A stretch of 64,000 bases of DNA from Pelagomonas calceolata (taxonomy: Eukaryota; Sar; Pelagophyceae; Pelagomonadales; Pelagomonadaceae): contig CAKKNE010000002.1 of assembly GCA_918797485.1 (NCBI GenBank), positions 772,501 through 836,500 of the forward strand. Direction: 5' to 3'. The notes under the pieces were generated by a model that did not search any database, had not been told where the DNA came from, and saw nothing but the letters and a program-made list of their open reading frames with translations. Shown piece by piece: positions 1-64,000 of this stretch. Each line of letters begins with the position of its first letter. The first letter of the stretch is position 1. A program made the translations under genes and the position numbers.

Positions 1-3000
1 AGGCCGACGGGAACGCGGGACTCGGTGGCGGCATCGGCGGCCGCATCGGCGGAGACCGCGCCTTCGCCGCCGACATCTCCAGGCGCCGCGCCGGGGGCGG
101 CCCCGGCAGGTCGTACTCCTCGCTGTCGTCGTCGGACGACTGGTCGTAGTCCGACACGCGGTTCACGGGCCCGCCGAAGCGCCGCCGCCGCGACCGGCCG
201 CGCGCGCGCTCGAGGTCGTCGTCGTCCTCATCGTCGTCGTCCGACGAGTAGGCCGGCGGCCGCGGCGCGCCGAAGATCGACGGCGGCTTGTCGACGGGCC
301 GCCGCCGCGTCGTGTGGTCGACGAGGCGCCCGGCGAAGCGGTCGTCATCATCATCATCATCGTCGTCGTCGAGGCGCCGTCGCCGGCGCGTCGACTTTCT
401 AGGAGACCGCCGCGGCGTCTTCCGCGCCGAGCGGCGCGTCGCGCGCGGCGCCTCCTCAGACGAACGGTCCTCCTCGGACGACGAGGGCGGCGGCGGCCGG
501 CGCGCGCGGTCCGGCCGCGCGGACGGGACCGGCGCCGTCTTTACTTTAGGCTTCGTCTTCGAGCTGCTCGAGGACCATGGCTTCTTGCGGGCCGGCGTGG
601 GCGTCGCGCCGGGCTTGACCTTGGGGGCCTTCGAACGCTTGCGCCACTTCGCGCAGTTTTCCTCGACCGTGCCGCGCAGCACCCTGTACGTACAAGCAAG
701 GAAACATAAGCCGGCGAGCGCCACGAGGATCCACTGCACGATAACGAACCAGAGCTTGTCCTTGTTGCGGCGGATCCACCGTCCCAAGGACCACTCAGCT
801 TTCTTCTTCTTCGACTTGGCGGGGGGCGCCTCGGCGTCCGTTGCAAAGCTCTCCGTCTTCACGTCCGCGAAGAGCGCCTCCTCGCCTGCGTCCGCGGCGG
901 CCGCTTGTAATGCAGTATCCATCAACGCCGGGTCCGCCTCGGCTCGCAACAGGTTCGCATCCACAGAAGCTCTTTCCTCGGCCGTCGCGCGGACCTCGAA
1001 CTCGACGATAATCGTATCCGTGAGGCGCCGCCGCGCTGCCGCGGACACGCTCAGGATCGTCACTCTATCGACGCTGACGCCAGCCACGCGCGCGATGGCG
1101 TCCTGGAAGACCGCCTGAGCCGATTGTGCCTCTTCGAGCGTCAGGCCGGAAAAGGAAGCGCTACCAGCAATCACGTCGTAGGCCACGTAGAGCTCGCATC
1201 CATTATTATTCGTGCCGCCGACGACGAGCGGGAACGCCGTCAGGCAGGCCGCCGTCGGCGCGGCCGTCGAGGGCGCCGGCGACGGAATCGGCGTCGGCAT
1301 CCGCGTCGGTCTTAATGACGGCCGGCCGGCGGTTGTCGGGGCGAAGCTCGTCGATGGTAACGGTGAGGGCGCCGGATAGGGCAAGGAAGAGGGTGTTGTG
1401 GTCGGCACTTTCGTCGGCGCGAAGCTTTCCGTGGGCCGCGGCGTCGGGATTTGTGAAGGTGCTGATGAAGGGACGCGCGACGGCGTCGATGACGGCGTCT
1501 GGGGCGCGGGCGTCGGCGCCGGAAAGGGTACTGGCGAGGGCATGGACGAAGGCGTGCTCGTCGGCGCTTTTGTTGGTGGCAGCGAGGGTAATGACGACGG
1601 CCTTGAGGATGGCACGCGCGACGGCATAAATGAAGGTGCTGCACTAGGCCCCGGCGTCGGCATTGATGAGGGCGAGAAGCAGCAGTAGCGCGCATTAAGG
1701 GTCGCGCGCGCGAATGCCGGGCACCCGTCGACGGACGCCGACGCCGAGATCGTTGCTGCGAGGACGCCGTCTTGAACAGTAACGGGCACGTCCAGGAACG
1801 GCGCGCAGGTCTCGTAGCCCGCGCTCCGGAAGCCGAACGTCTGCCCTCCGGAAGAGTCGAGGCACTCGGTCGGCACCGTGCACCGGGCCGTCTCCAGACT
1901 ATTCCCGTTGACCGCTAAAAAGGCCTCCTCCCGCACGCCATCCTCGGTCCCGTTGTTGAAGTCGCCCGAGAGCCCCACGGTCAAATTTGCGACCGCGACT
2001 TCGCAAAAGGCATCATCATAAGTCGCGTCGGTGCTCAGGTCGAAGGCGACGTCCACGGTTGACGAGGAGAGGAGCAGGTCCGTCTCTGTTTTGATGTAGT
2101 CGAAGCAGGGGCCCGGCCGCGTCGGGGCCGCCGTGACGGTCGGCTGGGCCGTCGGCTTGGGCGTGGGCGCGGGTACGGGTAGTGAGGATGGTAGTTCTGA
2201 AGGGGGGCTCGTCGGCACGGCCGACGGCGTCCAGGTCGTTGGTAAAGCGGTCGTCGGCCGCGGCGAGGGTTTTGACGTCGGCTTCGACGTGGGTACGCCG
2301 GACGGGTGCGAGGTCGGGACGGACGTCGGCGCCGGCACTGGCGCCGACGACGGCAGTGGCGACGGTATTGACGTGGGCACGGGCACGGGCACGCGGGTCG
2401 GCCCAACGGTAGGTTGCGGCGACGGGCTCGACGACGGTTCAGAGGACGGTTCGGGCGTCGGCCGCGGCGTCGGCACCGGAGCGGGCGCGGGCGTCGGCTC
2501 GGGCGTCGGAGCGGGCGTCGGCGTCGCCGTGGGCTGCGCCGTCGGGGTGCGCGACGGCATTAGTGAAGGCGCGTGGCTCGTAGGCTGCGGAATGGGCACC
2601 GCCGTGGGTTTGTACGAGGGCCGGGGCGTCGGCTGCGGGCTCGGCAGGATGGAGGGGGCGCGAGACGCGTTTCGCGAAGTGGGCGCCCAGGACGGCGTGG
2701 CCGTCGTGGGCATCTTGGACATCGTCGGACGCAGCGACGGCGCCCAGGTCGGTGTAGCCGTCGGCGCGGGCGTCGGCGTGGCGCAGGCCAGCAGCTCGAT
2801 GTCCGCGACGCACTCGTCGGGCAGCCGCTGGAACGCGAGCCAGTAGTTGCCCGGCTCCGCGCAGAGCGTCGGCAGCGCGAGTTCCGCGCCGGCGTCGAGC
2901 GTCGCGTTCCCGCCTCCTATTAACGCGCCGGCCGCGTAGGTGTCCATACTAGAAGCCGCGGAGAGGCTCCAGCGCACGTCGTTGCGCCGGAAGCCCTGCG

Positions 3001-3103
3001 CGTCGCTCAGGACGACCCTGAGATCAAGCGTCTCGTCGGTGTCGGGGCATTGCGTCGCGGCGGCCGCCAGGAGCAGCAGCAAGGAAGTGGCTGGCAGCCT
3101 CAT
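1..3103 (-). CDS. PT-rich mucin-like single-pass surface protein (C-terminus beyond window)
   Basis: One open frame runs from the ATG at 3101-3103 to the window edge with no stop, about 1,034 codons. It starts with a signal peptide (MRLPATSLLLLLAAAATQC) and a small Cys-containing domain. A long PTxxPS stalk follows (about 107-329), then a Cys-rich folded block (330-481), a second PT stalk (484-610), a domain whose tail resembles a SEA fold (about 650-700, motif TLEEAQSAQAVF), one membrane helix (about 782-805, LWFVIVQWILVALAGLC) and a cytoplasmic tail with runs of Asp and Arg. This is a type I surface protein, perhaps an adhesin or cell-covering component. Such PT-rich stalks are common in stramenopile secreted proteins. 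The ligand is unknown. The + strand ORFs here are antisense shadows of the repeats. Confidence 0.8.
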   Translation of the reverse strand, partial: MRLPATSLLLLLAAAATQCPDTDETLDLRVVLSDAQGFRRNDVRWSLSAASSMDTYAAGALIGGGNATLDAGAELALPTLCAEPGNYWLAFQRLPDECVADIELLACATPTPAPTATPTWAPSLRPTMSKMPTTATPSWAPTSRNASRAPSILPSPQPTPRPSYKPTAVPIPQPTSHAPSLMPSRTPTAQPTATPTPAPTPEPTPAPAPVPTPRPTPEPSSEPSSSPSPQPTVGPTRVPVPVPTSIPSPLPSSAPVPAPTSVPTSHPSGVPTSKPTSKPSPRPTTALPTTWTPSAVPTSPPSELPSSLPVPAPTPKPTAQPTVTAAPTRPGPCFDYIKTETDLLLSSSTVDVAFDLSTDATYDDAFCEVAVANLTVGLSGDFNNGTEDGVREEAFLAVNGNSLETARCTVPTECLDSSGGQTFGFRSAGYETCAPFLDVPVTVQDGVLAATISASASVDGCPAFARATLNARYCCFSPSSMPTPGPSAAPSFMPSRVPSSRPSSLPSLPPTKAPTSTPSSMPSPVPFPAPTPAPQTPSSTPSRVPSSAPSQIPTPRPTESFAPTKVPTTTPSSLPYPAPSPLPSTSFAPTTAGRPSLRPTRMPTPIPSPAPSTAAPTAACLTAFPLVVGGTNNNGCELYVAYDVIAGSASFSGLTLEEAQSAQAVFQDAIARVAGVSVDRVTILSVSAAARRRLTDTIIVEFEVRATAEERASVDANLLRAEADPALMDTALQAAAADAGEEALFADVKTESFATDAEAPPAKSKKKKAEWSLGRWIRRNKDKLWFVIVQWILVALAGLCFLACTYRVLRGTVEENCAKWRKRSKAPKVKPGATPTPARKKPWSSSSSKTKPKVKTAPVPSARPDRARRPPPPSSSEEDRSSEEAPRATRRSARKTPRRSPRKSTRRRRRLDDDDDDDDDDRFAGRLVDHTTRRRPVDKPPSIFGAPRPPAYSSDDDDEDDDDLERARGRSRRRRFGGPVNRVSDYDQSSDDDSEEYDLPGPPPARRLEMSAAKARSPPMRPPMPPPSPAFPSA

Positions 3104-3368
3104 CGTGCTATACGAATCATCGTTTCGCGCACGCCAGCAAGGGCAGCCCTTTATGGCTGGTACGGTTGCTCGTTGTTGTACTAGCCTTTAGTAGGTTACT
3201 CATGGGACGCACGACCTTCTTGGTGCGGTTTCGAGCAGCTGCGGCACGAATACCGCGGATCCGGACCGATAAAAAACCCTCTCACCTCTATACCCTCGCC
3301 CGAGGTCGCGGGCCGATCTCAAAGGCAGCCCATGGCGTACGTGCACCTTGTCTACACCAAGCCCCAAG

Positions 3369-4748
3369 TTAGGACACGCTACACCCCGAGTCGCACGCGC
3401 CGCTCCCATCGCCGCCGATCAGCCCCGAGAGCATCGACGTCTGGCCCCCTCTTCCAATGCCGAACCGCTCGAAGATGGGCCCCCACCAGGGGTACGACTC
3501 CAAAAAGAACTCCGGGTCCATCGTCGACATCAAAGCTTTGTTCTTCGGCTCCGTCGCCCCCGCGAGCGCCACGTGCATGCCGAGGAAATCGCTATACGCC
3601 ATGAACTCGCCGCCGATACCCAGTCTACGCGCCACGCGCCCCCACAATTCTGGTAAATGACCATCCACTTGAACATCCACGTGCTCGTCCAAGGCGAAGG
3701 TCCGGTGGCCGGATCCGTCGCCGGTCAAATTAGCCCGAGCCTCGTCCGCCGTCAAGCGACCGTCCCCGTCCCGGTCCATGAGATCGAAGACGTCGCCGAC
3801 ATGCTTCTTTCTTATCTGTAAATGATGTAAGTGGGTGATCAGCGTCCCGTCGCCGTCCTCGTTCTCGAGGACGACGTCGCAGTACGCATTCCCGATGACC
3901 CGATGGACCCTAGCTGGACGCCAGCCACCCAAAATCCGGAACAATTTATCTTCATCCTTCTCGATGGCCGCGACTCTCACCCGTAGGTAGGCCTCGAAGT
4001 CCGAGCGATGGAGACAGTCATCCAGGAACTGAGGACTCTTCGACGGGTCGGGCATATCTGTATATTGTCCTCTTTCATCGGGCTCGTACCGACCGACCAA
4101 CCCGAACCTCGCCAGCGCCTCGTCGTGATCATCAACCACCATGCGGATGTGCTCCAAGGCTTTCGCTCGTTTCCGTTTCTCCTCCTCCTCGTCCTTGCCC
4201 GCCGCCGAGATGCCCGTCACATGAGCATGAGTAGCTCCCAACATATCTTCAAATAGATCGTAGAACAGCTGCAGTTCTCGAGGTTTCAAGCCAGCCACGT
4301 GCCAGCCCTCCTCCTTGTGCCCCGCTTCGACGAGGGGAGCGTTATCCTTCTTCTTGTCCTTTTTTTTATCTAAGGGAGCTGTGACCGCCACAGGGGGGTG
4401 GAAGTGCTCGGGTCTATCAATACCGTAGGGGTCCGTCTTTTTTTTGGCTACGCCGGGTACTTTGACGCCCGCTTCTCTTAACGTTCTACGCATGGACAGT
4501 GACGCGTCGTTGCTCGGCACGCCCTTCTCGAGCTTCTGGCTGAAGCCGAGGTGGTCGCTGAGGATGTCGTTCCACCGCCCGATCCCGTCCTGGAACACTC
4601 TGCGTCGTCTAGGTATCGTAATCAACACTTTATCCTTCCGCCGCAGGTCCTTGCCCACGTTGCCGCCCTTGTTCACGATCTCGAGGGCCGCGGCCTCGCA
4701 GCGACGCTCTTCTTTGTTCTCCGCGTCGGACTTGGGCTTGGGGGCCAT
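3369..4748 (-). CDS. EF-hand calcium-binding protein, 459 aa
   Basis: Starts at the ATG at 4746-4748 (MAPKPKSDAENKEERR) and is intronless. The only clear domain is one canonical EF-hand loop near residue 323, DRDGDGRLTADE, with acidic residues at positions 1, 3, 5 and 12. The N-terminal third is highly charged with Lys-rich stretches (KKKDKKKD), and a second acidic/Lys segment lies near residue 180, so much of it may be disordered. There is no signal peptide or membrane helix, which suggests a cytosolic or nuclear calcium-responsive protein. I do not recognise the rest. It is divergently arranged with the AP-3 sigma gene across a 413-bp shared upstream region. Confidence 0.75.
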   Translation of the reverse strand: MAPKPKSDAENKEERRCEAAALEIVNKGGNVGKDLRRKDKVLITIPRRRRVFQDGIGRWNDILSDHLGFSQKLEKGVPSNDASLSMRRTLREAGVKVPGVAKKKTDPYGIDRPEHFHPPVAVTAPLDKKKDKKKDNAPLVEAGHKEEGWHVAGLKPRELQLFYDLFEDMLGATHAHVTGISAAGKDEEEEKRKRAKALEHIRMVVDDHDEALARFGLVGRYEPDERGQYTDMPDPSKSPQFLDDCLHRSDFEAYLRVRVAAIEKDEDKLFRILGGWRPARVHRVIGNAYCDVVLENEDGDGTLITHLHHLQIRKKHVGDVFDLMDRDGDGRLTADEARANLTGDGSGHRTFALDEHVDVQVDGHLPELWGRVARRLGIGGEFMAYSDFLGMHVALAGATEPKNKALMSTMDPEFFLESYPWWGPIFERFGIGRGGQTSMLSGLIGGDGSGACDSGCSVS

Positions 4749-5161
4749 GCTCCGGGGCTGCCTCGCGGCGGCAGCGTTTGAGTGGCTGTCGTTTGGGCTC
4801 CGCGCGTCGTTTCGGCAGCTGTGTGGCCCGCGGAGAGCGGCTTGGTTTGGATGCTCGTCTCCCGAAGACGGGTTTTCCGTCGCGCCGCAGGGCCTCTAAA
4901 AGAGACATCGTCGGGAATAGAACTGTAATTGCGATGCTTGGGATACATGTCCAATGCTTGCTAGTGTCTTACAGGCCGCTAGCCCAAGCGCTTTGCAGGC
5001 GCTTTGCTCGGGCCACGATCGACTGGTTGGCGAGTAGACATCTGCGTGGTGATCGGAACGCCCCCACGCATAAGCACGGAGCCGACTCGCGCGGCGCCGC
5101 CGCTTGTCAGAGGCCAAAAGCTTGGCATATTACCTAAAACGCCAGCCGCGGCGCGAGCGAG
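4749..5161. other. Divergent intergenic region, EF-hand gene / AP3S
   Basis: This 413-bp region separates two gene starts. It holds one copy of the palindromic intergenic element (4956-4985). Nothing else is recognised, and there is no clear TATA box. Confidence 0.5.
4956..4985. promoter_or_regulatory. Palindromic intergenic element, copy 1
   Basis: GCTAGTGTCTTAC, then AGGC, then CGCTAGC, preceded by GCTT. It is near identical to the copies at 34411 and 60832 and lies between divergent starts. Confidence 0.7.
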
Positions 5162-5921
5162 ATGATCAAGGGCGTCATCATCGTCAACAATTTAGGCGTG
5201 GTCCGCCTGGCCAAGTTCTACGAGCAGGTCCACGTGACGGGCGAGTCGGCGGAACAGGCGCAGCAGAGCGTCATCAAAAAAATCTACCGAGCGGTCAGCA
5301 AGCGCCAGGACAACCAGTGCAACTACCTGGAGGGGAGCATTCCCGAGTGGGGCGGCGACACGAAACTTATATATAGACACTACGCTACTCTCTATTTCGT
5401 TTTCGCGTGTACGAATCGAGAAAGCGACCTGGGCATCCTGGACCTGATTCAAGTTTTCGTGGAGGCCTTGGATCGGTCCTTCGAGAACGTGTGTGAATTG
5501 GATCTCATCTTCCACAGCGACAAGTGCCACTACGTGCTGGACGAGATAATTATCGGGGGGCTGGTCTTAGATACCTCCATCACGAACATCATGGGCGGCG
5601 CCGACGACCAGAACAAGCTCCACAAGTCGAGCCTGTCGCTGCTGACCTCGGGTCCCAAGCTGTGTGGAAATCAAAATTTGACGGCGTGCTCGTGCTGAAT
5701 CGTCGCGTCGTCCTCCACGCCATCGACGCGACTCCTGCTCGACGGCGTGGCGGTGTGAATTCCTCACCGCTCGACCGAGCCAGGACGGCCGCGTCATCGC
5801 CGAGAAACGACTTAGTGAAGAATTGTCGGGTGCACCCGACGCACTGGTTGATTTCCACACAGGTCCCAAGAAGACGCAGATCGGCGCGCGGCCGGGGACG
5901 CTCTCCTCGGGGTACCAGTAA
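5162..5921 (+). CDS. AP3S: AP-3 adaptor complex small subunit (sigma-3), one introner intron
   Basis: Spliced from 5162-5651 and 5863-5921 into 182 codons. The sigma-adaptin fold is recognisable from the start (MIKGVIIVNNLGVVRLAKFY) through YFVFACTNRESDLGILDLIQ and VLDEIIIGGLVLDTSI, matching AP-3 sigma in sequence and length. The subunit forms part of the AP-3 coat that sorts cargo to lysosome/vacuole-related compartments. Without splicing the frame ends soon after LLTSGPK. Removing 5652-5862 gives LLTSGPKKTQIGARPG and a stop at 5919-5921. The removed segment is a transposon-like introner (next entry). The stop lies 2 bp from the convergent stop of the following gene. Confidence 0.93.
5660..5862 (+). 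mobile_element. Introner element with perfect 15-bp TIRs and 8-bp target duplication
   Basis: The element starts CTGTGTGGAAATCAA (5660-5674) and ends with its exact reverse complement TTGATTTCCACACAG (5848-5862). It is flanked by the direct repeat GTCCCAAG (5652-5659 and 5863-5870). The intron is the left repeat plus the element: the GT of the repeat serves as donor and the terminal CAG as acceptor. It has no coding capacity, so it is a non-autonomous DNA transposon acting as an intron. It contains the core CACGCCATCGACGCGAC at 5716-5732. Confidence 0.9.
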
Positions 5922-5923
5922 CT

Positions 5924-7549
5924 CTATTTATGCATTTCCGCTTCGATGGCGAACCACCTTGCTCTCAAAAAGTCCTCGACGGCCTGGGCGTCGAACTCGC
6001 CCGGCCTCGGCGGGCGCCTCTTGATTGGTGCCGCGGGCTTGGCGGCGGCGGCCGGCGCCTTTTTGCGGCCCTCCAGCGCGGCCGCGGCGCGGCGCGCCCG
6101 GCGGTTGAGGGGCGCGGGCGCGGGAGGCGGCGCCGGCGCCGGAGAGCTCCCGGTCTCGCGTGGCCGCGCCTTGCGACGAAGGCCGGGCGCAGGTTCCAGC
6201 GCGGCATTGGCCTCCCGCCGGGCCTTCGGCGCCGTCTTGGCACTCGATGGCGCGGGTGCCGGCGCCGGGGCGCGAGCGGGCGCCGGCGCTGCGGCGCGAG
6301 CTGGAGCCGGCGCCGGGGCGCGAGCGGGCGCGGGCGCCGGGGCGCTCACGCGTTGCCGCGCGGGCGCGGGCGCCGGCGCAGGGGCGGCGGGCACCGGGGC
6401 GCTCGCGCGCCGAGCAGCCTCGGCCGCTGCGGCTTCGGCCGCTGCGGCTTCGGCTTCCTTGCGCAGGCGGGCACGCACGCCTACCGTGAGGCCAGACGGG
6501 TGCGTCGCTTGCGGTGGCGGCGCGGGTTCGGCGGTATCGGTGTCGGCGGGAGGCGTCGCCCGCCGTCGCGGCGCGGGCGCTGGCGCCGGCGCAGGAGGCG
6601 GCGCCGGCGCCGGAGAGCTCCCGGTCTCGCGGGGTCGCGCCTGGCGACTAAGGCCGGGCGCCGCCGCAGGGGCGCGAGCAGGCGCGGGCGCCGGGGCGCG
6701 AGTAGGCGCAGACGCCGGCGCCGGAGAGCGGGGCCGCGCCTTGCGATGGAGGGCGGGCGCCGGCGCCGGCGCCTTGGCACTCGACGGCGCGGGTGCGGGC
6801 GCGGGCGGCGGCGCTGGTGCAGCGGTCTCGCGGCGCCGCGCCTTCGCCGCCGCCTTGGCGTTTGGCGGCGGCCGCGCAGGCGCCGGCGCGGGTCCGGCGT
6901 TGGTCTCGGAGACGTCGACGACGGGCCGTCGCTGCGCCGGCGCCGGCGCCGGAAGCGGCGTGAGCGCCTCCGCCGCGGCGGCCGCCGCCCGCGCGCGCGT
7001 CGCAGGCGTCAGGGCGGCCGGCCTCGATGGCTTGGGCTCGCGCCGCTTCGCGCGCGCTGGTGCCGACGCCGGCGGCGCGGGCGCGGGAGTTTTCGGGGCG
7101 GCCCGCGGCGACTTGCGGGGCATGGGCGCGGCGCGCGGCCACCGCGCCGGCTTCTCGGCGGGCTCCGCCGCAGGCTTCGCGGCGAACGCGGGCTTGGCGC
7201 GCTCCCGCGGCGCCTCGTCGGAGTCGGAGTCGTCGCCCCAGTTGCCCTCCTTGGTGTCGAAGAGCGACTTCTTCGCGGGCGCGGGCGCCGCTGCGGTCGC
7301 CGCCGCCTTCGAGGCAGGTGGTTCTGACGACGCGGGCGCGGCCGGCGCGGCATCGCCGGCGCCGGGCGGCATTTCGGTAGACGACGTCGACGCGAAGGAG
7401 GAGGAATCATCATCAACAGGCGGCCGCGGCGTCACGAGCGGATCAGCCGCATCGTCCGAGAAGTCGTCATCCGAATCCGCGAAGGAGTCCGAGTCCGTGA
7501 AGGCCGGCACCGGCGCGGCGGCCTTCTTCTTGCGGCGCCGGGGCGGCAT
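5924..7549 (-). CDS. Ala/Pro-rich disordered protein, 541 aa
   Basis: Starts at the ATG at 7547-7549 (MPPRRRKKKAAAPVPAF). An acidic Ser/Asp N-terminus (TDSDSFADSDDDFSDD; LFDTKEGNWGDDSDSDE) is followed by a long Ala/Pro/Arg low-complexity region. A unit ending RPRETGSSPAPAPPPAPAP recurs near residues 300 and 480, with a weaker copy between. The C-terminus is less biased (FDAQAVEDFLRARWFAIEAE). There is no signal peptide or membrane helix. The sense of this frame is preferred over the 670-codon antisense ORF because the acidic/Ser N-terminus and helical C-terminus look like protein, whereas the antisense reads only as Gly/Ala/Arg repeats. Function is unknown; possibly a scaffold or chromatin-associated protein. 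Its start is 1 nt from the stop of the upstream same-strand gene. Confidence 0.65.
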   Translation of the reverse strand: MPPRRRKKKAAAPVPAFTDSDSFADSDDDFSDDAADPLVTPRPPVDDDSSSFASTSSTEMPPGAGDAAPAAPASSEPPASKAAATAAAPAPAKKSLFDTKEGNWGDDSDSDEAPRERAKPAFAAKPAAEPAEKPARWPRAAPMPRKSPRAAPKTPAPAPPASAPARAKRREPKPSRPAALTPATRARAAAAAAEALTPLPAPAPAQRRPVVDVSETNAGPAPAPARPPPNAKAAAKARRRETAAPAPPPAPAPAPSSAKAPAPAPALHRKARPRSPAPASAPTRAPAPAPARAPAAAPGLSRQARPRETGSSPAPAPPPAPAPAPAPRRRATPPADTDTAEPAPPPQATHPSGLTVGVRARLRKEAEAAAAEAAAAEAARRASAPVPAAPAPAPAPARQRVSAPAPAPARAPAPAPARAAAPAPARAPAPAPAPSSAKTAPKARREANAALEPAPGLRRKARPRETGSSPAPAPPPAPAPLNRRARRAAAALEGRKKAPAAAAKPAAPIKRRPPRPGEFDAQAVEDFLRARWFAIEAEMHK

Positions 7550-7550
7550 G

Positions 7551-7910
7551 CTACGCCTTCTCCTGCTCCACGAGGCTCCGCATCAGTTCTTCTACACAGG
7601 CGTCCGTCTCCTCGTACGTGGCACCTTCGTTCTTAAAAACCTTATCGATAGCGCGCGCGGCGGCTCTCTGCCGCGGGTTCCACTCGACGCTAAAGTCCTT
7701 GGCGATGTTGCCCATGTACGCCTTCTGCTGCGGTGTCGGGTTCTTGGGCCACTCGGGCTTGCCGATGATAATGGCCTTCTGCTCGCGCAGCGCTTTTGCC
7801 GTAATCACAGGCTTGTCGGTCTTGTCTCCGAAGGCTGCGAGGCGCGCGATCGGGCGGCGCTCGACCCAGGGGAGCTCGGGAGCGTCGTCTTCGTCCTGGT
7901 CGGGCGGCAT
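7551..7910 (-). CDS. Small protein of unknown function, 119 aa
   Basis: The first ATG in the frame is at 7908-7910 (MPPDQDEDDAPELPWVERRP); the frame stays open upstream to about 8030 but without an ATG. The product is mixed helical and charged (PEWPKNPTPQQKAYMGNIAKDF, YEETDACVEELMRSLVEQEKA) and I recognise no family. The stop codon is separated by a single nucleotide from the ATG of the next gene on the same strand, in another frame. The pair may therefore be dicistronic, the downstream promoter may lie inside this CDS, or the two may belong to one gene with an intron I cannot place. Confidence 0.6.
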   Translation of the reverse strand: MPPDQDEDDAPELPWVERRPIARLAAFGDKTDKPVITAKALREQKAIIIGKPEWPKNPTPQQKAYMGNIAKDFSVEWNPRQRAAARAIDKVFKNEGATYEETDACVEELMRSLVEQEKA

Positions 7911-8031
7911 GCGGGGCCCGCCGGGGCTGGCGCAGTTTGTGGGCGTGCGCGCTCGTAAAGAGGAAGACGGCGGTCTCTGGCCTTCCTGCGCCCCAAACAG
8001 ACCGCTTTTAGTTCGCAGGGCAGCCTTCAAA

Positions 8032-8057
8032 AGCTAGTGCGTCTTGCGCACGCTAGC
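8032..8057. promoter_or_regulatory. Palindromic intergenic element, copy 2 (variant centre)
   Basis: AGCTAGTGCGTCTTGCGCA followed by CGCTAGC. It keeps both CTAG ends and the GTCTT core and lies between the divergent starts at 7910 and 8131. Confidence 0.55.
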
Positions 8058-8130
8058 ATTTTGGGGCTGCCTTTGCGAAACCAGCCCGTACGGGTGCCGC
8101 AGCCGGCATGGGGCAGCCGTAAAAGTCGCC

Positions 8131-11100
8131 ATGCGACTCCTCCTACTCATCGCGGCGGCGCGGGCCCAACCAGAAAAGCTGCTCGAACGGGGCACCAGCC
8201 ACTACAATGCCGGCGACTCAACTAAAGCGCAGCAGGCCTTCGTGCAGCTGTCGACGGATCAAACGGCGCCGCCGCACCTGCGCGCCCAGGCGTACCAGGG
8301 TCTCGCCGCGCTCGCGCAGCGCCGCGGCGATCCCGTCGAAGCCGCAGCGCAAGTGGAGCAGGCCGTCGCGACGTGCGACGATATGAGTTGTGACGCTTCA
8401 TTAAGGGCGACCTTTTACGAAGCGCGAGGCGTTTTGAAGAGGGGCGCGGGTGATATGGAGGGCGCCGTCGACGCATTTACACAGTGCGCGTCATTGGACG
8501 CCGACCGAGCGTGCGACGCGGCCCTGGCTCGATTATTCCACCACAACGGGCTGATACAGGATGCACCTCCACGTTATTTACGCGCCGTCGCGGCCGCCTC
8601 GTCTTCAATGAGCTGTCGGGGCGAGGGCTGCGTGCTCCGAGTGCCTTTGTTAAATGATGCCGCAATAGCGCTCGAGGCGACGGGAAATACGCAGGCGGCC
8701 GTCGCTTTGTTGCGGGAAGCCGTCCAATTGGATCCATTAAATGAACAGAGTGTCGGGAACCTGGCGTTGTACTTGCGGGATCTCGGCGAGGTCGCCGAGT
8801 CGCTGAAGTGGGGCCGCCGGGGTGTTGATATTGCACCCCAGTCATCGGCGATGCTGCACAACGTGGCTTTGCTGGAGCAATGGGTTAGAAACAAGAGCGG
8901 CGCGGTGGCCTTGTGGCGGCAGGCTCGGGCGTTAAATTCAGGCGTCTTCCAGCCCGTCGCTTCTTTAGCACACGAGGAGGGGTACCGGGGCAACCTGAGC
9001 GGCGCCGCGTTGCTCTACGAGGAGGCTTTGTTACTAGCGGAGGCGTCGGAGCAATGGAAAGGGCACGCGGACGCTCTGAGGCTGCAGCTCGCGACGTCGC
9101 AGCTGCCCCACATCTATGATGATGCTCAGCATGCTACCAGATGTTGGTTCCATTACACTGAAGGTCTGAGGGAACTGCTGAGGAGGCCTCATCTCAATAT
9201 AGAGGATCCCTTGCACACGACGGGCGCGGGAGCGTTAGGTTATTACCTGGAGTACGTCGGTCTACCGGATCTACCACCTAGAAGATTACTGGCCAAGACT
9301 TACTGGCGAGGTTCTCCGGAGTTGAAGTACCGGGCGACGTGGTTGCCAGCAGACGCGGACGAAGGTTATACTCCTCCACAGATCAGGGTAGGCTTCATGA
9401 CGGCCTTTTATTTTCGCCACTCGGTTGGTCTGTTGACGGAGGGCGTCATACGAACGCTTGATAGACGAAAGTTTCGAGTCATACTGTTAAGGATCGAGGG
9501 CGAGCCCACCGACGACCTCACTACCTCATTAGAGGAAGCTTGTGATGAATCGTATTTAGTACCGTCTTCCACTCTACAAAAGGCTCGGCTAGTCGTCGAA
9601 AGTGCACGCATAGACATTTTAGTGTACGGCGAGATTGGGATGAACAGCATGGCCTATTTTCTACTGTTTTCGCGCTTGTCTAGACGGACAGCGATCTTCT
9701 GGGGCCACGCCGTCACGTCCGGCGTCTCGCAGTTTGATACTGTATCGGATGAGGCTACTGGTGGTGGCGACTATTTCGTCTCCTCAACGTTGTTCGAGCC
9801 GAGCGACGGCGGCCAGGACGACTATTCTGAACAATTATATTTGATGCGTAGTATGACGACGAGGTTCCTACCGCCGGTCAAGCCCCGTCTATCGCTAGAA
9901 ATAGAAGACGTACTACCAGGCATTGCCGGCATGAGACTGTACTTGGTACCTCAAACTCTATACAAGCTGCACCCGGACTTCGATGGGTTGCTAGCGGACA
10001 TACTACGGAAAGATACTCACGCAATAGTGGCCTTCCCCGAGGCCCAGCTGGGCGAATGGACGGAAGCGCTCGAAAGGCGCTGGAACCGCACTCTTACCAA
10101 TGATATAAGGGATCGGGTCCGCGTGTTCCGGAGATTGGACTTCGACGAGTTTATTAGGTTGGCGCAGCTTTGTGATGTCGTGCTGGATCCCTTTCCCGTG
10201 GGTGGTGGTAGAAGCTCGCTCGAACTCTTTTCCGTTGGAGCTCCCATCGTCATGCTGGAACCTCGCACATCGATAGTGCAGCTGACGCGCGGCATGTATG
10301 AAGTCATGGGCGACCCCTGCCCGCGGTGTATTGCTCAGACTCCTTCTGAATTTGTGGATAGTGCTGTATGGGTCGCGACGAATAGTACCAGGGAGTTGCG
10401 TTCAATAATTCAAGAGCGGAGCCACGTGCTCTACGACAATGCAGATGTGACGGCCGAGTGGGAGGTTTTTCTCGAGTTTATTCTGAGGGAGCCGCGGCCC
10501 TCGAAGCCCCCTCGAAAAGCTATAATTGCCCAACAATCACAATGGGGCTTCGCTAAACGATCGTTCGGCTGGGAGCTCAAAGAATTAGAGGAGAACGAAC
10601 CCTACGACGTTAATATAGACTGGACGACGCTGCACTTTGGATTGAGACTGTCGCACCCGGACCCGTGGACGGGACTCACCTCAGAGTTCGTCGTCGCTGT
10701 ATATAAAGGAGAGGATCCCGTCGACGTGGCGGATCGATTGTCCTCGTACATCGGGGCGGAGCCCGTGAAGGCGAGGTGGCTCGCGGCCGTTTTACAGAAC
10801 GGCGCGCGGCAATCAGGTAAGGTGGTCGATGCTACGGTCTACACTTTAGATGACGTCGCCCTCAATATCACCGTGAGAGAAGGTGATGATTTACATCAAG
10901 TGGCGACGTGGCATGCGGTCCGCAGCGGCTTGGGCGATGGGCACATCGAGGTTCTGTCAAACGCACTGCGGGAGCGCATATCTTCGCATACGACGTCGGC
11001 CTGGCTTTCAGCTAGACGAAAGCGGGACCACCTATCTCGTGGTGATCCGTCGGCGTGCTTCTCGCGTCATTACAAGGCGGCGTGGACCGAACCGAGCGAA

Positions 11101-11910
11101 TGCAGCGTAACAGTAGGCCTCACGACGTGCAAGCGCCTGCGCCATTTTAGGTTGACGATGCAGGGGTTAATCAGGGTGTTCCAAGGTGATCTGGTGGACC
11201 ATCCCCTCGTGTGTCGCGTGGTTGTTATTGATGACGGCTCGTCGGAAGGAGACCGCCTGGATATGATGAGGGAGTTTCCCCGCGTCGACTTCGTCCTGAA
11301 AAATAATGAAGAACATAAGGGCCACGCCCGGTCCATGAATCTGTTACTGTCGATGGTACAGACGCCCTACCTTCTTTACATGGAGGACGACTGGTTGGCC
11401 CTGGACCATGTATCGGTGACCCACGTCCTCGACGAAGCTTTAAGTGTGTTACGTGCTGCTCATGAGGAGGAACCCGTCGTCGAGGTGTTGCTGAACGACC
11501 AGTCCTCTCGAAGTTGTGCGTACGCGGCCGAGGAGGGCTGCCCGATGCTTGGTAAAGCGGGCTGGCCCCGCGTCACGTCAGACGGCATTGCCTACCGCCT
11601 CCACGACTACGGGACGGTGGAGCCGGGCCACGCCTTCACGTACTGGCCGGGGTTTTCCCTGAATCCGGCGCTCTGGGACGTCCGCCGACTGCAATGCGCC
11701 TTCTCCGAAAGTTTTGGTGAACCACCCGTCTTCAATTCCACGGACGCGCGCTTCGAGCAGTCCTTTTCATTAAAGGCCTACGATGCCGGGATTCGCGTGG
11801 CCTATTTGCCGCGCGTCTCCTTCGCGCACACGGGCGTGGACCAGACGGCCTACGCGCTGAACAACTTCACGCGGCCCTTCGACGGGCAGGTGGGCGGGGG
11901 GCTTAAGTAA
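8131..11910 (+). CDS. Secretory TPR / GT41 (OGT-like) / GT2 double glycosyltransferase, 1,259 aa
   Basis: The ATG at 8131 is chosen over the in-frame upstream frame because it gives a signal peptide (MRLLLLIAAARA). Residues about 20-330 are TPR-like helical repeats (for example PLNEQSVGNLALYLRDLG). Residues about 430-800 match the catalytic half of O-GlcNAc transferase/SPINDLY (GT41): YLVPQTLYKLHPDFD near 604 and VLDPFPVGGGRSSLELFSVG near 681. A third block from about 990 looks like a GT2 transferase, with VVVIDDGSSEGD near 1035 and the metal-binding acidic motif YMEDDW near 1085. The signal peptide implies ER/Golgi action, unlike nucleocytoplasmic OGT. The gene is intronless, and its stop lies 36 bp from the convergent TPR gene. 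Substrates are unknown. Confidence 0.85.
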   Translation: MRLLLLIAAARAQPEKLLERGTSHYNAGDSTKAQQAFVQLSTDQTAPPHLRAQAYQGLAALAQRRGDPVEAAAQVEQAVATCDDMSCDASLRATFYEARGVLKRGAGDMEGAVDAFTQCASLDADRACDAALARLFHHNGLIQDAPPRYLRAVAAASSSMSCRGEGCVLRVPLLNDAAIALEATGNTQAAVALLREAVQLDPLNEQSVGNLALYLRDLGEVAESLKWGRRGVDIAPQSSAMLHNVALLEQWVRNKSGAVALWRQARALNSGVFQPVASLAHEEGYRGNLSGAALLYEEALLLAEASEQWKGHADALRLQLATSQLPHIYDDAQHATRCWFHYTEGLRELLRRPHLNIEDPLHTTGAGALGYYLEYVGLPDLPPRRLLAKTYWRGSPELKYRATWLPADADEGYTPPQIRVGFMTAFYFRHSVGLLTEGVIRTLDRRKFRVILLRIEGEPTDDLTTSLEEACDESYLVPSSTLQKARLVVESARIDILVYGEIGMNSMAYFLLFSRLSRRTAIFWGHAVTSGVSQFDTVSDEATGGGDYFVSSTLFEPSDGGQDDYSEQLYLMRSMTTRFLPPVKPRLSLEIEDVLPGIAGMRLYLVPQTLYKLHPDFDGLLADILRKDTHAIVAFPEAQLGEWTEALERRWNRTLTNDIRDRVRVFRRLDFDEFIRLAQLCDVVLDPFPVGGGRSSLELFSVGAPIVMLEPRTSIVQLTRGMYEVMGDPCPRCIAQTPSEFVDSAVWVATNSTRELRSIIQERSHVLYDNADVTAEWEVFLEFILREPRPSKPPRKAIIAQQSQWGFAKRSFGWELKELEENEPYDVNIDWTTLHFGLRLSHPDPWTGLTSEFVVAVYKGEDPVDVADRLSSYIGAEPVKARWLAAVLQNGARQSGKVVDATVYTLDDVALNITVREGDDLHQVATWHAVRSGLGDGHIEVLSNALRERISSHTTSAWLSARRKRDHLSRGDPSACFSRHYKAAWTEPSECSVTVGLTTCKRLRHFRLTMQGLIRVFQGDLVDHPLVCRVVVIDDGSSEGDRLDMMREFPRVDFVLKNNEEHKGHARSMNLLLSMVQTPYLLYMEDDWLALDHVSVTHVLDEALSVLRAAHEEEPVVEVLLNDQSSRSCAYAAEEGCPMLGKAGWPRVTSDGIAYRLHDYGTVEPGHAFTYWPGFSLNPALWDVRRLQCAFSESFGEPPVFNSTDARFEQSFSLKAYDAGIRVAYLPRVSFAHTGVDQTAYALNNFTRPFDGQVGGGLK

Positions 11911-11946
11911 GTAGTATATGTGTATTTTGACTTTGCTAACTGGTAT

Positions 11947-12690
11947 TTACGCACTCCCCGACGGCGCCGGGTCGCGGACGCGGAGGGCTGCTCGCGCATC
12001 TTGCAGGTCTCTCTCGACCGAGCTTGTGGCCGGGTGCGCGCCGCCGAACACGCGCCGAGTGACCCGTGCATTGTCCTCGAGCGTCGTCACGGCCTCGCGG
12101 ACATCGTCGAGCGTGGCGCCGGAGTCGTAGAAGAGCACCTTCGCGTAAATTTTCCTCAGCCTGAGCGTGAGTATATGTCTCTCTCCGTGAACGCGTCGTG
12201 CCACAGGAATCGTTCGGCGCAGCAGTGACTTGGCTTCTTTGAAGCGCTGTAGCTGGGCAAGGATCGCCGCGTAGTTGTTGGCTTCTAGGAGCGTGCTTTC
12301 ATGTTCTGCGCCCTCAAGCTTCAGGGTTCCAGCGTATACCTCTCGCGTCATCCGCAATGAATCTTCATGCCGTCCTATAGCATCATATGTAGTCGCAAGA
12401 TTGCTCTGCGCGACGAGCATGCGGTGTTCTGATGCGCCAATGCGCCGCAGCATAGAAAGCTCGGCCTCTTTCACGGACAACGCGTCCTCATGGTGGCCTG
12501 CATCGGATAAACCGTTCCCAAGCTCCATCATCGCTGCAATCCGACAGTCGCTCGTCTCCGGCCGACCCAAGTACGTCTTCCAGCACGCCCACCCCAGCGC
12601 GCACTTAACGACGCCGTGGTAATGTTGCCCGCACAGACTACACGAGAACCACCGCGCCCACCTCTTATTCCTCTCCTCGAAACCCAAATT
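11947..12690 (-). CDS. TPR protein of the pelagophyte-expanded family, 5'-truncated
   Basis: The frame ends at 11947 and is open to about 12690, where family similarity stops with no ATG. It contains the family's Cys block (RWFSCSLCGQHYHGVV, CALGWACWKTYLG) followed by kinesin-light-chain-like TPRs: LGNGLSDAGHHEDALSVKEA, then NLATTYDAIGRHEDSLRMTRE, then RRTIPVARRVHGERH. It closes with TRRVFGGAHPATSSVE. I recognise this family as abundant in Aureococcus; its role is unknown, presumably a protein-interaction scaffold. The N-terminal part upstream of EERNKRWARW is missing. The break falls within about 10 bp of the start of an opposite-strand copy, so this is a truncated gene or pseudogene. Confidence 0.65.
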   Translation of the reverse strand, partial: NLGFEERNKRWARWFSCSLCGQHYHGVVKCALGWACWKTYLGRPETSDCRIAAMMELGNGLSDAGHHEDALSVKEAELSMLRRIGASEHRMLVAQSNLATTYDAIGRHEDSLRMTREVYAGTLKLEGAEHESTLLEANNYAAILAQLQRFKEAKSLLRRTIPVARRVHGERHILTLRLRKIYAKVLFYDSGATLDDVREAVTTLEDNARVTRRVFGGAHPATSSVERDLQDARAALRVRDPAPSGSA

Positions 12691-12696
12691 ATTCTC

Positions 12697-13344
12697 TGCT
12701 GGAAGACGTACTTGGGGCGGGCGGAGACGGACAAGTGTCGGATTGCCGCGATGACGGACCTTGGGAACGGTTTATCCGATGCAGGCCACCATGAGGACGC
12801 GTTGTCTGTGAGAGAGTCACATTTGGCTTCGCTGCGGCGCATTGTAGAGAGTACTGGCGGACGAGAAGAAAGCATATTCATCATGCAGAGCAATCTTGCG
12901 AACTCGTATACAAGCCTCGGACGCCATGAGCAGGCCCTGCAGTTAAAGCGAGACGCATACTCTGGCATTTTGAAGGTCTATGGCGAAGAAAATCAAAACA
13001 CCCTCCGAGAAGCCAACAACTACGCGCTGTCCCTGCGCGCTCTAAGGCGCTTCGAAGAAGCCAAGTCATTGATGCGCAAAATGATACCTGTGGCTCGACG
13101 CGTTCTTGGACATAATAGTACTCTCACGTTCGCGATGAGGACGAATTACGCGCGGGCGCTCTTCGGAGACGACGCCGCCACGCTCGACGATCTCCGCGAG
13201 GCCGCGACGACGCTCGAGGATTTGGAACAGGCCGCTCGGCGCCTGTTCGGTGGCGCACACCCGCTCACAAAGGAAATTACGCTTTGCGATACGCGCGAGC
13301 CGTGCTCCGCGCCCGCGAAACGCAGCCTTCGGGGGATAGCCTAG
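12697..13344 (+). pseudogene. TPR family copy, head-to-head with the preceding gene, broken at both ends
   Basis: Similarity begins abruptly at CWKTYLGRAETDKC (12697), in the middle of the family's Cys block, with no upstream start. The first ATG in frame is at 12751. The TPRs match those of the neighbour at roughly 55-60% by eye (LGNGLSDAGHHEDALSVRES, NSYTSLGRHEQALQLKRD). The expected C-terminus RYARAVLRARET is present but in the next frame. The current frame instead ends in CDTREPCSAPAKRS, so there is a one-base-class frameshift near 13285. It is best read as a decaying copy. Confidence 0.6.
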
Positions 13345-13360
13345 GATAAAATCACACAAA

Positions 13361-14635
13361 CTACAGTTCAACCCCCTCCGCCCGCCGCGCCTCGACGGCC
13401 CCGCGGATCCGCTTCAGATGACTCTGCACCTCCGCCGCGAGCACTTCCGGCGCGTAGCGCTCGACCATGCGCCGCCGCGCGTTCAAACCGAGCTCCTTCA
13501 ACCGCGCGGGGTCGGCGACGGCCTCGGCGAAAATCGCCGCCAAGTGGGCCGCGTCCGGCGCGGCCCATTCGTGGGAGGCGAACGGGCCCTCGCCGACGGG
13601 CTCAAGACCGGTAAAAGCAAGGGGGAAGCCCACCGACTCATCTAGATACGCCGTCGGGCCGGACCAGTTCGTGGCAACAATAGGCGTGCCCGAGGCCATG
13701 GCCTCGACGTGCGGCCGGCCCCAGCCCTCGCCCCGCGTCGGCAGCGCGACGAGGTCGGCGCGCCGGTAGAGCGCCTCCAGGTCCGCGTCCGATAAGCCGG
13801 AAAGGATCTTCACCTTCCCTAAAGCAGCGAGGCCCCGGTCGTCTCCCAATGAATCCGTCACGTAGGTTTCCATCTGCCGGGCAAAGTCGGACGTAGAGTG
13901 GTAGGCGTTCGTGACGATAACTAGAATACCGTCGATTTGAGCCTTGTGCCACGCCCTCAGCAGGATGTCCCAGCCCTTGCGCCGCTCCCACTTGAAGACG
14001 CTCAGCACCAAAAATTCGTCCGAGGCGATGTCGTACGTAGGTCCCTCGGGCGTGAACCGATCAACATCGACGGGCTCGCCCACGACTTGGACATTCATTA
14101 CACCAGCTTCCTCAAAGATGGCCCGGTGGAAGTGCGTGGGCACCCAGACCTCGTCGACCCTATTCAGCCGGTCCGCCCAGCCGTCCGGCAGGCGATCCGT
14201 CTCGAACATCGTGCGCCCGACGACGTAGTAGGGTCCCCCATTTCGTGTGCGGGGCCGCGGGCAGGGCGACGACGGCCACGACGGTTCTGGGACGTGCCAG
14301 GCGCCGGGTTCGGAATGGCAAACCGCCACGTCCTGGTGGCCGCCCTTCGCGGCCCGCCCCGCCAGCGTGTAGAGCCGTCCCAACGTCGTTGGGTTTAGCC
14401 CGTTCATGTAGTTGTTGTTATGACTATCGCCGTGCATCTCGATCGCGACGTCTAATTTCATATCGTCGAGCGCGACGACGAACGCCGTCGCCTCGCTGCA
14501 GTAGCCGCCTCCCGAAAAAAAGGGCGCGTGCCAGACCAGCGATGGGACGTCGGTACGTACTTTGCGCTCGCGTCGTCGTTTTGCAGCCACTGCCACCAGT
14601 GCGATCACTGCTATGACTGCGTGAGGGCGGGCCAT
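13361..14635 (-). CDS. GT4-type glycosyltransferase with N-terminal membrane anchor, 424 aa
   Basis: The ATG at 14633-14635 gives a short hydrophobic anchor or signal (AVIAVIALVAVAA) followed by RRRER, suggesting a type II Golgi/ER protein. The C-terminal half has the GT4 (glycogen-synthase-like, GT-B fold) signatures: NVQVVGEPVDVDRFTPEG, FLVLSVFKWERRKGWDILL, ILSGLSDADLEALYRRADL and EGWGRPHVEAMASGTPIVA with the catalytic-loop Glu. Length fits a single-domain GT4. Donor and acceptor are not predictable. The stop lies 16 bp from the convergent TPR copy. One palindromic intergenic element sits 136 bp upstream of the start. Confidence 0.85.
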   Translation of the reverse strand: MARPHAVIAVIALVAVAAKRRRERKVRTDVPSLVWHAPFFSGGGYCSEATAFVVALDDMKLDVAIEMHGDSHNNNYMNGLNPTTLGRLYTLAGRAAKGGHQDVAVCHSEPGAWHVPEPSWPSSPCPRPRTRNGGPYYVVGRTMFETDRLPDGWADRLNRVDEVWVPTHFHRAIFEEAGVMNVQVVGEPVDVDRFTPEGPTYDIASDEFLVLSVFKWERRKGWDILLRAWHKAQIDGILVIVTNAYHSTSDFARQMETYVTDSLGDDRGLAALGKVKILSGLSDADLEALYRRADLVALPTRGEGWGRPHVEAMASGTPIVATNWSGPTAYLDESVGFPLAFTGLEPVGEGPFASHEWAAPDAAHLAAIFAEAVADPARLKELGLNARRRMVERYAPEVLAAEVQSHLKRIRGAVEARRAEGVEL

Positions 14636-14770
14636 GCTGTACAGGTGCTATCGCACGCGTCAAAAAGATGCCCGCGGCGGCAAGTACGGATAAAATGCCG
14701 CACCTCTTACGGGTTGGACAACGTATATCGTGCGTGTGGCTGCAAATTGCTGCGGCAGCCAAGCTGGCAA

Positions 14771-14797
14771 GCTTGCTAGTGTCTTACCTGCGCTAGG
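14771..14797. promoter_or_regulatory. Palindromic intergenic element, copy 3
   Basis: GCTTGCTAGTGTCTTAC, then CTGCGCTAGG, where the right arm is imperfect. It lies 5' of the GT4 gene. Confidence 0.6.
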
Positions 14798-14837
14798 TCG
14801 AGGTCGCGCAGCAGGAACTGCATATGATAATTGGTAA

Positions 14838-15870
14838 TTATACCGCCGACGACTCCGTTGGAGAGACCGCGTCGCCGTCGCCGATCTCCCCCGAGTCCTG
14901 GTGCCGGAAGGACACCATCCGTGGCGGCCGCCGCGTCGACGGCGCCGACGCGTGCCACGTGAGCGAGGGCGAGAGCCCGGAGGGCGTGGCCGTCGGCTCG
15001 AGCGAGCTATCCCGCGACGACGCCTTGGAATTTATCGTCGACATGCTTCGGAGCAGCGCGGGCGGTGAGAGCAGCCGCGACGACGCCGCACGGAGTAATG
15101 ATCTCTTCGACGGCTGCGGCGCCGAATGCGCGTGCCGCACCGCCTGTGTGCCAGGAGCTCCCGGCGCGTAACCACGCAGGTCCGGCTTCGAGCCGGCCGC
15201 CGCCGCGTCGCGCGAGGCCATGCAGGCCGCGATGAGATCACCAAACAGTGGCCGCGTCTGGACGTCGTCCGCGGTCCGCGTCCAGAGGAACGTCTTCGGG
15301 TACAATTTGTCAAGGCCCCGTCTCTCGATGGTGGTCCAGGCGTCGGCCTTGGTACCGTTCCGGTCGCGGTAGATCTCGTCGAACAACCTGCGTGCATTCA
15401 GTCAGTGAGTCGCGTCGATGGCGATCGTGCAGGCACCGCGCGCGACCCGAGCATCGGTAGCACGAGCAGCTCCTTGTCGCAGGCCTGCCCGTCCGGATGG
15501 CACTTCGCGCAACACGTGAGGTCGCCGCCGAAGACATCTAGCGCATCGCGCGGCCGGTTCGGCGCGAGCGGTTTTAGCCCTGAATTGGTCGAATAGTACA
15601 TGCCGTCGGAGCCGTTGCGCGCCCAGCACGCCGTCAGCTCGGCGCGACACCACGCCCGCCGGCGGAACGTCTTCGAGTCACACACGCATCCCGTGTCCGC
15701 ATGCGTCGCGTCTGGCGCGACGACCACAAATATAGAGCAACAACTAGCAAAGGTTGGCAAAGACGCCACGGCCAGGCGCTGCGACGACCGATTGACCTGA
15801 GGTATGGAGACGATGTCCATCCAAGCTCCTGGAGGCGCCGCACGTTGAGACACGTGACGAGGCCCTCGGA
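14838..15870 (-). pseudogene. HET-like domain gene fragment with a short introner-like intron
   Basis: An exon (about 15435-15870) encodes GAWMDIVSIPQVNRSSQRLA, ASLPTFASCCSIFVVVAPDA and FRRRAWCRAELTACWARNG, the pattern of HET/TIR-like proteins that are abundant in Aureococcus. It continues, after removal of 15388-15434, into AVLFDEIYRDRNG and TFLWTRTADDVQTRPLFGDL, ending at 14838. HET-like domains in other eukaryotes take part in self/non-self signalling; here the role is unknown. There is no start codon of its own. The 5' end runs straight into a TauA-like coding fragment in a different frame (15851-16173). It is either a chimeric gene with an unrecognised small intron or a truncated relic. 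Confidence 0.5.
15388..15434 (-). other. Inferred GC-AG intron with introner core
   Basis: In gene orientation it starts GCCTGCACGATCG and ends ATGCACGCAG, 47 nt. The HET-type frame continues only if a GC donor is used. It contains GCCATCGACGCGACTC, the core shared with other introns in the window. No target duplication is visible. Confidence 0.45.
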
Positions 15871-16173
15871 ACTCTTGATATCCATAAGCACGCTGACGGC
15901 GGTGACGCCCGCGCCGCGCGCGACGGCGTTGCTCCACGGCATCGAACCCATGAACGCGAGATCTAAATCGCCGCGGCCCAATAAATCAAGAGCCCGCGCG
16001 CCGGACGGCTGCCGGTAGTACGCAAAGCACGCCCTTTCGTCGTCGAGCCAGCGCGTCGCGGGCGCGAGCGCGTACGGCGTCGCCTGGTCGAACGTGCCGA
16101 CGCGGACGACGCGCGAGCAGTTCTGCGCCGCCGCCGCCGCCGCCGCGAGCAGGGCGGTCCGGGTGATTGACAT
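15851..16173 (-). CDS. TauA-like periplasmic-binding-domain N-terminus (fragment)
   Basis: From the ATG at 16171-16173, a signal peptide (TALLAAAAAAAQNC) is followed by RVVRVGTFDQATPYALAP, DLLGRGDLDLAFMGSMPWSN and TAVSVLMDIKSSEGLV. This matches the first lobe of the substrate-binding proteins of taurine/aliphatic sulfonate ABC transporters. In that family the sequence should go on for some 200 residues, but homology stops after SSEGLV and the DNA continues as a HET-like domain in another frame. Eukaryotic TauA-like proteins of this style occur in Aureococcus, presumably derived from bacterial genes. This copy is a fragment or the 5' exon of a chimera. Confidence 0.55.
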
Positions 16174-16646
16174 TCTTTCGGTGTGGAATTACCAGTTACT
16201 CACCAATGTGTCCTCGCCTCGCCACGCCAGTTTCTTCGCGGTTGCGCGCGTCCGCAAACCCCTAAACGGGCCCGTGTTTTAGGAGCGAGAGGGCAAGCTC
16301 AGGAATGCCGGCTTTTTAGGCCAAGGGCGCGTCGCGCTCGCGAGTTTCACTGCGTGCGTGACGGTAGGAGGAAGCGGAGAGCTTTTTTACACGTTTGAGA
16401 CCGCGTTAAGTGCGGCGGTAGCTGACGCGTAAAGGGTAAATTAGGGCATAGCCAAGGTAACCCGCGCGTGGTTCCCCGGCCTGCGCCCGCCGCTGCCTCC
16501 GAGCTATCACTCGGGCCGATGACGTATGAGGGCCGGGGGCGGAACGGCGTGCGGTCAGTAGGCCGCGTCGGACGGTCGCGGTGGCTCGGCGGCCTAGCTC
16601 TAAGCAAAGGAAATTCATGATTAAACGGGGGAATGCAACGGGAAAA
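16174..16646. other. Intergenic region with a shared 30-nt block
   Basis: There is no gene. At 16580-16609 there is a block, GGTGGCTCGGCGGCC then TAGCTCTAAGCAAAG, that recurs with two differences at 39781-39810. Its second half also occurs inverted at 34217-34230. Confidence 0.5.
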
Positions 16647-18692
16647 CTAGCACCCGCCGGCTGGCAGCCGGCACGCCGCCAAGGACGAGGGCGAGATCCG
16701 CGGCAGCTCCATCGCCAGGTTTACTTGCGAGACCAACGACCAGGACTCGGCATCAAAAACCTCGACGACGCCGCCGGCCGGCCGCCACGCTAGGATTGAT
16801 ACTCGGTCGCCCGTCGGACTGACGCAAGCGTCTAGAATAGGGTGCTGGTTCTTGAGCTGGCCCTCCCAGACCCCTTCCACCTCTTTGGTTTTCGCGTCCC
16901 ACTCCTCCGGCTTCATGAGTGTAGCACAGGGTTTGTGCGTCCGCAGATCTATGATCTCGGCGATGCCGTACTCGCCTGCCACGAGCATTTCGTGTTCTTT
17001 GCCCACGAACTTGACCACGGTAACCGGGGCCATCCGATTCAAGCAGGCGACGGCGCCTTCGCTTCGGCGACAGTCCCACAACATCACGCGCTTGTCTTCT
17101 CCACCGGAAGCAACCGTAGAACCGCGCACATCGACCGTAGTAACAGGGTAGTTGTGCCCCCTCTGATCGTCGTCGTAGTTCTCGTCGGCGTCCGGGTTGT
17201 CGGCCCGGTTTATGTCGCCCAGCGCGCCCTTGGATTGTAAGGTCCGCGCGTCCCACAACCTTACGCACCAGTCCGTACCACCCGATACGAGTGTGTCCGA
17301 ATTGTCGTCCACGGCCACCGCTCGTACGTCGCTCCGCATCCTCGAGGACGCGTGGGACCTTTCTGCGACGCCGGCCTCGACCCACCGGTTGATGCCACTT
17401 TGTTCGGCCTTGGGCGGTCGCCACAATTTCAAATCGCCGCCCCGACAACCGGCGACCGCATAGGAACCGCGCGCGTCCGACGCGAGGCACAGACCCCAAT
17501 CTCTTGAACCTTTCAACTCGCCCGACTTCTCCCAGCACCGTTTTCGGGCCGTCGTCGCCTTGCTCTTCATCTTCCACCACTTCCCCGACTCTTTTGTGGT
17601 CGTGACCTCGTAGTCCTTCCAGCGGAAGGCACTTACGCCTCTCGTCTGGCCACAAGTTAAAACCATGCCCGCTTGTAAGGGTGGGGCGCACAATTTCAAT
17701 ACTTTGGCGTCCGTCCTCGCGTTGCAGTTCATAGAATTATACGCAGGTTTGCTTGTACCATCCGCAACTAACGTCCCGAAGGACCCGTCCGCAGCTAAAG
17801 AGCCACCTCCCCGCAAAGCGCCACCGACCAGCAACGCGTCGCAGGCTTGTTGTAAAGGCTCGTCGTCCTCAGAACTTTCTTCTTGCTTCACCTCGGTCAG
17901 CGCCCGGCCGCGCGGCCCGGCCTTCCGCTCCTTCTTCTTGCCCCAGCCGAACCAGGTGCGTCCCGAACCCTCGGAGAAGGACTGGCTCTTGTCGGAGACG
18001 ACCTGCGCGGACATCGACCGGTGAGTCACGCCATCGAGCAGCCGCAGTTTGGTTTCCACGCGGCTCGCGACGTGGCCACTCTCCTGGAACTGGCCGACAT
18101 ACATCTTGTCCTTGCTCGAGTCGACGACCTTGCCCATGCCGAACTTCGCGCCGCCCCGCACCGTTTGGTTGCGATCGGAGAAGCCCTGGCGGCCCTGGCT
18201 CGCGGATTGAGCTCTTTCAGAGAAGCCCCCGCCCTGCCTCGCGGTTTGAGTTTTGTCAGAGAAGCCCTGCCTGCCCTGGCTCGCGGAGCTGGCACCTTCG
18301 GAGAAGCCGTGGGGCCGCTCGGAGAAGTGGGCCGTGATGCGCGGGTCGCTCGGGGGCGGCGGCGGCAGCGGTTCCTCTGCGACCGTGAGGACCTCGGCGG
18401 CGGCGGCCAGTTGCGAGACCTCGGTGGCCAGCCGCGGCGACGTCCCCTTCGGCGGCAACCGCCCGCGCGCGGCGAGCTCGGCGATGGTCCGCTTCACGGC
18501 ATAGTTCGGTACTAAACGCGTGCCCCCAATCCCTAACGTCGCGCCCGTGGTCGGCGACGTGAGCTTCCCCGAGTCGAGCCAGGCTTCAATCGAAGCGCGC
18601 TCGTAGGTGTGGCCGTCTCCAACCAGCGTGCAGGGGTCCTCGAAGACTTCGAGGGTCAGAGGGCAGCAGAGGCCGTCGAGCTCGGAGCTCAT
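16647..18692 (-). CDS. U-box / WD40 protein (putative E3 ubiquitin ligase), 681 aa
   Basis: The ATG at 18690-18692 leads directly into a U-box (residues about 8-72: LCCPLTLEVFEDPCTLVGDG, then TYERASIEAWL). This RING-like E2-binding fold identifies ubiquitin ligases. The middle (about 125-270) is low-complexity with a repeated GFSE/GFSD unit (SASQGRQGFSD). From about 330 on, WD40 blades are visible (LVSGGTDWCVRLWDART, VASGGEDKRVMLWDCRRSEG), probably forming one propeller that binds substrate. U-box plus WD40 is the PRP19-like combination, but the coiled coil of PRP19 is not evident and the central repeats are unlike it. The gene is intronless and divergent from malic enzyme. Confidence 0.8.
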   Translation of the reverse strand: MSSELDGLCCPLTLEVFEDPCTLVGDGHTYERASIEAWLDSGKLTSPTTGATLGIGGTRLVPNYAVKRTIAELAARGRLPPKGTSPRLATEVSQLAAAAEVLTVAEEPLPPPPPSDPRITAHFSERPHGFSEGASSASQGRQGFSDKTQTARQGGGFSERAQSASQGRQGFSDRNQTVRGGAKFGMGKVVDSSKDKMYVGQFQESGHVASRVETKLRLLDGVTHRSMSAQVVSDKSQSFSEGSGRTWFGWGKKKERKAGPRGRALTEVKQEESSEDDEPLQQACDALLVGGALRGGGSLAADGSFGTLVADGTSKPAYNSMNCNARTDAKVLKLCAPPLQAGMVLTCGQTRGVSAFRWKDYEVTTTKESGKWWKMKSKATTARKRCWEKSGELKGSRDWGLCLASDARGSYAVAGCRGGDLKLWRPPKAEQSGINRWVEAGVAERSHASSRMRSDVRAVAVDDNSDTLVSGGTDWCVRLWDARTLQSKGALGDINRADNPDADENYDDDQRGHNYPVTTVDVRGSTVASGGEDKRVMLWDCRRSEGAVACLNRMAPVTVVKFVGKEHEMLVAGEYGIAEIIDLRTHKPCATLMKPEEWDAKTKEVEGVWEGQLKNQHPILDACVSPTGDRVSILAWRPAGGVVEVFDAESWSLVSQVNLAMELPRISPSSLAACRLPAGGC

Positions 18693-18713
18693 GGTCGGAC
18701 TGTGTGGCTGTTT

Positions 18714-18766
18714 GAGGGGCTGCCGCTGCGACGGCGTACTGCGAGGGGCTGCCGCTGCGACGGCGT
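18714..18766. repeat. 29-bp-period tandem duplication 5' of the U-box gene
   Basis: GAGGGGCTGCCGCTGCGACG followed by GCGT occurs at 18714-18737 and again at 18743-18766, 22 bp upstream of the start codon. Confidence 0.8.
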
Positions 18767-18957
18767 CTGGGTGTCCGAATGCAACTCGCTGGCCGCGTTT
18801 TGTTACGTCACTCTTCGCTTTGGCGGGCCACGAGATATTTCTGCCTTGGGAGATGAAAGCTCGAAGGTTTTGAGTTGGCGTCCGCGGATTCCTCCGGCAC
18901 AGGGTTCGCGGTAGGGAGGAATTTGAGACATGACCGGGTATATGTCTCGCAAAACAG

Positions 18958-18979
18958 TTGCTAGTGTCTTACAGCTAGC
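18958..18979. promoter_or_regulatory. Palindromic intergenic element, copy 4 (short spacer)
   Basis: TTGCTAGTGTCTTAC then AGCTAGC. It lies between the divergent starts at 18692 and 19133. Confidence 0.65.
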
Positions 18980-19132
18980 TCTGCTCTTCTTTTGGCTCGA
19001 GGCCACCGCTTGCGACAGCCCATTGCTGACCGACGCGCGCAATCGGAGGCATCAGAAGTCCAGCGCTGCCACAGCACAACCCGCTGCTGCGCCGCGAACG
19101 CGTCTCCAGTAGCGACAGCCACTCACTCCACC

Positions 19133-21013
19133 ATGCTCCTCGCAAGACGCCTTGGCCGCGCGCGGCACGCGACAACGATCCGAGCCGTCTCGGCCAAGGA
19201 CGCGAGCATCGCGTACCAGAAGGAGAAGGCTGTGGAATCCGACTCCTGCGCCATCGTCGACAAAGGGACCGTCGGGCCCTATCGGCTGAGAAGACCGCTC
19301 AAAATACCACTAAGTCACAGAGGCATGGAGGTCATCCAGGACCCGTTGTATAACAAGGGCACGGCCTTCGAGCCCGCGGAACGAGACCGATTAGGGTTGC
19401 GAGGCTTACTGCCGCCCAAAGTGTCGAGCATGGACGAGCAGTGCGCACGGATCATGTTGCGGTTGCGATCCTTCGAGGACGACATCCAGAAGCACATGTA
19501 CCTCTCCGAATTGCATGATCGCAACGAGACGCTGTTTCATAGAGTTGTGGTCAGACATATTGGGGAACTCGCGCCGCTCATCTACACCCCGACAGTAGGC
19601 CAAGCCTGCCTCGAGTTCGGCCACATGTTCAAGCGGCCGCGGGGCATGTACTTTTCGGCCGATGACATAGGGCAGATGAACGCCATGGTCCAGAACTGGC
19701 CGATGAAGGACGTCCGAGTAGTTGTCGTGACTGACGGGAGTAGGATTCTCGGGCTGGGCGACTTGGGCGCGAACGGCATGGGTATACCGATTGGCAAATT
19801 AGCTCTGTACTGTGCGGCCGGTGGGATCGCGCCGCATCGGGTTTTGCCCGTAGTCGTCGACGTCGGTACTAATAATGTGGAATTGCGGGAGGATCCCCTG
19901 TACTTGGGTCTCAAGAGGCCGCGCTTGACGGGCGCGGCCTACTACGAAGTTGTTGATGAGTTCGTCACGGCGGTGCTGCATAGATGGCCGAAAACGCTGA
20001 TACAATTTGAGGACTTTGAGTCTTCAGTAGCGCAGCCTTTGTTGGATAGATATAGGGACAAGATCCTGTGCTTTAACGATGACATCCAAGGCACGGGAGC
20101 TACCGTACTCGCAGGAGTGTTAGCGTGCTTGCGACAAACAGGTAAGACTGCTCAAGATTTGAAGGACCAGCGCATCGTCATGTGCGGCGCGGGTAGTGCC
20201 GGCGTCGGCGTGTCGACCGTCATAAAAGATGCTATGATAGCTGCCGGCCTAAGCGAGGAGGAGGCCCGATCTCGGTTTTACGTGTTGGAGAAGGAGGGGT
20301 TATTGGCGAAGCAAGGCATGAGTCCTGCGGACTACGATTCGTTGGCGCCGGAGCAGCAAATACTGGCCGAGAGTTTTGACGTTCCTACTGCTAAAAGAGG
20401 CGATTCCCTGCTAGACGTCATCAAGTACGCCAAGCCGACCATGCTCATCGGCGCGTCGACGGTAGCTGGTTTGTTTACGGAAGAAGTCGTAAGGGCGTTT
20501 CACGAAGGCTGCGGCGGCAAGCCAATAATAATGCCCCTGTCGAACCCCACCTCAAAATGCGAAGTGTCTGCCAGCGACGCCTATGCCTGGACGAATGGCG
20601 AGTGCGTCTTTGCCAGTGGGAGTCCGTTCGACCCTGTGGAATATGAGGGCACAAAGTACTACCCCTCCCAGTGCAACAACATGTTCGTGTTTCCGGGGTT
20701 GGGACTCGGTGCGTCCGTCGCCGAAGCTCGGGTCGTCACGGACGCCATGCTTCGGGCCGCGTCCGAGGCTTGCGCGAATTCTGTGAACGTCGAGGAGATG
20801 GCGCGCGGCCAGGTCTTTCCTTCCGTGGATCGTATTAGAGACGTGTCGTTGGATGTCGCCGTCGCGACGGTGGAAAGCGCGTTGCGGGACGGGCTGGCCA
20901 CGCGCGAGGAGCTGCTGCGGCCGGGCGTCGACGTGAGGGCCTTCGTCGAGGCGAAGTCGTACTTCCCGGCCTACGTGCCGGTGGTGACGGACCCAGGCTT
21001 CTTCGACAACTAA
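19133..21013 (+). CDS. Malic enzyme, probably mitochondrial, 626 aa
   Basis: The ATG at 19133 is preferred: the frame extends further upstream without an ATG in better context, and this start gives a basic presequence (MLLARRLGRARHATTIRAVS) typical of mitochondrial import. The enzyme oxidatively decarboxylates malate to pyruvate with reduction of NAD(P). Landmarks are RGLLPPKV, LIYTPTVGQACLEF, the active-site segment VTDGSRILGLGDLGANGMGI, ILCFNDDIQGTGA, the Rossmann glycine motif MCGAGSAGVGVST, MPLSNPTSKCE and MFVFPGLGLG. It is full length for the family (about 550-600 residues plus leader) and intronless. NAD versus NADP preference cannot be read securely. Confidence 0.95.
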   Translation: MLLARRLGRARHATTIRAVSAKDASIAYQKEKAVESDSCAIVDKGTVGPYRLRRPLKIPLSHRGMEVIQDPLYNKGTAFEPAERDRLGLRGLLPPKVSSMDEQCARIMLRLRSFEDDIQKHMYLSELHDRNETLFHRVVVRHIGELAPLIYTPTVGQACLEFGHMFKRPRGMYFSADDIGQMNAMVQNWPMKDVRVVVVTDGSRILGLGDLGANGMGIPIGKLALYCAAGGIAPHRVLPVVVDVGTNNVELREDPLYLGLKRPRLTGAAYYEVVDEFVTAVLHRWPKTLIQFEDFESSVAQPLLDRYRDKILCFNDDIQGTGATVLAGVLACLRQTGKTAQDLKDQRIVMCGAGSAGVGVSTVIKDAMIAAGLSEEEARSRFYVLEKEGLLAKQGMSPADYDSLAPEQQILAESFDVPTAKRGDSLLDVIKYAKPTMLIGASTVAGLFTEEVVRAFHEGCGGKPIIMPLSNPTSKCEVSASDAYAWTNGECVFASGSPFDPVEYEGTKYYPSQCNNMFVFPGLGLGASVAEARVVTDAMLRAASEACANSVNVEEMARGQVFPSVDRIRDVSLDVAVATVESALRDGLATREELLRPGVDVRAFVEAKSYFPAYVPVVTDPGFFDN

Positions 21014-21147
21014 CGTGTATCTACCTATATTCCTAGCCCTCACCTACCCCGAGCGCGTCCGCCAAGGTTCTTCCGCAAAAAGCTTTATAGCAACCCCGCG
21101 CGCGCCGTCGGCCGGGGATCCCTAGCTCGACGTCTCAAAAAGCTTTA

Positions 21148-21171
21148 ACTAGCGGTGTAAGGCACTAGCTC
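21148..21171. promoter_or_regulatory. Palindromic intergenic element, copy 5 (diverged)
   Basis: CTAGCGGTGTAAGGCACTAGC, in inverse orientation to copy 1 with substitutions. It lies about 95 bp 5' of the S9 peptidase start. Confidence 0.5.
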
Positions 21172-21265
21172 GTGCTCGAAGCCAGCGCATAAATCGGCCT
21201 ATCGGTGCCACTGCTGCAGCTTGCGTGCTGCGGAGTTGCACGAGAGCTTCGATAATTAACTGTGA

Positions 21266-23395
21266 ATGCAACGCGTCAGCCTCGTCCTCGCAGCTGTCGG
21301 GCGCGCGGCAGCGTTTGCAAGACCCTCGCGGAGGGCTGGCAGCGCTCTCTTACAAAAGAAGCCCATGGACTGCCTCACGGCGTGCTTCGGCACGACGGGC
21401 GGCGGCGACGATTCACCGTACGGTAGTTGGCCCAGCCCGATCACCGCCAAGTTTATTACCGGCAGCTCCGTCGGGTTAGGCAGTCTCAAGGTCGACAGCA
21501 GCGGCCTGTACTGGCTCGAGTCACGGCCACAGGAGGGCGGCCGCAACGTTGTGGTGCGGTACGTCCCTGACGACCCGGAGGCGTCGGAGCGGGGCGGCAT
21601 CGAGGTCACGCCGAAGGAGAACAATGTACGTACAAGAGTCCACGAGTACGGCGGCGGCGCGTTCCAGCTCCACAAGGGCGGCGGCATCCTGTTTTCCGAT
21701 TTTAAGACTCAGCGGTTGCATCTCGCGCTCGGCGACGGCCAAGCCACGGTCATTACTGACAAGGCGCCGGACGGTCAATACAGATACGCGGACTACGATG
21801 TCTCCGCGGACGGCGGCTCCGTCGTTTGTGTGAGGGAGGACCACGGGCCCGAGGGCAAGGCCAAGCCCGTGGACGTCATCAACGAAGTGGTGGCGATCAA
21901 TTTGAGCACAGGCGCGGAGACGGTGCTCGCAAAGGGCCGCGACTTCTACGCCGCCCCCAAGCTCTCGCCCGACGGCTCGAAAGTAGCCTACGTCGCCTGG
22001 GACCATCCCAACATGCCATGGGACGCCACGGAGCTGCGCATCACGGACCAGAAGGATGCAAAGACGGATTCTCATCAGTTAGTGTGTGGCGACGGCGACT
22101 CTTCAGTACTCCAGCCGGCGTGGCACCCGTCCGGCGCGTTGTTTTATTTGACGGACGAGCAGGGCTTCTACGCCCTACAAAGATTTGAGGGAGGTGCTTC
22201 CAAGACGGTCCTCTCGGTAGCCGACGCCGATCTGGGCGGGAGCGCGCCGGGCTGGGCCTTCGGCCAGCAGGGCTACGCGTTCCTGGCCGACGGCCGCGTC
22301 GCCGCGGCCTATCCCGATCGCCAAACGGGCCAGACCGCCGTCGCGATCATGAACGAAGACGGGTCGGCCAAGACGGTCTACTCCGGCGAGGCAAGTGGCT
22401 TGCCGCATTCCGTCGGCGGCCTCACACCCGGCACGAAGAAGGACGAGATCTACATGATTGGGGGCGGTCCTGATAAACCAGCAGGCGTCTACCGCTGGGA
22501 CCTGTCGGCCAGCACGCTCCTCGCGTCCTCGTCGAGCCAAGAGATCGATGCCGCGTACATCAGCAAGCCGCAGCCCGTGAAGTTCCCGACCACATTGGGC
22601 GAGGCCTACGGCTTCTACTACCCGCCGCGGCATCCCACATGCTCATCACAAGAAGCGGCGCCGCCACTCCTCGTCAAGGCGCACGGCGGCCCGACGGCGT
22701 GCACGGGCGCGACGTTCAACCCCAAGATCCAGTACTGGACTTCTCGAGGGTTTGCGGTCCTCGACGTCGATTATGGGGGTAGCACGGGCTACGGCAGGGA
22801 CTACAGAAGGCGTTTGAGGGGAGCCTGGGGAATTGTGGACATCGACGACGTCTGCGCGGGTGCCCAATATTTGGTGAAGCAGGGTCTCGCGGATGCGAAG
22901 CGATTGGCCATTGACGGTGGCTCGGCGGGCGGCTACACGACCTTAGGCGCGTTGGCTTTTAGGGACGTCTTTACCGCGGGTTGTTCCTTGTATGGCGTGG
23001 GCGACTTAGCTGCTCTCGCTGGTGATACGCACAAGTTCGAGTCGAGGTACCTAGATGGGCTCGTTGGCAAGTATCCCGAGGATGAAAAGATATACACGGA
23101 ACGAGCGCCCATTCATAGTGTAGACAAGCTGAACTGTCCCATCTTGTTGCTCCAAGGCGACGAAGATAAGATTGTGCCGCCGAACCAGGCCGAGACCATG
23201 CACAAAGCGCTCCTCGAGAAGAAGGTGCCGACGGCCCTCAAGATCTACGAGGGCGAGCAGCACGGCTTCCGCAAGTCCGAGAACATCGAGGACGCGCTGA
23301 ACAGCGAGCTCTACTTCTTTTCCAGAGTGTTCGGCTTCGACTGTCTGAAGGCCAATCCTGAAGTCGAGGTCTTCCCCATCGACAATCTACCGTAA
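21266..23395 (+). CDS. S9-family prolyl-oligopeptidase-like serine peptidase, plastid-type leader, 709 aa
   Basis: The ATG at 21266 gives a signal-like segment ending AAVGRAAAFARPSRRAG. This resembles the bipartite ASAFAP-type plastid leader of secondary-plastid algae (Ala-Phe at the junction). The body is a beta-propeller region followed by an alpha/beta hydrolase with an S9 catalytic triad: Ser in DGGSAGGYTT (about residue 553), Asp in LLQGDEDKIVPP and His in EGEQHGFRKSE. HGGPTACTGATF and DVDYGGSTGYGRDYR are typical S9C (acylaminoacyl-peptidase/dipeptidyl-peptidase-like) motifs. It is likely a soluble exopeptidase acting on short peptides, possibly in the stroma. Single exon. Confidence 0.9.
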   Translation: MQRVSLVLAAVGRAAAFARPSRRAGSALLQKKPMDCLTACFGTTGGGDDSPYGSWPSPITAKFITGSSVGLGSLKVDSSGLYWLESRPQEGGRNVVVRYVPDDPEASERGGIEVTPKENNVRTRVHEYGGGAFQLHKGGGILFSDFKTQRLHLALGDGQATVITDKAPDGQYRYADYDVSADGGSVVCVREDHGPEGKAKPVDVINEVVAINLSTGAETVLAKGRDFYAAPKLSPDGSKVAYVAWDHPNMPWDATELRITDQKDAKTDSHQLVCGDGDSSVLQPAWHPSGALFYLTDEQGFYALQRFEGGASKTVLSVADADLGGSAPGWAFGQQGYAFLADGRVAAAYPDRQTGQTAVAIMNEDGSAKTVYSGEASGLPHSVGGLTPGTKKDEIYMIGGGPDKPAGVYRWDLSASTLLASSSSQEIDAAYISKPQPVKFPTTLGEAYGFYYPPRHPTCSSQEAAPPLLVKAHGGPTACTGATFNPKIQYWTSRGFAVLDVDYGGSTGYGRDYRRRLRGAWGIVDIDDVCAGAQYLVKQGLADAKRLAIDGGSAGGYTTLGALAFRDVFTAGCSLYGVGDLAALAGDTHKFESRYLDGLVGKYPEDEKIYTERAPIHSVDKLNCPILLLQGDEDKIVPPNQAETMHKALLEKKVPTALKIYEGEQHGFRKSENIEDALNSELYFFSRVFGFDCLKANPEVEVFPIDNLP

Positions 23396-23429
23396 GGAGA
23401 AGTGTACTATTATTTTTTTACGCGCGCCG

Positions 23430-24287
23430 TCATGCCGAGTCCACGCCCTCGATGCCCGGAGGCAGCGGCTCGAACTCCTCGGGATCCTGATCCCGCACGG
23501 CCTGGTAGAACCGTGTCGCGAAGTTCGCGAAGTTCTTCAGGATCACGAAGCACACCAGGATGTAGCGAACGCCGGACTCGACCTCGTGCCCGCCGTGCAG
23601 CATACCAGAGGCATGAGCTAAGACGTGGCCGCGGTCCGATCGGATCGACCCGGGCGGATCGTCGCGCGCTAATCTAGCGATCCAGGTGCCGCCGCCTTCG
23701 TACTCGGACATGTCATTGAGAGCGATGTTGAAGGAAACGACAGAACCATCTCTATGAGGCTTCAGGAACGACTGCCCAGCCGTCGCGTTGTATTTTACGA
23801 CGAAGGCGTCGACGACCCTTAAAGGTTCGGTCGACGGTAATAAGTCTTTGTACGACGTCGCGAGGAACGGGTAGAGCACTTCAGGTAGCGCCTTTTCTCG
23901 AAACCACTCGTGCGTCCGCGGTAGCTCTTGCACGGGCACATCGGTCGTCGCGTAGTTCGCATGCCTTTTGGTCGTCCAGCCGCCCATCCTTGCTGCTCGT
24001 TCTTCCGCTTCATCAATGATGGCTTGCGTCTCTGCCTTGGAGAACAAGGGTTCTTGCGAGTGCGAGATTAAATGACTGCCGTCGTGCTCGACGAACTTGA
24101 CGGTGGCGGACCCGCAGGCCGGGAGCGTCTCGACGCCGTGCTCGGACTCGTACAATTTCATGGTCTGCACATACGCCGGTATTTGGCGCTCGGAGATCAT
24201 GCGGATCACGGCGCGTCGTCGTCGTCTTGGTTGGAGCGGTTGCAGCGCCCAGGTCGTCGCGGCGATGAATAGAGCTGCTGTGCGCAT
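23430..24287 (-). CDS. 2OG-Fe(II) dioxygenase (prolyl-4-hydroxylase-like), 285 aa
   Basis: The ATG at 24285-24287 is chosen (MRTAALFIAATTWALQP), giving a signal-like N-terminus and then RRRRR, possibly a secretory or plastid leader. The catalytic double-stranded beta helix shows the iron ligands HxD in LKPHRDGSVVSFNIALND and the distal His in MLHGGHEVESGVRYILVCF; the Arg there would bind 2-oxoglutarate. YEGGGTWIAR and GHVLAHASG are typical of the P4H-like branch. The substrate is probably a peptidyl residue. Single exon; convergent with the S9 gene with 34 bp between stops. Confidence 0.85.
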   Translation of the reverse strand: MRTAALFIAATTWALQPLQPRRRRRAVIRMISERQIPAYVQTMKLYESEHGVETLPACGSATVKFVEHDGSHLISHSQEPLFSKAETQAIIDEAEERAARMGGWTTKRHANYATTDVPVQELPRTHEWFREKALPEVLYPFLATSYKDLLPSTEPLRVVDAFVVKYNATAGQSFLKPHRDGSVVSFNIALNDMSEYEGGGTWIARLARDDPPGSIRSDRGHVLAHASGMLHGGHEVESGVRYILVCFVILKNFANFATRFYQAVRDQDPEEFEPLPPGIEGVDSA

Positions 24288-24812
24288 GGTTGTAAGCGGC
24301 TTACGAGACGGAGACGCCTTGCTATGTGCAATTTGCTGCACTGCAGTCCAGTGTGCAGAGCAAATGTCTCTGTATGCGGTGCCTCAGCGATGAAACTCGG
24401 TCAGTGCTGCGCAATATCAACGTGCACAACTGCTGTGTAGTTCTGCGCGATGTATAGGTCTCGTTAGCTCCAGTTTACGTGCCCTTGTGCGCGGTGATGT
24501 GGGCATCTCGCAATCGTTGTCGCCCTAGCGCACTGCGCCTCAGACGCCTGCCAGTGCCCATGAAGGATTTGCTTACCCTCAAAACGCCTCGTTTTGCCTT
24601 GCACTCGATCCCTAGCGTATCGAAACACTCTAGCCTGCGCGATTTTGCCCGACGGTGCTCAGGGCTGTTGCGTGTCTATACGGCTGCCATTATCACTGGT
24701 GGGCCGACAGGGATCCAGCAAAAGTTATTAACGTTCGAAACCCTGCGAATCACGTAACCTAGAGACGCACAAACGCACAACAAAAAAGGAGTCCAGCCCA
24801 GCACAACACAAA
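24288..24812. other. Divergent intergenic region without recognised elements
   Basis: This 525-bp region separates the starts of the dioxygenase and the DEP protein. I see no copy of the palindromic element, no RNA gene and no repeat. Confidence 0.4.
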
Positions 24813-27800
24813 ATGGGCCGCTCCTCCACGCTGCGCCCGCCGTCGAGCGGCTTAACATACCGAGAAGCGCGGGAGCTCTGCAACGAGCTCATGACGCGCG
24901 TCCAAGTCTCGACGCGGACGTATCGCTGGCGGCGCTACGACGACGTCTTCAGCAGCGGCGAAGCGGTAAATGCCCTCCTCAGCTTCCAGCAAGCACAGTT
25001 AACAAAACTAGCAGAAAATGAGGCCCAGGCCGCCTCCCAGCTCCAGACGCTCATGGACTACGGGTTTATTGGTCGAGTTTCCAAGAAAAACGACGAACTT
25101 ACGGGCTTAAATGAAAAGCACGCGAACGTGATCAAGGTGACGAACCACACGTACTACCGCTTCCGCAAGCAGGAACTAAGTTCCTGGCAGTTGCGGGTCG
25201 AGGTGTTGGAGGTCCGGAGTTCGGCCGGTGTCGCGGAGTCCGGTTCTGTGAGACTCGGCGTCGCGGGCCAGGCCCACGACCTCAGCGTCAAACGTATTAG
25301 TACAGAAAGAATCGCGACCTACGCGCCCGAGAGTAGCAGCGGCGACGCGTTCGTGGGCGGCGTCGACTTTGAAAGGGACGATGGTGCGCTCTCCGCGTTT
25401 TGAGGTGTTGCGGTGCCTTCACTTCATGCAAACGACTCGTCTCCATCAGAGAAGGCGCTGGGTGGTCTCTGGTCCAAATTTGAGCCGATTCGGACCGCGT
25501 CGCGAGACCGCGATGCTCCGCGCAGGTCTTGCGGTCGACTGCGCGTTCGGGAAGGGTCGACACGCGGTGCGGGCGTCGGGCGTGTTGCGCTTTGCGTTGA
25601 GGAGGGGCGCCATGGGCCAGCGGAAGGCGAGGCCGCTGTGGGTCGACGTCGCGCGCGCGCCGGTCGACGTGACCGTCGCGGGCTTGCAGACGGGTTTTGG
25701 ATTGGTCTCGCGGATGGCGCGGTCGGTCACGGGTTCGCAAACACCGCCTCCTGTTCAGAAGCGGACGCTCCTCAAGTCCATGAAGTCGTTTCGAAGCACG
25801 CAGGAGAGTTCGACCGACGACGTGCTTGGATTGTCCCTCGGAACGGGCGTCGACCTCCCAGTAGTGACATTTCGCGATGATGATGATCCCGCGGATGTAC
25901 TGAGAGCGCAGCGGAAGGCTCGGAATCGGGCGCCCTTTGTGGTTCTCAGAATGCCTTCGGTGCTTGAGGAGGATAGTATAGAAGCGGGCGACGACCTGTC
26001 GACGCGCATGCGGAAGAAAGCTGCTGCGAGACTAAGGAAGAAGGGCACGCGATCTCTCTCCCCGTTCCCGTCGCAGCGGGAGAAGGAGGCCGTGGTAGCG
26101 GTCAAGCTCGCCGCCTTCGCGACGCGACGAGAAGTGTCTGATGAACGAACCTCATTAACGAGAGCCGCAACGTCACCGACCTGGGGCTCGGAGGCGCTGC
26201 GACGAGACCTGGAGTCGAGGACCTGGCGCGTCTACGCGCGCGTCGGAGAAGTGCGCGGCGCGCGATGCAGCGTTCCCATCGTGATCAAGAGCCAAGTGGT
26301 CCTCGAGGTCGGCGCGAAGATCAGTTTTGAGAACACGACCACTACTAGTACGAAGACGACAAGGAAGCTCGATAGCTTGGCGAAGTTCACTAGACCAAGA
26401 GTGAAAGATTACGCGACGGACGGCGCCGACTTCAACGGCGAACGACTAGTTGTTGCGGCCTGCGTGCCGCGGTCGTCGGCACACTTACGGGTCAGTGTCT
26501 ACGAGCGCCTGAAGACGGATTTAGTAAGAACGAGACGGTTAGGCATCGCGACGATACCCCTAGACGAAGTGCCCGTGTTGTCTGCACCTTTAACAGGTGT
26601 CTCGCGTCGAAGTGTCGGGGCGTTCCTGTCGAACCTTCGGAGTCCGTCGGACATTTCTAGACGAGACATAGTGTGGATCCTCAAGAGCCTGGTGCATGCG
26701 TCAACACGAGCACTGAGACGAAGGTCCTCATTACTAGATCGACTATTGGCGCGCTACGACGACCCGTCGTCTCCCCCAAAACGGAGCCCCTCCACCGAAG
26801 GCTGGCGGTCCTCTTTGGAATCTGCAAGAGAGGCAGGGCAGACCAAGAAGCGCTTCTTCTTCGCGCGCGACGACGCGCTGCGACGGAAGGCGCGCGAGCC
26901 GGACCCGCGGACGTTCGCGCTCATCGCGGCGCCGCGGCGGAATGAAATAGGACGAGCTTATAGGAACGGCGCCGTGACACTATCTGTGTGGATGGCGCCG
27001 ACGCTGGCCGAGGGTCCTTCCCTCATCAGGTGGGCGTCGAAATACTTCCGGGAGCTGTGTGCCGGATTTATATCGTTAGTTGTGTTATTATCATGGATAC
27101 TGATAGGACGGACCACGGCCCTTACATTGCTGCTACTCCTACCTTTACCGCTGGTGTATGTGGAAATCCCCCAGTTCCTGGGCTGGTGCCTCCAGACCTA
27201 CATCAACCGATTGGCTCCCGGCATAAGGATGTCCATCGGCGCGCTACGGCTGTCGATGTGGATCGATAGGACGGATGTCGATCTGGAACGACGAAAAAAG
27301 GACGCCGACGAAGTGGACGACGACGCGCCGACGCTCGCGCGAGCTCGCCTCGCGGTCTGTGCGGACGTCGACGCCTTCGCGCTGCGACATCCGACGGATG
27401 CGGGGTATGCGCATTCCGATTTTGTGAGTGCGCGAAGTGTACGAGTCCAGCTATCGGTGGACCATCGCCTGTTGGACGGCCTCGCGAACTGGTTTCTGGG
27501 GAGGATACCGCTGAATTGGTCGCCCTTTCCCGGGCGGCATGCTGCATTACGCAAGCAGCGCGGCTTCGAGCCGACGCGCTTGGGGTGCGTGCGCGTCGAC
27601 GTGCTGAAGGTCGACCACGCGCGGTGCGCCTTCGACCACGCGCACGGCGAATTTAACGTCGCGCGCTTCACGCGGGACTTAGCTTCTGGAAAAGTGGCCA
27701 AAAAGCTTGGCGACGAACTCCCGCCGAACCAGCTACGGGTCGCGGTCGTCGGTGCCCAAAATCTCAAAGCTCGGAACGCCTTCGCGGTTGTTACTGTTAG

Positions 27801-29878
27801 GTCTTTTCGTAGCCAGACGGCGGTGCGGGAGGTCATAGATGGGGGCTGCGTCTGGAACGAGCGCTTTTCTTTTCCTTGTGCGCTCGCGGCGTCCCGTCGT
27901 GTTGTGAGCTGTTTCGGACCGCGTCGGGGCCGTCGCGGCGTGTCAGAGAGACAGCTTTCATGAAGATGGCGTCTTCACGAGACAGCGCCGCCGCGACGCC
28001 GTCGACGCGATGCCACATCACCGCGACGCTCCGCGCAGGTCCCGACCCCTCGGCCGTGCTCCACGTGGGAGTATATGATGCCGGAAGAGGTCTCAGCTCG
28101 CGCGCGTCCCTCGTGGCCCAGTGGCTCACGACGGCGAAAATGCTTATACTAGATCCAACAAATATATATTGCGACCCCGCCTCTCTACAGATATCTAGAG
28201 GTACATCGGTGGATGGTCTACCTAGATCGTTTGACCTGGAGGCCGACGTTAGGCTACGAGACCGTAGATTCGCGGGGTGTGTGGGACCGTTCCACCAGTC
28301 CGAAGCGACGGCCTCGCTACGAGTCTCGTACGGAAGAGACCCGGAAGGCGTCACGGCGGAACAGTTACTGGCTCTACGACCCTCCACAGCCTTGGAACAA
28401 CTCCGACAGAACTCCGAGGAAACCGGAAGAAAACTGGGCAACCAGAGCAACGTGGAGCGGATGTTGCGGGACTTTCCCCTGTTGTTCGACGTGCGCGACG
28501 TGGAATTGACGTCGCTGAACATGTACCTCAAGGACCTCTTCACGGGCTACCGGGGCGCGAAGGAGCGGTCCGCACAGAAAACGGCTAGTAAGTTGGAAAA
28601 GAAGGGCTGGGCCGCCTCCGAGGAAAAACATCCTGTCACCAAGTGCGCTCGCGGCGTCTTGTGGTGTTTTCACTTTGTTCATGTGACTCGTGTCCATCTC
28701 ACGATGACGTGGGTGGTTTCTTTTTCGATTTCGAGGCCATTCACGATGCTCCGCGCAGGCCCCTGTCTACCCTTACCGAAGATGACGCGGACTTGCGTGG
28801 GAGATTCAAAGATACCGTATTTGTGGATAAAGTGGACCTACGCAACAAATTGCGGGATGCTACTGCTCCCGAGGGTATTGATTTGTACGTGCTGGCTCGA
28901 AGTTTTGTCGGTTCGACCATACAACCCCTGTTCTCCGAGGCGGACGTCTTACAGTCGGGCTTCGGCCAGATTTTATCAGGAGTGTTCTCAGGAGGCGTCT
29001 TCGGCAACCATCGAAGACCAGGAGCTGTGAGTGCGGTGTCGCCGCCGCGGCCTCGGCAACCATCGACGCCTTCCGAGCTACCAAGGTCGTCCACCACTCC
29101 AAAGACGGCTTTACAGGGCTCTGTGCGTTCTAGAGACCCGAAGAGTAAAAAGCCGGCGGCGCGGCCGCTGGCGAAGCGGGCCTATGCCTATGTCGATCGG
29201 TTACGCGGGGCGTCCAAATACCTCGACGCCGACGACAACGCGCGCCTCGTCGAGGAGGCGTCGATCGACGGGTTTTTGCTGAAGCAGGTCCGGAGGAGCG
29301 TCGTGGGGTTGCCGGGCGTTAGTCGACCGACGAAATTTCATTTGGAGTGGTGCGAGCTGAAAGCGCGAACTTTATATTATACTCGTAGAGACCCGAAGAG
29401 CGGCGATAGTATCGGATTCACGAAGAAGCTGCGGTTGGGCACGAGGGCCTACGAGGCTCGGTTTACGAAGGACGAGATCGCCCTTCGAAGCTTAGCCCTC
29501 AAGGTCACGGAGGCCATGCTCGACGTGTCCATCATCAAGAAGAAGCCTGTGGAACCGATCGAGCAGCCGAAGAAGAAGGCCTTTCGGACCATAAGAAAGG
29601 AGATCACGTTGCGGGCTGCCGATTTAGCGACGGCGGCACGAGGCCCGTCGCTCGAGATGTGGTGGGCTTCGTTGGCGCCGGGGTGTGAGGCGGACGGCGC
29701 CTGGCACGACATCACGGCGTCGAGGGAGGTCGCTCGGCATAGTCCCCAAAGGAAAAGTTTCTTCTCGGACGACTCCGATGATGAAAGTGATGCGGAGACG
29801 ATCGTGAGCGAGGCGTCGCTGCCTCCTGATAGGGGCTCGTTCGGGTCCATGGCGTCTCTTACTAGTGCGCCCGTGTGA
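24813..29878 (+). CDS. DEP/C2/PH-domain membrane-associated protein, 1,548 aa, four exons
   Basis: Exons 24813-25383, 25526-27877, 28039-28642 and 28759-29878 join in frame (4,647 nt). Residues about 12-85 resemble a DEP domain (DVFSSGEAVNALLSFQQ, LMDYGFIGRV). A hydrophobic hairpin lies near 702-740 (GFISLVVLLSWILIGRTTAL, LLLLLPLPLVYVEIP). A C2-like segment starts near 923 (NQLRVAVVGAQNLKARN), and the second introner splits it so that splicing yields ERFSFPCPDPSAVLHVGVYD. A PH-like domain lies near 1345-1455 (SIDGFLLKQVRRSV, FHLEWCELKARTLYYTRR). The combination suggests a lipid- or membrane-contact role, but I do not recognise an orthologue. All three introns belong to one introner family. 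Confidence 0.8.
25384..25525 (+). mobile_element. Family-B introner, DEP gene intron 1 (142 nt)
   Basis: Starts GTGCGCTCTCCGCGTTTTG and ends GCGATGCTCCGCGCAG. It has an internal GACTCGTCTCCATC. Splicing GAT-G|GT-CTT keeps the frame. No target duplication is visible. Confidence 0.85.
27878..28038 (+). mobile_element. Family-B introner, DEP gene intron 2 (161 nt)
   Basis: Starts GTGCGCTCGCGGCGTCCCGT and ends GCGACGCTCCGCGCAG. It contains GACGCCGTCGACGCGA (27995-28010). Removal restores a continuous C2-like domain. Confidence 0.88.
28643..28758 (+). mobile_element. Family-B introner, DEP gene intron 3 (116 nt)
   Basis: Starts GTGCGCTCGCGGCGTCTTG and ends ACGATGCTCCGCGCAG, with an internal GTGACTCGTGTCCATCT. 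The frame resumes as VTK|PLSTLTEDD. Confidence 0.88.
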
Positions 29879-30257
29879 TGTGCTGTGGTCTAAGGAGCTC
29901 TTGTCGTTTACTACGAGTTCGTGCCCAGGCCCGGGGTCCACTCGTCGTGGGGGTCGGCATTGGCGGCGTTTCGTCTGTTTTTTTCGGTCCGCGTGCTTCG
30001 TTTGGACGCTTGGGTGGATTTTGTCCGGGCTGGGCGTAGCTGTGGCTGTGTAGATTTAAATTCAGCCGTCTGCCCTCCACGTTTGAATTTTGATGCTAGT
30101 TTCATCGCCCGGTACCGGTCTGAGGTTTGGTTATGCTTCTACACCAGTGCGTATGATGGCATATAAGCTCCGGACGGCCGCGCAAGCTAGCGGCCTGTAA
30201 GACACTAGCAATCAGCCTACCGGGGTCGAGGGCGCCAGTCTCATATCGCAAAGCACC
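29879..30257. other. Intergenic region upstream of the ubiquitin-SKP1 gene
   Basis: 379 bp between the DEP-gene stop and the next start. It holds palindromic element copy 6 only 47 bp before the ATG. No other gene is supported. Confidence 0.45.
30186..30211. promoter_or_regulatory. Palindromic intergenic element, copy 6 (inverse orientation)
   Basis: GCTAGCGGCCTGTAAGACAC then TAGCAA, the exact reverse complement of copy 1. It is 47 bp 5' of the ubiquitin-SKP1 ATG. Confidence 0.7.
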
Positions 30258-31445
<1,188 letters not shown>

Positions 31446-31493
31446 GGTGTTTGCGTCTTCACCCTCTGTGTAAGAAACCTATAAAACTTCCGT

Positions 31494-32327
31494 TTACGCG
31501 AGCGCGGCGACGGCGAGCAGCAGTGGCCACGCGACGACGCCGGCCCGGGGCACGCGCCGGAAGCCCTCTTCATTGGGATTGGCGAGCGCGAAGCGGAGCA
31601 TCGCCGCCGCTATCATCAACGTCGTCAGCCCGAACGCGTCCGCGCGGTCGAGCGCCGGAGTTGTGGTGCCGGGGGCCGTCGGCGCGAGCAACGCCAGGTA
31701 GAGTCCCGTAGCGGCGAGGAAGGCGCCCGAGTTCCGCGTCGCGTGGAACCAGACGCGCGACTTGGGCGCGGTCAGCTTGTCGTGGAGCCGGAACGTGTAG
31801 TTGGGGTTGACGCCGAGCGTGAGTTCCGAGGTCAGGCCGTTGACGACGAGGATCGCCGCCGCGAGAAACTTCGACGGGCGGTCGAGCAGGCTCGCGGCGC
31901 CCAGTACGGCGACGGCGGCCGTCCACGCGGCGAGCGGCGCCTTCTTGAAACCGATGCTCTCGTAGAGCGGCGCGCAGGCCGCGAGGGCCACGGCGTTGGC
32001 GAGGTGCGACCACGCGTGCACCACGCTCGGGTCAATTAAGAGCACGGTGCAGAGGAAGCAGCGCCAGACCGCTGACGCGCGGCAGGCGACGAGGCCCTCT
32101 TTATCCTTGGCGTCGGCGACGACGAGTTCCGGATAGATGAATTCGCCGACCGCGTCGACCAGCGTGAGGCCGGCGCCACCGTATATCGCTGCGTCGCTGA
32201 TGTGGCCGCCGCCGCGCAAATTAAGGGCCAAGTTGGGTCCGGTTTTTGGCGCTGTTTTTGGACGAGTTATAGCCGCGCTCCGCCGCGCGAAACTTGCGAG
32301 GAGGATGGCAATGGTCAAAAACGACAT
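31494..32327 (-). CDS. Multipass membrane protein with signal peptide, 277 aa
   Basis: The ATG at 32325-32327 starts a signal peptide (MSFLTIAILLASFARRSAAI). A basic Pro/Thr segment ending NLALNLRGGG follows; an LRGG after the leader is frequent in secreted stramenopile proteins. About six hydrophobic segments come next (for example AAWTAAVAVLGAASLL, LAAAILVVNGLTSELTLG, GAFLAATGLYLALLAPTAP, WPLLLAVAALA). No family is recognised. The leader could be secretory or the first half of a plastid leader. It is convergent with the ubiquitin-SKP1 gene, 48 bp apart. Confidence 0.65.
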   Translation of the reverse strand: MSFLTIAILLASFARRSAAITRPKTAPKTGPNLALNLRGGGHISDAAIYGGAGLTLVDAVGEFIYPELVVADAKDKEGLVACRASAVWRCFLCTVLLIDPSVVHAWSHLANAVALAACAPLYESIGFKKAPLAAWTAAVAVLGAASLLDRPSKFLAAAILVVNGLTSELTLGVNPNYTFRLHDKLTAPKSRVWFHATRNSGAFLAATGLYLALLAPTAPGTTTPALDRADAFGLTTLMIAAAMLRFALANPNEEGFRRVPRAGVVAWPLLLAVAALA

Positions 32328-32618
32328 TGAAATAACGCGTTCGACACGTAGCCGCAATAAAATTGGCCAGTCGAGCTTGTAAACCCGTTTTGATGGCGCA
32401 GTTTGCTGGCGCAGTCTTGCGCCTTCCAGGAGTCATCGCGGAGATCGCATGGCCGGCCAGAAGTGTGAAAGTCCCCCCCTTTCAAACGCAGGCTCTGCGA
32501 ACCATCTGCATGCCAGGCGCGGCGCCGCATATGGGCCGCATACATTGCTGGTTTCGGGTGTAGAGACGAGAAGGGATCCTGTCGGTCGTGCCCGTGATTT
32601 GTGCGCGAGGGGCAGCCA

Positions 32619-33770
32619 ATGGCGCGAACGAAACCCTCGGTAGCGGCAGCGGCAGCGGCACGGCGCGAGGCCGACGCCGCGTTGGAGGCGGCGCGGCGTC
32701 AGCACCTCGCCGCGTTGGAGGTAGAGGCAGCGGCCGGTGCCGCATATGCCCGGGCGAGGAACGATGGGGGCAGCATAAGCAGCATAAGCCCTGTGCAAGA
32801 GATACCGCCCAGGCCCGCATTGGGAGAGATCCTCTGCCGCTACGGCGCCGCCTGCTACCGACCGGACTGCCTATTCAAGCACCCCCCGGGGCGCGTCGCA
32901 CAAGCGCCCGCGTGCCGCGACGGCTGGCACTGCACGCGGAAGGATTGTGGCTTCACGCATCCCGCCGGCGTGCGCGAGGATGTCGAGCTGCCGTTCGAGG
33001 CGCGGAACGTTATCCTCGGCAACGGCGGCTGCGTCGTCCAGGAAATAAGGCGCCGCGTGCGCGACGCGCGCATTCACATCGAGACCGACTTCGACGCGGA
33101 ACGGATGGTGGCGGAGATCAAGGCGATGACGCCCGCGGCCCTCGAGCACGCGCGCGAGTACCTCGAATGGGCGGCGTTTTCCATGCTGCGCCGCGGCTTC
33201 AATCCTGATAAAGACATCCTGCGGAACAAGGAAGGACAGGTTAGCCAGTGCTTCAGCCGCTACTGGGATGCCATCCGACGCGAGAAGAAGCGACGCCTCG
33301 GGCGCAAGCTCACGAAGGGCGAGGTGCGCGGGGCGAAGCGCGTGGCGGCGGCGTACGTCGCCCCGCCCGCGCCGCGCTTCTTCTGCGAGCGTGAGTGGGA
33401 CCGCTTCGTCGTCGCGTCCGAGCGCGCCCGACCGCCGCCTCCGGCGTTTAGGAGCCGGAAGAGACGGCAGCGCTATGCCCGGTCCGCCGGCGACGGCGAA
33501 TTCTACGAGCGATGGGCCCGCGAGACGTTGCAGGGCGGCTCGCGGAAGCGCGGCCGCGACGACAGCCGCAGCCGCAGCCGCAGCCGCTCTCGCTCGCGCG
33601 ACGCCTCCTCCGTCTCCCGGACCGAAAACTACTACGACTCCGAGGGTTCCTGCGACTCCGGCGACCGAATTTGCGGTTTCTCTCCCGGTGACGTCGAGGA
33701 GCTCATGTGCCAGGGCGTCAAGCCCTGGGACGACGACGCGGGCGACGTGCTGGCCGCGCTCTACTACTAG
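32619..33770 (+). CDS. CCCH zinc-finger / KH-like / SR-rich RNA-binding protein, 383 aa
   Basis: The ATG at 32619 (MARTKPSVAAAAAARREAD) is chosen; the frame before it lacks an ATG. Two CCCH fingers of spacing C-x5-C-x4-C-x3-H are seen: CRYGAACYRPDCLFKH and CRDGWHCTRKDCGFTH. A segment resembling a KH core follows (FEARNVILGNGGCVVQEIRR, about 130-190). The C-terminal third is Arg-rich and contains an SR tract (SRSRSRSRSR) and an acidic end. This is the profile of a nuclear mRNA-processing factor, with paired CCCH fingers reminiscent of Nab2/ZC3H14-type poly(A) binders. The exact orthologue is not identified. Confidence 0.8.
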   Translation: MARTKPSVAAAAAARREADAALEAARRQHLAALEVEAAAGAAYARARNDGGSISSISPVQEIPPRPALGEILCRYGAACYRPDCLFKHPPGRVAQAPACRDGWHCTRKDCGFTHPAGVREDVELPFEARNVILGNGGCVVQEIRRRVRDARIHIETDFDAERMVAEIKAMTPAALEHAREYLEWAAFSMLRRGFNPDKDILRNKEGQVSQCFSRYWDAIRREKKRRLGRKLTKGEVRGAKRVAAAYVAPPAPRFFCEREWDRFVVASERARPPPPAFRSRKRRQRYARSAGDGEFYERWARETLQGGSRKRGRDDSRSRSRSRSRSRDASSVSRTENYYDSEGSCDSGDRICGFSPGDVEELMCQGVKPWDDDAGDVLAALYY

Positions 33771-33816
33771 GATATAAGAAAACGGGTGTTACAAAACTGA
33801 GGGGCGTGGGACACGA

Positions 33817-34198
33817 CTAGTCCTCCTCCTCCGCGCCCTGCGTCAGCCGCGTGTTCAGCTCGTCGATCGTCGAGCGCAGTTCCTCGCGCTCCTTTTTGAG
33901 ATCTTCGTTCTCCTGCCGCAGCGCGTCCACATCAATCCCCGTCGGCGCCCCCATGTACCTCTTGATGTAGTCGACGGCGTTCGGCGGCCGCTCGGGCTCC
34001 TCGTAGAGGCCGACGAGCACCTTCGTCAGCGCGTCGATCACACCGCTCTTCTCGAGGTACCTGCGCGGAGCATCGCGTCCGAACGGCCAAGATGGACACG
34101 AGTCGCGTCGACGGCGTGAAGGCGCCGCAGCACCGCGGGACGCCGAGAGCGCACTTGCGGAACTCCTCCTTCTTCGAGTCGGGCGTCTGGTACGCCAT
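33817..34198 (-). CDS. MYCBP: MYCBP/AMY-1 homologue, 95 aa, one introner intron
   Basis: Exon 1 is 34155-34198 and exon 2 is 33817-34060. Joining them gives MAYQTPDSKKEEFRKYLEKS, then GVIDALTKVLVGLYEEPERP and a C-terminal coiled coil (LRQENEDLKKEREELRSTI). This aligns along its whole length with c-Myc-binding protein, a small helical protein linked to cilia/flagella and AKAP complexes in other eukaryotes. The splice is required: unspliced, the frame reads into CALGVPRCCG and loses the YLEKSGV motif. The gene is divergent from the PP2C gene. Confidence 0.92.
34061..34154 (-). mobile_element. Family-B introner in MYCBP (94 nt)
   Basis: In gene orientation it starts GTGCGCTCTCGGCGTCCCGC, contains GCCGTCGACGCGACTCGTGT and ends GCGATGCTCCGCGCAG. 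The ends match the three DEP-gene introns. Confidence 0.9.
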
Positions 34199-34579
34199 GG
34201 TTGGGTGGCTGTGTTGCTTTGCTTAGAGCTAACTTGTGTTGTTAAAAGGCTGGAGGTGTGGCCGCGACGTCAACTCGCAAACCAGATACTTCCTAGCACA
34301 CGCACGCCTCCAATGAAGCCGAATACGTTCACAGTGTACGCACAGCGTCAAAGGGAGGCAGCTATTTTGGCCGGCAGGCAGCCAGCCGCTATTTTGGGCT
34401 AGTAGCTTTCGCTTGCTAGTGTCTTACGGGCCGCTAGCTCGGCTCGGCTTTGATCGACGTACGGCTTGCACAACTGCAGTTCTGGGCCTCCAGTGTTGCA
34501 TACTACATTGCTGTACTGCTGAGTCCACGCTGCCTAAATTGTAGCGGCATTGCTGCTGCTGCGGAGGAGCTAGGGTAGG
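34199..34579. other. Divergent intergenic region MYCBP / PP2C
   Basis: It holds an inverted copy of the AGCTCTAAGCAAAG block (34217-34230) and palindromic element copy 7. Confidence 0.5.
34411..34437. promoter_or_regulatory. Palindromic intergenic element, copy 7
   Basis: GCTTGCTAGTGTCTTAC, then GGGC, then CGCTAGC. It lies between divergent starts at 34198 and 34580. Confidence 0.7.
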
Positions 34580-35599
34580 ATGGGTGCAGCCCTCAGCAGC
34601 CCCCGGGAGGACCGGCCAAAGCTAAAGCCGGCCCGCAGCAGTTCACTGAGACGCATGTACGCATCAGCACGAGCGACGAGCTGGAGGGGCGCCGGCACGA
34701 CATCAATGGAAAACAGGGAGCGCCCGTCGCTCGACGACGAGCCCATCGAGAGAAGAGGCAGCGGCCAGACCGATACAGTAAGGTGGGGCGCCCACAACGC
34801 GCCGGCGCGCGCCGACGCGGACCGCTGGGCCGTCCACGTTTCTGGAGACGACGTCACGGCGGCGGTCTGCGACGGGCACGGTGTTGCCGGAGCGGCGCAC
34901 TGGGGCCGGGAGATCGCGGCGGAGGCGGCATCGATGCTCGCCGAGGGCATGGGGTTTGAGGCTTTTCAACAATTACATGAGGAGCGTTATGACGAGACGG
35001 TGCGCGCGGCCTTCGAGAAGCGTAGAGAGAGCTTCCGGGAGCAACACGGCTTCGACGCGCCCGGCGCCCTTCCCGCGGAGGGCGGCTGCACGGCGACGGT
35101 CGTGAACGTGGCACGTGGTTTACTAACTGTAAAATGGGTCGGCGACTCGCGCTGCGTTATTAAGGGGAGGGACGGGTCGGTTCGTGCGTTGACGACGGAC
35201 CACGCCGCATCGACGCATCGGGAGGAAGGGCTGAGGATCGAAAAGGCGGGCGGCGCCGTCGAGGGCGCCTACGTCGCCGCGCCGCGGGCCGAAGGTTTAT
35301 TGCAGGTCACGCGGTCGCTAGGGGACCGCGCGCACCATTTGGATGATGTGGTCCTGGCGACGCCGGAGGTCGTCTCTGTGTCGGTGGAGGACGCCGAGTT
35401 CGCGATCGTCGCGACGGACGGCGTCTGGGCCTTTGTGGACGATTCCCGAGCCGCCAGCGCGGTCGCCGACGCGCTATCAAAGTCGGACGACGTCTCCGCG
35501 GCCGCGGAGGCGCTCTCCAGCTTGGCGCGGGAGCGGGCCGCGGCCTCGCCGCGGGGCGTGGACGACATCGCGGTCATCGTTCTAGTGTTTAATTGTTAG
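34580..35599 (+). CDS. PP2C-type (PPM) protein phosphatase, 339 aa
   Basis: The ATG at 34580 gives MGAALSSP, a possible N-myristoylation site. The PPM motifs appear in order: AAVCDGHGVAG (metal-binding Asp, near 97), EGGCTATVV, KWVGDSRCVIKG, ALTTDHAAS, QVTRSLGDRAH, AIVATDGVWAFVDD and the final VDDIAVIVLV. These coordinate the two Mn/Mg ions used to dephosphorylate Ser/Thr. The usual N-terminal NED motif reads ARADADRW here, so first-metal coordination may be altered. Single exon. The stop is 4 bp from the stop of the convergent CIA30 gene. Confidence 0.9.
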   Translation: MGAALSSPREDRPKLKPARSSSLRRMYASARATSWRGAGTTSMENRERPSLDDEPIERRGSGQTDTVRWGAHNAPARADADRWAVHVSGDDVTAAVCDGHGVAGAAHWGREIAAEAASMLAEGMGFEAFQQLHEERYDETVRAAFEKRRESFREQHGFDAPGALPAEGGCTATVVNVARGLLTVKWVGDSRCVIKGRDGSVRALTTDHAASTHREEGLRIEKAGGAVEGAYVAAPRAEGLLQVTRSLGDRAHHLDDVVLATPEVVSVSVEDAEFAIVATDGVWAFVDDSRAASAVADALSKSDDVSAAAEALSSLARERAAASPRGVDDIAVIVLVFNC

Positions 35600-35603
35600 T
35601 TGT

Positions 35604-36789
35604 CTATAGAGCTGGCAAAGCCTTCTTGCCCCGCAGACGACGGATCAGGCGTACGGTCCCAAAGATGGCCCGGAACGCTAACCGTAAAGGGAAGGACAAC
35701 GCGTAGGCCGCCGCGTCCTTCGCGAATTCGCGGAGGCCCTCGAGACGCGCCGCGCCGGCCCCCAGGCCGCGCATGCGCTTGACGACGCGCTGGCCGTAGA
35801 CGCGCGCCGCCCAGTCCGATTTACAACCGCGCTTGATGAGCATCCGCCGCGCCTGGCGCCTTCTTCGTCCTTCTTCCGAGAACACCAGCGACGCAATGGG
35901 CCGGAGGACCGTGAGGGCCAGGCCCAGGATCAAGCCGTTATTCTTGATAGTGGGCCTGCCGGCCGAGTTCGGCTTCGATTCCTGAACGTTCTTGCCGATC
36001 GCGGGCACGTCCACCTTCTGGTCCCCGTAGACGCCGACGGCGTTGAGCTTGACCGCGAAGGGCCCGTCCCGGAAGTTCTCGACCTCGGTCATATTGACCG
36101 AGGCGGCGCCGAACCGCGACAAAGTCAGCCCGAAGCCGTAGACGCTGGCGCACTGCGTCGCATTTAAGGGCGGCGCCCCTTCCACGATGCGCGGGCCCCG
36201 TACGAGCTTAAAGTCCGAGAAGGGAACGAACGTCGGCCCGCCCACGCCGTCGGGGCCGCGCGGCGCCCACTCGGCCGAGTACACGATCTCGGACCGCGAC
36301 GCCGCCGTCCTGAGCGTAAGTTTCCAGGCCCGTCGCGCGACGTCGGCGTCCGAGGTCAGGATGGCGTCGACGTAGACGCCGTCCGCTTTCGACAGGTCGA
36401 GGGGCGCGTCGAGGGCCTGCATGAAAATATCAACCGGTGAGTCGCGTGCCTGGCTGCTGGAAACTTGATTCGACACTGTCCGAGACCGCCGTGCGCGTGC
36501 CGCAGAAGCCGCCGCCGTCCGTGCGCACAATGCCGCGCCACTCCGCGCCGCCGTCGCCGACGACGATCTTCGAGCTACTGACGCCGCCCATGACCACATC
36601 GTCAATTCTTTCCCAGAGCGCCGCCGTCGCCTCCGGTGCGGCGTCGAAGTTAAACACCGGCGTCCGCTCCCGCTCGTAGGCAGCCGTGGTGCTTCGGAGC
36701 GGCGGCGTCCGGCGGAGAGCAAATCTTGGGGAGACCAATGCGGTGGCTGCTTGCAGCAAAGCGATGCATAGTGCTGTGGAGCGCAGCAT
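35604..36789 (-). CDS. CIA30-domain protein with plastid-type leader, 371 aa, one intron
   Basis: Exon 1 is 36487-36789 and exon 2 is 35604-36416. The start (MLRSTALCIALLQAATALVS, then PRFALRRT) looks like a signal plus transit leader. The CIA30 fold is visible in LWERIDDVVMGGVSSSKIV, TDGGGFCGTRTA|ALDAPLDL, WKLTLRTAASR and FVPFSDFKLVRGPRIV. CIA30 proteins are assembly factors of NADH dehydrogenase complex I; plastid versions are also known. After the domain a membrane-like segment (LILGLALTVLRPIASLVF) and a long basic tail follow, not usual for the family. The frame is lost without the 70-nt intron. Confidence 0.8.
36417..36486 (-). other. Intron of the CIA30 gene (70 nt)
   Basis: The donor is GCG|GTCTCGGACAG and the acceptor TTTTCATGCAG|GCC. 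It contains CACGCGACTCACC, loosely like the introner core. No duplication is visible. Confidence 0.7.
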
Positions 36790-36886
36790 GTCTACAGCGG
36801 GATGATCGAGACTCGTCGATGAGCGACTGATAAAGTTAGAGCGAGACAGCCCGCGCAAGAGGCCTGCCAAGCTGGCGCCGAGGGCT

Positions 36887-36914
36887 TTCTAGTGTCTTTA
36901 CATGCCGCTAGCAA
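36887..36914. promoter_or_regulatory. Palindromic intergenic element, copy 8
   Basis: TTCTAGTGTCTTTACATGC then CGCTAGCAA. It lies in the 173-bp gap between divergent starts at 36789 and 36963. Confidence 0.65.
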
Positions 36915-36962
36915 TTGGTAGCATCTGTGTGTGCGAGTTTCACCAATAAACTAATTACGATA

Positions 36963-38873
36963 ATGCCGTCGGTAGACGAACTCGCCGCGAATGATCCATA
37001 CGACGTCGAGGCGGCCACGCGGGCCGCCAAGAAGATGACATCCAATCAGCTCCGCGACCGGCTGACCGCCGCCGCTGCGGACGCCTCGGGGCTCAAACCG
37101 GCGCTCGTCGAAAAGTGGGTCGCCACGGCGCGAGAGGTGGCCGTCGCCAAGAAGACGAAACTCGTCACGGGCGAGGACGTCGCGCGCGTTTCGGACGCGA
37201 TTGGCTGGCGCGCGCTCGCAGGCTACGTCGGCCTGGACGCTCGTGCGGCGCTCGCGGCGTCGAGCCGCGCGGGCCTCGCGGCGGGCAACGCGCTCGACGC
37301 CGCCCCGGAGTGGTGGCGGGCCTGCGCGTGCGAGCATCTCGACTTCGAGGACGACCCGTGGGACGACTGGCGCAAGGCCCCTGTCTCCGACACGCACTCA
37401 TGCTGGCCGCTCGCCGCGCGCCTCGTGTCGGGCGGCGCCGACCGGCGGCTCGAGCTCGCGAACGCGCGACGCGTCGCCCGCGAGGACCCGGGCGAGGACG
37501 ACCAGGGCTCGGACTCGGAGGAAAGTCGCTTCGTCGACCCGATCGAGCGCGTCTGCCGGAACCTCGACGCGCTCGCGACAGTCGCCGTCGGCGAGGCCGC
37601 CGCGCCCGTCGCCGTCTCCTGCTGCGGCGACGTGGGCTCGCTCCTGCCGCGGCTCTGGGTCCCGGCGCTCGACCAGGCGCTCGAACTGCCGCTCGAGCCG
37701 GCGGCTCTGCGCGCGCTCGTCGCCAAGGTCGGCCGGCGGGCGCCGCTCGGCAAGGGGACCGAGACCGTCGTCGACCTCGACGCGCGGCGGACCTGGCGCT
37801 TCGGCCTCGGTACCGACGTCCTCGCGACGGCTCCTGACTGGACGTCAGCGTTCTCGTCGTCGGGCGGCGACCGGTCGGCGATCCTCGACGAGATCAAGCT
37901 CAAGCTTGCGCCCGCGCTGTCCGGGCGCGGCGAGGTCGTGGCGCAGCCCTACCAAATGCTCGTGTATGAGGAGGGCGACTTCTTCAAGCCGCACCGCGAC
38001 ACCGCGCGGGCCCCGAGCCACTTCGGCTCGTTGGTCGTCAACCTGCCCGTCGTCGGCGGAGCCGAGGGCGGCGACTTGATTCTGCGCGCGCGCGACGAGG
38101 ACGACGTGGTGCTGCCCGCGGCGCGGCCGGGCGCGGCGCCGCTGTGGGCGGCCTTCTACGCGGACGTCGCGCACGAGGTGTTGCCGGTGACCCGCGGCCT
38201 ACGCGTCACGCTGACCTACCACCTCTACGCCGCGGGCTTCGGCGACGTGCCGCGCCTTCCCGCGTCGCTCCTCCGCACGGGCGAGGCCGGGAGTCTCACG
38301 ATCCTCGGGGCCGCGCTGAACTGGACCATGCGCCGGTTCAATCGTCCCACCACCCGGTTCGAGCGCACCACCCCCCTCGCCTTCGCGCTTGCGCACAAGT
38401 ACACGACGAACACGCTCCCGAACGTGCGTGCGGAGGACGAGGAGGGCAACGAGATCTGGACGCGCGACCCGGCCCGCCTCCGCGGCCGCGATGCGGTGCT
38501 CTACGCGACGCTCGACAAGGCGCTCCGCGCGTACTGCGGCCCGAACCCGGGCGACGACGACTTCGACGACGACATGTGTTACATGCCGAGGCCGCCCCTC
38601 CGCGTCGAGCTCATCAAGATCCGCGACTTTGTGCCGCCGCGCGACGGCGAGGCGCCGAAGTTTTGGGTCGGCGATATAAATACATGGGACGGCAATTGGT
38701 CGGGTCGCGGGCAACGCACGAGATTCGTGAACCGCGACGAACTCGCGGAAACGCTCAAGCGCGCGGTGCCCGAGCGCACGAGCCTCTACACGGGCAACGA
38801 GGGCATGGAGTCCGGCTACATCTACACCTCCGCGGTCATCAAGCTGGCCGAGTCCGGTATTGGTGATTACTGA
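36963..38873 (+). CDS. Large 2OG-Fe(II) oxygenase, 636 aa
   Basis: The ATG at 36963 (MPSVDELAANDPYDVEAAT) starts an intronless, strongly GC-biased CDS. The catalytic core near residues 320-415 has the HxD iron ligands in EEGDFFKPHRDTARAPSHFG (about 345) and the distal His/Arg in YADVAHEVLPVTRGLRVTLT (about 403), as in prolyl-hydroxylase-like oxygenases. VVNLPVVGGAEGGDLILR is the intervening strand region. The N-terminal 200 residues are helical and uncharacterised. The C-terminal 220 residues (WVGDINTWDGNWSGRG) are family-specific extensions. Substrate unknown; no targeting signal is evident, so it is likely cytosolic or nuclear. Confidence 0.8.
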   Translation: MPSVDELAANDPYDVEAATRAAKKMTSNQLRDRLTAAAADASGLKPALVEKWVATAREVAVAKKTKLVTGEDVARVSDAIGWRALAGYVGLDARAALAASSRAGLAAGNALDAAPEWWRACACEHLDFEDDPWDDWRKAPVSDTHSCWPLAARLVSGGADRRLELANARRVAREDPGEDDQGSDSEESRFVDPIERVCRNLDALATVAVGEAAAPVAVSCCGDVGSLLPRLWVPALDQALELPLEPAALRALVAKVGRRAPLGKGTETVVDLDARRTWRFGLGTDVLATAPDWTSAFSSSGGDRSAILDEIKLKLAPALSGRGEVVAQPYQMLVYEEGDFFKPHRDTARAPSHFGSLVVNLPVVGGAEGGDLILRARDEDDVVLPAARPGAAPLWAAFYADVAHEVLPVTRGLRVTLTYHLYAAGFGDVPRLPASLLRTGEAGSLTILGAALNWTMRRFNRPTTRFERTTPLAFALAHKYTTNTLPNVRAEDEEGNEIWTRDPARLRGRDAVLYATLDKALRAYCGPNPGDDDFDDDMCYMPRPPLRVELIKIRDFVPPRDGEAPKFWVGDINTWDGNWSGRGQRTRFVNRDELAETLKRAVPERTSLYTGNEGMESGYIYTSAVIKLAESGIGDY

Positions 38874-39062
38874 TTTATGCCCCTCCGCTCCCGAGTATTT
38901 AGGTAGCAGTCAGTAACACACTAGCAAACACAAAAGCCAAGGTTTACACACGGTGACTTTATAGGACACACAGCCGCCGGTCAACACAGTGACGCGTCAT
39001 CAGTTTTCATAAAAAAAGGTGCTCTTGAAGACTAGCCCCGTTGTCATACAAGAAATGCATTC

Positions 39063-39659
39063 ATGCGGCATCTGAGACCACTGCTCCTTGCAGCCTGCAG
39101 TTCGCTGCTGCAGCACTGTGCTGCGCTCAGCGGTGCAGGACGACGGCTTTCGAAGCCGGCAGCACAACCGCCGACGCTGTCGCGCAGTCGTTTGCTGCGC
39201 GCGTTCGGCGGCGCGATGATAACAACGCTCCCGCTACGAGCCGACGCCGTCGACTGCCTCGGCGAAGCGGAAAAGGCCCAACGATTGATAAGGACCACGC
39301 TCGCCATCTATGCGGACGACGGCGACCCGGCGCCGTTACGACCCGTGGCGAAGACCATCGCGAAGCCGGACTCGCCCCTCCGCCAGTGTTTGGAGCGGGC
39401 CTACTACCTCCCGAACGACCAATTGGATGAAACGACGCGGAACCATGCCAGAGACGCCCTGGAGTACGCGGCGTCCGTCGTCGAGTTCGACGCCTTTGAT
39501 AGGGTGTGGAAGACGTCGCAGCCGAAGCAGTCGCTGACGCAGTACACCGCGGAGGGCCTCCAGTACTCGAAGCGGGCGCTGGAGGCCGTCGACCGGGAGC
39601 TGGGGTTGTTCGTCTTCGGCTGCAAGGTCAAGGGGAGGTCCTATTTTGGGGTGTCATAA
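39063..39659 (+). CDS. Probable thylakoid-lumen protein of unknown function, 198 aa
   Basis: The ATG at 39063 gives a signal peptide (LRPLLLAACSSLLQHCAALS), an Arg/Ser transit-like stretch, and a second hydrophobic segment ending in an Ala-x-Ala-like site (LLRAFGGAMITTLPLRADA). That tripartite order is expected for lumen proteins of secondary plastids. The mature part is an alpha-helical bundle of about 135 residues (LGEAEKAQRLIRTTLAIYAD, VWKTSQPKQSLTQYTAEGLQ). In size and helicity it is like PsbQ/Psb27-type lumen factors, but no motif settles the family. A half-copy of the intergenic element (GTAACACACTAGCAA, 38914-38928) lies upstream. Confidence 0.6.
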   Translation: MRHLRPLLLAACSSLLQHCAALSGAGRRLSKPAAQPPTLSRSRLLRAFGGAMITTLPLRADAVDCLGEAEKAQRLIRTTLAIYADDGDPAPLRPVAKTIAKPDSPLRQCLERAYYLPNDQLDETTRNHARDALEYAASVVEFDAFDRVWKTSQPKQSLTQYTAEGLQYSKRALEAVDRELGLFVFGCKVKGRSYFGVS

Positions 39660-39780
39660 GTTGCTGCATGAAAAGCCTTCGTCACGGTCGCCTTCGAGCT
39701 AACAAAGTAGCTACTAGTAACACTCGGGGCGCCGACGACGTACGGGGCGGGCGGGCGGTCACGTAACCCCGCGGCGGCTT

Positions 39781-39810
39781 GGTGGCTAGGCGGCCTCGCT
39801 CTAAGCAAAG
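39781..39810. repeat. Second copy of the 30-nt GCTCTAAGCAAAG block
   Basis: GGTGGCTAGGCGGCC then TCGCTCTAAGCAAAG, 28/30 identical to 16580-16609. It lies between convergent stops. Confidence 0.6.
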
Positions 39811-39853
39811 CAAAGGCGCGACACACTAGTCAAGGGTCATAAATCACATACTG

Positions 39854-41395
39854 TTAATCTTCGGGCGGCGGGGCCGGCGGTTCCAATTCGGGACACTCCG
39901 CCTCGCCGCCCAGCTGCTTCGGCAGGTGGTCCGCCGCCACACTCCTAAGAATCTCGCGCGACTCGAGCGCGTGGATCGTGATCTGGCGCGCGACGTGCGC
40001 CGGGACCACGCTCGTCAGCGCCCTCCTGAAGATCGCGGCGATCGTCGGCTGGCAGTTCACGATGTGCAGCTTGCCCACAATAAAAGGATAGTAGTTCAGG
40101 AACATCTGCACGGCCTGGACCACGGCGGGAATGAGCGTAGGCATCATCACGCTGCCGAAGGTGCAGCCTTTCATGTCCGTGATCGCGCACAGCCGCGTGA
40201 TCTCGCCCCAGCCCTCATCCAAGAGAGGGGGGTCGTCCACGGGCTGGCCTAACCGTTTTCTTTCTTCAAACTTCTTCTTCACTGAGGCAAGAATGACGGC
40301 TTCTCTCGCCCGCGAGATGCGCTCCATCTGGCTCCCATTATACTCGGCGCCCATCTGCGAGAAGGCTACTAATTCGGCCGTCGAGAACTGCCGTAAATGC
40401 GCCCTCAGGTACGGCGCCGGCCAGTGGAACGCCTGGTATACAGTAACGGCGTGGCCCTCGCGGTCGAAGTACTTATCCGAGCACTGGATCAGCCTAAGGC
40501 ATTGGTACATGACGTCGCCGTGGGGCCACTTCGACGGGTCGGGACCGTCACTTGGTACTTTCGCGCGTAGATCATCCGCGTTCGTGTCTCTCCGCCACGC
40601 CAAGTACTCCCCTACTTTCTTGACAGCTAGATCCTCATCTCGGTCCGGATCCATCCTTAGTACTCTCAGTAGTCGTCGATCACCATAAACATCAGCGTAT
40701 GGAGTCACCGCTGCAAATTCGGCAGAATACGTCTCCCGACAGCGTTTCAGGAAGCGTCTCTCCGAATTGGACCACCTGCTTGGTAATTTGGCCTCGACCA
40801 TCCAGGGCTCCTCGATATCATCCAATGACTCAGGTAGTTCGGGAATGGGCCGCGGTGGCACTCGCTCGAGAGAGCCACCCCAGCAGGCCATTAGTTTCCG
40901 CGACGGCGACATCGGTTCATCATACTGTCGTTCTTTGGGTGGCGCGAAGAGGAACGGTAGGTAGGACGGCAGCAGGTTGTACGCTGTCAGGAAGGCAATA
41001 ATCCCCCATCCGACGGCGCGCGGTGGCCACGCGCCGCACCGGATCAAACCTCTGGCAACGGCGTAGCCTAATGCGGTTGATGCCGCGACCGTCAGTAGGA
41101 AAGGCATAAACGAGGGCTGGGACAGGCTCTTGCGCCGCTGCGGGATCCGCCGCCTTCCGGCAGGGCCGTCCGCGGCGTGGCGCCGCGACTCCGCCGAGCA
41201 GTTTAACAGAGGCGCGCCGGCACCCAAGGCCTTAGTCTTGGTGTCCTTGACGCGGCTCGGGACGCGGCGCGGCCGGTCGCGCGCGAGCGGCGCGTCCGTG
41301 CCGAGGAGCGCGCTCGCGCGGTGCGCGCGGCCGTTGCGCGGCGGCGAGTTTTTTCTAGGCGGCGTGCCGCCATTCCGCGGCGGCGTGCTGCTCAT
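39854..41395 (-). CDS. CRAL-TRIO (Sec14-like) lipid-transfer protein with N-terminal membrane segments, 513 aa
   Basis: The ATG at 41393-41395 is used (MSSTPPRNGGTPPRKNSPPR). The basic N-terminal 95 residues are probably disordered. Two hydrophobic segments follow (FLLTVAASTALGYAVARGLI and WGIIAFLTAYNLLPSYLPFL). The CRAL-TRIO lipid pocket occupies about 270-470: HAVTVYQAFHWPAPYLRAHL, CAITDMKGCTFGSVMM, AVQMFLNYYPFIVGKLHIVN and HVARQITIHALESREIL. Sec14-type proteins exchange phosphatidylinositol and other lipids between membranes; the membrane anchor suggests a tethered version. Divergent from the ankyrin gene. Confidence 0.82.
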   Translation of the reverse strand: MSSTPPRNGGTPPRKNSPPRNGRAHRASALLGTDAPLARDRPRRVPSRVKDTKTKALGAGAPLLNCSAESRRHAADGPAGRRRIPQRRKSLSQPSFMPFLLTVAASTALGYAVARGLIRCGAWPPRAVGWGIIAFLTAYNLLPSYLPFLFAPPKERQYDEPMSPSRKLMACWGGSLERVPPRPIPELPESLDDIEEPWMVEAKLPSRWSNSERRFLKRCRETYSAEFAAVTPYADVYGDRRLLRVLRMDPDRDEDLAVKKVGEYLAWRRDTNADDLRAKVPSDGPDPSKWPHGDVMYQCLRLIQCSDKYFDREGHAVTVYQAFHWPAPYLRAHLRQFSTAELVAFSQMGAEYNGSQMERISRAREAVILASVKKKFEERKRLGQPVDDPPLLDEGWGEITRLCAITDMKGCTFGSVMMPTLIPAVVQAVQMFLNYYPFIVGKLHIVNCQPTIAAIFRRALTSVVPAHVARQITIHALESREILRSVAADHLPKQLGGEAECPELEPPAPPPED

Positions 41396-41782
41396 TTGTC
41401 TCTTCCCGACTCGGGGCTTGCACGGGGCACAGGGCGCTTACGCGTCGCCGCGCTGCGCGCAGAGCGACGCGCTGTGCAGGAGCGATCTCTGGCCCAGATG
41501 TGCGCCAATTTGCACTCGCGCAAAGACAAAGTGGCCGCCGCGGCGCTGCTTGCTTGCTAGTGCCTTACAGGACGCTAGCATTATCGACTCAGCGCTTGCT
41601 CTTTTGTACTCCAAACGCAGCCCAAGCCGGCGACCAGCGGGTCTGGCGAGACCACTCGGCCCCTCCCGGGTCCTGGGCCCACGCGTGCTCCCACTTTTGG
41701 GTCCTGCCGTGGGTGGTCTATGTAGCTGCAAGACAGGGCAGCCCCCACAACAAGCACCACTGGACGCCATCGACGCGACAAG
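41396..41782. other. Divergent intergenic region CRAL-TRIO / ankyrin
   Basis: It holds palindromic element copy 9 and, at 41762-41779, GGACGCCATCGACGCGAC, the same core found inside several introns, ending 3 bp before the assumed ATG. The ankyrin gene may therefore have an unrecognised upstream exon or 5'-UTR intron. Confidence 0.45.
41552..41579. promoter_or_regulatory. Palindromic intergenic element, copy 9
   Basis: GCTTGCTAGTGCCTTAC, then AGGA, then CGCTAGC. Confidence 0.68.
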
Positions 41783-43474
41783 ATGACGTGGCCGAGTAGG
41801 GCCCTCGCGGACCCGCCCGAGGACTACCATGCGGCCCTCCAGGACATGCCGCCGCCCACTTCTGAGGTAAGAATGATGGACCCGATGGAAGAAAAGAAAA
41901 AGTCCGTCTGGAAGCATAGCGACTTAAATATTGCGTGCCACAACCAGATGTGCCGCGTGAACCATCCCGTGTTTGCCGGGGTGTGTATTGGTTGTGGCCA
42001 TTGGGTGCGGAAAGCTGATGTACCTGGCTATAATAAGGCTCCTCGTATCGAGAACGTCGACGTGCCCTATGCCTTGCTACGGGCAGCGAGATACCACAAG
42101 AATAGGAGGGAGGAGGATCCTCCTCCATACGGCGCGCGACGCATGCGCGAATCGGGCTGGATCCCGGCAGAAGGCAAGCCCCACCCCATGTGCTTCTGGG
42201 CCTTGCCTGTTCTGCCGAAGGACCACTACGAGCGGGTCTACGACGCGGATAAGTCGCGGCATTTGCGAGATGCCGCGATGACAGGGGATATACAGATGCT
42301 CAAAGAAGTCTTAGGTTATGAGAACATCGACGTGAACGCCAGAGCCGAGGACGAGTGCACCGCTCTCCATTTAGCGGCGCAAAATGGGGAATTGAAAGTA
42401 GTCCAGATTTTACTGGATGATGGGCGATGCGACGTCGACGCGTTGGAGCATAGAGATTCGACGGCCGCACACCTCGCCGCGAGACAGGGCTTCACGGACG
42501 TCGTGGAATTGCTCGCGACGCACCCGCGAGCCATCGGGAACATGGCCCTCAGAGATTACGATGGAAGGACCCCGGCGGACGTCGCGTACGCCGCAGGGCA
42601 TGTCAGTTGCGGCGACGCCATCGCTAAATTAACAACGGATGCATTAGGTATGAGGTTAAGAAAGTGGGCGGCGAAAGAGGCGGAACGCATGCTCTTCGCC
42701 ACGAAGCGGTACTCGATACTGTACGGGCGGGACCCGGAGCCCTACTCGCTGCCCTTCAGCTTCGCCGAGGAGCCGCCCATCTTCAAGGAAGCTGTTGAAG
42801 AGGACGAGGCCGAGGCGCCCGCGCCGGCCGTCGACGATGATCATTCCGACGACGGCTTCTCGGACGGCGAGGCCGTCCTCATAGAACAAATCGTCTCGGA
42901 CGCCGACGCGGCCGCGCCGGCGCCGAGCCTATCTAGAAGGACATATCCGCCTTTACCGACGGCGGACCCCGAACACGTCAAACGAGCCCATCAGGCGGCG
43001 CATGTCGCGCTGGCCAAAGTCGCGGCGACGGCCGTCGTCCTGCCCATCTTCAAGCACGTGTCGGCGTCCGTGTCGCGGGGCGAGCGCATCGACCACGACC
43101 CAAATCCGGACCTCAGGGAGCGGAAGCTGCTCCACGATAGGTGGCGGGCCGAGCGCACGGTGGCAAGGGCGTTGCAGGACGAGCAGGACCGCGCCGCGGC
43201 GCGCCTGCAGGCCATCACGCGCGGCAACGCCGAGCGGAGCCGCAAGGGCAAGCGACGGCGTCGCAAGACGAGAGCGCCGCCGCCGCCGCCGGACCCGCGG
43301 CGCCGCGTGCTGCGGAAGGGCCGGTCCGGCTTCGCCCTGCCGGCGGCGCCCTCTCGTCAAGGGCGCTACCGGTCCCTGCGCGCCGCCGCCGACGACTCGG
43401 AGAGCGAGTACGAGGACGACGACGAGCCGCGGTGCCGGCCGGTGCTGCGGATGAAGGATAATGTGAGGAATTAA
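41783..43474 (+). CDS. Ankyrin-repeat protein with IQ-like motif, 563 aa
   Basis: The ATG at 41783 (MTWPSRALADPPEDYHAALQ) is the first in frame, but see the core motif just upstream. A Cys/His segment (CHNQMCRVNHPVFAGVCIGC) may bind zinc near residues 50-75. Ankyrin repeats lie at about 155-280 (DECTALHLAAQNGELKVVQI, DSTAAHLAARQGFTDVVELL, DYDGRTPADVAYAAGH). An acidic middle is followed by an IQ-like helix (DRAAARLQAITRGNAERSR, about 470) that might bind calmodulin, then a basic and acidic tail. It is presumably a scaffold. Its stop is 4 bp from the convergent ankyrin-type fragment. Confidence 0.78.
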   Translation: MTWPSRALADPPEDYHAALQDMPPPTSEVRMMDPMEEKKKSVWKHSDLNIACHNQMCRVNHPVFAGVCIGCGHWVRKADVPGYNKAPRIENVDVPYALLRAARYHKNRREEDPPPYGARRMRESGWIPAEGKPHPMCFWALPVLPKDHYERVYDADKSRHLRDAAMTGDIQMLKEVLGYENIDVNARAEDECTALHLAAQNGELKVVQILLDDGRCDVDALEHRDSTAAHLAARQGFTDVVELLATHPRAIGNMALRDYDGRTPADVAYAAGHVSCGDAIAKLTTDALGMRLRKWAAKEAERMLFATKRYSILYGRDPEPYSLPFSFAEEPPIFKEAVEEDEAEAPAPAVDDDHSDDGFSDGEAVLIEQIVSDADAAAPAPSLSRRTYPPLPTADPEHVKRAHQAAHVALAKVAATAVVLPIFKHVSASVSRGERIDHDPNPDLRERKLLHDRWRAERTVARALQDEQDRAAARLQAITRGNAERSRKGKRRRRKTRAPPPPPDPRRRVLRKGRSGFALPAAPSRQGRYRSLRAAADDSESEYEDDDEPRCRPVLRMKDNVRN

Positions 43475-43478
43475 CTGC

Positions 43479-43910
43479 TTAGTAGAATCCTACGTGAAAC
43501 GCGAAGTCGACCATGTGAGAGATTGCGTCGGCGGGCATGTGGGTGAGTTTTGGGGCGAGCATGGCGACAAGGCGCACGCGATGCGCCCTTTCGTGGGCGG
43601 TGAAGCCCCCGGCTGCGATGACCTTCTTTAGGTACCGGTCCAACGGATCCGGTAACACCCGGGGGAGAGACCCCTGGAGTTGTGACGCGGCGACGACGCG
43701 GGTAATCTCTTCGGCCGAGATGTGAGCTCCGGCGCGCAGGAGTAGCGACACGACGACTCGGCAATTTTTGAGATCTATGGCCCGGTGTCTTCGATGTTGC
43801 TCCCGGTCCCTCTCCTCGTCTGAATCGTCTTCAGATTCAGAATCCGAAGCCCCAATGCTGGCGCCCTGCTCCCTAATAATCGTAACCAGTGCGAAACCCA
43901 GCGCCGGGGT
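43479..43910 (-). CDS. C-terminal exon of an ankyrin-type protein (5' part unresolved)
   Basis: The frame is open from a stop at about 43911 down to 43479, with no ATG. It reads LVTIIREQGASIGAS, an acidic/basic spacer, CRVVVSLLLRAGAHISAEEI, then LTHMPADAISHMVDFAFHVG and ends in FY. The closing LPAD..SHxVDFAFHVGFY pattern is a recurrent C-terminus of ankyrin proteins in Aureococcus, as far as I recall. A preceding exon probably lies in 43911-44000 but I cannot place the splice site. It may also be a truncated gene. Confidence 0.5.
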   Translation of the reverse strand, partial: TPALGFALVTIIREQGASIGASDSESEDDSDEERDREQHRRHRAIDLKNCRVVVSLLLRAGAHISAEEITRVVAASQLQGSLPRVLPDPLDRYLKKVIAAGGFTAHERAHRVRLVAMLAPKLTHMPADAISHMVDFAFHVGFY

Positions 43911-44252
43911 CTATCGCATTCGCCCTGCGAGGGCGAGCCGCTGTTGTGGCACGCGCACAGAGCGGACCGCGTCAAGTGGGCGCGGATCCACAAGCACGGC
44001 GCGGCGGAGGTCTGTGGTTTTGTTGTGTAATCTTATTCCAATTCAATTAGGTTTCGCGCGCCTGGAAGAATTCGCATTTATTCGGGTCGCCTGGCCTCTC
44101 CGGCGCCGATAAGGGTCACTCCGACGTGCGAGGCGCCTCGGGCAACAAATTTGATTGCCCACAGTGGCAACGAAGTGCCGGGGCAGCGCGCGCACCCACA
44201 CAATCCGGCTTCTAGTTTGCGAAGCCGCGGCCATCAAAGTCGACCCAACCAC

Positions 44253-44651
44253 ATGGAGCGCCCCTCACGGTCGCGCTCGCGTTCGCCGGCGACTACGCCT
44301 AGGGCCGCAGCGATCTACGCCCAGTCGCGGTCGCGGTCGCGGTCCCCACGACCCCGGCAGTCGCGGAACCAGTCGCCCTCGAGTCAGCCGCGGTCCAATG
44401 TCGCCGCCCCGGTGCAGCAGATGTCGCTCGAACACCAGCAGCAGGTTTTGGCGGTAGTGAATATGGTGGTGGATCCACTGCTTCGTCGCATTGATGCGCT
44501 CGAGTCGGAAGTGCGGCGCCTCTCTGGCAATCAGGGTTCCGCCTACTCGGGCGGTGATATCATGCAAGCCATGCGCATGGCAGACCAGTATGTTTTGGAT
44601 AAGGCGCGCCTTGACATGAAACTGAAGGCCATCCGTGAAGGCCGGGAATGA
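44253..44651 (+). CDS. Small SR-like protein with coiled coil, 132 aa
   Basis: The ATG at 44253 starts [12 protein letters not shown], a short arginine/serine tract repeated as [20 protein letters not shown]. The second half is predicted helical or coiled coil (MSLEHQQQVLAVVNMVVDPL, RRIDALESEVRRLSGN). It would be a nuclear splicing-related or RNP-associated small protein, inferred from composition only. It is convergent with IPI1, 71 bp between stops. Confidence 0.6.
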   Translation: MERPSRSRSRSPATTPRAAAIYAQSRSRSRSPRPRQSRNQSPSSQPRSNVAAPVQQMSLEHQQQVLAVVNMVVDPLLRRIDALESEVRRLSGNQGSAYSGGDIMQAMRMADQYVLDKARLDMKLKAIREGRE

Positions 44652-44722
44652 GCCTGCGCGTCTCCGTGGTCCCTCCCCGCCCCCTCCGCTGTGACTAACA
44701 GTTATGTACGAACACACATAGA

Positions 44723-47026
44723 TTAGGCAACGACAGCGTCGAGCGCGCTAAGCTCCGCCTCCGCCGCCCGCACCACATCCATCAACGACTCGTCGTCAGA
44801 AACGACCGCGCGCCGCGCCGCCGCCGCGAAGTCCGAGGCCACGCGGTCGTCGCGTAGCAGACGGCACAGTGCTAGTAACGCACAGCGCGGCTTGACCGGC
44901 GCGTCCGACCCCGAGCAGGCGCGCTGCACGAGGTCACAGCTCGCCGCTCGCAAAGCAGTCCGCGCCGCAAGCGCGTCAACCGCGATGCGGCCGCCCTCCG
45001 CCTTCGTCGAATCGCGCTCGGCGGCGGCGAGGCGCCGGAAACACGCGGCGGCGACGGCCTCACGCGCGTCGTCCGGCGGCTCGACGGACACGGCGAGCCG
45101 CGCCACCAAAGTTTCGGCGCGCGCGAGGCGCCTCCGTTGGGCGACGTCGCGCGGCTGCGCCGCGGCGTCCGCCGCGGTCGCCGCGAGCCGCGCGAGGACC
45201 GCCCGGCTCGGCTCCGCAGACGATGCGGCGGCAGCAGCGGTGAAAATGACAGAAGCTGTCGCGGCGCCGGGCGCCGTCGCGTGCGCGGCGTCCGTGAGCG
45301 CGGCGGCCGTCGTCTCCAGCAGCAGCGCGGCCGCGTCGTCGACGGAGCCCCGCGCCTTCAGCGCGTCGAGCAACGCTATGGATGCCGTTGCGTCCGCGGA
45401 CACGGTCGCGCACGCGGCCCAGACAACTTCGGAAGGCACCGCCCCGAGATGCGCGAGCAGCGCGCCGGCCCGCGGCCAGCACCGTTCGTTGGACACGAGG
45501 GCCTCGAGGTGCGGCGCCACGGCCGTGTCGATTGATGAACACCGCCGCGCGACGTCGACGAGGGCACCCAGCAAAAAGTCGGCGTCGTCTGTATTGTCGG
45601 CGCGCGCCGCGCTCGACGCGAGCGCCGCGCACCACGCGGCCGGCGGGCCCGCGGCCCGAGCCGGCGTTGCGCGCCGTGCGGACGCCTGGGCGGCGCTCGC
45701 CAGCACGCGCGCGTCCTTGGCTTGGAGATCGGCCCGGTCAAACCCGGCCGCCCGGAGCATGTTCGCCGCGGCCTTCGTGTCGCGCTTCAGCAGCACGCGC
45801 CGCGCGAGCGAGCGCCGGGCGGCGCCTCGGAGCCGCGGTGCCAACGCCTCGGCGAGCTTTGGTGCGTTTTTCAGGTCCGCGTCGAGCGCGCAGGCCACGA
45901 GCGACGCCTCCGCCGCGGCGAGGAGGTCCGCGTCGGGCCGCGCGCCCTCCCGCACGCGCAGGGGCGCGGCCCGCGCGAGCGCGTCGCGCGTCGCGTGAAA
46001 CGCAGCACGCCCGCGACGCGCCAGGCACGCGAGCGGCTCGAGCTCCTCCAAGGCCCGCAGAACGGCGCCCTTTGTGGCCCGTTCCGCCGTCGCGCGGCGC
46101 ACCGCGTCGCCCGCCAGCTCCACGCAGCGCTTGCCAAAGCCATCATCAGTAGTTTCATCGCTTAGTGGTGCCGCCTCGTCGGCGGCGGTGACGCCTCTGT
46201 ACAACGTCACCACGCCGCCGTCGGCGCGGTCGTCGCCCTCCAACACGTCGGCCTCGGGCGCGAGGGAAAAGGGCCCCGGCGAGCCCTCGAGAAATACGGA
46301 CGCGCAGCACCGCAGCAACGACGCGCGATAGGCGTCGGCCTCGTGGTCCTTTGGAGGCCCCGCGACGCGTACCGCGTTCACGAGCGGCGCCCGCAGCGTC
46401 TTCGCCGCGGCCGAGGCGAGCTTTCGGCGACAGGCGTCGGGGGCGTTTTTGATCAGCGCCTCGAGCACGCTGCATGCTTCCTTCCGGCAACCGGCGTCGA
46501 AGGAGCTCAGGGCGGCTCCCAATCGAGCGGCAAAGAGCGGCGCCGCGGCGACGATGGCCGCCTGCCGCGCTTGCTCGTCGGCGACGGCGTCGCCCGGGCC
46601 ATACGCCGTCGGCAGGATGGCGTCCCGGATGAGTTTTGACGCGGCCCGTCGCGTGGCCCCGTCGTCGTCGTTGATGAGGCGCGCCGCGCCGTCCAACAAG
46701 GGCGCGAAGCAGCGCCAGGCCTCGTTGCCGTGCGCGGTGGTGATCTCGCGCGCGCCGTCGCAGGCGGCCGTCCGCTGCTTCGCCGAGTGGTGCGCGAGCT
46801 GGCCGAGGTGCTCGTCGAGCGTGAGGCCGCGCCGCGACACCTTGGCACCCGCGCGGTCCTTCGCCACCGATTGCTCGGTGATGGACAGCTGCCGCGTCTG
46901 GAACGACGCGTCGGTTTCGCCCGCGCGACGCTTGACCTTGCGGCCGACCTTGGCCTTCGGGCGCGCGAAGTCGCCGTTACCTCGGCTTCGCTTTTTGTTG
47001 AGGAAATCGCTGGGTTTCTTCGGCAT
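44723..47026 (-). CDS. IPI1: IPI1/TEX10-family pre-rRNA processing protein, 767 aa
   Basis: The ATG at 47024-47026 (MPKKPSDFLNKKRSRGNGDF) is chosen. The N-terminus carries the family signature: basic start, AKVGRKVKRRAGETDASFQT, RQLSITEQSV and LTLDEHLGQLAHHSAKQRTA. In Ipi1/TEX10 proteins this is followed by HEAT-like helical repeats, as here (GATRRAASKLIRDAI, FDAGCRKEACSVLEALIKNA). With Rix1/Ipi3 the protein acts in ITS2 processing and 60S subunit maturation. The C-terminal two-thirds is very Ala/Arg-rich, as expected from the local base composition, and aligns poorly by eye. The large antisense ORFs are shadows. Confidence 0.8.
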   Translation of the reverse strand: MPKKPSDFLNKKRSRGNGDFARPKAKVGRKVKRRAGETDASFQTRQLSITEQSVAKDRAGAKVSRRGLTLDEHLGQLAHHSAKQRTAACDGAREITTAHGNEAWRCFAPLLDGAARLINDDDGATRRAASKLIRDAILPTAYGPGDAVADEQARQAAIVAAAPLFAARLGAALSSFDAGCRKEACSVLEALIKNAPDACRRKLASAAAKTLRAPLVNAVRVAGPPKDHEADAYRASLLRCCASVFLEGSPGPFSLAPEADVLEGDDRADGGVVTLYRGVTAADEAAPLSDETTDDGFGKRCVELAGDAVRRATAERATKGAVLRALEELEPLACLARRGRAAFHATRDALARAAPLRVREGARPDADLLAAAEASLVACALDADLKNAPKLAEALAPRLRGAARRSLARRVLLKRDTKAAANMLRAAGFDRADLQAKDARVLASAAQASARRATPARAAGPPAAWCAALASSAARADNTDDADFLLGALVDVARRCSSIDTAVAPHLEALVSNERCWPRAGALLAHLGAVPSEVVWAACATVSADATASIALLDALKARGSVDDAAALLLETTAAALTDAAHATAPGAATASVIFTAAAAASSAEPSRAVLARLAATAADAAAQPRDVAQRRRLARAETLVARLAVSVEPPDDAREAVAAACFRRLAAAERDSTKAEGGRIAVDALAARTALRAASCDLVQRACSGSDAPVKPRCALLALCRLLRDDRVASDFAAAARRAVVSDDESLMDVVRAAEAELSALDAVVA

Positions 47027-47193
47027 TTTACTGCTGTGCAAGTGCAATCTGCAAGCGGTGCTTTGCGGGCACTGTGGCGCCGCGTTTGACTAGCAGCGGC
47101 TGACTACGCACCAAGAGGCTGCGGGAATGCAACTTTAGCACCGAATTTCAGTCGCTTGCAAACGGTGCGGCCTATCGACCGCGTGAAAGCTAT

Positions 47194-47217
47194 CTAGCGG
47201 TATGTAACACACTAGCC
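47194..47217. promoter_or_regulatory. Palindromic intergenic element, copy 10 (variant)
   Basis: TCTAGCGGTATGTAACACAC then TAGC, in the 306-bp space 5' of IPI1. Confidence 0.5.
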
Positions 47218-47332
47218 CTGATCCTAGTCCAGCCGGGGGGAGCGGGAGGGGTCTATCTACTCTCGTGATATCCCATCATGCGCTCCTTACTCATCGGCAT
47301 GTTCTCAGGTACGGCGCCTCCTTCGTCTAGCC

Positions 47333-48075
47333 CTACCTGTCCCACCCGGCCCGCGGGTCACGCCTGGCGCGCTGTGACCGTTCGCGAGGCGCTGGCGGCG
47401 CCGCCGGCGGCGGCGGCGGCGCGTTTGCAGCGGCGGCCGCGCGCGCGTCATTGCGCTTGGCCTCGACCTCCTCCCGACTCGGTAGCGTGTACTCGTCCAC
47501 GCCCCCGTCCAGCGCGCCCGCGAGCTTCAACCGTACCTGGCGAGCCCGAGCGTCGCCCTTCTTCAGCAGGTCCAGGAACGGCCATATCGAGAGGCTCGCT
47601 TGAACTTTCGACATAAGCAGAGCCTCTCCGAGCGTCTCCGCGCTGAAGAGCACTGGGCGACCACCGCGCGCCCGCGCCGCCGCCATCGCACGCACGGCGG
47701 CCGCCAGGAGGGCGTCGAATCTGAACCACTTCACGCCGGGCAAATTGTTCGTGGGACGAACCATGTCGCGTACGTCGGCGATGGCCGACGCCGCGGCATC
47801 CGCGTCCACATTCGTCAGGTGCTCGACGACCGCCTCATAGAGCTTCGTCTCCAGGGCTTCGGACGCGCGCTTTGCGGCGTCGCGCGCGGCTTCGACCTCC
47901 GGTTTCGTCGCCGGAGTGTACTCGCCCGCGTCCAGGCCCGCGTCCACGAGCTTCGACCACACCGCATGAGCTCTTTTTTTTAGCTCCTCCCGAGCCCGAG
48001 CTCGTGCCGCGCCCGCGCCCGGCGGCGCGGGCCGGCGCGTTTTTAACGGACGATCCTCTTGTTTTCGAGATCTGA
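47333..48075 (-). CDS. Ala/Glu-rich helical repeat ORF, no clear start
   Basis: The frame is open from roughly 48075 to a stop at 47333 but has no in-frame ATG; the first usable codon is a GTG at 47962. It contains a degenerate repeat: VDAGLDAGEYTPATKPEVEA then ARDAAKRASEALETKLYEA, and later LDGGVDEYTLPSREEVEAKR. A Pro-rich stretch follows (PPPPPAAPPAPRE). It may be the 3' exon of a gene whose 5' end I cannot place, or a decayed gene. No family recognised. Confidence 0.4.
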
Positions 48076-48373
48076 AGCGGTCTCCGCGCGCGGTTCTCGC
48101 GCTGGGCCCGGATTTATTACTCGAGACTCTTCCCGGTCTCGGGTTTTTTTGCTTGATTTTTGGCCGACTCAGGAGGCGTCCCGCGGAGCAAGCCTATTGA
48201 CTGTACGTACGTGGTCTTAAGCCCAGGCGCCCGCTGCTTATCGGAACATCCTCTCGTTCTGGCGCGCCTCTGAGTAGAAGAAGATTGTGTTTTTTGTATT
48301 GTTAGTATATGATAGGATAGTCAAGGGCAACCACGGCCGCGAGGCGCGTGGCGACCGGCAGGGGGGAGGGGTA

Positions 48374-49468
48374 TCAGACCGCCACGCTGGCCGGCGGCGG
48401 CTCGACGCACAACGGCGCCGCGAACGCGACGGTCGGCGCGCGCTCGTCCGACGCCGGCACCGAGGCGACGTTCTTCGGCGAGGCGTCGCCGTCGGCCTCC
48501 TCGGCCTTGGCGAGCGGCGGCGCCTCGACGTCGACCGTCGGCGGCGGCTGCCGCGGCGTGACCGACGGCGCCGCGCCGTCGGCGCCGGGGTGCGTCTTGG
48601 CGAAGAGCTGGGAGATGAAGGCGTCGCGCTCGACGAGCATCTGCTCCAGCGTCGCGACGCGGTTCTGGAGAAGTTTGACGTCCGGCGCCGCGGCGGGGTC
48701 GCCCTCCGTGGTGGAGACCGTGCGCGCCACGGGCTCGGCGTCGCGCGGCGTCGAGAACGGCGCGGCCGCCGGCCAGGCGCTCGCGCCCGTCGTCAGGCGG
48801 CGATCGACGGCCGGCGTCTCGGGCGCGTCGACGGTGACCGGCGCCGGAGTCTGCTGCGGCGCGGCGGCCGGCGCCTGGGCCGAGAGCGCGGCCGTCAGCA
48901 CCGCGAGGCCGTCGATGCCCGAGCCGGAGGGCCGCGGCGTCCGCGTGAAGACCCCCCGCAGCGCCGCGGCGGCGTCTTCGTCGGACATGTCAGAATTGGA
49001 GCGCTGCCGCTTCGGCGGCGCGCGCGAGCGCGGCCGGTCCGAGCCGGCGGCGCGCGAGCCGTCGGACGGCGAGAGGTGTTCCATGCGGCGGATCTGGCAG
49101 AGGAGCTCCGGGCGGTCGCGCTGGAAGAGCGCGTGCTGGAACTCGGACCAGCCCGACTGGCCGTTGGCTTGCGAGAGCTTTCGCCTCCGCGTCTTGCGGA
49201 AGCCGTAGCAGGAGAGCTGGCGGCAGAAGCTGCGGAAGTTCGTGTGCGAGAAGTACTGCGGGAGCACCGTGCGCGACGCGAGCTCGTCATTCACGAGGAA
49301 GGACAGGCCGTCGTCCGTCCAGCCGCCGACCTCGGTCGGCATCGAGGTTACTAAGGTCGAGAGCTTCGAGAGAAACGGGGCGACCTTGTTGTTCGTCTTG
49401 TCCACGTTCGCCAGGACCGTGGAGATGTTCTTGCGCTTGCGCGGGGCGGCGCGGCGCTCGGACGACAT
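48374..49468 (-). CDS. Heat-shock transcription factor (HSF-type), 364 aa
   Basis: The ATG at 49466-49468 starts MSSERRAAPRKRKN. The HSF DNA-binding domain spans about 28-130: VAPFLSKLSTLVTSMPTE, TVLPQYFSHTNFRSFCRQLS, CYGFRKTRRRKLSQANGQS, WSEFQHALFQRDRPELLCQI. The recognition helix FRSFCRQLSCYGF closely matches the canonical FVRQLNxYGF. A short coiled coil near 270-295 (VKLLQNRVATLEQMLVERDA) could serve for oligomerisation and is shorter than in animal HSFs. The rest is disordered and Pro/Ala-rich. Diatoms and relatives have expanded HSF families. No clear heat-shock element is seen upstream. Confidence 0.9.
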   Translation of the reverse strand: MSSERRAAPRKRKNISTVLANVDKTNNKVAPFLSKLSTLVTSMPTEVGGWTDDGLSFLVNDELASRTVLPQYFSHTNFRSFCRQLSCYGFRKTRRRKLSQANGQSGWSEFQHALFQRDRPELLCQIRRMEHLSPSDGSRAAGSDRPRSRAPPKRQRSNSDMSDEDAAAALRGVFTRTPRPSGSGIDGLAVLTAALSAQAPAAAPQQTPAPVTVDAPETPAVDRRLTTGASAWPAAAPFSTPRDAEPVARTVSTTEGDPAAAPDVKLLQNRVATLEQMLVERDAFISQLFAKTHPGADGAAPSVTPRQPPPTVDVEAPPLAKAEEADGDASPKNVASVPASDERAPTVAFAAPLCVEPPPASVAV

Positions 49469-50237
49469 TGTCGCGTGTTGTGTGTTGTCCTTAAAAACGC
49501 CTGCGGGGGGTTAACCGGTTCGCTATGCGCAGAGACGTGGGCGACTGAGCGAGCGGCGGTGCCAGGGGTGGCCACGGGGCGACGTGGCTCACTGGCTGTT
49601 GGCCGGGTACGCGGAGAACTCAAACGAGTGAGCTCATCAGCGGCACCCACCCGCCACTTAAGCGCAGCAGGCCCCGCAGGGAGTCCACGGTCACGTCCGA
49701 GGGCGCTGCGCCCGCGGCTGAGCGACCGCGGCTCGGGTCAAATCAAATAAAGCGGGGCTGCGGTTTATGCGCCTTTTTGGCGCCGCGCGGCGCCGCGCGG
49801 CGCTGATTTCGACACTGGGGCCTGCTCTAGTCGTTCAAGAACCACTTACGGCTGTCTACGCCGCTGTTCAATCGAACTGGGCTCCGCTTTGAGGGGAAGC
49901 GGTCGGTTGCTCTCTCGGCGCCTAAAATAAGCATCCGTGAAACCCCGCAGGGTGGTCCAAGAACCAGCCCCGTAGACGCTTGTTGCGCGCCTGGAACGTG
50001 TTTCCTACTCGTCCAGAGGCGTCAGCCCACGCATTTGTCTTTAAGGCGAATTTTGCCTCTTTGGCAGCCCCAAGAACCCCCAAGACTCCTGAAAAGCTGC
50101 CCCACCGCAATCGGCGGATACCTGGCACGCGTCCGCACCCGCCTGGAGGCTATGGCAGATGAGAGGCCCCGCACGGAGACTAGGGAGACTTCCAAACTTG
50201 GGCGCCCGCATCATAAAAACGTGGGCCAACGAGCACC
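49469..50237. other. Longest gene-free stretch (769 bp), divergent HSF / Cys-rich gene
   Basis: No coding region, RNA gene or palindromic element is recognised. A 10-bp GC repeat (CGCCGCGCGG twice, 49781-49800) is the only structure noticed. Confidence 0.4.
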
Positions 50238-50981
50238 ATGTGCCTCCTCTGGTGCTACAACAAGATCCGCAAGGACGGCTGCGTCGCCCTCTGCCAGGAC
50301 ATCTGCCCGGACTGCGCCTGCATTGGGGGCATTGTGGTGATCGCGACGGCGCCGCTGGGCTGCTTGATCGGATTGATAGGCGGGCTGTTGTTCGGATTGG
50401 TGAAGTGGCTCCCGGGCAGCTTTCACCGGTCCAAGGAGTTGTGTGAAGGGTACTGCGCGGTGATCCAGAAGGGCGTCGAACATTATGATGTTGAGGACGG
50501 TAGGACACAGCCAACCCAGAACCGGGGCACCATCGCGTCCCAGGCCCAGGCCTGCGGCGACAAGTGCGGCGCGGAATTTTATTGTTGCATGCTGCCGGCC
50601 TTCCTTGTGTTCCAGTTACTTTACCCGGTACTGACATTGATCGTGATCATAATCGTCTGTCCCGTCAACGGCGCCTGCAAGGGCTGCAACGCGGGCTGCG
50701 GTCTGCTACCAGACTTCTGCGACCGCCTCAAGGCGGCCTTCCGCGACATCGACGCGCACACGTCGGAAGCGGCCTACGGCGGCGGCGGCCACAATTGGCT
50801 GGCGCCCGCGCCGCCGCCGTCGGCGCAGCCCGTGGGCCGCGCGGCCCAGTTCCAGGAGATGCCGGCGCCGCAGCAGCAGTTCCGGCCCGCGGTGCCGCCG
50901 CGGCCGGCCATTCCCGTCGCCTACGCGACCCAGCCCGTCGCCTACGCGCAGCCGCCGCAGCCGCCGCCGCGCTACCGCTAA
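50238..50981 (+). CDS. Cys-rich membrane protein with Pro-rich tail, 247 aa
   Basis: The ATG at 50238 stands in the context GAGCACC. A Cys-rich start (MCLLWCYNKIRKDGCVALCQ, then DICPDCACIGG) leads into a hydrophobic segment (IVVIATAPLGCLIGLIGGLL). A loop and a second membrane segment follow (AFLVFQLLYPVLTLIVIIIV), then another Cys cluster (CKGCNAGCGLLPDFC) and a Pro/Ala/Gln-rich C-terminus (QPPQPPPRYR). The clustered cysteines suggest palmitoylation or metal binding at a membrane. It loosely resembles small Cys-rich PLAC8-type proteins, but I cannot assign a family. Confidence 0.68.
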   Translation: MCLLWCYNKIRKDGCVALCQDICPDCACIGGIVVIATAPLGCLIGLIGGLLFGLVKWLPGSFHRSKELCEGYCAVIQKGVEHYDVEDGRTQPTQNRGTIASQAQACGDKCGAEFYCCMLPAFLVFQLLYPVLTLIVIIIVCPVNGACKGCNAGCGLLPDFCDRLKAAFRDIDAHTSEAAYGGGGHNWLAPAPPPSAQPVGRAAQFQEMPAPQQQFRPAVPPRPAIPVAYATQPVAYAQPPQPPPRYR

Positions 50982-51054
50982 GTACTAGTAGATTCAACAG
51001 CTCCGTCGGCTCGACGGCGTAAGGGGGGCGAATACAAAAACAAACAGGATATAT

Positions 51055-51771
51055 TCACACGAGGTCCTCAGCCGGTGCCACCTTGGGGCACCCGAACAGG
51101 AGGAAGAGCAGGCCCTGCGCCGCCGAACATAAAACGCCGGCGACGTTCGGGCCCCAGACGTACGCGTCGCCCTCGAGGAGACCGTAGAGGGCCCAGAGCA
51201 CGGAGCAGGCCGCGGACGCCACCGTCACGGCCGGGACGAGCGACGCCGTCGACCGCGTCCGCCAGACCGTCGCGAGCGTTGAGAGCGGCGAGGCGAACAT
51301 GACGACGCACGCGCCGACGCCCAGCAGGCCCAGCGCGTCGCGCGTCTCCCCGTCGACGTCGAGCGGGTAGGGCGACGAGTGGTGGACCTTTTTTGGTGCG
51401 CCGCGCCACGCCGCGAGCCGCGCCTGTAATGCTACGAAGACCGCGAAGCCCGCCACCAGTAACCGCAGCTGCGTTGCGAACGTCTTGGCGGGCGGCTTCG
51501 CGAAGCGGATGAACACGCCCAAACAGTAGGCGCCGCTCGCGACGCCGACGGCGTTGCTCGCGACCATGGGCACCCAGTCCCTACCTATAATACCGTACAG
51601 CACCCACACACTACAGTTCGCGACGATGCAGGCGAAGGGCAGCGGCGAGAGCGCGCCGACGTTCTGGTCCCGGCGTATTTTTCTTGCTGTTTGGAGCGGT
51701 GTGTAGTAGATGGCGAGGGCCGCGCCCGTCGCGGCGGCCTTGAGGGCGTGCATGAGCATGGGTGCGACCAT
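51055..51771 (-). CDS. SWEET (MtN3/saliva) sugar transporter, 238 aa
   Basis: The ATG at 51769-51771 starts MVAPMLMHALKAAATGAALA. Seven membrane helices arranged as two triple-helix bundles are seen. SWEET features are YYTPLQTARKIRRDQNVGAL followed by SPLPF, CSVWVLYGIIGRDWVPMVAS (Asn-containing helix), and in the second bundle VVMFASPLSTLATVWRTRST, LVPAVTVASAACSVLWALYG and WGPNVAGVLCSAAQGLLFLL. SWEETs are bidirectional uniporters for mono- or disaccharides at plasma membrane or internal membranes. Length is normal for the family. A 17-nt intron-type core (51868-51884) lies about 100 bp upstream of the start, suggesting a possible 5'-UTR intron. Confidence 0.9.
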   Translation of the reverse strand: MVAPMLMHALKAAATGAALAIYYTPLQTARKIRRDQNVGALSPLPFACIVANCSVWVLYGIIGRDWVPMVASNAVGVASGAYCLGVFIRFAKPPAKTFATQLRLLVAGFAVFVALQARLAAWRGAPKKVHHSSPYPLDVDGETRDALGLLGVGACVVMFASPLSTLATVWRTRSTASLVPAVTVASAACSVLWALYGLLEGDAYVWGPNVAGVLCSAAQGLLFLLFGCPKVAPAEDLV

Positions 51772-52108
51772 CCTTGCTAACGTCCTTTCTTAATGCTGCG
51801 AGCTGGCGTGTCGGGGGTCGTCCCAATCTGTGTCCAGGTCAACACGTTCGAGCGCAGCGATGGCGCAGCGCGTCGATGGCGTCCAGTGAGTGTGTACCTG
51901 CCTCAACGCCGCCACAGATGCCAATACCGAGGCACTACGGCAGCTTTGGGCTGAATTTTGGGCGCTGGCGGCTTGCTAGCGTCAGTAAGACACTAGCAAA
52001 AATCGAGCAAGGCCACTCTCCTCGCACGAATTCGTCGATTTGGGACGCTCCGGTGGACCGCGCGTCCCATCTACTGCCCACTCCACGCTGCCGCCGCGGG
52101 GCTGCACG
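51772..52108. other. Divergent intergenic region SWEET / thioesterase
   Basis: It holds the core GCGTCGATGGCGTCC (51870-51884; inverse of the intron core) and palindromic element copy 11. Confidence 0.5.
51973..51999. promoter_or_regulatory. Palindromic intergenic element, copy 11 (near-perfect inverted repeat)
   Basis: TTGCTAGCGTC, then AGTAAG, then ACACTAGCAA. The outer arms pair almost perfectly. Confidence 0.68.
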
Positions 52109-52918
52109 ATGTCAGCCATGCTCAAGAAGCGCTACGGCCCATGGGTGGACCAGGGCCCCACGAGCAGCATAGATCATGCGGTGCGCATGCGCGTGCTGGC
52201 CATTCCCCAGGCGGGCATGGGCGCGTGGGCGTTCCACGGCTGGCAGGCGGCTCTCCCGGAGACGGTGGAACTGCTACCGGTCGAATTGCCCGGTCGTAAC
52301 TCTCGCATGCTCGAACCGAAGGGCCAGTCGATGCGCCAGCTCGTCACGGCCCTCGTCGACGCCCTCGCCGAGACGCTGCGCGAGACGCCGTTTGTCGTCT
52401 TCGGGCACAGCCTGGGCGCCTGGATGGCGTACGAGGTCTGCGTCGAGCTCCAGAAGCGGGGCGGGCCGACACCCGTAGGGTTAGTTGTCTCGGGGGCCCG
52501 CGCGCCGCAGCTCGCCGATCCCAAGAACGACGCTGACCGCGTCCAGCCGCGCATGGCGGACTTGCCGTCCCGAGCGTTCTGGGCGCATTTTGAAAGACGC
52601 TACGGTGCGAATCCGGACCTGGCGCACGTTGCTGTGAAGGAGCACGTCGAGCCGCTACTGAAGGCGGATTTTCGATTGTTCGAAACGTACCAGCCGAGAC
52701 TCGCCGTCCTGCCGTACGCCGTCGTCGCGTGCGCGGCCGTCGGCGACGACCGCGTGCTGGACTCGCAGCTGGAGGCGTGGCGGGAGCGCTGCGGCGGCGG
52801 TTTTGCAATGCAACGCTTCGACGCGACGTGGCCGCCCTGGGCGACGCCGCACCGCTGGCCCGTCGACGATCCCATTGCATTTCTCGCGTGGTTTGGCCCC
52901 TGGTTGTGTTCACATTAA
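52109..52918 (+). CDS. Type II thioesterase-like alpha/beta hydrolase (GrsT/TEII family), 269 aa
   Basis: The ATG at 52109 (MSAMLKKRYGPWVDQGPTSS) is chosen over an upstream non-ATG frame. The TEII features are VLAIPQAGMGAWAFHGWQAA (oxyanion region), LLPVELPGRNSRMLEP, the nucleophile elbow VVFGHSLGAWMAYEV (Ser near 101), the Asp in CAAVGDDRV and the His-containing end ATPHRWPVDD. TEII enzymes edit misprimed carrier proteins of polyketide and non-ribosomal peptide synthases, or release fatty acids. No synthase gene is in this window, so its partner must be encoded elsewhere. Single exon. Confidence 0.85.
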   Translation: MSAMLKKRYGPWVDQGPTSSIDHAVRMRVLAIPQAGMGAWAFHGWQAALPETVELLPVELPGRNSRMLEPKGQSMRQLVTALVDALAETLRETPFVVFGHSLGAWMAYEVCVELQKRGGPTPVGLVVSGARAPQLADPKNDADRVQPRMADLPSRAFWAHFERRYGANPDLAHVAVKEHVEPLLKADFRLFETYQPRLAVLPYAVVACAAVGDDRVLDSQLEAWRERCGGGFAMQRFDATWPPWATPHRWPVDDPIAFLAWFGPWLCSH

Positions 52919-52944
52919 GAGTATTACTTGTCACGGGGGCACAT

Positions 52945-54135
52945 CTAGGCGTCGAGGTCCGTCACCATGAGCGCGACGGGTCCCGGGCCCAGAGAGGAGA
53001 GAGGCGCGTCGTCGTCGTCGAGCGTCCGCATCGGCGGTCCCACATAGACCAGATCGAAATTATCGGGCGCCCGTCCAGAGGCGTCGACGAAAGACCGGAC
53101 CAGCGAAATTGGGTCGAGATACGAGAAGGTTCGCGCCAGTGGTTGTCCTTCCGGTAGTCTCACGCGCACGCGCTTGGCCGTCGGCCCGGTCGCCTCGGGC
53201 GTCGCTGCCAGAAGCTGCCTAGCGGCCTCCCGGCGATCGCGAATCACTTGTTCGCGCGCCGCCTCGGCGTCTTCGGCGGCGCGCTGTTCCTCCTTCCGTT
53301 GGTCTTCAGCGAGCGACCGCGCGTAGGCGTCGTCCGTCTCGCTCCGGATCCGCCGCGCCTCGTCCGCCGACGACTCGCGCTCCGCGCTCGCGTCGGGCGG
53401 GCGCCGCGCCGCGGGCGGCTGCAGGAGCGGCGGCAGGAGGCCCGGCTGTGGGAGCGGCGGCGTGGGCGCGGGCGCGGGTACCGGCCGGCGGCGCGGTGGA
53501 GGCGCGGTGTCGCGCGCGTCGGGCGCCGGGGGGCGTCCCACTGGAGCGGGGCGGCGCGGCGCCGCGCTCAGGGCCTCCTGCTGGCGCCGGACCGCGGCCA
53601 TGCGCGCCGCGCTCCGATCCGCAGCTACTTGTTTCGGCTCGACGGCCCGCTTGGCGCCGCGCAGGACGGGTGCCACCGCGTACGTCCAGATTACGAGGCA
53701 GAGGCAAGCCACGAAGAGGTAGTACACGACTAGTCCGGGCCGGAACCAGTCCGGTAGGAGGCCCCCGCCTCCGTAGGCGTGGTGGCGCTGGCGCCGGGCG
53801 TTCCGCTCGAACTCGATCCGCGCGAGCTCGACGTCGTACTCGATGCGCTTCGCGTCGTCTGAGAGCACCTCTTCGGCCGCGGAGGCAGCGTGGAAGCGCC
53901 GCGCGCACCGCGCGGCGCCGCCCAGCAGCGCGTGCCAGAGGCCGCGCTTCGAGGCGCACTTGTCCGGATGGAACTTGAGCGCCGCTTGCTTGTAGGCCGC
54001 GCGGACTTCTTCCTTCGTCGCGCGCCGGTCGACGCCGAGGGCCGAGTAGTGGTCGGTCGGGTCTTTGCGTGCCAGGAATACGGTCGCGGCGACCGCTGCG
54101 ACGGCACATGCCACCGCAAACCGCGCGCCGGCCAT
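52945..54135 (-). CDS. Membrane J-domain / UBX-domain fusion protein, 396 aa
   Basis: The ATG at 54133-54135 gives a signal-anchor (AVACAVAAVAATVFLA) followed at once by a J domain (DHYSALGVDRRATKEEVRA ... LKFHPDK, HPD at 56-58), which would recruit Hsp70. A second membrane helix (VVYYLFVACLCLVIWTYAV) lies near 135-153. A Pro-rich stretch, then the helical segment DDAYARSLAEDQRKEEQRA typical of FAF/UBXD8-type proteins, leads to a C-terminal UBX domain (about 318-396: RVRVRLPEGQPLARTFSYLD), the p97/Cdc48-binding ubiquitin-like fold. It thus combines Hsp70 and Cdc48 recruitment on one membrane protein, presumably at the ER. No intron. Confidence 0.85.
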   Translation of the reverse strand: MAGARFAVACAVAAVAATVFLARKDPTDHYSALGVDRRATKEEVRAAYKQAALKFHPDKCASKRGLWHALLGGAARCARRFHAASAAEEVLSDDAKRIEYDVELARIEFERNARRQRHHAYGGGGLLPDWFRPGLVVYYLFVACLCLVIWTYAVAPVLRGAKRAVEPKQVAADRSAARMAAVRRQQEALSAAPRRPAPVGRPPAPDARDTAPPPRRRPVPAPAPTPPLPQPGLLPPLLQPPAARRPPDASAERESSADEARRIRSETDDAYARSLAEDQRKEEQRAAEDAEAAREQVIRDRREAARQLLAATPEATGPTAKRVRVRLPEGQPLARTFSYLDPISLVRSFVDASGRAPDNFDLVYVGPPMRTLDDDDAPLSSLGPGPVALMVTDLDA

Positions 54136-54304
54136 TCTCGTAACGCAGCGCGGCAATCTCAGCAATGAGGTTTCAGCCACAAGCGCAGCCGCACGCGTTG
54201 CAGGCAGCAGCGCGATTGAAAGCTGCGGTGACTGCGACTGTGCTGCAGTCACCGTGGTGCGCGAAATCGACTCATTCGCGTCCAGCCCAGGCGCACAAAA
54301 CCCC

Positions 54305-54326
54305 GCTTGCTAGTGTCTTACCTGTC
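54305..54326. promoter_or_regulatory. Palindromic intergenic element, copy 12 (left arm only)
   Basis: GCTTGCTAGTGTCTTAC then CTGTC. The right CTAGC arm is missing (CTAAG). Confidence 0.6.
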
Positions 54327-54474
54327 TAAGTACAGGCCGCTTGCTGGGAGGCCACTAAGACCAAATCCCAGACACGTCGCACAGATAGGACGAGGTGCAC
54401 CGCCGCAAATCGACGGCTCTGACCGCTCCGCCCCAGCCCAATACACAGCTCTGCATCACCGATTTGCTCTCTTA

Positions 54475-54532
54475 AAGTGGCATTGCACGCACCGTTTCAA
54501 AGCAAGTGGCATTGCACGCACCGTTTCAAAGC
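54475..54532. repeat. 29-bp tandem duplication adjacent to the ATG
   Basis: A unit starting AAGTGGCATTGCACGCACCG and ending TTTCAAAGC occurs at 54475-54503 and 54504-54532 without differences, 3 bp before the start codon. Confidence 0.9.
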
Positions 54533-54535
54533 ACC

Positions 54536-55114
54536 ATGTACAAAGCCGTCCTCGCATTAGCTGCCAGCGCTGGGGCCTTCGCGCCGTCGGTGCACCAGCG
54601 GGCTACCGTGGTGCAGCAGGGCGTGCCGCTGGCCAATGGAGCCATGGAGTTTGACCGCATGCAGCCAGCGTCCGGCATTGATCGATGCGCTGCGACGACA
54701 TGCGTCGCCGACGCGCGCGCGCTCACGCGTGCAACACGCGGACCGTTACGAACGCAGGTGTGTGCCGCGAGTGGCGCTGCAAGTACGAGGGCGACAAGGC
54801 GACGAGCGCGTCGCTCGAGGCCTGCTCCAAAGTGTTGGATGAGTACCTGCCCGAGCTCAAGAAGATCGACGGCGTGACGGTGAACCGTGCGGTGCGGCGT
54901 CCACGCCGTCGTCGATAACTCACCGCTCAAACGCACAGGCCTCGTCTGCGGCGGCTGCCTCGACTTCAAGGTCATGGTCACGCAGCCCCTCGAGGGCTAC
55001 GGCCCCTGGGAGGAGGCCGGCCACCCGCCGGAGGCGGACTTCATCGCCAAGCTCAAGGCGATCCCCGGCGTGTCCCAGGTCGAGACGCAGACGATCACGA
55101 ACATGGTCCTCTAG
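54536..55114 (+). CDS. Plastid-targeted protein of unknown function, three exons
   Basis: The ATG at 54536 begins [20 protein letters not shown], a clear signal peptide with the AFAP plastid motif. The mature part continues [58 protein letters not shown] and ends [13 protein letters not shown]. The second intron (54887-54938) is fixed by frame. The first lies between about 54680 and 54760 with acceptor GAACGCAG at 54753-54760; its donor is uncertain (a GC donor near 54678 or 54688 gives the right phase, a GT donor leaves only 29 nt). The conserved Cys pair CGGC suggests metal or redox chemistry; I do not recognise a named family. Confidence 0.7.
54887..54938 (+). other. Short intron 2 of the plastid-protein gene (52 nt)
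   Basis: The donor is AACC|GTGCGGTGCGG and the acceptor ACGCACAG|GCC. It contains CACGCCGTCGTCGATAACTC, a weak match to the introner core. Phase restores VNRLVCGGC. Confidence 0.75.
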
Positions 55115-55155
55115 TAGGAGATCTTAGTAACTACACAGTGTAAGGGGCGCACTAC

Positions 55156-56816
55156 CTAGTCGCCGTTGACGCCTGCGCCCGGACGCCTCAACGGGGCGCG
55201 GTGCGGGACACTGGTGTCAGGACCTGGCATCATCTGCCCCCCAAATAAGGGCTTGAGGTAGCGCTGGTCCAGCTCCCGGAAGGCCGCGTGCAGGCCCGGT
55301 GCTGGGATTGATAATCTACGTTGTGGTTGAGGTGCCTCCTGGCCCACTTCGAGCAGCTCCGTATGTAAATCATCATCCCCATCCGAGACGGCGTCGGTCC
55401 CCCGCTTCATGCCGGCGTGCCGCAGCATCGGCTCCGTCAAGCCACCGCAGACGACCGTCGTGAAGATGACGATCGAGAGGGTAGTGGTCTCGTACACATC
55501 TTTGTGCGGCCCGGGCATGTTCTGCGACAGCGCGAACGCGATGGCGCCTCTTAAACCAGCAAACCAAATCACGACCTGCATCTTCCAGGGGATCTTCTGC
55601 TTCCTGACTAGATTGCACATGAACGACAGCGGAAACACGTTCAGGATCCTCCCAAGCAAACAAAATACGATGGCCAGCACCACAAAAGTGTGGTCCCACC
55701 TGCGTGTAATGCGACGCGTCGACGGCGTCGCCGCGGCCTTGCGACGCGACGCTCGCGCCACCGCCGTCGCCGCGACGCGACGAAGGAAGGACGCCGCTCT
55801 ACATACGTCTTGAACCGGCCCGTAAAAAAGCCCATGCCCATGTACATGAACACAAACGACTCGGCCACCGTCGACAGCGCCGCGAAGATCTCCTCCGCCG
55901 TCGTCTGACTGGTTTTGGACAGGTTGTAGGAGTTGTAGTGGGCTAAGACTATACCACAGAAGAATAGCGCCATGATGCCCGACAGCTCTATGGACTCGGC
56001 CAAAGCGTAGGCGCCGTAGGCGAATAAGAACAGTAGCGAGATTTCATATTTTGGGTAGTCCCTTATTCTCGTGTGTCGGAATAAGTACGAACATATGAGT
56101 CCCGTAGCCACGCCCATCAGTATGCTACCGATGGTTACGAAGAGAAACTCAAATAACGCCACGGGGATCTTCGACTGATCGAGCTCCGCGCCCTCCTCGT
56201 AGTAGTTGTAGAAGGTCCGGAACAACACAATTGCTACTGCATCATTTAACACGCTCTCGCCAAAGACCAACGAGTACAACAACGGGTCGCAGTTGAGTTC
56301 GGGCGAGCCCATGATCGATAATGTAGCTACCGGGTCCACGGCAGAGATCAATGCACCAAACAGTAATGCTTCCATGGGGTTCGTGGCGTCGACGTCCACG
56401 ATGCCCGCGCGCGCGCACGCGTACGTGAAGTAGCCCACGACGAAGGTGCTGATGAGGGTCCCAACCACAGCATACATCGTGATCGTCCCGAGGTTGCGGA
56501 AGAAGTTTTTTCTTCTTAAAGTGTAGCCCGCCTCGAAAATAATCGGGGGTAGCAGCAAGAAGAAGAATAACTCTGGCGAGAACGATAAAAAGTCCAACTC
56601 TTCGTCCGAATGGGTTATTAATCTAGCGATGCCTCCCACAACAAGTCCCACACATAAAGCCGCGGAGCTCTCCGGCATGAAGTAAAACCGGTACTTTTTT
56701 ATTAAGTACGCGCTCAGTAGGCATAGGCCCAGTACTACCACTAGCAATAACGTGTTCAACGCGTGGAACTCGTGCGTGCCGTCGTCCTCGTCTAAGCGGC
56801 GCCGCATGGCCCACAT
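55156..56816 (-). CDS. Na+/H+ exchanger (CPA1/NHE family), 517 aa, one intron
   Basis: Exon 1 is 55807-56816 and exon 2 is 55156-55699; the ATG at 56814-56816 (MWAMRRRLDEDDG) is chosen. About 11-12 membrane helices are seen. The NHE hallmarks are FFLLLPPIIFEAGYTLRRK, GALISAVDPVATLSIMGS, VFGESVLNDAVAIVLFRTF with the transport Asp and Asn, and WFAGLRGAIAFALS. The intron cuts inside a loop, FKT|WDHTFVV. The cytosolic tail is short (about 90 residues) compared with animal plasma-membrane NHEs, as in endosomal/vacuolar types. It exchanges sodium or potassium for protons in pH and salt homeostasis. Confidence 0.92.
55700..55806 (-). mobile_element. Intron of the NHE gene with introner core (107 nt)
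   Basis: In gene orientation it starts GTATGTAGAGCGGCGTC and ends TTACACGCAG. It contains CGACGCCGTCGACGCGTCGC (55711-55730). No target duplication is visible, so its introner origin rests on the core and the CACGCAG end. Confidence 0.6.
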
Positions 56817-57378
56817 GGTTTTAGTGTGGGTCACTGTGTGCGGCTGCCGGGTCGCTGCGGCGGGGCGTTCTCGCCGCGAGACGCAAGCAGGTCGGCTTGG
56901 GTGCTAAACTACAGACTCGCGAAGCCTCGGCTGTGGTTCAGCCCGCAATGCCGTAAAAAGCCGACGCCGCCGCTGGGGCTTGTTAGCGTCCTGTAAGACA
57001 CTAGCAAAAGCGAAAAACGCGTTTCCGAGTCTGAAGCGTCTTGTGGGGCTGCTCGTATTGCTATGAGCGGGGCAACGGCTCAGTAGATTAGTCCTAGCGC
57101 GGCATCTGATGCACTTGGGCGAGACGACGAAGGCCTCTTTTTACGCAACGAGCAGGCTATAAAAGCTATCGTGCCGCATCGCGCGGCCGCATTCCAGCGC
57201 GCGAAGAGTTGCACTCCATCGCTGCGCGTCGTAATAGCTAGCAGAGCAAGTCAGCCTAGCTCCCAGCGCCTGCAACGCGAGCAGCGCACCGTCGCGAGAC
57301 GAGCCGGGCGCGCATTAGGCGTCGTCACAGACCTCTCGATAAGTAGCGAGCTCCGCGCCGCCGCCGCGCACAAGCACC
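56817..57378. other. Divergent intergenic region NHE / MAK16
   Basis: 562 bp containing palindromic element copy 13. No gene or RNA is recognised. Confidence 0.45.
56979..57007. promoter_or_regulatory. Palindromic intergenic element, copy 13
   Basis: TTGTTAGCGTC, then CTGTAAG, then ACACTAGCAA. Same layout as copy 11. Confidence 0.65.
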
Positions 57379-58194
57379 ATGTCGATCAACGATGAATTAA
57401 TATGGCAGCAGCTCAACGGCCAGTTCTGCTCCTTCAAGGCCAAGGTGCAGACGCAGAACTTCTGCAGGAACGAGATGAACGTGACTGGACTTTGTAACAA
57501 GTCGGCCTGTCCGCTGGCGAACAGCCGGTACGCGACGATCCGGGAAATTGATGGACGGTGCTATTTGATGGTGAAGACCATTGAAAGGGCCCACTTACCA
57601 TCTAGACTGTGGCAGAAGATACGACTCCCGAGGAATTATGCGGCTGCGTTGTCGAAAGTCACGGAGGAGCTCGAGCATTTCCCGAAGTACCTGCAACACC
57701 GAAACAAACAGCGGTTGACGCGGATCCACCAATATCTCATGAGGATGCGCAAATTAGCATTGCGGTCTCGACCTACTCTGACCACGGTAAAAAAGAAGGT
57801 CGAGCGGCGCGAAGACCGCAAGGAGGTCAAGGCTCTAGCGGCCGCCAAGCTCTCGAAGTCCATCGAAGCCGAATTGTTACAGAGGTTAAAACAGGGTACT
57901 TATGGCGACATCTACAATTTCGAAAGTACGGCCTGGAACGAGGCGCTCGACAAGGAACAACAGGCGCAGGAGGAGAGCGAGGACGAGGACGAGGAGGAGC
58001 TGCGGGAGATGATCGAGTACTGCGAGCAATCAGAGTCCGAGGACGAGATCGAGGACGTCGCGGATCGGTTGAGTGAGCCCGTGGTACCTGTGAAGAAGCG
58101 GAAGGCGCCTTCTTCTAGGGCGCGCGTCGCGATCGAGTACGACGACGAAGATAGTGAAGCTGAGGCCGAGCCGGTCGCGGCGATGGCGTTTTAG
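57379..58194 (+). CDS. MAK16: MAK16 ribosome-biogenesis protein, 271 aa
   Basis: The ATG at 57379 is in the context AAGCACC. The MAK16 N-terminus is almost canonical: MSINDELIWQQLNGQFCSFK, FCRNEMNVTGLCNKSACPLA, NSRYATIREIDGRCYLMVKT, IERAHLPSRLWQKIRLPRNY. The four-Cys arrangement (FCSFK, FCRNE, LCNKSACP) coordinates the structural metal of the family. LQHRNKQRLTRIHQYLMRMR and the late acidic block (EESEDEDEEELREMIEYCEQ) also fit. MAK16 is a nucleolar 60S assembly factor acting on 27S pre-rRNA particles. Single exon and full length. Confidence 0.96.
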   Translation: MSINDELIWQQLNGQFCSFKAKVQTQNFCRNEMNVTGLCNKSACPLANSRYATIREIDGRCYLMVKTIERAHLPSRLWQKIRLPRNYAAALSKVTEELEHFPKYLQHRNKQRLTRIHQYLMRMRKLALRSRPTLTTVKKKVERREDRKEVKALAAAKLSKSIEAELLQRLKQGTYGDIYNFESTAWNEALDKEQQAQEESEDEDEEELREMIEYCEQSESEDEIEDVADRLSEPVVPVKKRKAPSSRARVAIEYDDEDSEAEAEPVAAMAF

Positions 58195-58595
58195 GGCTCC
58201 ACGGCCGGTGGAGGGGTAATTGTGATTAGTTGATTTACGCGTCGATGGCGAAGAGGGGGGATATGATCTGCACCCAGCAGACTGCATCGATCAACCGTTC
58301 ATACTCGGGACCACGCGGCGTGGATGCAGCGAGTCGAGCTTCTTCCGAGGGCCTCTACTGCCCCTCCCCGATGGCGTACGCGCATAGTAGCGTGTTTTCG
58401 TCTCTGTCCGTGATTTAACTTCCGTGAGAGCCCCGAGGGACTAGACGTGAGTGCTAGTGTGTCACCGCTGCTGCTGCCAGAGGCTCTGCAGCCCAGGCTC
58501 TGCTGCTGCCAGGCTGCTGCTGCTGCCAGGCCTGGGCGTGCTTCCGCAAGCGACTCCTCAATTGACTACTCAAGTCTCTTTGGGGTTTTGGCACA
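58195..58595. other. Intergenic region with CTG-rich repeat
   Basis: 401 bp. At about 58469-58530 CTGCTGCTGCCAG-type units recur. A half-element, GTGCTAGTGTGTC, lies at 58451-58463. No gene is supported. Confidence 0.45.
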
Positions 58596-59555
58596 ATGTC
58601 ACACGAGACAGCGCGAGAGCCCCTCCGGCTCTCAAACCCCCTTCCGATGGCGAGGCTGGCACGCAGCGCGACAAAGGTGACGGTCCACTGGATGGGGCCC
58701 TCCTTCAATTACGCCACGCCGGAGCACGCGAAGCTCCTGGATGCTGTGGCCGAAATCCACGACGACACCTGGGACCCTGTCGAAAACTACCATGGCATAG
58801 AGTTGCCCAGCGAGCTGCGCCTGGACGGTGCTGGGCGCGTCGTGCGCGAGAAAAAAAACCACGAACGCTGGGACGACGTAAGGGTCGTCGTCGAGCTCAG
58901 CACGGGGTTGAATCTCGCCCACACGTGGAAGTATGAAAATGAGTTCACCATCCAGCACGTTCGGGCTAGCGACGAGCGGCCGCTGTTTCACGCGCATGCG
59001 GTGGCGGGGGCGTGTTCTCGATTTCCAGGGATCAAAGTGGGCGTCTCGCCCGCTTTGACGATTGGCGAGCTTCAAAGGGGATGGATCAAAGGTCCTCCGC
59101 CCCCTACCGTCGTGCATGTCCATTGTCCGCCCCTGGAGGTGGTTAATGACGTAGGGCAGCTTCTTACGCTCGCGATTCTGCGCGAAAAGCTCCTCGAAAT
59201 GGTCTCGGACGACCCGATCGTGCGCCTCAATTCCTTCGGACCCCGGTGTCTCGGACCTGTCGACCACGCGGTGCTGAGTGCACTGGAGATCGGTCCGGTC
59301 CAATTATTGTATGCTGCCAATAACGGCTGTAAATCGACTGAAGAGGCCGTGGCGTTCCTCAGGGAGAACCCTGACATTGTAGTGAAGGGCGTGATGGAGA
59401 CTCGGAGCGAGGGCGAGGAGGCGTCTTTGATGGAGGCCGAGGACATTATGGCAAGCTGGTACGCACCCCCGTCGGACAAGTGGCGGATATTCGGCCGAAA
59501 GGATTTCGCCTACTTCGTCCCCGGTTTCCGCGGTAATACGATTAACTCGTGGTAA
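58596..59555 (+). CDS. Conserved-looking protein of unknown function, 319 aa
   Basis: The ATG at 58596 (MSHETAREPLRLSNPLPMAR) starts an intronless frame with balanced composition, unlike the Ala/Arg-rich shadows. No signal peptide or membrane helix. Features are VHWMGPSFNYATPEHAKLLD, a possible helical/sheet mix, and HAHAVAGACSRFPGIKVGVS. VVHVHCPPLEVVNDVGQLL and LREKLLEMVSDDPIVRLNSF follow, and it ends VPGFRGNTINSW. I do not recognise a family or catalytic signature. It is probably a cytosolic globular protein. Confidence 0.6.
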   Translation: MSHETAREPLRLSNPLPMARLARSATKVTVHWMGPSFNYATPEHAKLLDAVAEIHDDTWDPVENYHGIELPSELRLDGAGRVVREKKNHERWDDVRVVVELSTGLNLAHTWKYENEFTIQHVRASDERPLFHAHAVAGACSRFPGIKVGVSPALTIGELQRGWIKGPPPPTVVHVHCPPLEVVNDVGQLLTLAILREKLLEMVSDDPIVRLNSFGPRCLGPVDHAVLSALEIGPVQLLYAANNGCKSTEEAVAFLRENPDIVVKGVMETRSEGEEASLMEAEDIMASWYAPPSDKWRIFGRKDFAYFVPGFRGNTINSW

Positions 59556-59672
59556 TAAGATTTCCTGTAAGAAATATTCGCTTATTGAACCCACCCCCAG
59601 TTCACGATACTATTGTTGGCACATGGCACATTTAACCGGGGGGACAGGGACAGGGGCAAAGGGACACGACAT

Positions 59673-60609
59673 CTAGGGCAACACGGCGTCGGCGCGGCCG
59701 TCCGAAGAAAGCGCCATCTCGTAGAGCAGCACGTGCGCGCCCTCGCTACCAGCGGCGAAGTCGAGCTTGAGCGGGCCCTTGACCTCGCACGCGTCGCGCG
59801 CCGAGAGCTGCGCCTTGTTGACCGTAATGTCACCTTCCAAAACGAGCACGTACGCCTGGCGCCCCTCGCGCACGTCGAAGTCGAGGCACTTGGTCGGCGA
59901 GAGCTCGGTCGCATACATGTGCAAGTCCTGCTGAATTTGCACTTGGGCGTCCTCGCCCGCGGCTCCCGCGTCGCCGACCATGTAGGCCCACTTGTCTTGG
60001 CGGTCGAAGCCGGACGCCGAGCCGTAGCTGGGCTTGAGACCCCTTTTGCGAGGAAGAATCCACGACTGGACGAAGCGGAGCGGCTCGCCCCCGTGGTTCT
60101 CTTCGCTGTGCGAGACGCCCGTCCCGGCGCTCATGAACTGGATCGCGCCGCGGCCGAGCTCCTCGGCGTTGCCCTTGCTGTCCTTGTGCCAGAGCGAGCC
60201 ATCTACTACATAGGTAACTATCTCCATGTCGCGATGGGGATGCGTGCCGAAACCGCGCTTCGGCTGCACGATATCGTCGTTCACGACGCGCCTGCGTGGC
60301 CATCGACGAGTGAGTTTCGTCACTCGCGTCGATGGCGTCCCGGACGATGCGAGAAGGGTTTCAGACGCGGATGACGCGCAGGACGCCGAAGTTGCCGGGC
60401 CCGCCAGCGTATTCAGCGAAACTAAAATGGAACCGCGACGTGAGCCAGTGCTTGCACGACCACGCGCCGTCCGGCTTGTCCGGCGGGTTGCCGAACCACG
60501 AAGGGTTAGGTTGGGAAACGTAGAGGCTCGAGGACTTGATGACGCGCAGCGGCGCATTGCGCGGCGCCAATTGCTGAGCAATTGAAAGCACGGGCTTGTA
60601 CGTCGCCAT
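59673..60609 (-). CDS. Pirin-family cupin protein, 282 aa, one introner-type intron
   Basis: Exon 1 is 60380-60609 and exon 2 is 59673-60291. The ATG at 60607-60609 begins MATYKPVLSIAQQLAPRNAP. Joining gives FGVLRVVNDDIVQPKRGFGT followed by HPHRDMEIVTYVVDGSLWHK, FMSAGTGVSHSEENHGGEPL and FVQSWILPRKRGLKPSYGSA. The three His and the Glu of the pirin metal site (HPHRDME; SHSE) are present in the first cupin domain. Pirins are iron-binding proteins acting as transcription cofactors or quercetinases. Splicing requires a GC donor located in a 7-bp direct repeat, as described for the intron. Confidence 0.9.
60292..60379 (-). mobile_element. Introner-like intron in pirin with 7-bp flanking repeat and GC donor (88 nt)
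   Basis: In gene orientation the repeat GCGCGTC precedes the insertion (60373-60379) and follows its CCACGCAG end (60285-60291). Treating the left repeat as part of the intron gives a GC-AG intron and the conserved LRVVNDD junction. It contains GGACGCCATCGACGCGA (60324-60340). Confidence 0.7.
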
Positions 60610-61030
60610 GGTGAACAGTAGGCGAAGAATGGTGACGATTGCTACTGCTATGTGTGCTGAGTGAGAGCGCTCTCTCACGTCAGGCTGCTTTTCGCTGTCG
60701 AACGAATGAGTCTTAGGCCTTCTGTAAGGTCTGGAGGGCCGCAGCGGTCACGGATAAGCTGTGTGGTCGCTGCTCAGTAAATAATAGTGATCTCTAAGAG
60801 CTCGAAAAACGTGCTTCGGTCTTTGGCTCGGTGCTTGCTAGTGTGTCTTACAGGCCGCTAGCCCATACGCGATTTCGCCGCGGGCGCGTGAAAGCCAAGC
60901 TGAGCCGTGTGCAGAGTGCTGCATCAGTCACGCGAAAGCGTGCGCCAGCAAGCAGACCGCGCAGAAACGCGCGCATCCATCTGTGCGGCCCATTTGCTGG
61001 TCCCCTCTCACAACACAAACAACAACAAAA
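60610..61030. other. Divergent intergenic region pirin / FKBP-TPR
   Basis: 421 bp containing palindromic element copy 14. No gene is recognised. Confidence 0.45.
60832..60862. promoter_or_regulatory. Palindromic intergenic element, copy 14
   Basis: GCTTGCTAGTGTGTCTTAC, then AGGC, then CGCTAGC. Identical to copy 1 except for a GT insertion. Confidence 0.7.
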
Positions 61031-62683
61031 ATGGCAAAAACCACCTGGAAGACCTACTTCGGCGAAGCCCCGGAAGCACACAGCTCCGACGACGACGACT
61101 ACCACGAGGGCAAACCCAACGGCTACACGCGCGACGAGGCGCGCGAGCGCGACCGGAAGTGGTCGGAGATCAAGGCCTTCGAGGCCGCTCGCACAATCAC
61201 AGTATTGACCAAAGCAGACCACAGAGGGCTCTGTAGCAGTGTGCGGCCCGTCGACGGCGCCGAGGCCGTGGTGTCGTACGACATGCGGGACAACGGCGAC
61301 ACGCTGCTGAAACAGGTAAAGCGCCAGGTCGTGACGGTCGGAGCCAACGACGCCCAACTCGATGATGTGCTACGAGAGCTGCGCCGTGGCGAGCGCGCCC
61401 GCGTCACGCTCGACGACGGCAGTACAATGGACGTGACGCTGCACTTTGTTAGAATAGAGCGCGCCGTCGCGCCGCGGCCGAGCCCCTGGACACCACTCAT
61501 ACAAGGAGCGTGCCGTTCAAAGCGCGTCGCGCTCGGGTCCTCTACACAAAGGCCGCGCTGGGGCGATACGGCGACGGTGAGGATAGGCGCCGACGAAGCG
61601 AGCCTCGGGGCGTCGCAGCGCGTGGTAATGGGAGGCGCCCATGAATTGGAAGAGGGCGTCGAGGCGGCTTTATTAGGCATGAAGGCCGGCGAGGTTTGCG
61701 AAGTCGTGGCCTCAGGCGAGTTTGGTTCTGGAAGGTGCTGCGTGGCTCTTGGTGACATCGAAGGTAGTAAGCCGGAGCCCGACGTTGATGGGGCGCGGCG
61801 CGTCGCGGAGGATGGACGGGAGAGAGGGCTGGCTTTCGTTGACAAGAACGAGTGGCGGCGCGCCGAGGCCGTGTTTTCGCGGGCGCTCGGCGCGCTGGAG
61901 GAGAATTTGGATTTATTGAAAGTGGAAGATAGGAGGGATATCGAGAATGAAGTGGTCGCCCCGCTGCTCTTGGACATCGCGGCGTGCGCGCGGCGCCGCC
62001 AAGGTTTTAGTGACGAGGACGTTTGTTTGACGAAAGCATTAGGATTGGCTGTTGAGCGGGAGGGCGGCGCCGCGCGCGCTCGTGCGTTATTACGTCGAGG
62101 CGCCGCGCGCGCGGACCTGGAACGCTTCGCTGAAGCAAAAGACGATCTGAAACGAGCAGCCCAGGACGCGCGAAAAATAGCGACGGATGCGAACGCATCA
62201 ATGGAAGCGCGCAAAGATATGCGAGACGCCTATGAGGCTTGTAGGACTGAGCTCGAGCGACTGGTGCGCCAGCGGAAGGAACAAAAGGCTCGAGAGAAGG
62301 CGGGCCTGTTCGGCGGATTGGATAGGGCCTTCTCCGACGTCGTCGAGGTCTCGGATGACAAGCCGCCCAAACCGCCGCCGTTGTTGTACGAGAAAGAAAT
62401 TGAGACAACATTACGCAAGAAGCAACCTTGGAACCACGACCCCCGCTACTACGATGTACCAAGGGCGCCCCATGTGGTACCGCCGCCGGCGGAGACTATC
62501 AGGACCGATAATTTGAAGGGCGAGTTCGAGGCTATCGACGAGGCCGAAACGGAGCAGGCGAAGTTGTCTTCCATGTTAAGGCAGAACGTGGTCATGCAGC
62601 AGATGTACGACTGCAACGGCACGGGCCGGCGGGGGAAGCCGTCGAACGACCCCGAGTATATGGGTGGCGGGATGGTGGCGTGA
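61031..62683 (+). CDS. FKBP-like / TPR protein (degenerate immunophilin), 550 aa
   Basis: The ATG at 61031 (MAKTTWKTYFGEAPEAHSSD) is chosen. The N-terminal half contains two FKBP-like segments: VVSYDMRDNGDTLLKQVKRQ with LRELRRGERARVTL, and WGDTATVRIG with HELEEGVEAALLGMKAGEVC. Typical catalytic aromatic residues of active FKBPs are not obvious. From about 265 a three-motif TPR region follows (ERGLAFVDKNEWRRAEAVFS, ARALLRRGAARADLERFAEA), as in Hsp90-binding immunophilins. The C-terminal 120 residues are an extension with Pro-rich segments. It is likely a co-chaperone without isomerase activity. Confidence 0.75.
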   Translation: MAKTTWKTYFGEAPEAHSSDDDDYHEGKPNGYTRDEARERDRKWSEIKAFEAARTITVLTKADHRGLCSSVRPVDGAEAVVSYDMRDNGDTLLKQVKRQVVTVGANDAQLDDVLRELRRGERARVTLDDGSTMDVTLHFVRIERAVAPRPSPWTPLIQGACRSKRVALGSSTQRPRWGDTATVRIGADEASLGASQRVVMGGAHELEEGVEAALLGMKAGEVCEVVASGEFGSGRCCVALGDIEGSKPEPDVDGARRVAEDGRERGLAFVDKNEWRRAEAVFSRALGALEENLDLLKVEDRRDIENEVVAPLLLDIAACARRRQGFSDEDVCLTKALGLAVEREGGAARARALLRRGAARADLERFAEAKDDLKRAAQDARKIATDANASMEARKDMRDAYEACRTELERLVRQRKEQKAREKAGLFGGLDRAFSDVVEVSDDKPPKPPPLLYEKEIETTLRKKQPWNHDPRYYDVPRAPHVVPPPAETIRTDNLKGEFEAIDEAETEQAKLSSMLRQNVVMQQMYDCNGTGRRGKPSNDPEYMGGGMVA

Positions 62684-62700
62684 TGAGTAAGACTGTGATT

Positions 62701-63084
62701 TTATCCTGGCGGCGACGGCGTCTCGCGGGCGCGGAGCACTCCTTGCGCGTATCGTAAACTGTCCTCAATATTCAATGTGAGCGGATGCGCGCCACCGAAC
62801 ACGCGCCGCGCGATCCGTTCAATTTCCTCGATCGTCGCCACGGCCTCGCGGAGATCATCGAGCGTGGCGGCGGGGTCCGTGTAGAACGCCCGCGCGTAAA
62901 GCGACCTCATTTTGAGCGTCAGTCTATGTCCTTCTCCAAGAACGCGTCGCGCCACAGGTATCGTTTTGTGCAGCAGCGACCTGGCTTCTTCGGCTTCGGG
63001 CGCTTGCTCTAGATCAACGAGGGAGTTCGCATAGTTGAGGGCTGCTATAAAGGTGTTCAAGTGTTCCTCGCCATTGAGCTTCAA
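62701..63084 (-). pseudogene. TPR family fragment (C-terminal part only)
   Basis: The frame ends at 62701 and is open to 63084 with no ATG. It holds the last TPRs of the same family as 11947-12690: HKTIPVARRVLGEGHRLTLK, ATLDDLREAVATIEEIERIA, RRVFGGAHPLTLNIEDSLRY, AQGVLRARET. The Cys block and first TPRs are absent. It abuts an opposite-strand fragment of the same family. Confidence 0.6.
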
Positions 63085-63086
63085 AC

Positions 63087-63425
63087 GTCCATGAGGATTA
63101 CGCCGAACGCCCGTTAGACGACTACATCGTTGACGTGACCGAAGCTGTGGAGATCTTGGAGAAGGACGAACGGACGACGCGAAGTGTCCGAGGGAGCGAC
63201 CATCCCGAGGCCCAGCGCGTGGCGGACTTGCTCAGACGGATGCGATTGAGGCTCAAGCGCGCCCGCGACCAACAAAGCGCAGCTGAAATCGCGGCGGACG
63301 CAGAGGATGCTCGTTTAGCGGCCGAGGAGGACGCGTCGTTCGACTCGGACACGTACTCGAACTCCGCTTCCGACGCGTCCGAAGACGAGGACGACGAAGG
63401 AGAAGACTCGGCCTCGGAGAGCTAG
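63087..63425 (+). pseudogene. TPR family fragment with acidic tail, head-to-head with the previous
   Basis: The open frame without ATG reads DYAERPLDDYIVDVTEAVEI then LEKDERTTRSVRGSDHPEAQ, equivalent to the last helix pair of the family. A basic helix and a long acidic Ser/Asp tail follow (SDASEDEDDEGEDSASES), ending at 63425. Only the C-terminal third of a gene is present. Together with 62701-63084 it forms a second head-to-head pair of truncated copies. Confidence 0.5.
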
Positions 63426-63477
63426 AGAAGTAAGTTGAGAAGTTCTATTTCTAGTTACCACAACACAAACGGATATA

Positions 63478-64000
63478 TCAGGGCCACAGCATAAAGGGCC
63501 GCCCGAGCGCCTCCCGCCGCTTCACTATTAATTGCGACACCGTCGAGCACGCGACGCCGACGAAGAGCCGCGCGCCCACGGCGAGGTCCATCTCCGCGGC
63601 CACGCGGCCCGGCGCGGACGCCTCCCCCAAGGACGCGTTCAGTATTTCAGAGACGGGCCGCACTCTCGAATTCCCCAGGGCGTCCCGCGCCCTATTGGGG
63701 TCGTCCGAGAGCAGGAGCACCGGCGCGGGATTGTTGAGAGCGTCGAGCACCGCGAAGACGCGGGCGAGGTCGGCGTCCGACGGCGGGCAGAACTTGGGTC
63801 GTTTGGCACATAAAGAGCCGAAGTCGCCCAATCGGACATGCACGGCGTCGTAGGTGCCCGTAGATTTCATGGCGTGCGCGACGACGGTCTGGAGTTGTGA
63901 GGAGGCGCGCAGCGCTGTGAGTAGAGCGCGCGCGCGCGGTTCCGACGCGTCGAGGCGCCCCAAGGCGTGCGCCGCGCAGGGCGCGAGGTGCGTCTTTTCG
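63478..64000 (-). CDS. O-fucosyltransferase-like protein (N-terminus beyond window)
   Basis: The frame is open from the window edge to a stop at 63478, about 173 codons. It contains the GDP-fucose-binding signature of the fucosyltransferase GT-B superfamily: TYDAVHVRLGDFGSLC (HxRxGD-type), VLLLSDDPNRARDALGN, and AAEMDLAVGARLFVGVACST followed by VSQLIVKRREALGRPF. The acidic MD/LxVGAxxFVG segment is typical of O-FucT C-terminal halves. It is probably a Golgi or ER enzyme that fucosylates proteins or glycans. The N-terminal half, with any signal anchor, lies outside the window. Confidence 0.75.
   Translation of the reverse strand, partial: EKTHLAPCAAHALGRLDASEPRARALLTALRASSQLQTVVAHAMKSTGTYDAVHVRLGDFGSLCAKRPKFCPPSDADLARVFAVLDALNNPAPVLLLSDDPNRARDALGNSRVRPVSEILNASLGEASAPGRVAAEMDLAVGARLFVGVACSTVSQLIVKRREALGRPFMLWP

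Follow-up and report, generated by a model that had tools for sequence, protein, structure and literature searches.

The AP-3 sigma gene of Pelagomonas calceolata contains, in its last part, a short stretch bounded by inverted repeats, which raises the question of whether a transposon has made an intron there and, if so, which splice site came with the element and which was found in the target. The gene lies in the 64 kb window analysed here (64,000 nucleotides, C2:772501-836500 of a 32,445,274-base genome in eight contigs, of which C1-C6 comprise 32,315,327 bases). Exon 1 (5162-5651, plus strand) encodes a clathrin-adaptor small chain (PF01217, 5e-40) whose nearest PDB matches are AP-3 sigma-1 chains (E 9.3e-53), in agreement with the host gene named in an earlier note on this DNA.

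Downstream of exon 1 is a 203 bp element (5660-5862) with terminal inverted repeats of 15 bp, CTGTGTGGAAATCAA at 5660-5674 and TTGATTTCCACACAG at 5848-5862, that match without a mismatch. It is flanked by exact copies of GTCCCAAG at 5652-5659 and 5863-5870, so the perfect repeats and the 8 bp target duplication that the note had described are both present. Strictly speaking, the direct repeat extends over 9 bp (GGTCCCAAG), because the final base of the element and the one preceding the target are both G; the target duplication is set at 8 bp because other copies of the family fix that length. When the window was scanned for exact 8 bp repeats accompanied by 12 bp inverted ends 60-3000 bp apart, nine pairs with no more than two end mismatches were returned, and the AP-3 sigma element was the only one with none. 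An internal inverted repeat occupies 5712-5753 (arms 5712-5726 and 5739-5753), and its CGCCATCGA-type motif was found again in many shorter family copies. The family has two traits of a MITE, 15 bp perfect terminal inverted repeats and an 8 bp target duplication.

From these features and those of the family described below, we consider it very probable that the element is a non-autonomous DNA-transposon introner with a donor from the duplicated target and an acceptor borne by the element. A MITE-like cut-and-paste transposon, mobilized by a transposase encoded elsewhere, would have inserted in the last part of AP-3 sigma and duplicated 8 bp of its target, GTCCCAAG. The spliceosome would take the GT at the start of the left target copy as 5' splice site, and the element's right end would supply a branch-like sequence, pyrimidines and the CAG acceptor. 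In the right terminal repeat these correspond to TTGAT, the putative branch site (A at 5851), a short pyrimidine run and CAG. Splicing would remove the left target copy together with the element as a 211 nt phase 1 intron (5652-5862), leaving the mRNA unchanged, and the right target copy would remain exonic at the start of the 59 nt exon 2 (5863-5921; stop codon TAA at 5919-5921).

Excision of 5652-5862 yields an open C-terminus of 18 codons past the split codon, followed by the stop, and a product that ends in GPKKTQIGARPGTLSSGYQ; the unspliced message would add 14 read-through residues past the junction codon. The claim that removing one repeat and the element restores the frame fits this open C-terminus, but the frame alone cannot single out the target donor, because a second candidate donor within the left terminal repeat, CTGT|GTGGAA, 12 nt further on, is also in frame. 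If that GT were used, each insertion would add 12 nt (8 of target and 4 of element), or four residues (here PKLC), and the legend to Fig. 2F of PMC9860276 gives just such a 12 bp addition, 4 bp of introner and 8 bp of duplication, for introners of Aureococcus sp. The AP-3 sigma locus is also compatible with an ordinary MITE that is not spliced at all, as read-through would alter only the poorly conserved tail of the protein. Alignment with solved homologues stops at residue 161 and the tail lies beyond it, so that the frame at this locus fits splicing without proof by homology. Evidence that separates these readings came from the rest of the family.

Sequences matching the 15 bp end with up to two mismatches occur 3,250 times in the whole genome (1,653 forward and 1,597 reverse), against 22 (14 + 8) for a reversed-sequence control, and 152 copies have two perfect ends with 163-193 bp between them. 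The identification of the element as an introner is supported by these numbers. If each element bears two such ends, approximately 1,600 would be present, and the family probably exceeds a thousand copies in this genome. P. calceolata has 16,667 genes with 0.45 introns each (PMC9481584), and the family may make up about a fifth of the roughly 7,500 introns, an estimate in which the copies need not all be annotated introns.

We read 90 copies that have both ends (no more than three mismatches each) 40-260 bp apart. This sample is not random: it combines the top BLAST copies with listed copies whose ends are perfect (mostly from C1 and C2) and with the neighbours of these, and selection in part by ends and similarity inflates both end conservation and duplication quality within it. 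The element is 202-203 bp long in 53 of the 90, with a tail of shorter copies reaching down to 75 bp. The 63 full-length copies differ from their consensus by a median of 3.4% (range 1.0%-42%), the most divergent being one that shares mainly its ends with the consensus. The ends are the best conserved blocks of the element at 99%, a figure inflated by the choice of copies partly by their ends, and the copies are similar right up to the inferred splice borders. The AP-3 sigma copy is 5.4% from the consensus of the 63 and 3.9% from its closest sampled neighbour. This insertion is not specially young, and the earlier suggestion that its intact ends imply a recent event is not supported: two perfect ends are shared by 152 copies genome-wide and so tell little about age.

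The 8 bp sequences flanking the 90 copies differ at none, one, two, and three or more positions in 62, 14, 9 and 5 cases, respectively, and the target duplication is of constant length, 8 bp with no more than two mismatches in 85 of the 90. The check proposed in the earlier note, a search of the genome for the 15 bp ends with 8 bp duplications, gave further copies of the ends, whose absence would have spoken against the proposal, and 62 of the 90 copies read have exact duplications. Introns collect transposons, and such accumulation would fit an old ordinary intron that was later filled by a transposon and has a flanking repeat by chance. However, the element begins and ends at the inferred splice sites, the exact duplications in those 62 copies stand at the same borders, and for three copies found in a relative (see below) the matching P. 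calceolata site is continuous. We give a filled older intron almost no credence.

Donors were counted in the 76 copies with no more than one mismatch between the target copies, the 14 with two or more being left out. GT or GC is present at one or other outer end of the duplication in all 76, compared with 32% expected by chance. The coding strand was called from the flanks alone, with the duplications excluded, and a hexamer model, fitted to the same loci after removal of the elements, was used for both strand and frame calls. On the strand so called, the inferred donor reads GT in 54 copies, GC in 21 and GA in one, whereas the far end begins with GT or GC on the complementary strand in 19 of 76. 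The enrichment over coding background is 14.3-fold for GT and 2.2-fold for GC; GA stands at 0.18-fold and GG does not occur. These counts support the earlier proposal that the left target copy provides the donor, and the structure of the element and its family copies support the other half of that proposal, a CAG acceptor from the element's end. A donor at CTGT|GTGGAA needs neither G-T nor G-C at the start of the target, yet 75 of the 76 copies have one or the other there. It is only because of this bias over many copies that the target donor is favoured over the internal one, which we regard as improbable.

Excision of the left target copy and element preserves the reading frame in 72 of the 76 copies, and in 50 of 50 where both sides are clearly coding. 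With an earlier strand call that included the duplications, the frame was preserved in 54 of 54, and a retained intron would shift the frame in 42 of those. The AP-3 sigma copy is among the four that failed the automatic test, because exon 2 is 59 nt long and most of the 120 downstream bases examined lie past the stop; with so little length and conservation, this exon gives no basis for a frame test at that locus alone. An ordinary unspliced MITE gives no reason for either the coding-strand donor bias or the conservation of frame over many copies, and we consider it very unlikely. The intron phases of the GT copies (27, 9 and 14 in phases 0, 1 and 2) are close to the proportions in which codons offer co-optable GT (0.47, 0.16 and 0.37). 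The same pattern, with intron phase tracking the codon distribution of usable GT, was reportedly seen by Huff in 2016.

The two target copies are unlike in 22 cases, with 30 differences in all. Eight of these are at position 3, and in all eight C or A in the exon copy stands against G or T in the donor copy, though both the grouping and the count are exploratory and were made after the fact. The exon copy carries C at position 3 in 37 of 50 GT copies, versus 21.0 expected, which may reflect a real target preference (also exploratory). A palindromic GTC..GAC preference of the transposase, of the kind seen in P elements, was considered as a source of the bias and rejected, as the coding-strand bias is one-sided; for the same reason, most of the bias in the duplication is attributed to selection for a donor. 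The acceptor-side end is no better conserved than the donor-side end (14 versus 11 mismatches in 44 oriented copies).

Among the 56 copies that have GT at one end only, the donor adjoins the A-end of the element in 28 and its other end in 27, with one unclear, where orientation was judged by the base adjoining the end repeat and is approximate. TTGATTTCCACACAG or a near version of it is found at the 3' border in both orientations, because both element ends are the same repeat. Each end, read outward, would serve as an acceptor, and since the 15 bp repeat is shared the family would make introns in either orientation, the working one being set by the G-T, or less well the G-C, that starts the coding-strand copy of the target. 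On balance, these patterns incline us towards a direction-free introner, in which the inverted repeat would be a complete acceptor module and each insertion would put a random 8 bp target to the test as 5' splice site. Those that survive would then constitute a natural donor screen, with G-Y at positions 1-2 as nearly the sole rule, GC at about one-seventh of the enrichment of GT, and donors that ripen after insertion. The RNA of the AP-3 sigma intron is predicted to fold at -93.7 kcal/mol, compared with -72.1 (sd 4.2) for shuffled sequences (z -5.1), with both ends in one 15 bp stem; a strong fold is expected from inverted ends.

In Nature in 2016, Huff, Zilberman and Roy are said to have described introners of Aureococcus anophagefferens that are short non-autonomous DNA transposons, carrying one splice site and co-opting the other. 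The P. calceolata family resembles them in its pelagophyte host, inverted ends and duplicated target. The co-option of a splice site from a duplicated target is already a known mechanism (Gozashti 2022). The length of introners in Aureococcus is near 210 bp (PMC9481584), and they have, as relayed second-hand in PMC7789003, canonical splice motifs, whereas 21 of the 76 donors inferred in P. calceolata are GC; the likeness drawn here is one of described features. The earlier note had given Aureococcus and Micromonas as hosts, a list that omits the introner-length introns already noted in P. calceolata (PMC9481584). That study of strain RCC100, which has six nuclear contigs of 32.4 Mb plus 90 kb plastid and 39 kb mitochondrial contigs, records an intron length peak at approximately 210 bp, compared with 211 nt for the AP-3 sigma intron, and its introner-length introns are probably the same elements as the family described here. 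Passages of the main text of PMC9481584 are silent on ends, duplications, donors and orientation, which its Supplementary Note 3 may cover. Among the matches listed in a literature search of titles and abstract starts, no account of Pelagomonas introners that deals with their ends, duplications or donors was present, and the word 'Pelagomonas' is absent from the main text of PMC9860276.

Introners of the Symbiodinium type carry their 3' site and take the 5' site from the duplication (legend to Fig. 2B, PMC9860276). The P. calceolata family divides its splice sites between element and target in the same way and has inverted ends as they do, but duplicates 8 bp rather than the 4 bp given there. 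Introner families in which GC makes up as much as 50% of donors are on record (PMC9860276), so that the use of GC is not in itself new. For Amoebophrya, it was proposed that the inverted ends of introners could pair in the RNA and draw the exons together (PMC7789003), and the 15 bp stem predicted above would likewise pair both ends of the P. calceolata intron. The Amoebophrya introners differ in having direct repeats of 3-5 nt and highly varied splice motifs (PMC7789003). Neither the kind of element nor its mechanism is new, and introner-length introns had already been recorded in the species. Some traits of the family are uncommon: it appears to be used in both directions, 21 of 76 copies have GC donors, and both target copies are kept. 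As most copies read retain both, what a new 5' splice site needs, and how it changes later, can be read from the genome, making the family a natural test of these requirements. The presence of the same family in a misbinned relative, at three sites that are empty in P. calceolata, is a further addition.

When the 21-base right end was used to query a prokaryote genome set, a single match was returned, in contig L074 (NZGT01000054.1) of the GTDB bin Spirochaeta sp. MED672. L074 is collinear with C6:2669048-2678806 at 80-87% identity, and another contig of that bin, L081 (contig 146), matches C3:4010786-4012990 at 76-88%. The two contigs look like misbinned pelagophyte DNA that contaminates the reference bin and offers a source of a relative's genes. 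L081 contains two short introner copies with exact duplications, GTCATGAC and GTCGCCAC, and L074 one copy with the duplication GTCGGCCG. With the element and one duplication removed, the joined flanks of the first L081 copy align across the junction with C3:4011221-4011420 (200 for 200 bases, 85%) and those of the second with C3:4012419-4012658 (240 for 240 bases, 82%), and both sites are empty in P. calceolata. At the GTCGGCCG site, the C6 sequence of P. calceolata has the target but lacks the element. Excising the first L081 copy leaves a frame in which no gap interrupts the alignment to CNNM metal transporters across the junction (best E 4.5e-12). The comparison covers these three complete copies of the relative. 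Insertion after the two lineages parted would be the simplest reading, though exact intron loss would look the same.

Other length differences were seen between the two genomes. In L078 (C6:2676640-2678070, reverse complement, approximately 777-867), P. calceolata has an insertion-like stretch of about 75 bp between two copies of TCGCGACC, 14 bp from the relative's introner site in L074; this may be the result of two insertions that took place independently at nearly the same position. In L079 (C6:2675200-2676700), a P. calceolata family copy running from CTGTGTAGAAATCAA to TTGATTTCCACACAG has GCGGCGAC on both flanks, and the relative's contig has no clear counterpart of that stretch. Insertion-like stretches near C6:2669155-2669355, which begins with a near family end, and C6:2670236-2670454 have no counterpart in L074, and one near 5895-5996 of L074 is missing from P. 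calceolata; no clear duplication was found around any of the three. L074 also has a right end, at 2383-2397, that is without a recognised left end.

Domain searches of the genome's contigs found no transposase gene between ends of this family. P-element (PF21787) and KDZ (PF18758) domains gave no match in the genome, where the controls were silent too, nor did the Merlin-type domain (PF12762), for which one control did match. Two open genes matched hAT (PF05699) with weak scores barely above the cut-off, and one of the frames fell below it on re-testing. Transposase-like frames, inverted ends and 8 bp duplications, TTGCTCGC and ACACTCGG, are present in two hAT-like elements (L031 1542-5208 and L032 1514-4398), which have their own end sequences, CAGGGCAGCAGA and CTAGGTTGCCAT/C. 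As both genes lie between ends other than the family's, they were not taken as movers of the introners. Elements of the hAT type have ends starting 5'-YARNG and an 8 bp duplication. The introner ends, CTGTGTGG, are accompanied by a duplication of the same length, yet are unlike both 5'-YARNG and the ends of the two hAT-like elements. A 4.7 kb end pair (C1:5508130/5512840) was considered as an autonomous element and discarded, as its ends belong to separate short copies. When viral contigs were searched for exact end pairs (165-180 or 50-80 bp between them) and for the 21-base right end, none was among the matches listed.

Introner matches were also found at nearly equal coordinates at the starts of C1 and C5, for example 362067 and 362017, which fits the 393 kb duplicated chromosome ends reported for P. 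calceolata (PMC9481584); at three matching places, introner presence did not differ between C1 and C5. Within the window, a stretch on the minus strand at 18003-18063 has ends with four and three mismatches, the motif CACGCCATCGA between them and a duplication that is about half alike by eye, and is possibly a decayed short copy of the family. The hairpin motif of the introner (CGCCATCGA/TCGATGGCG) recurs in the window at 15415, 41765, 51873, 58242 and 60329, sites that possibly represent other or older introner families.
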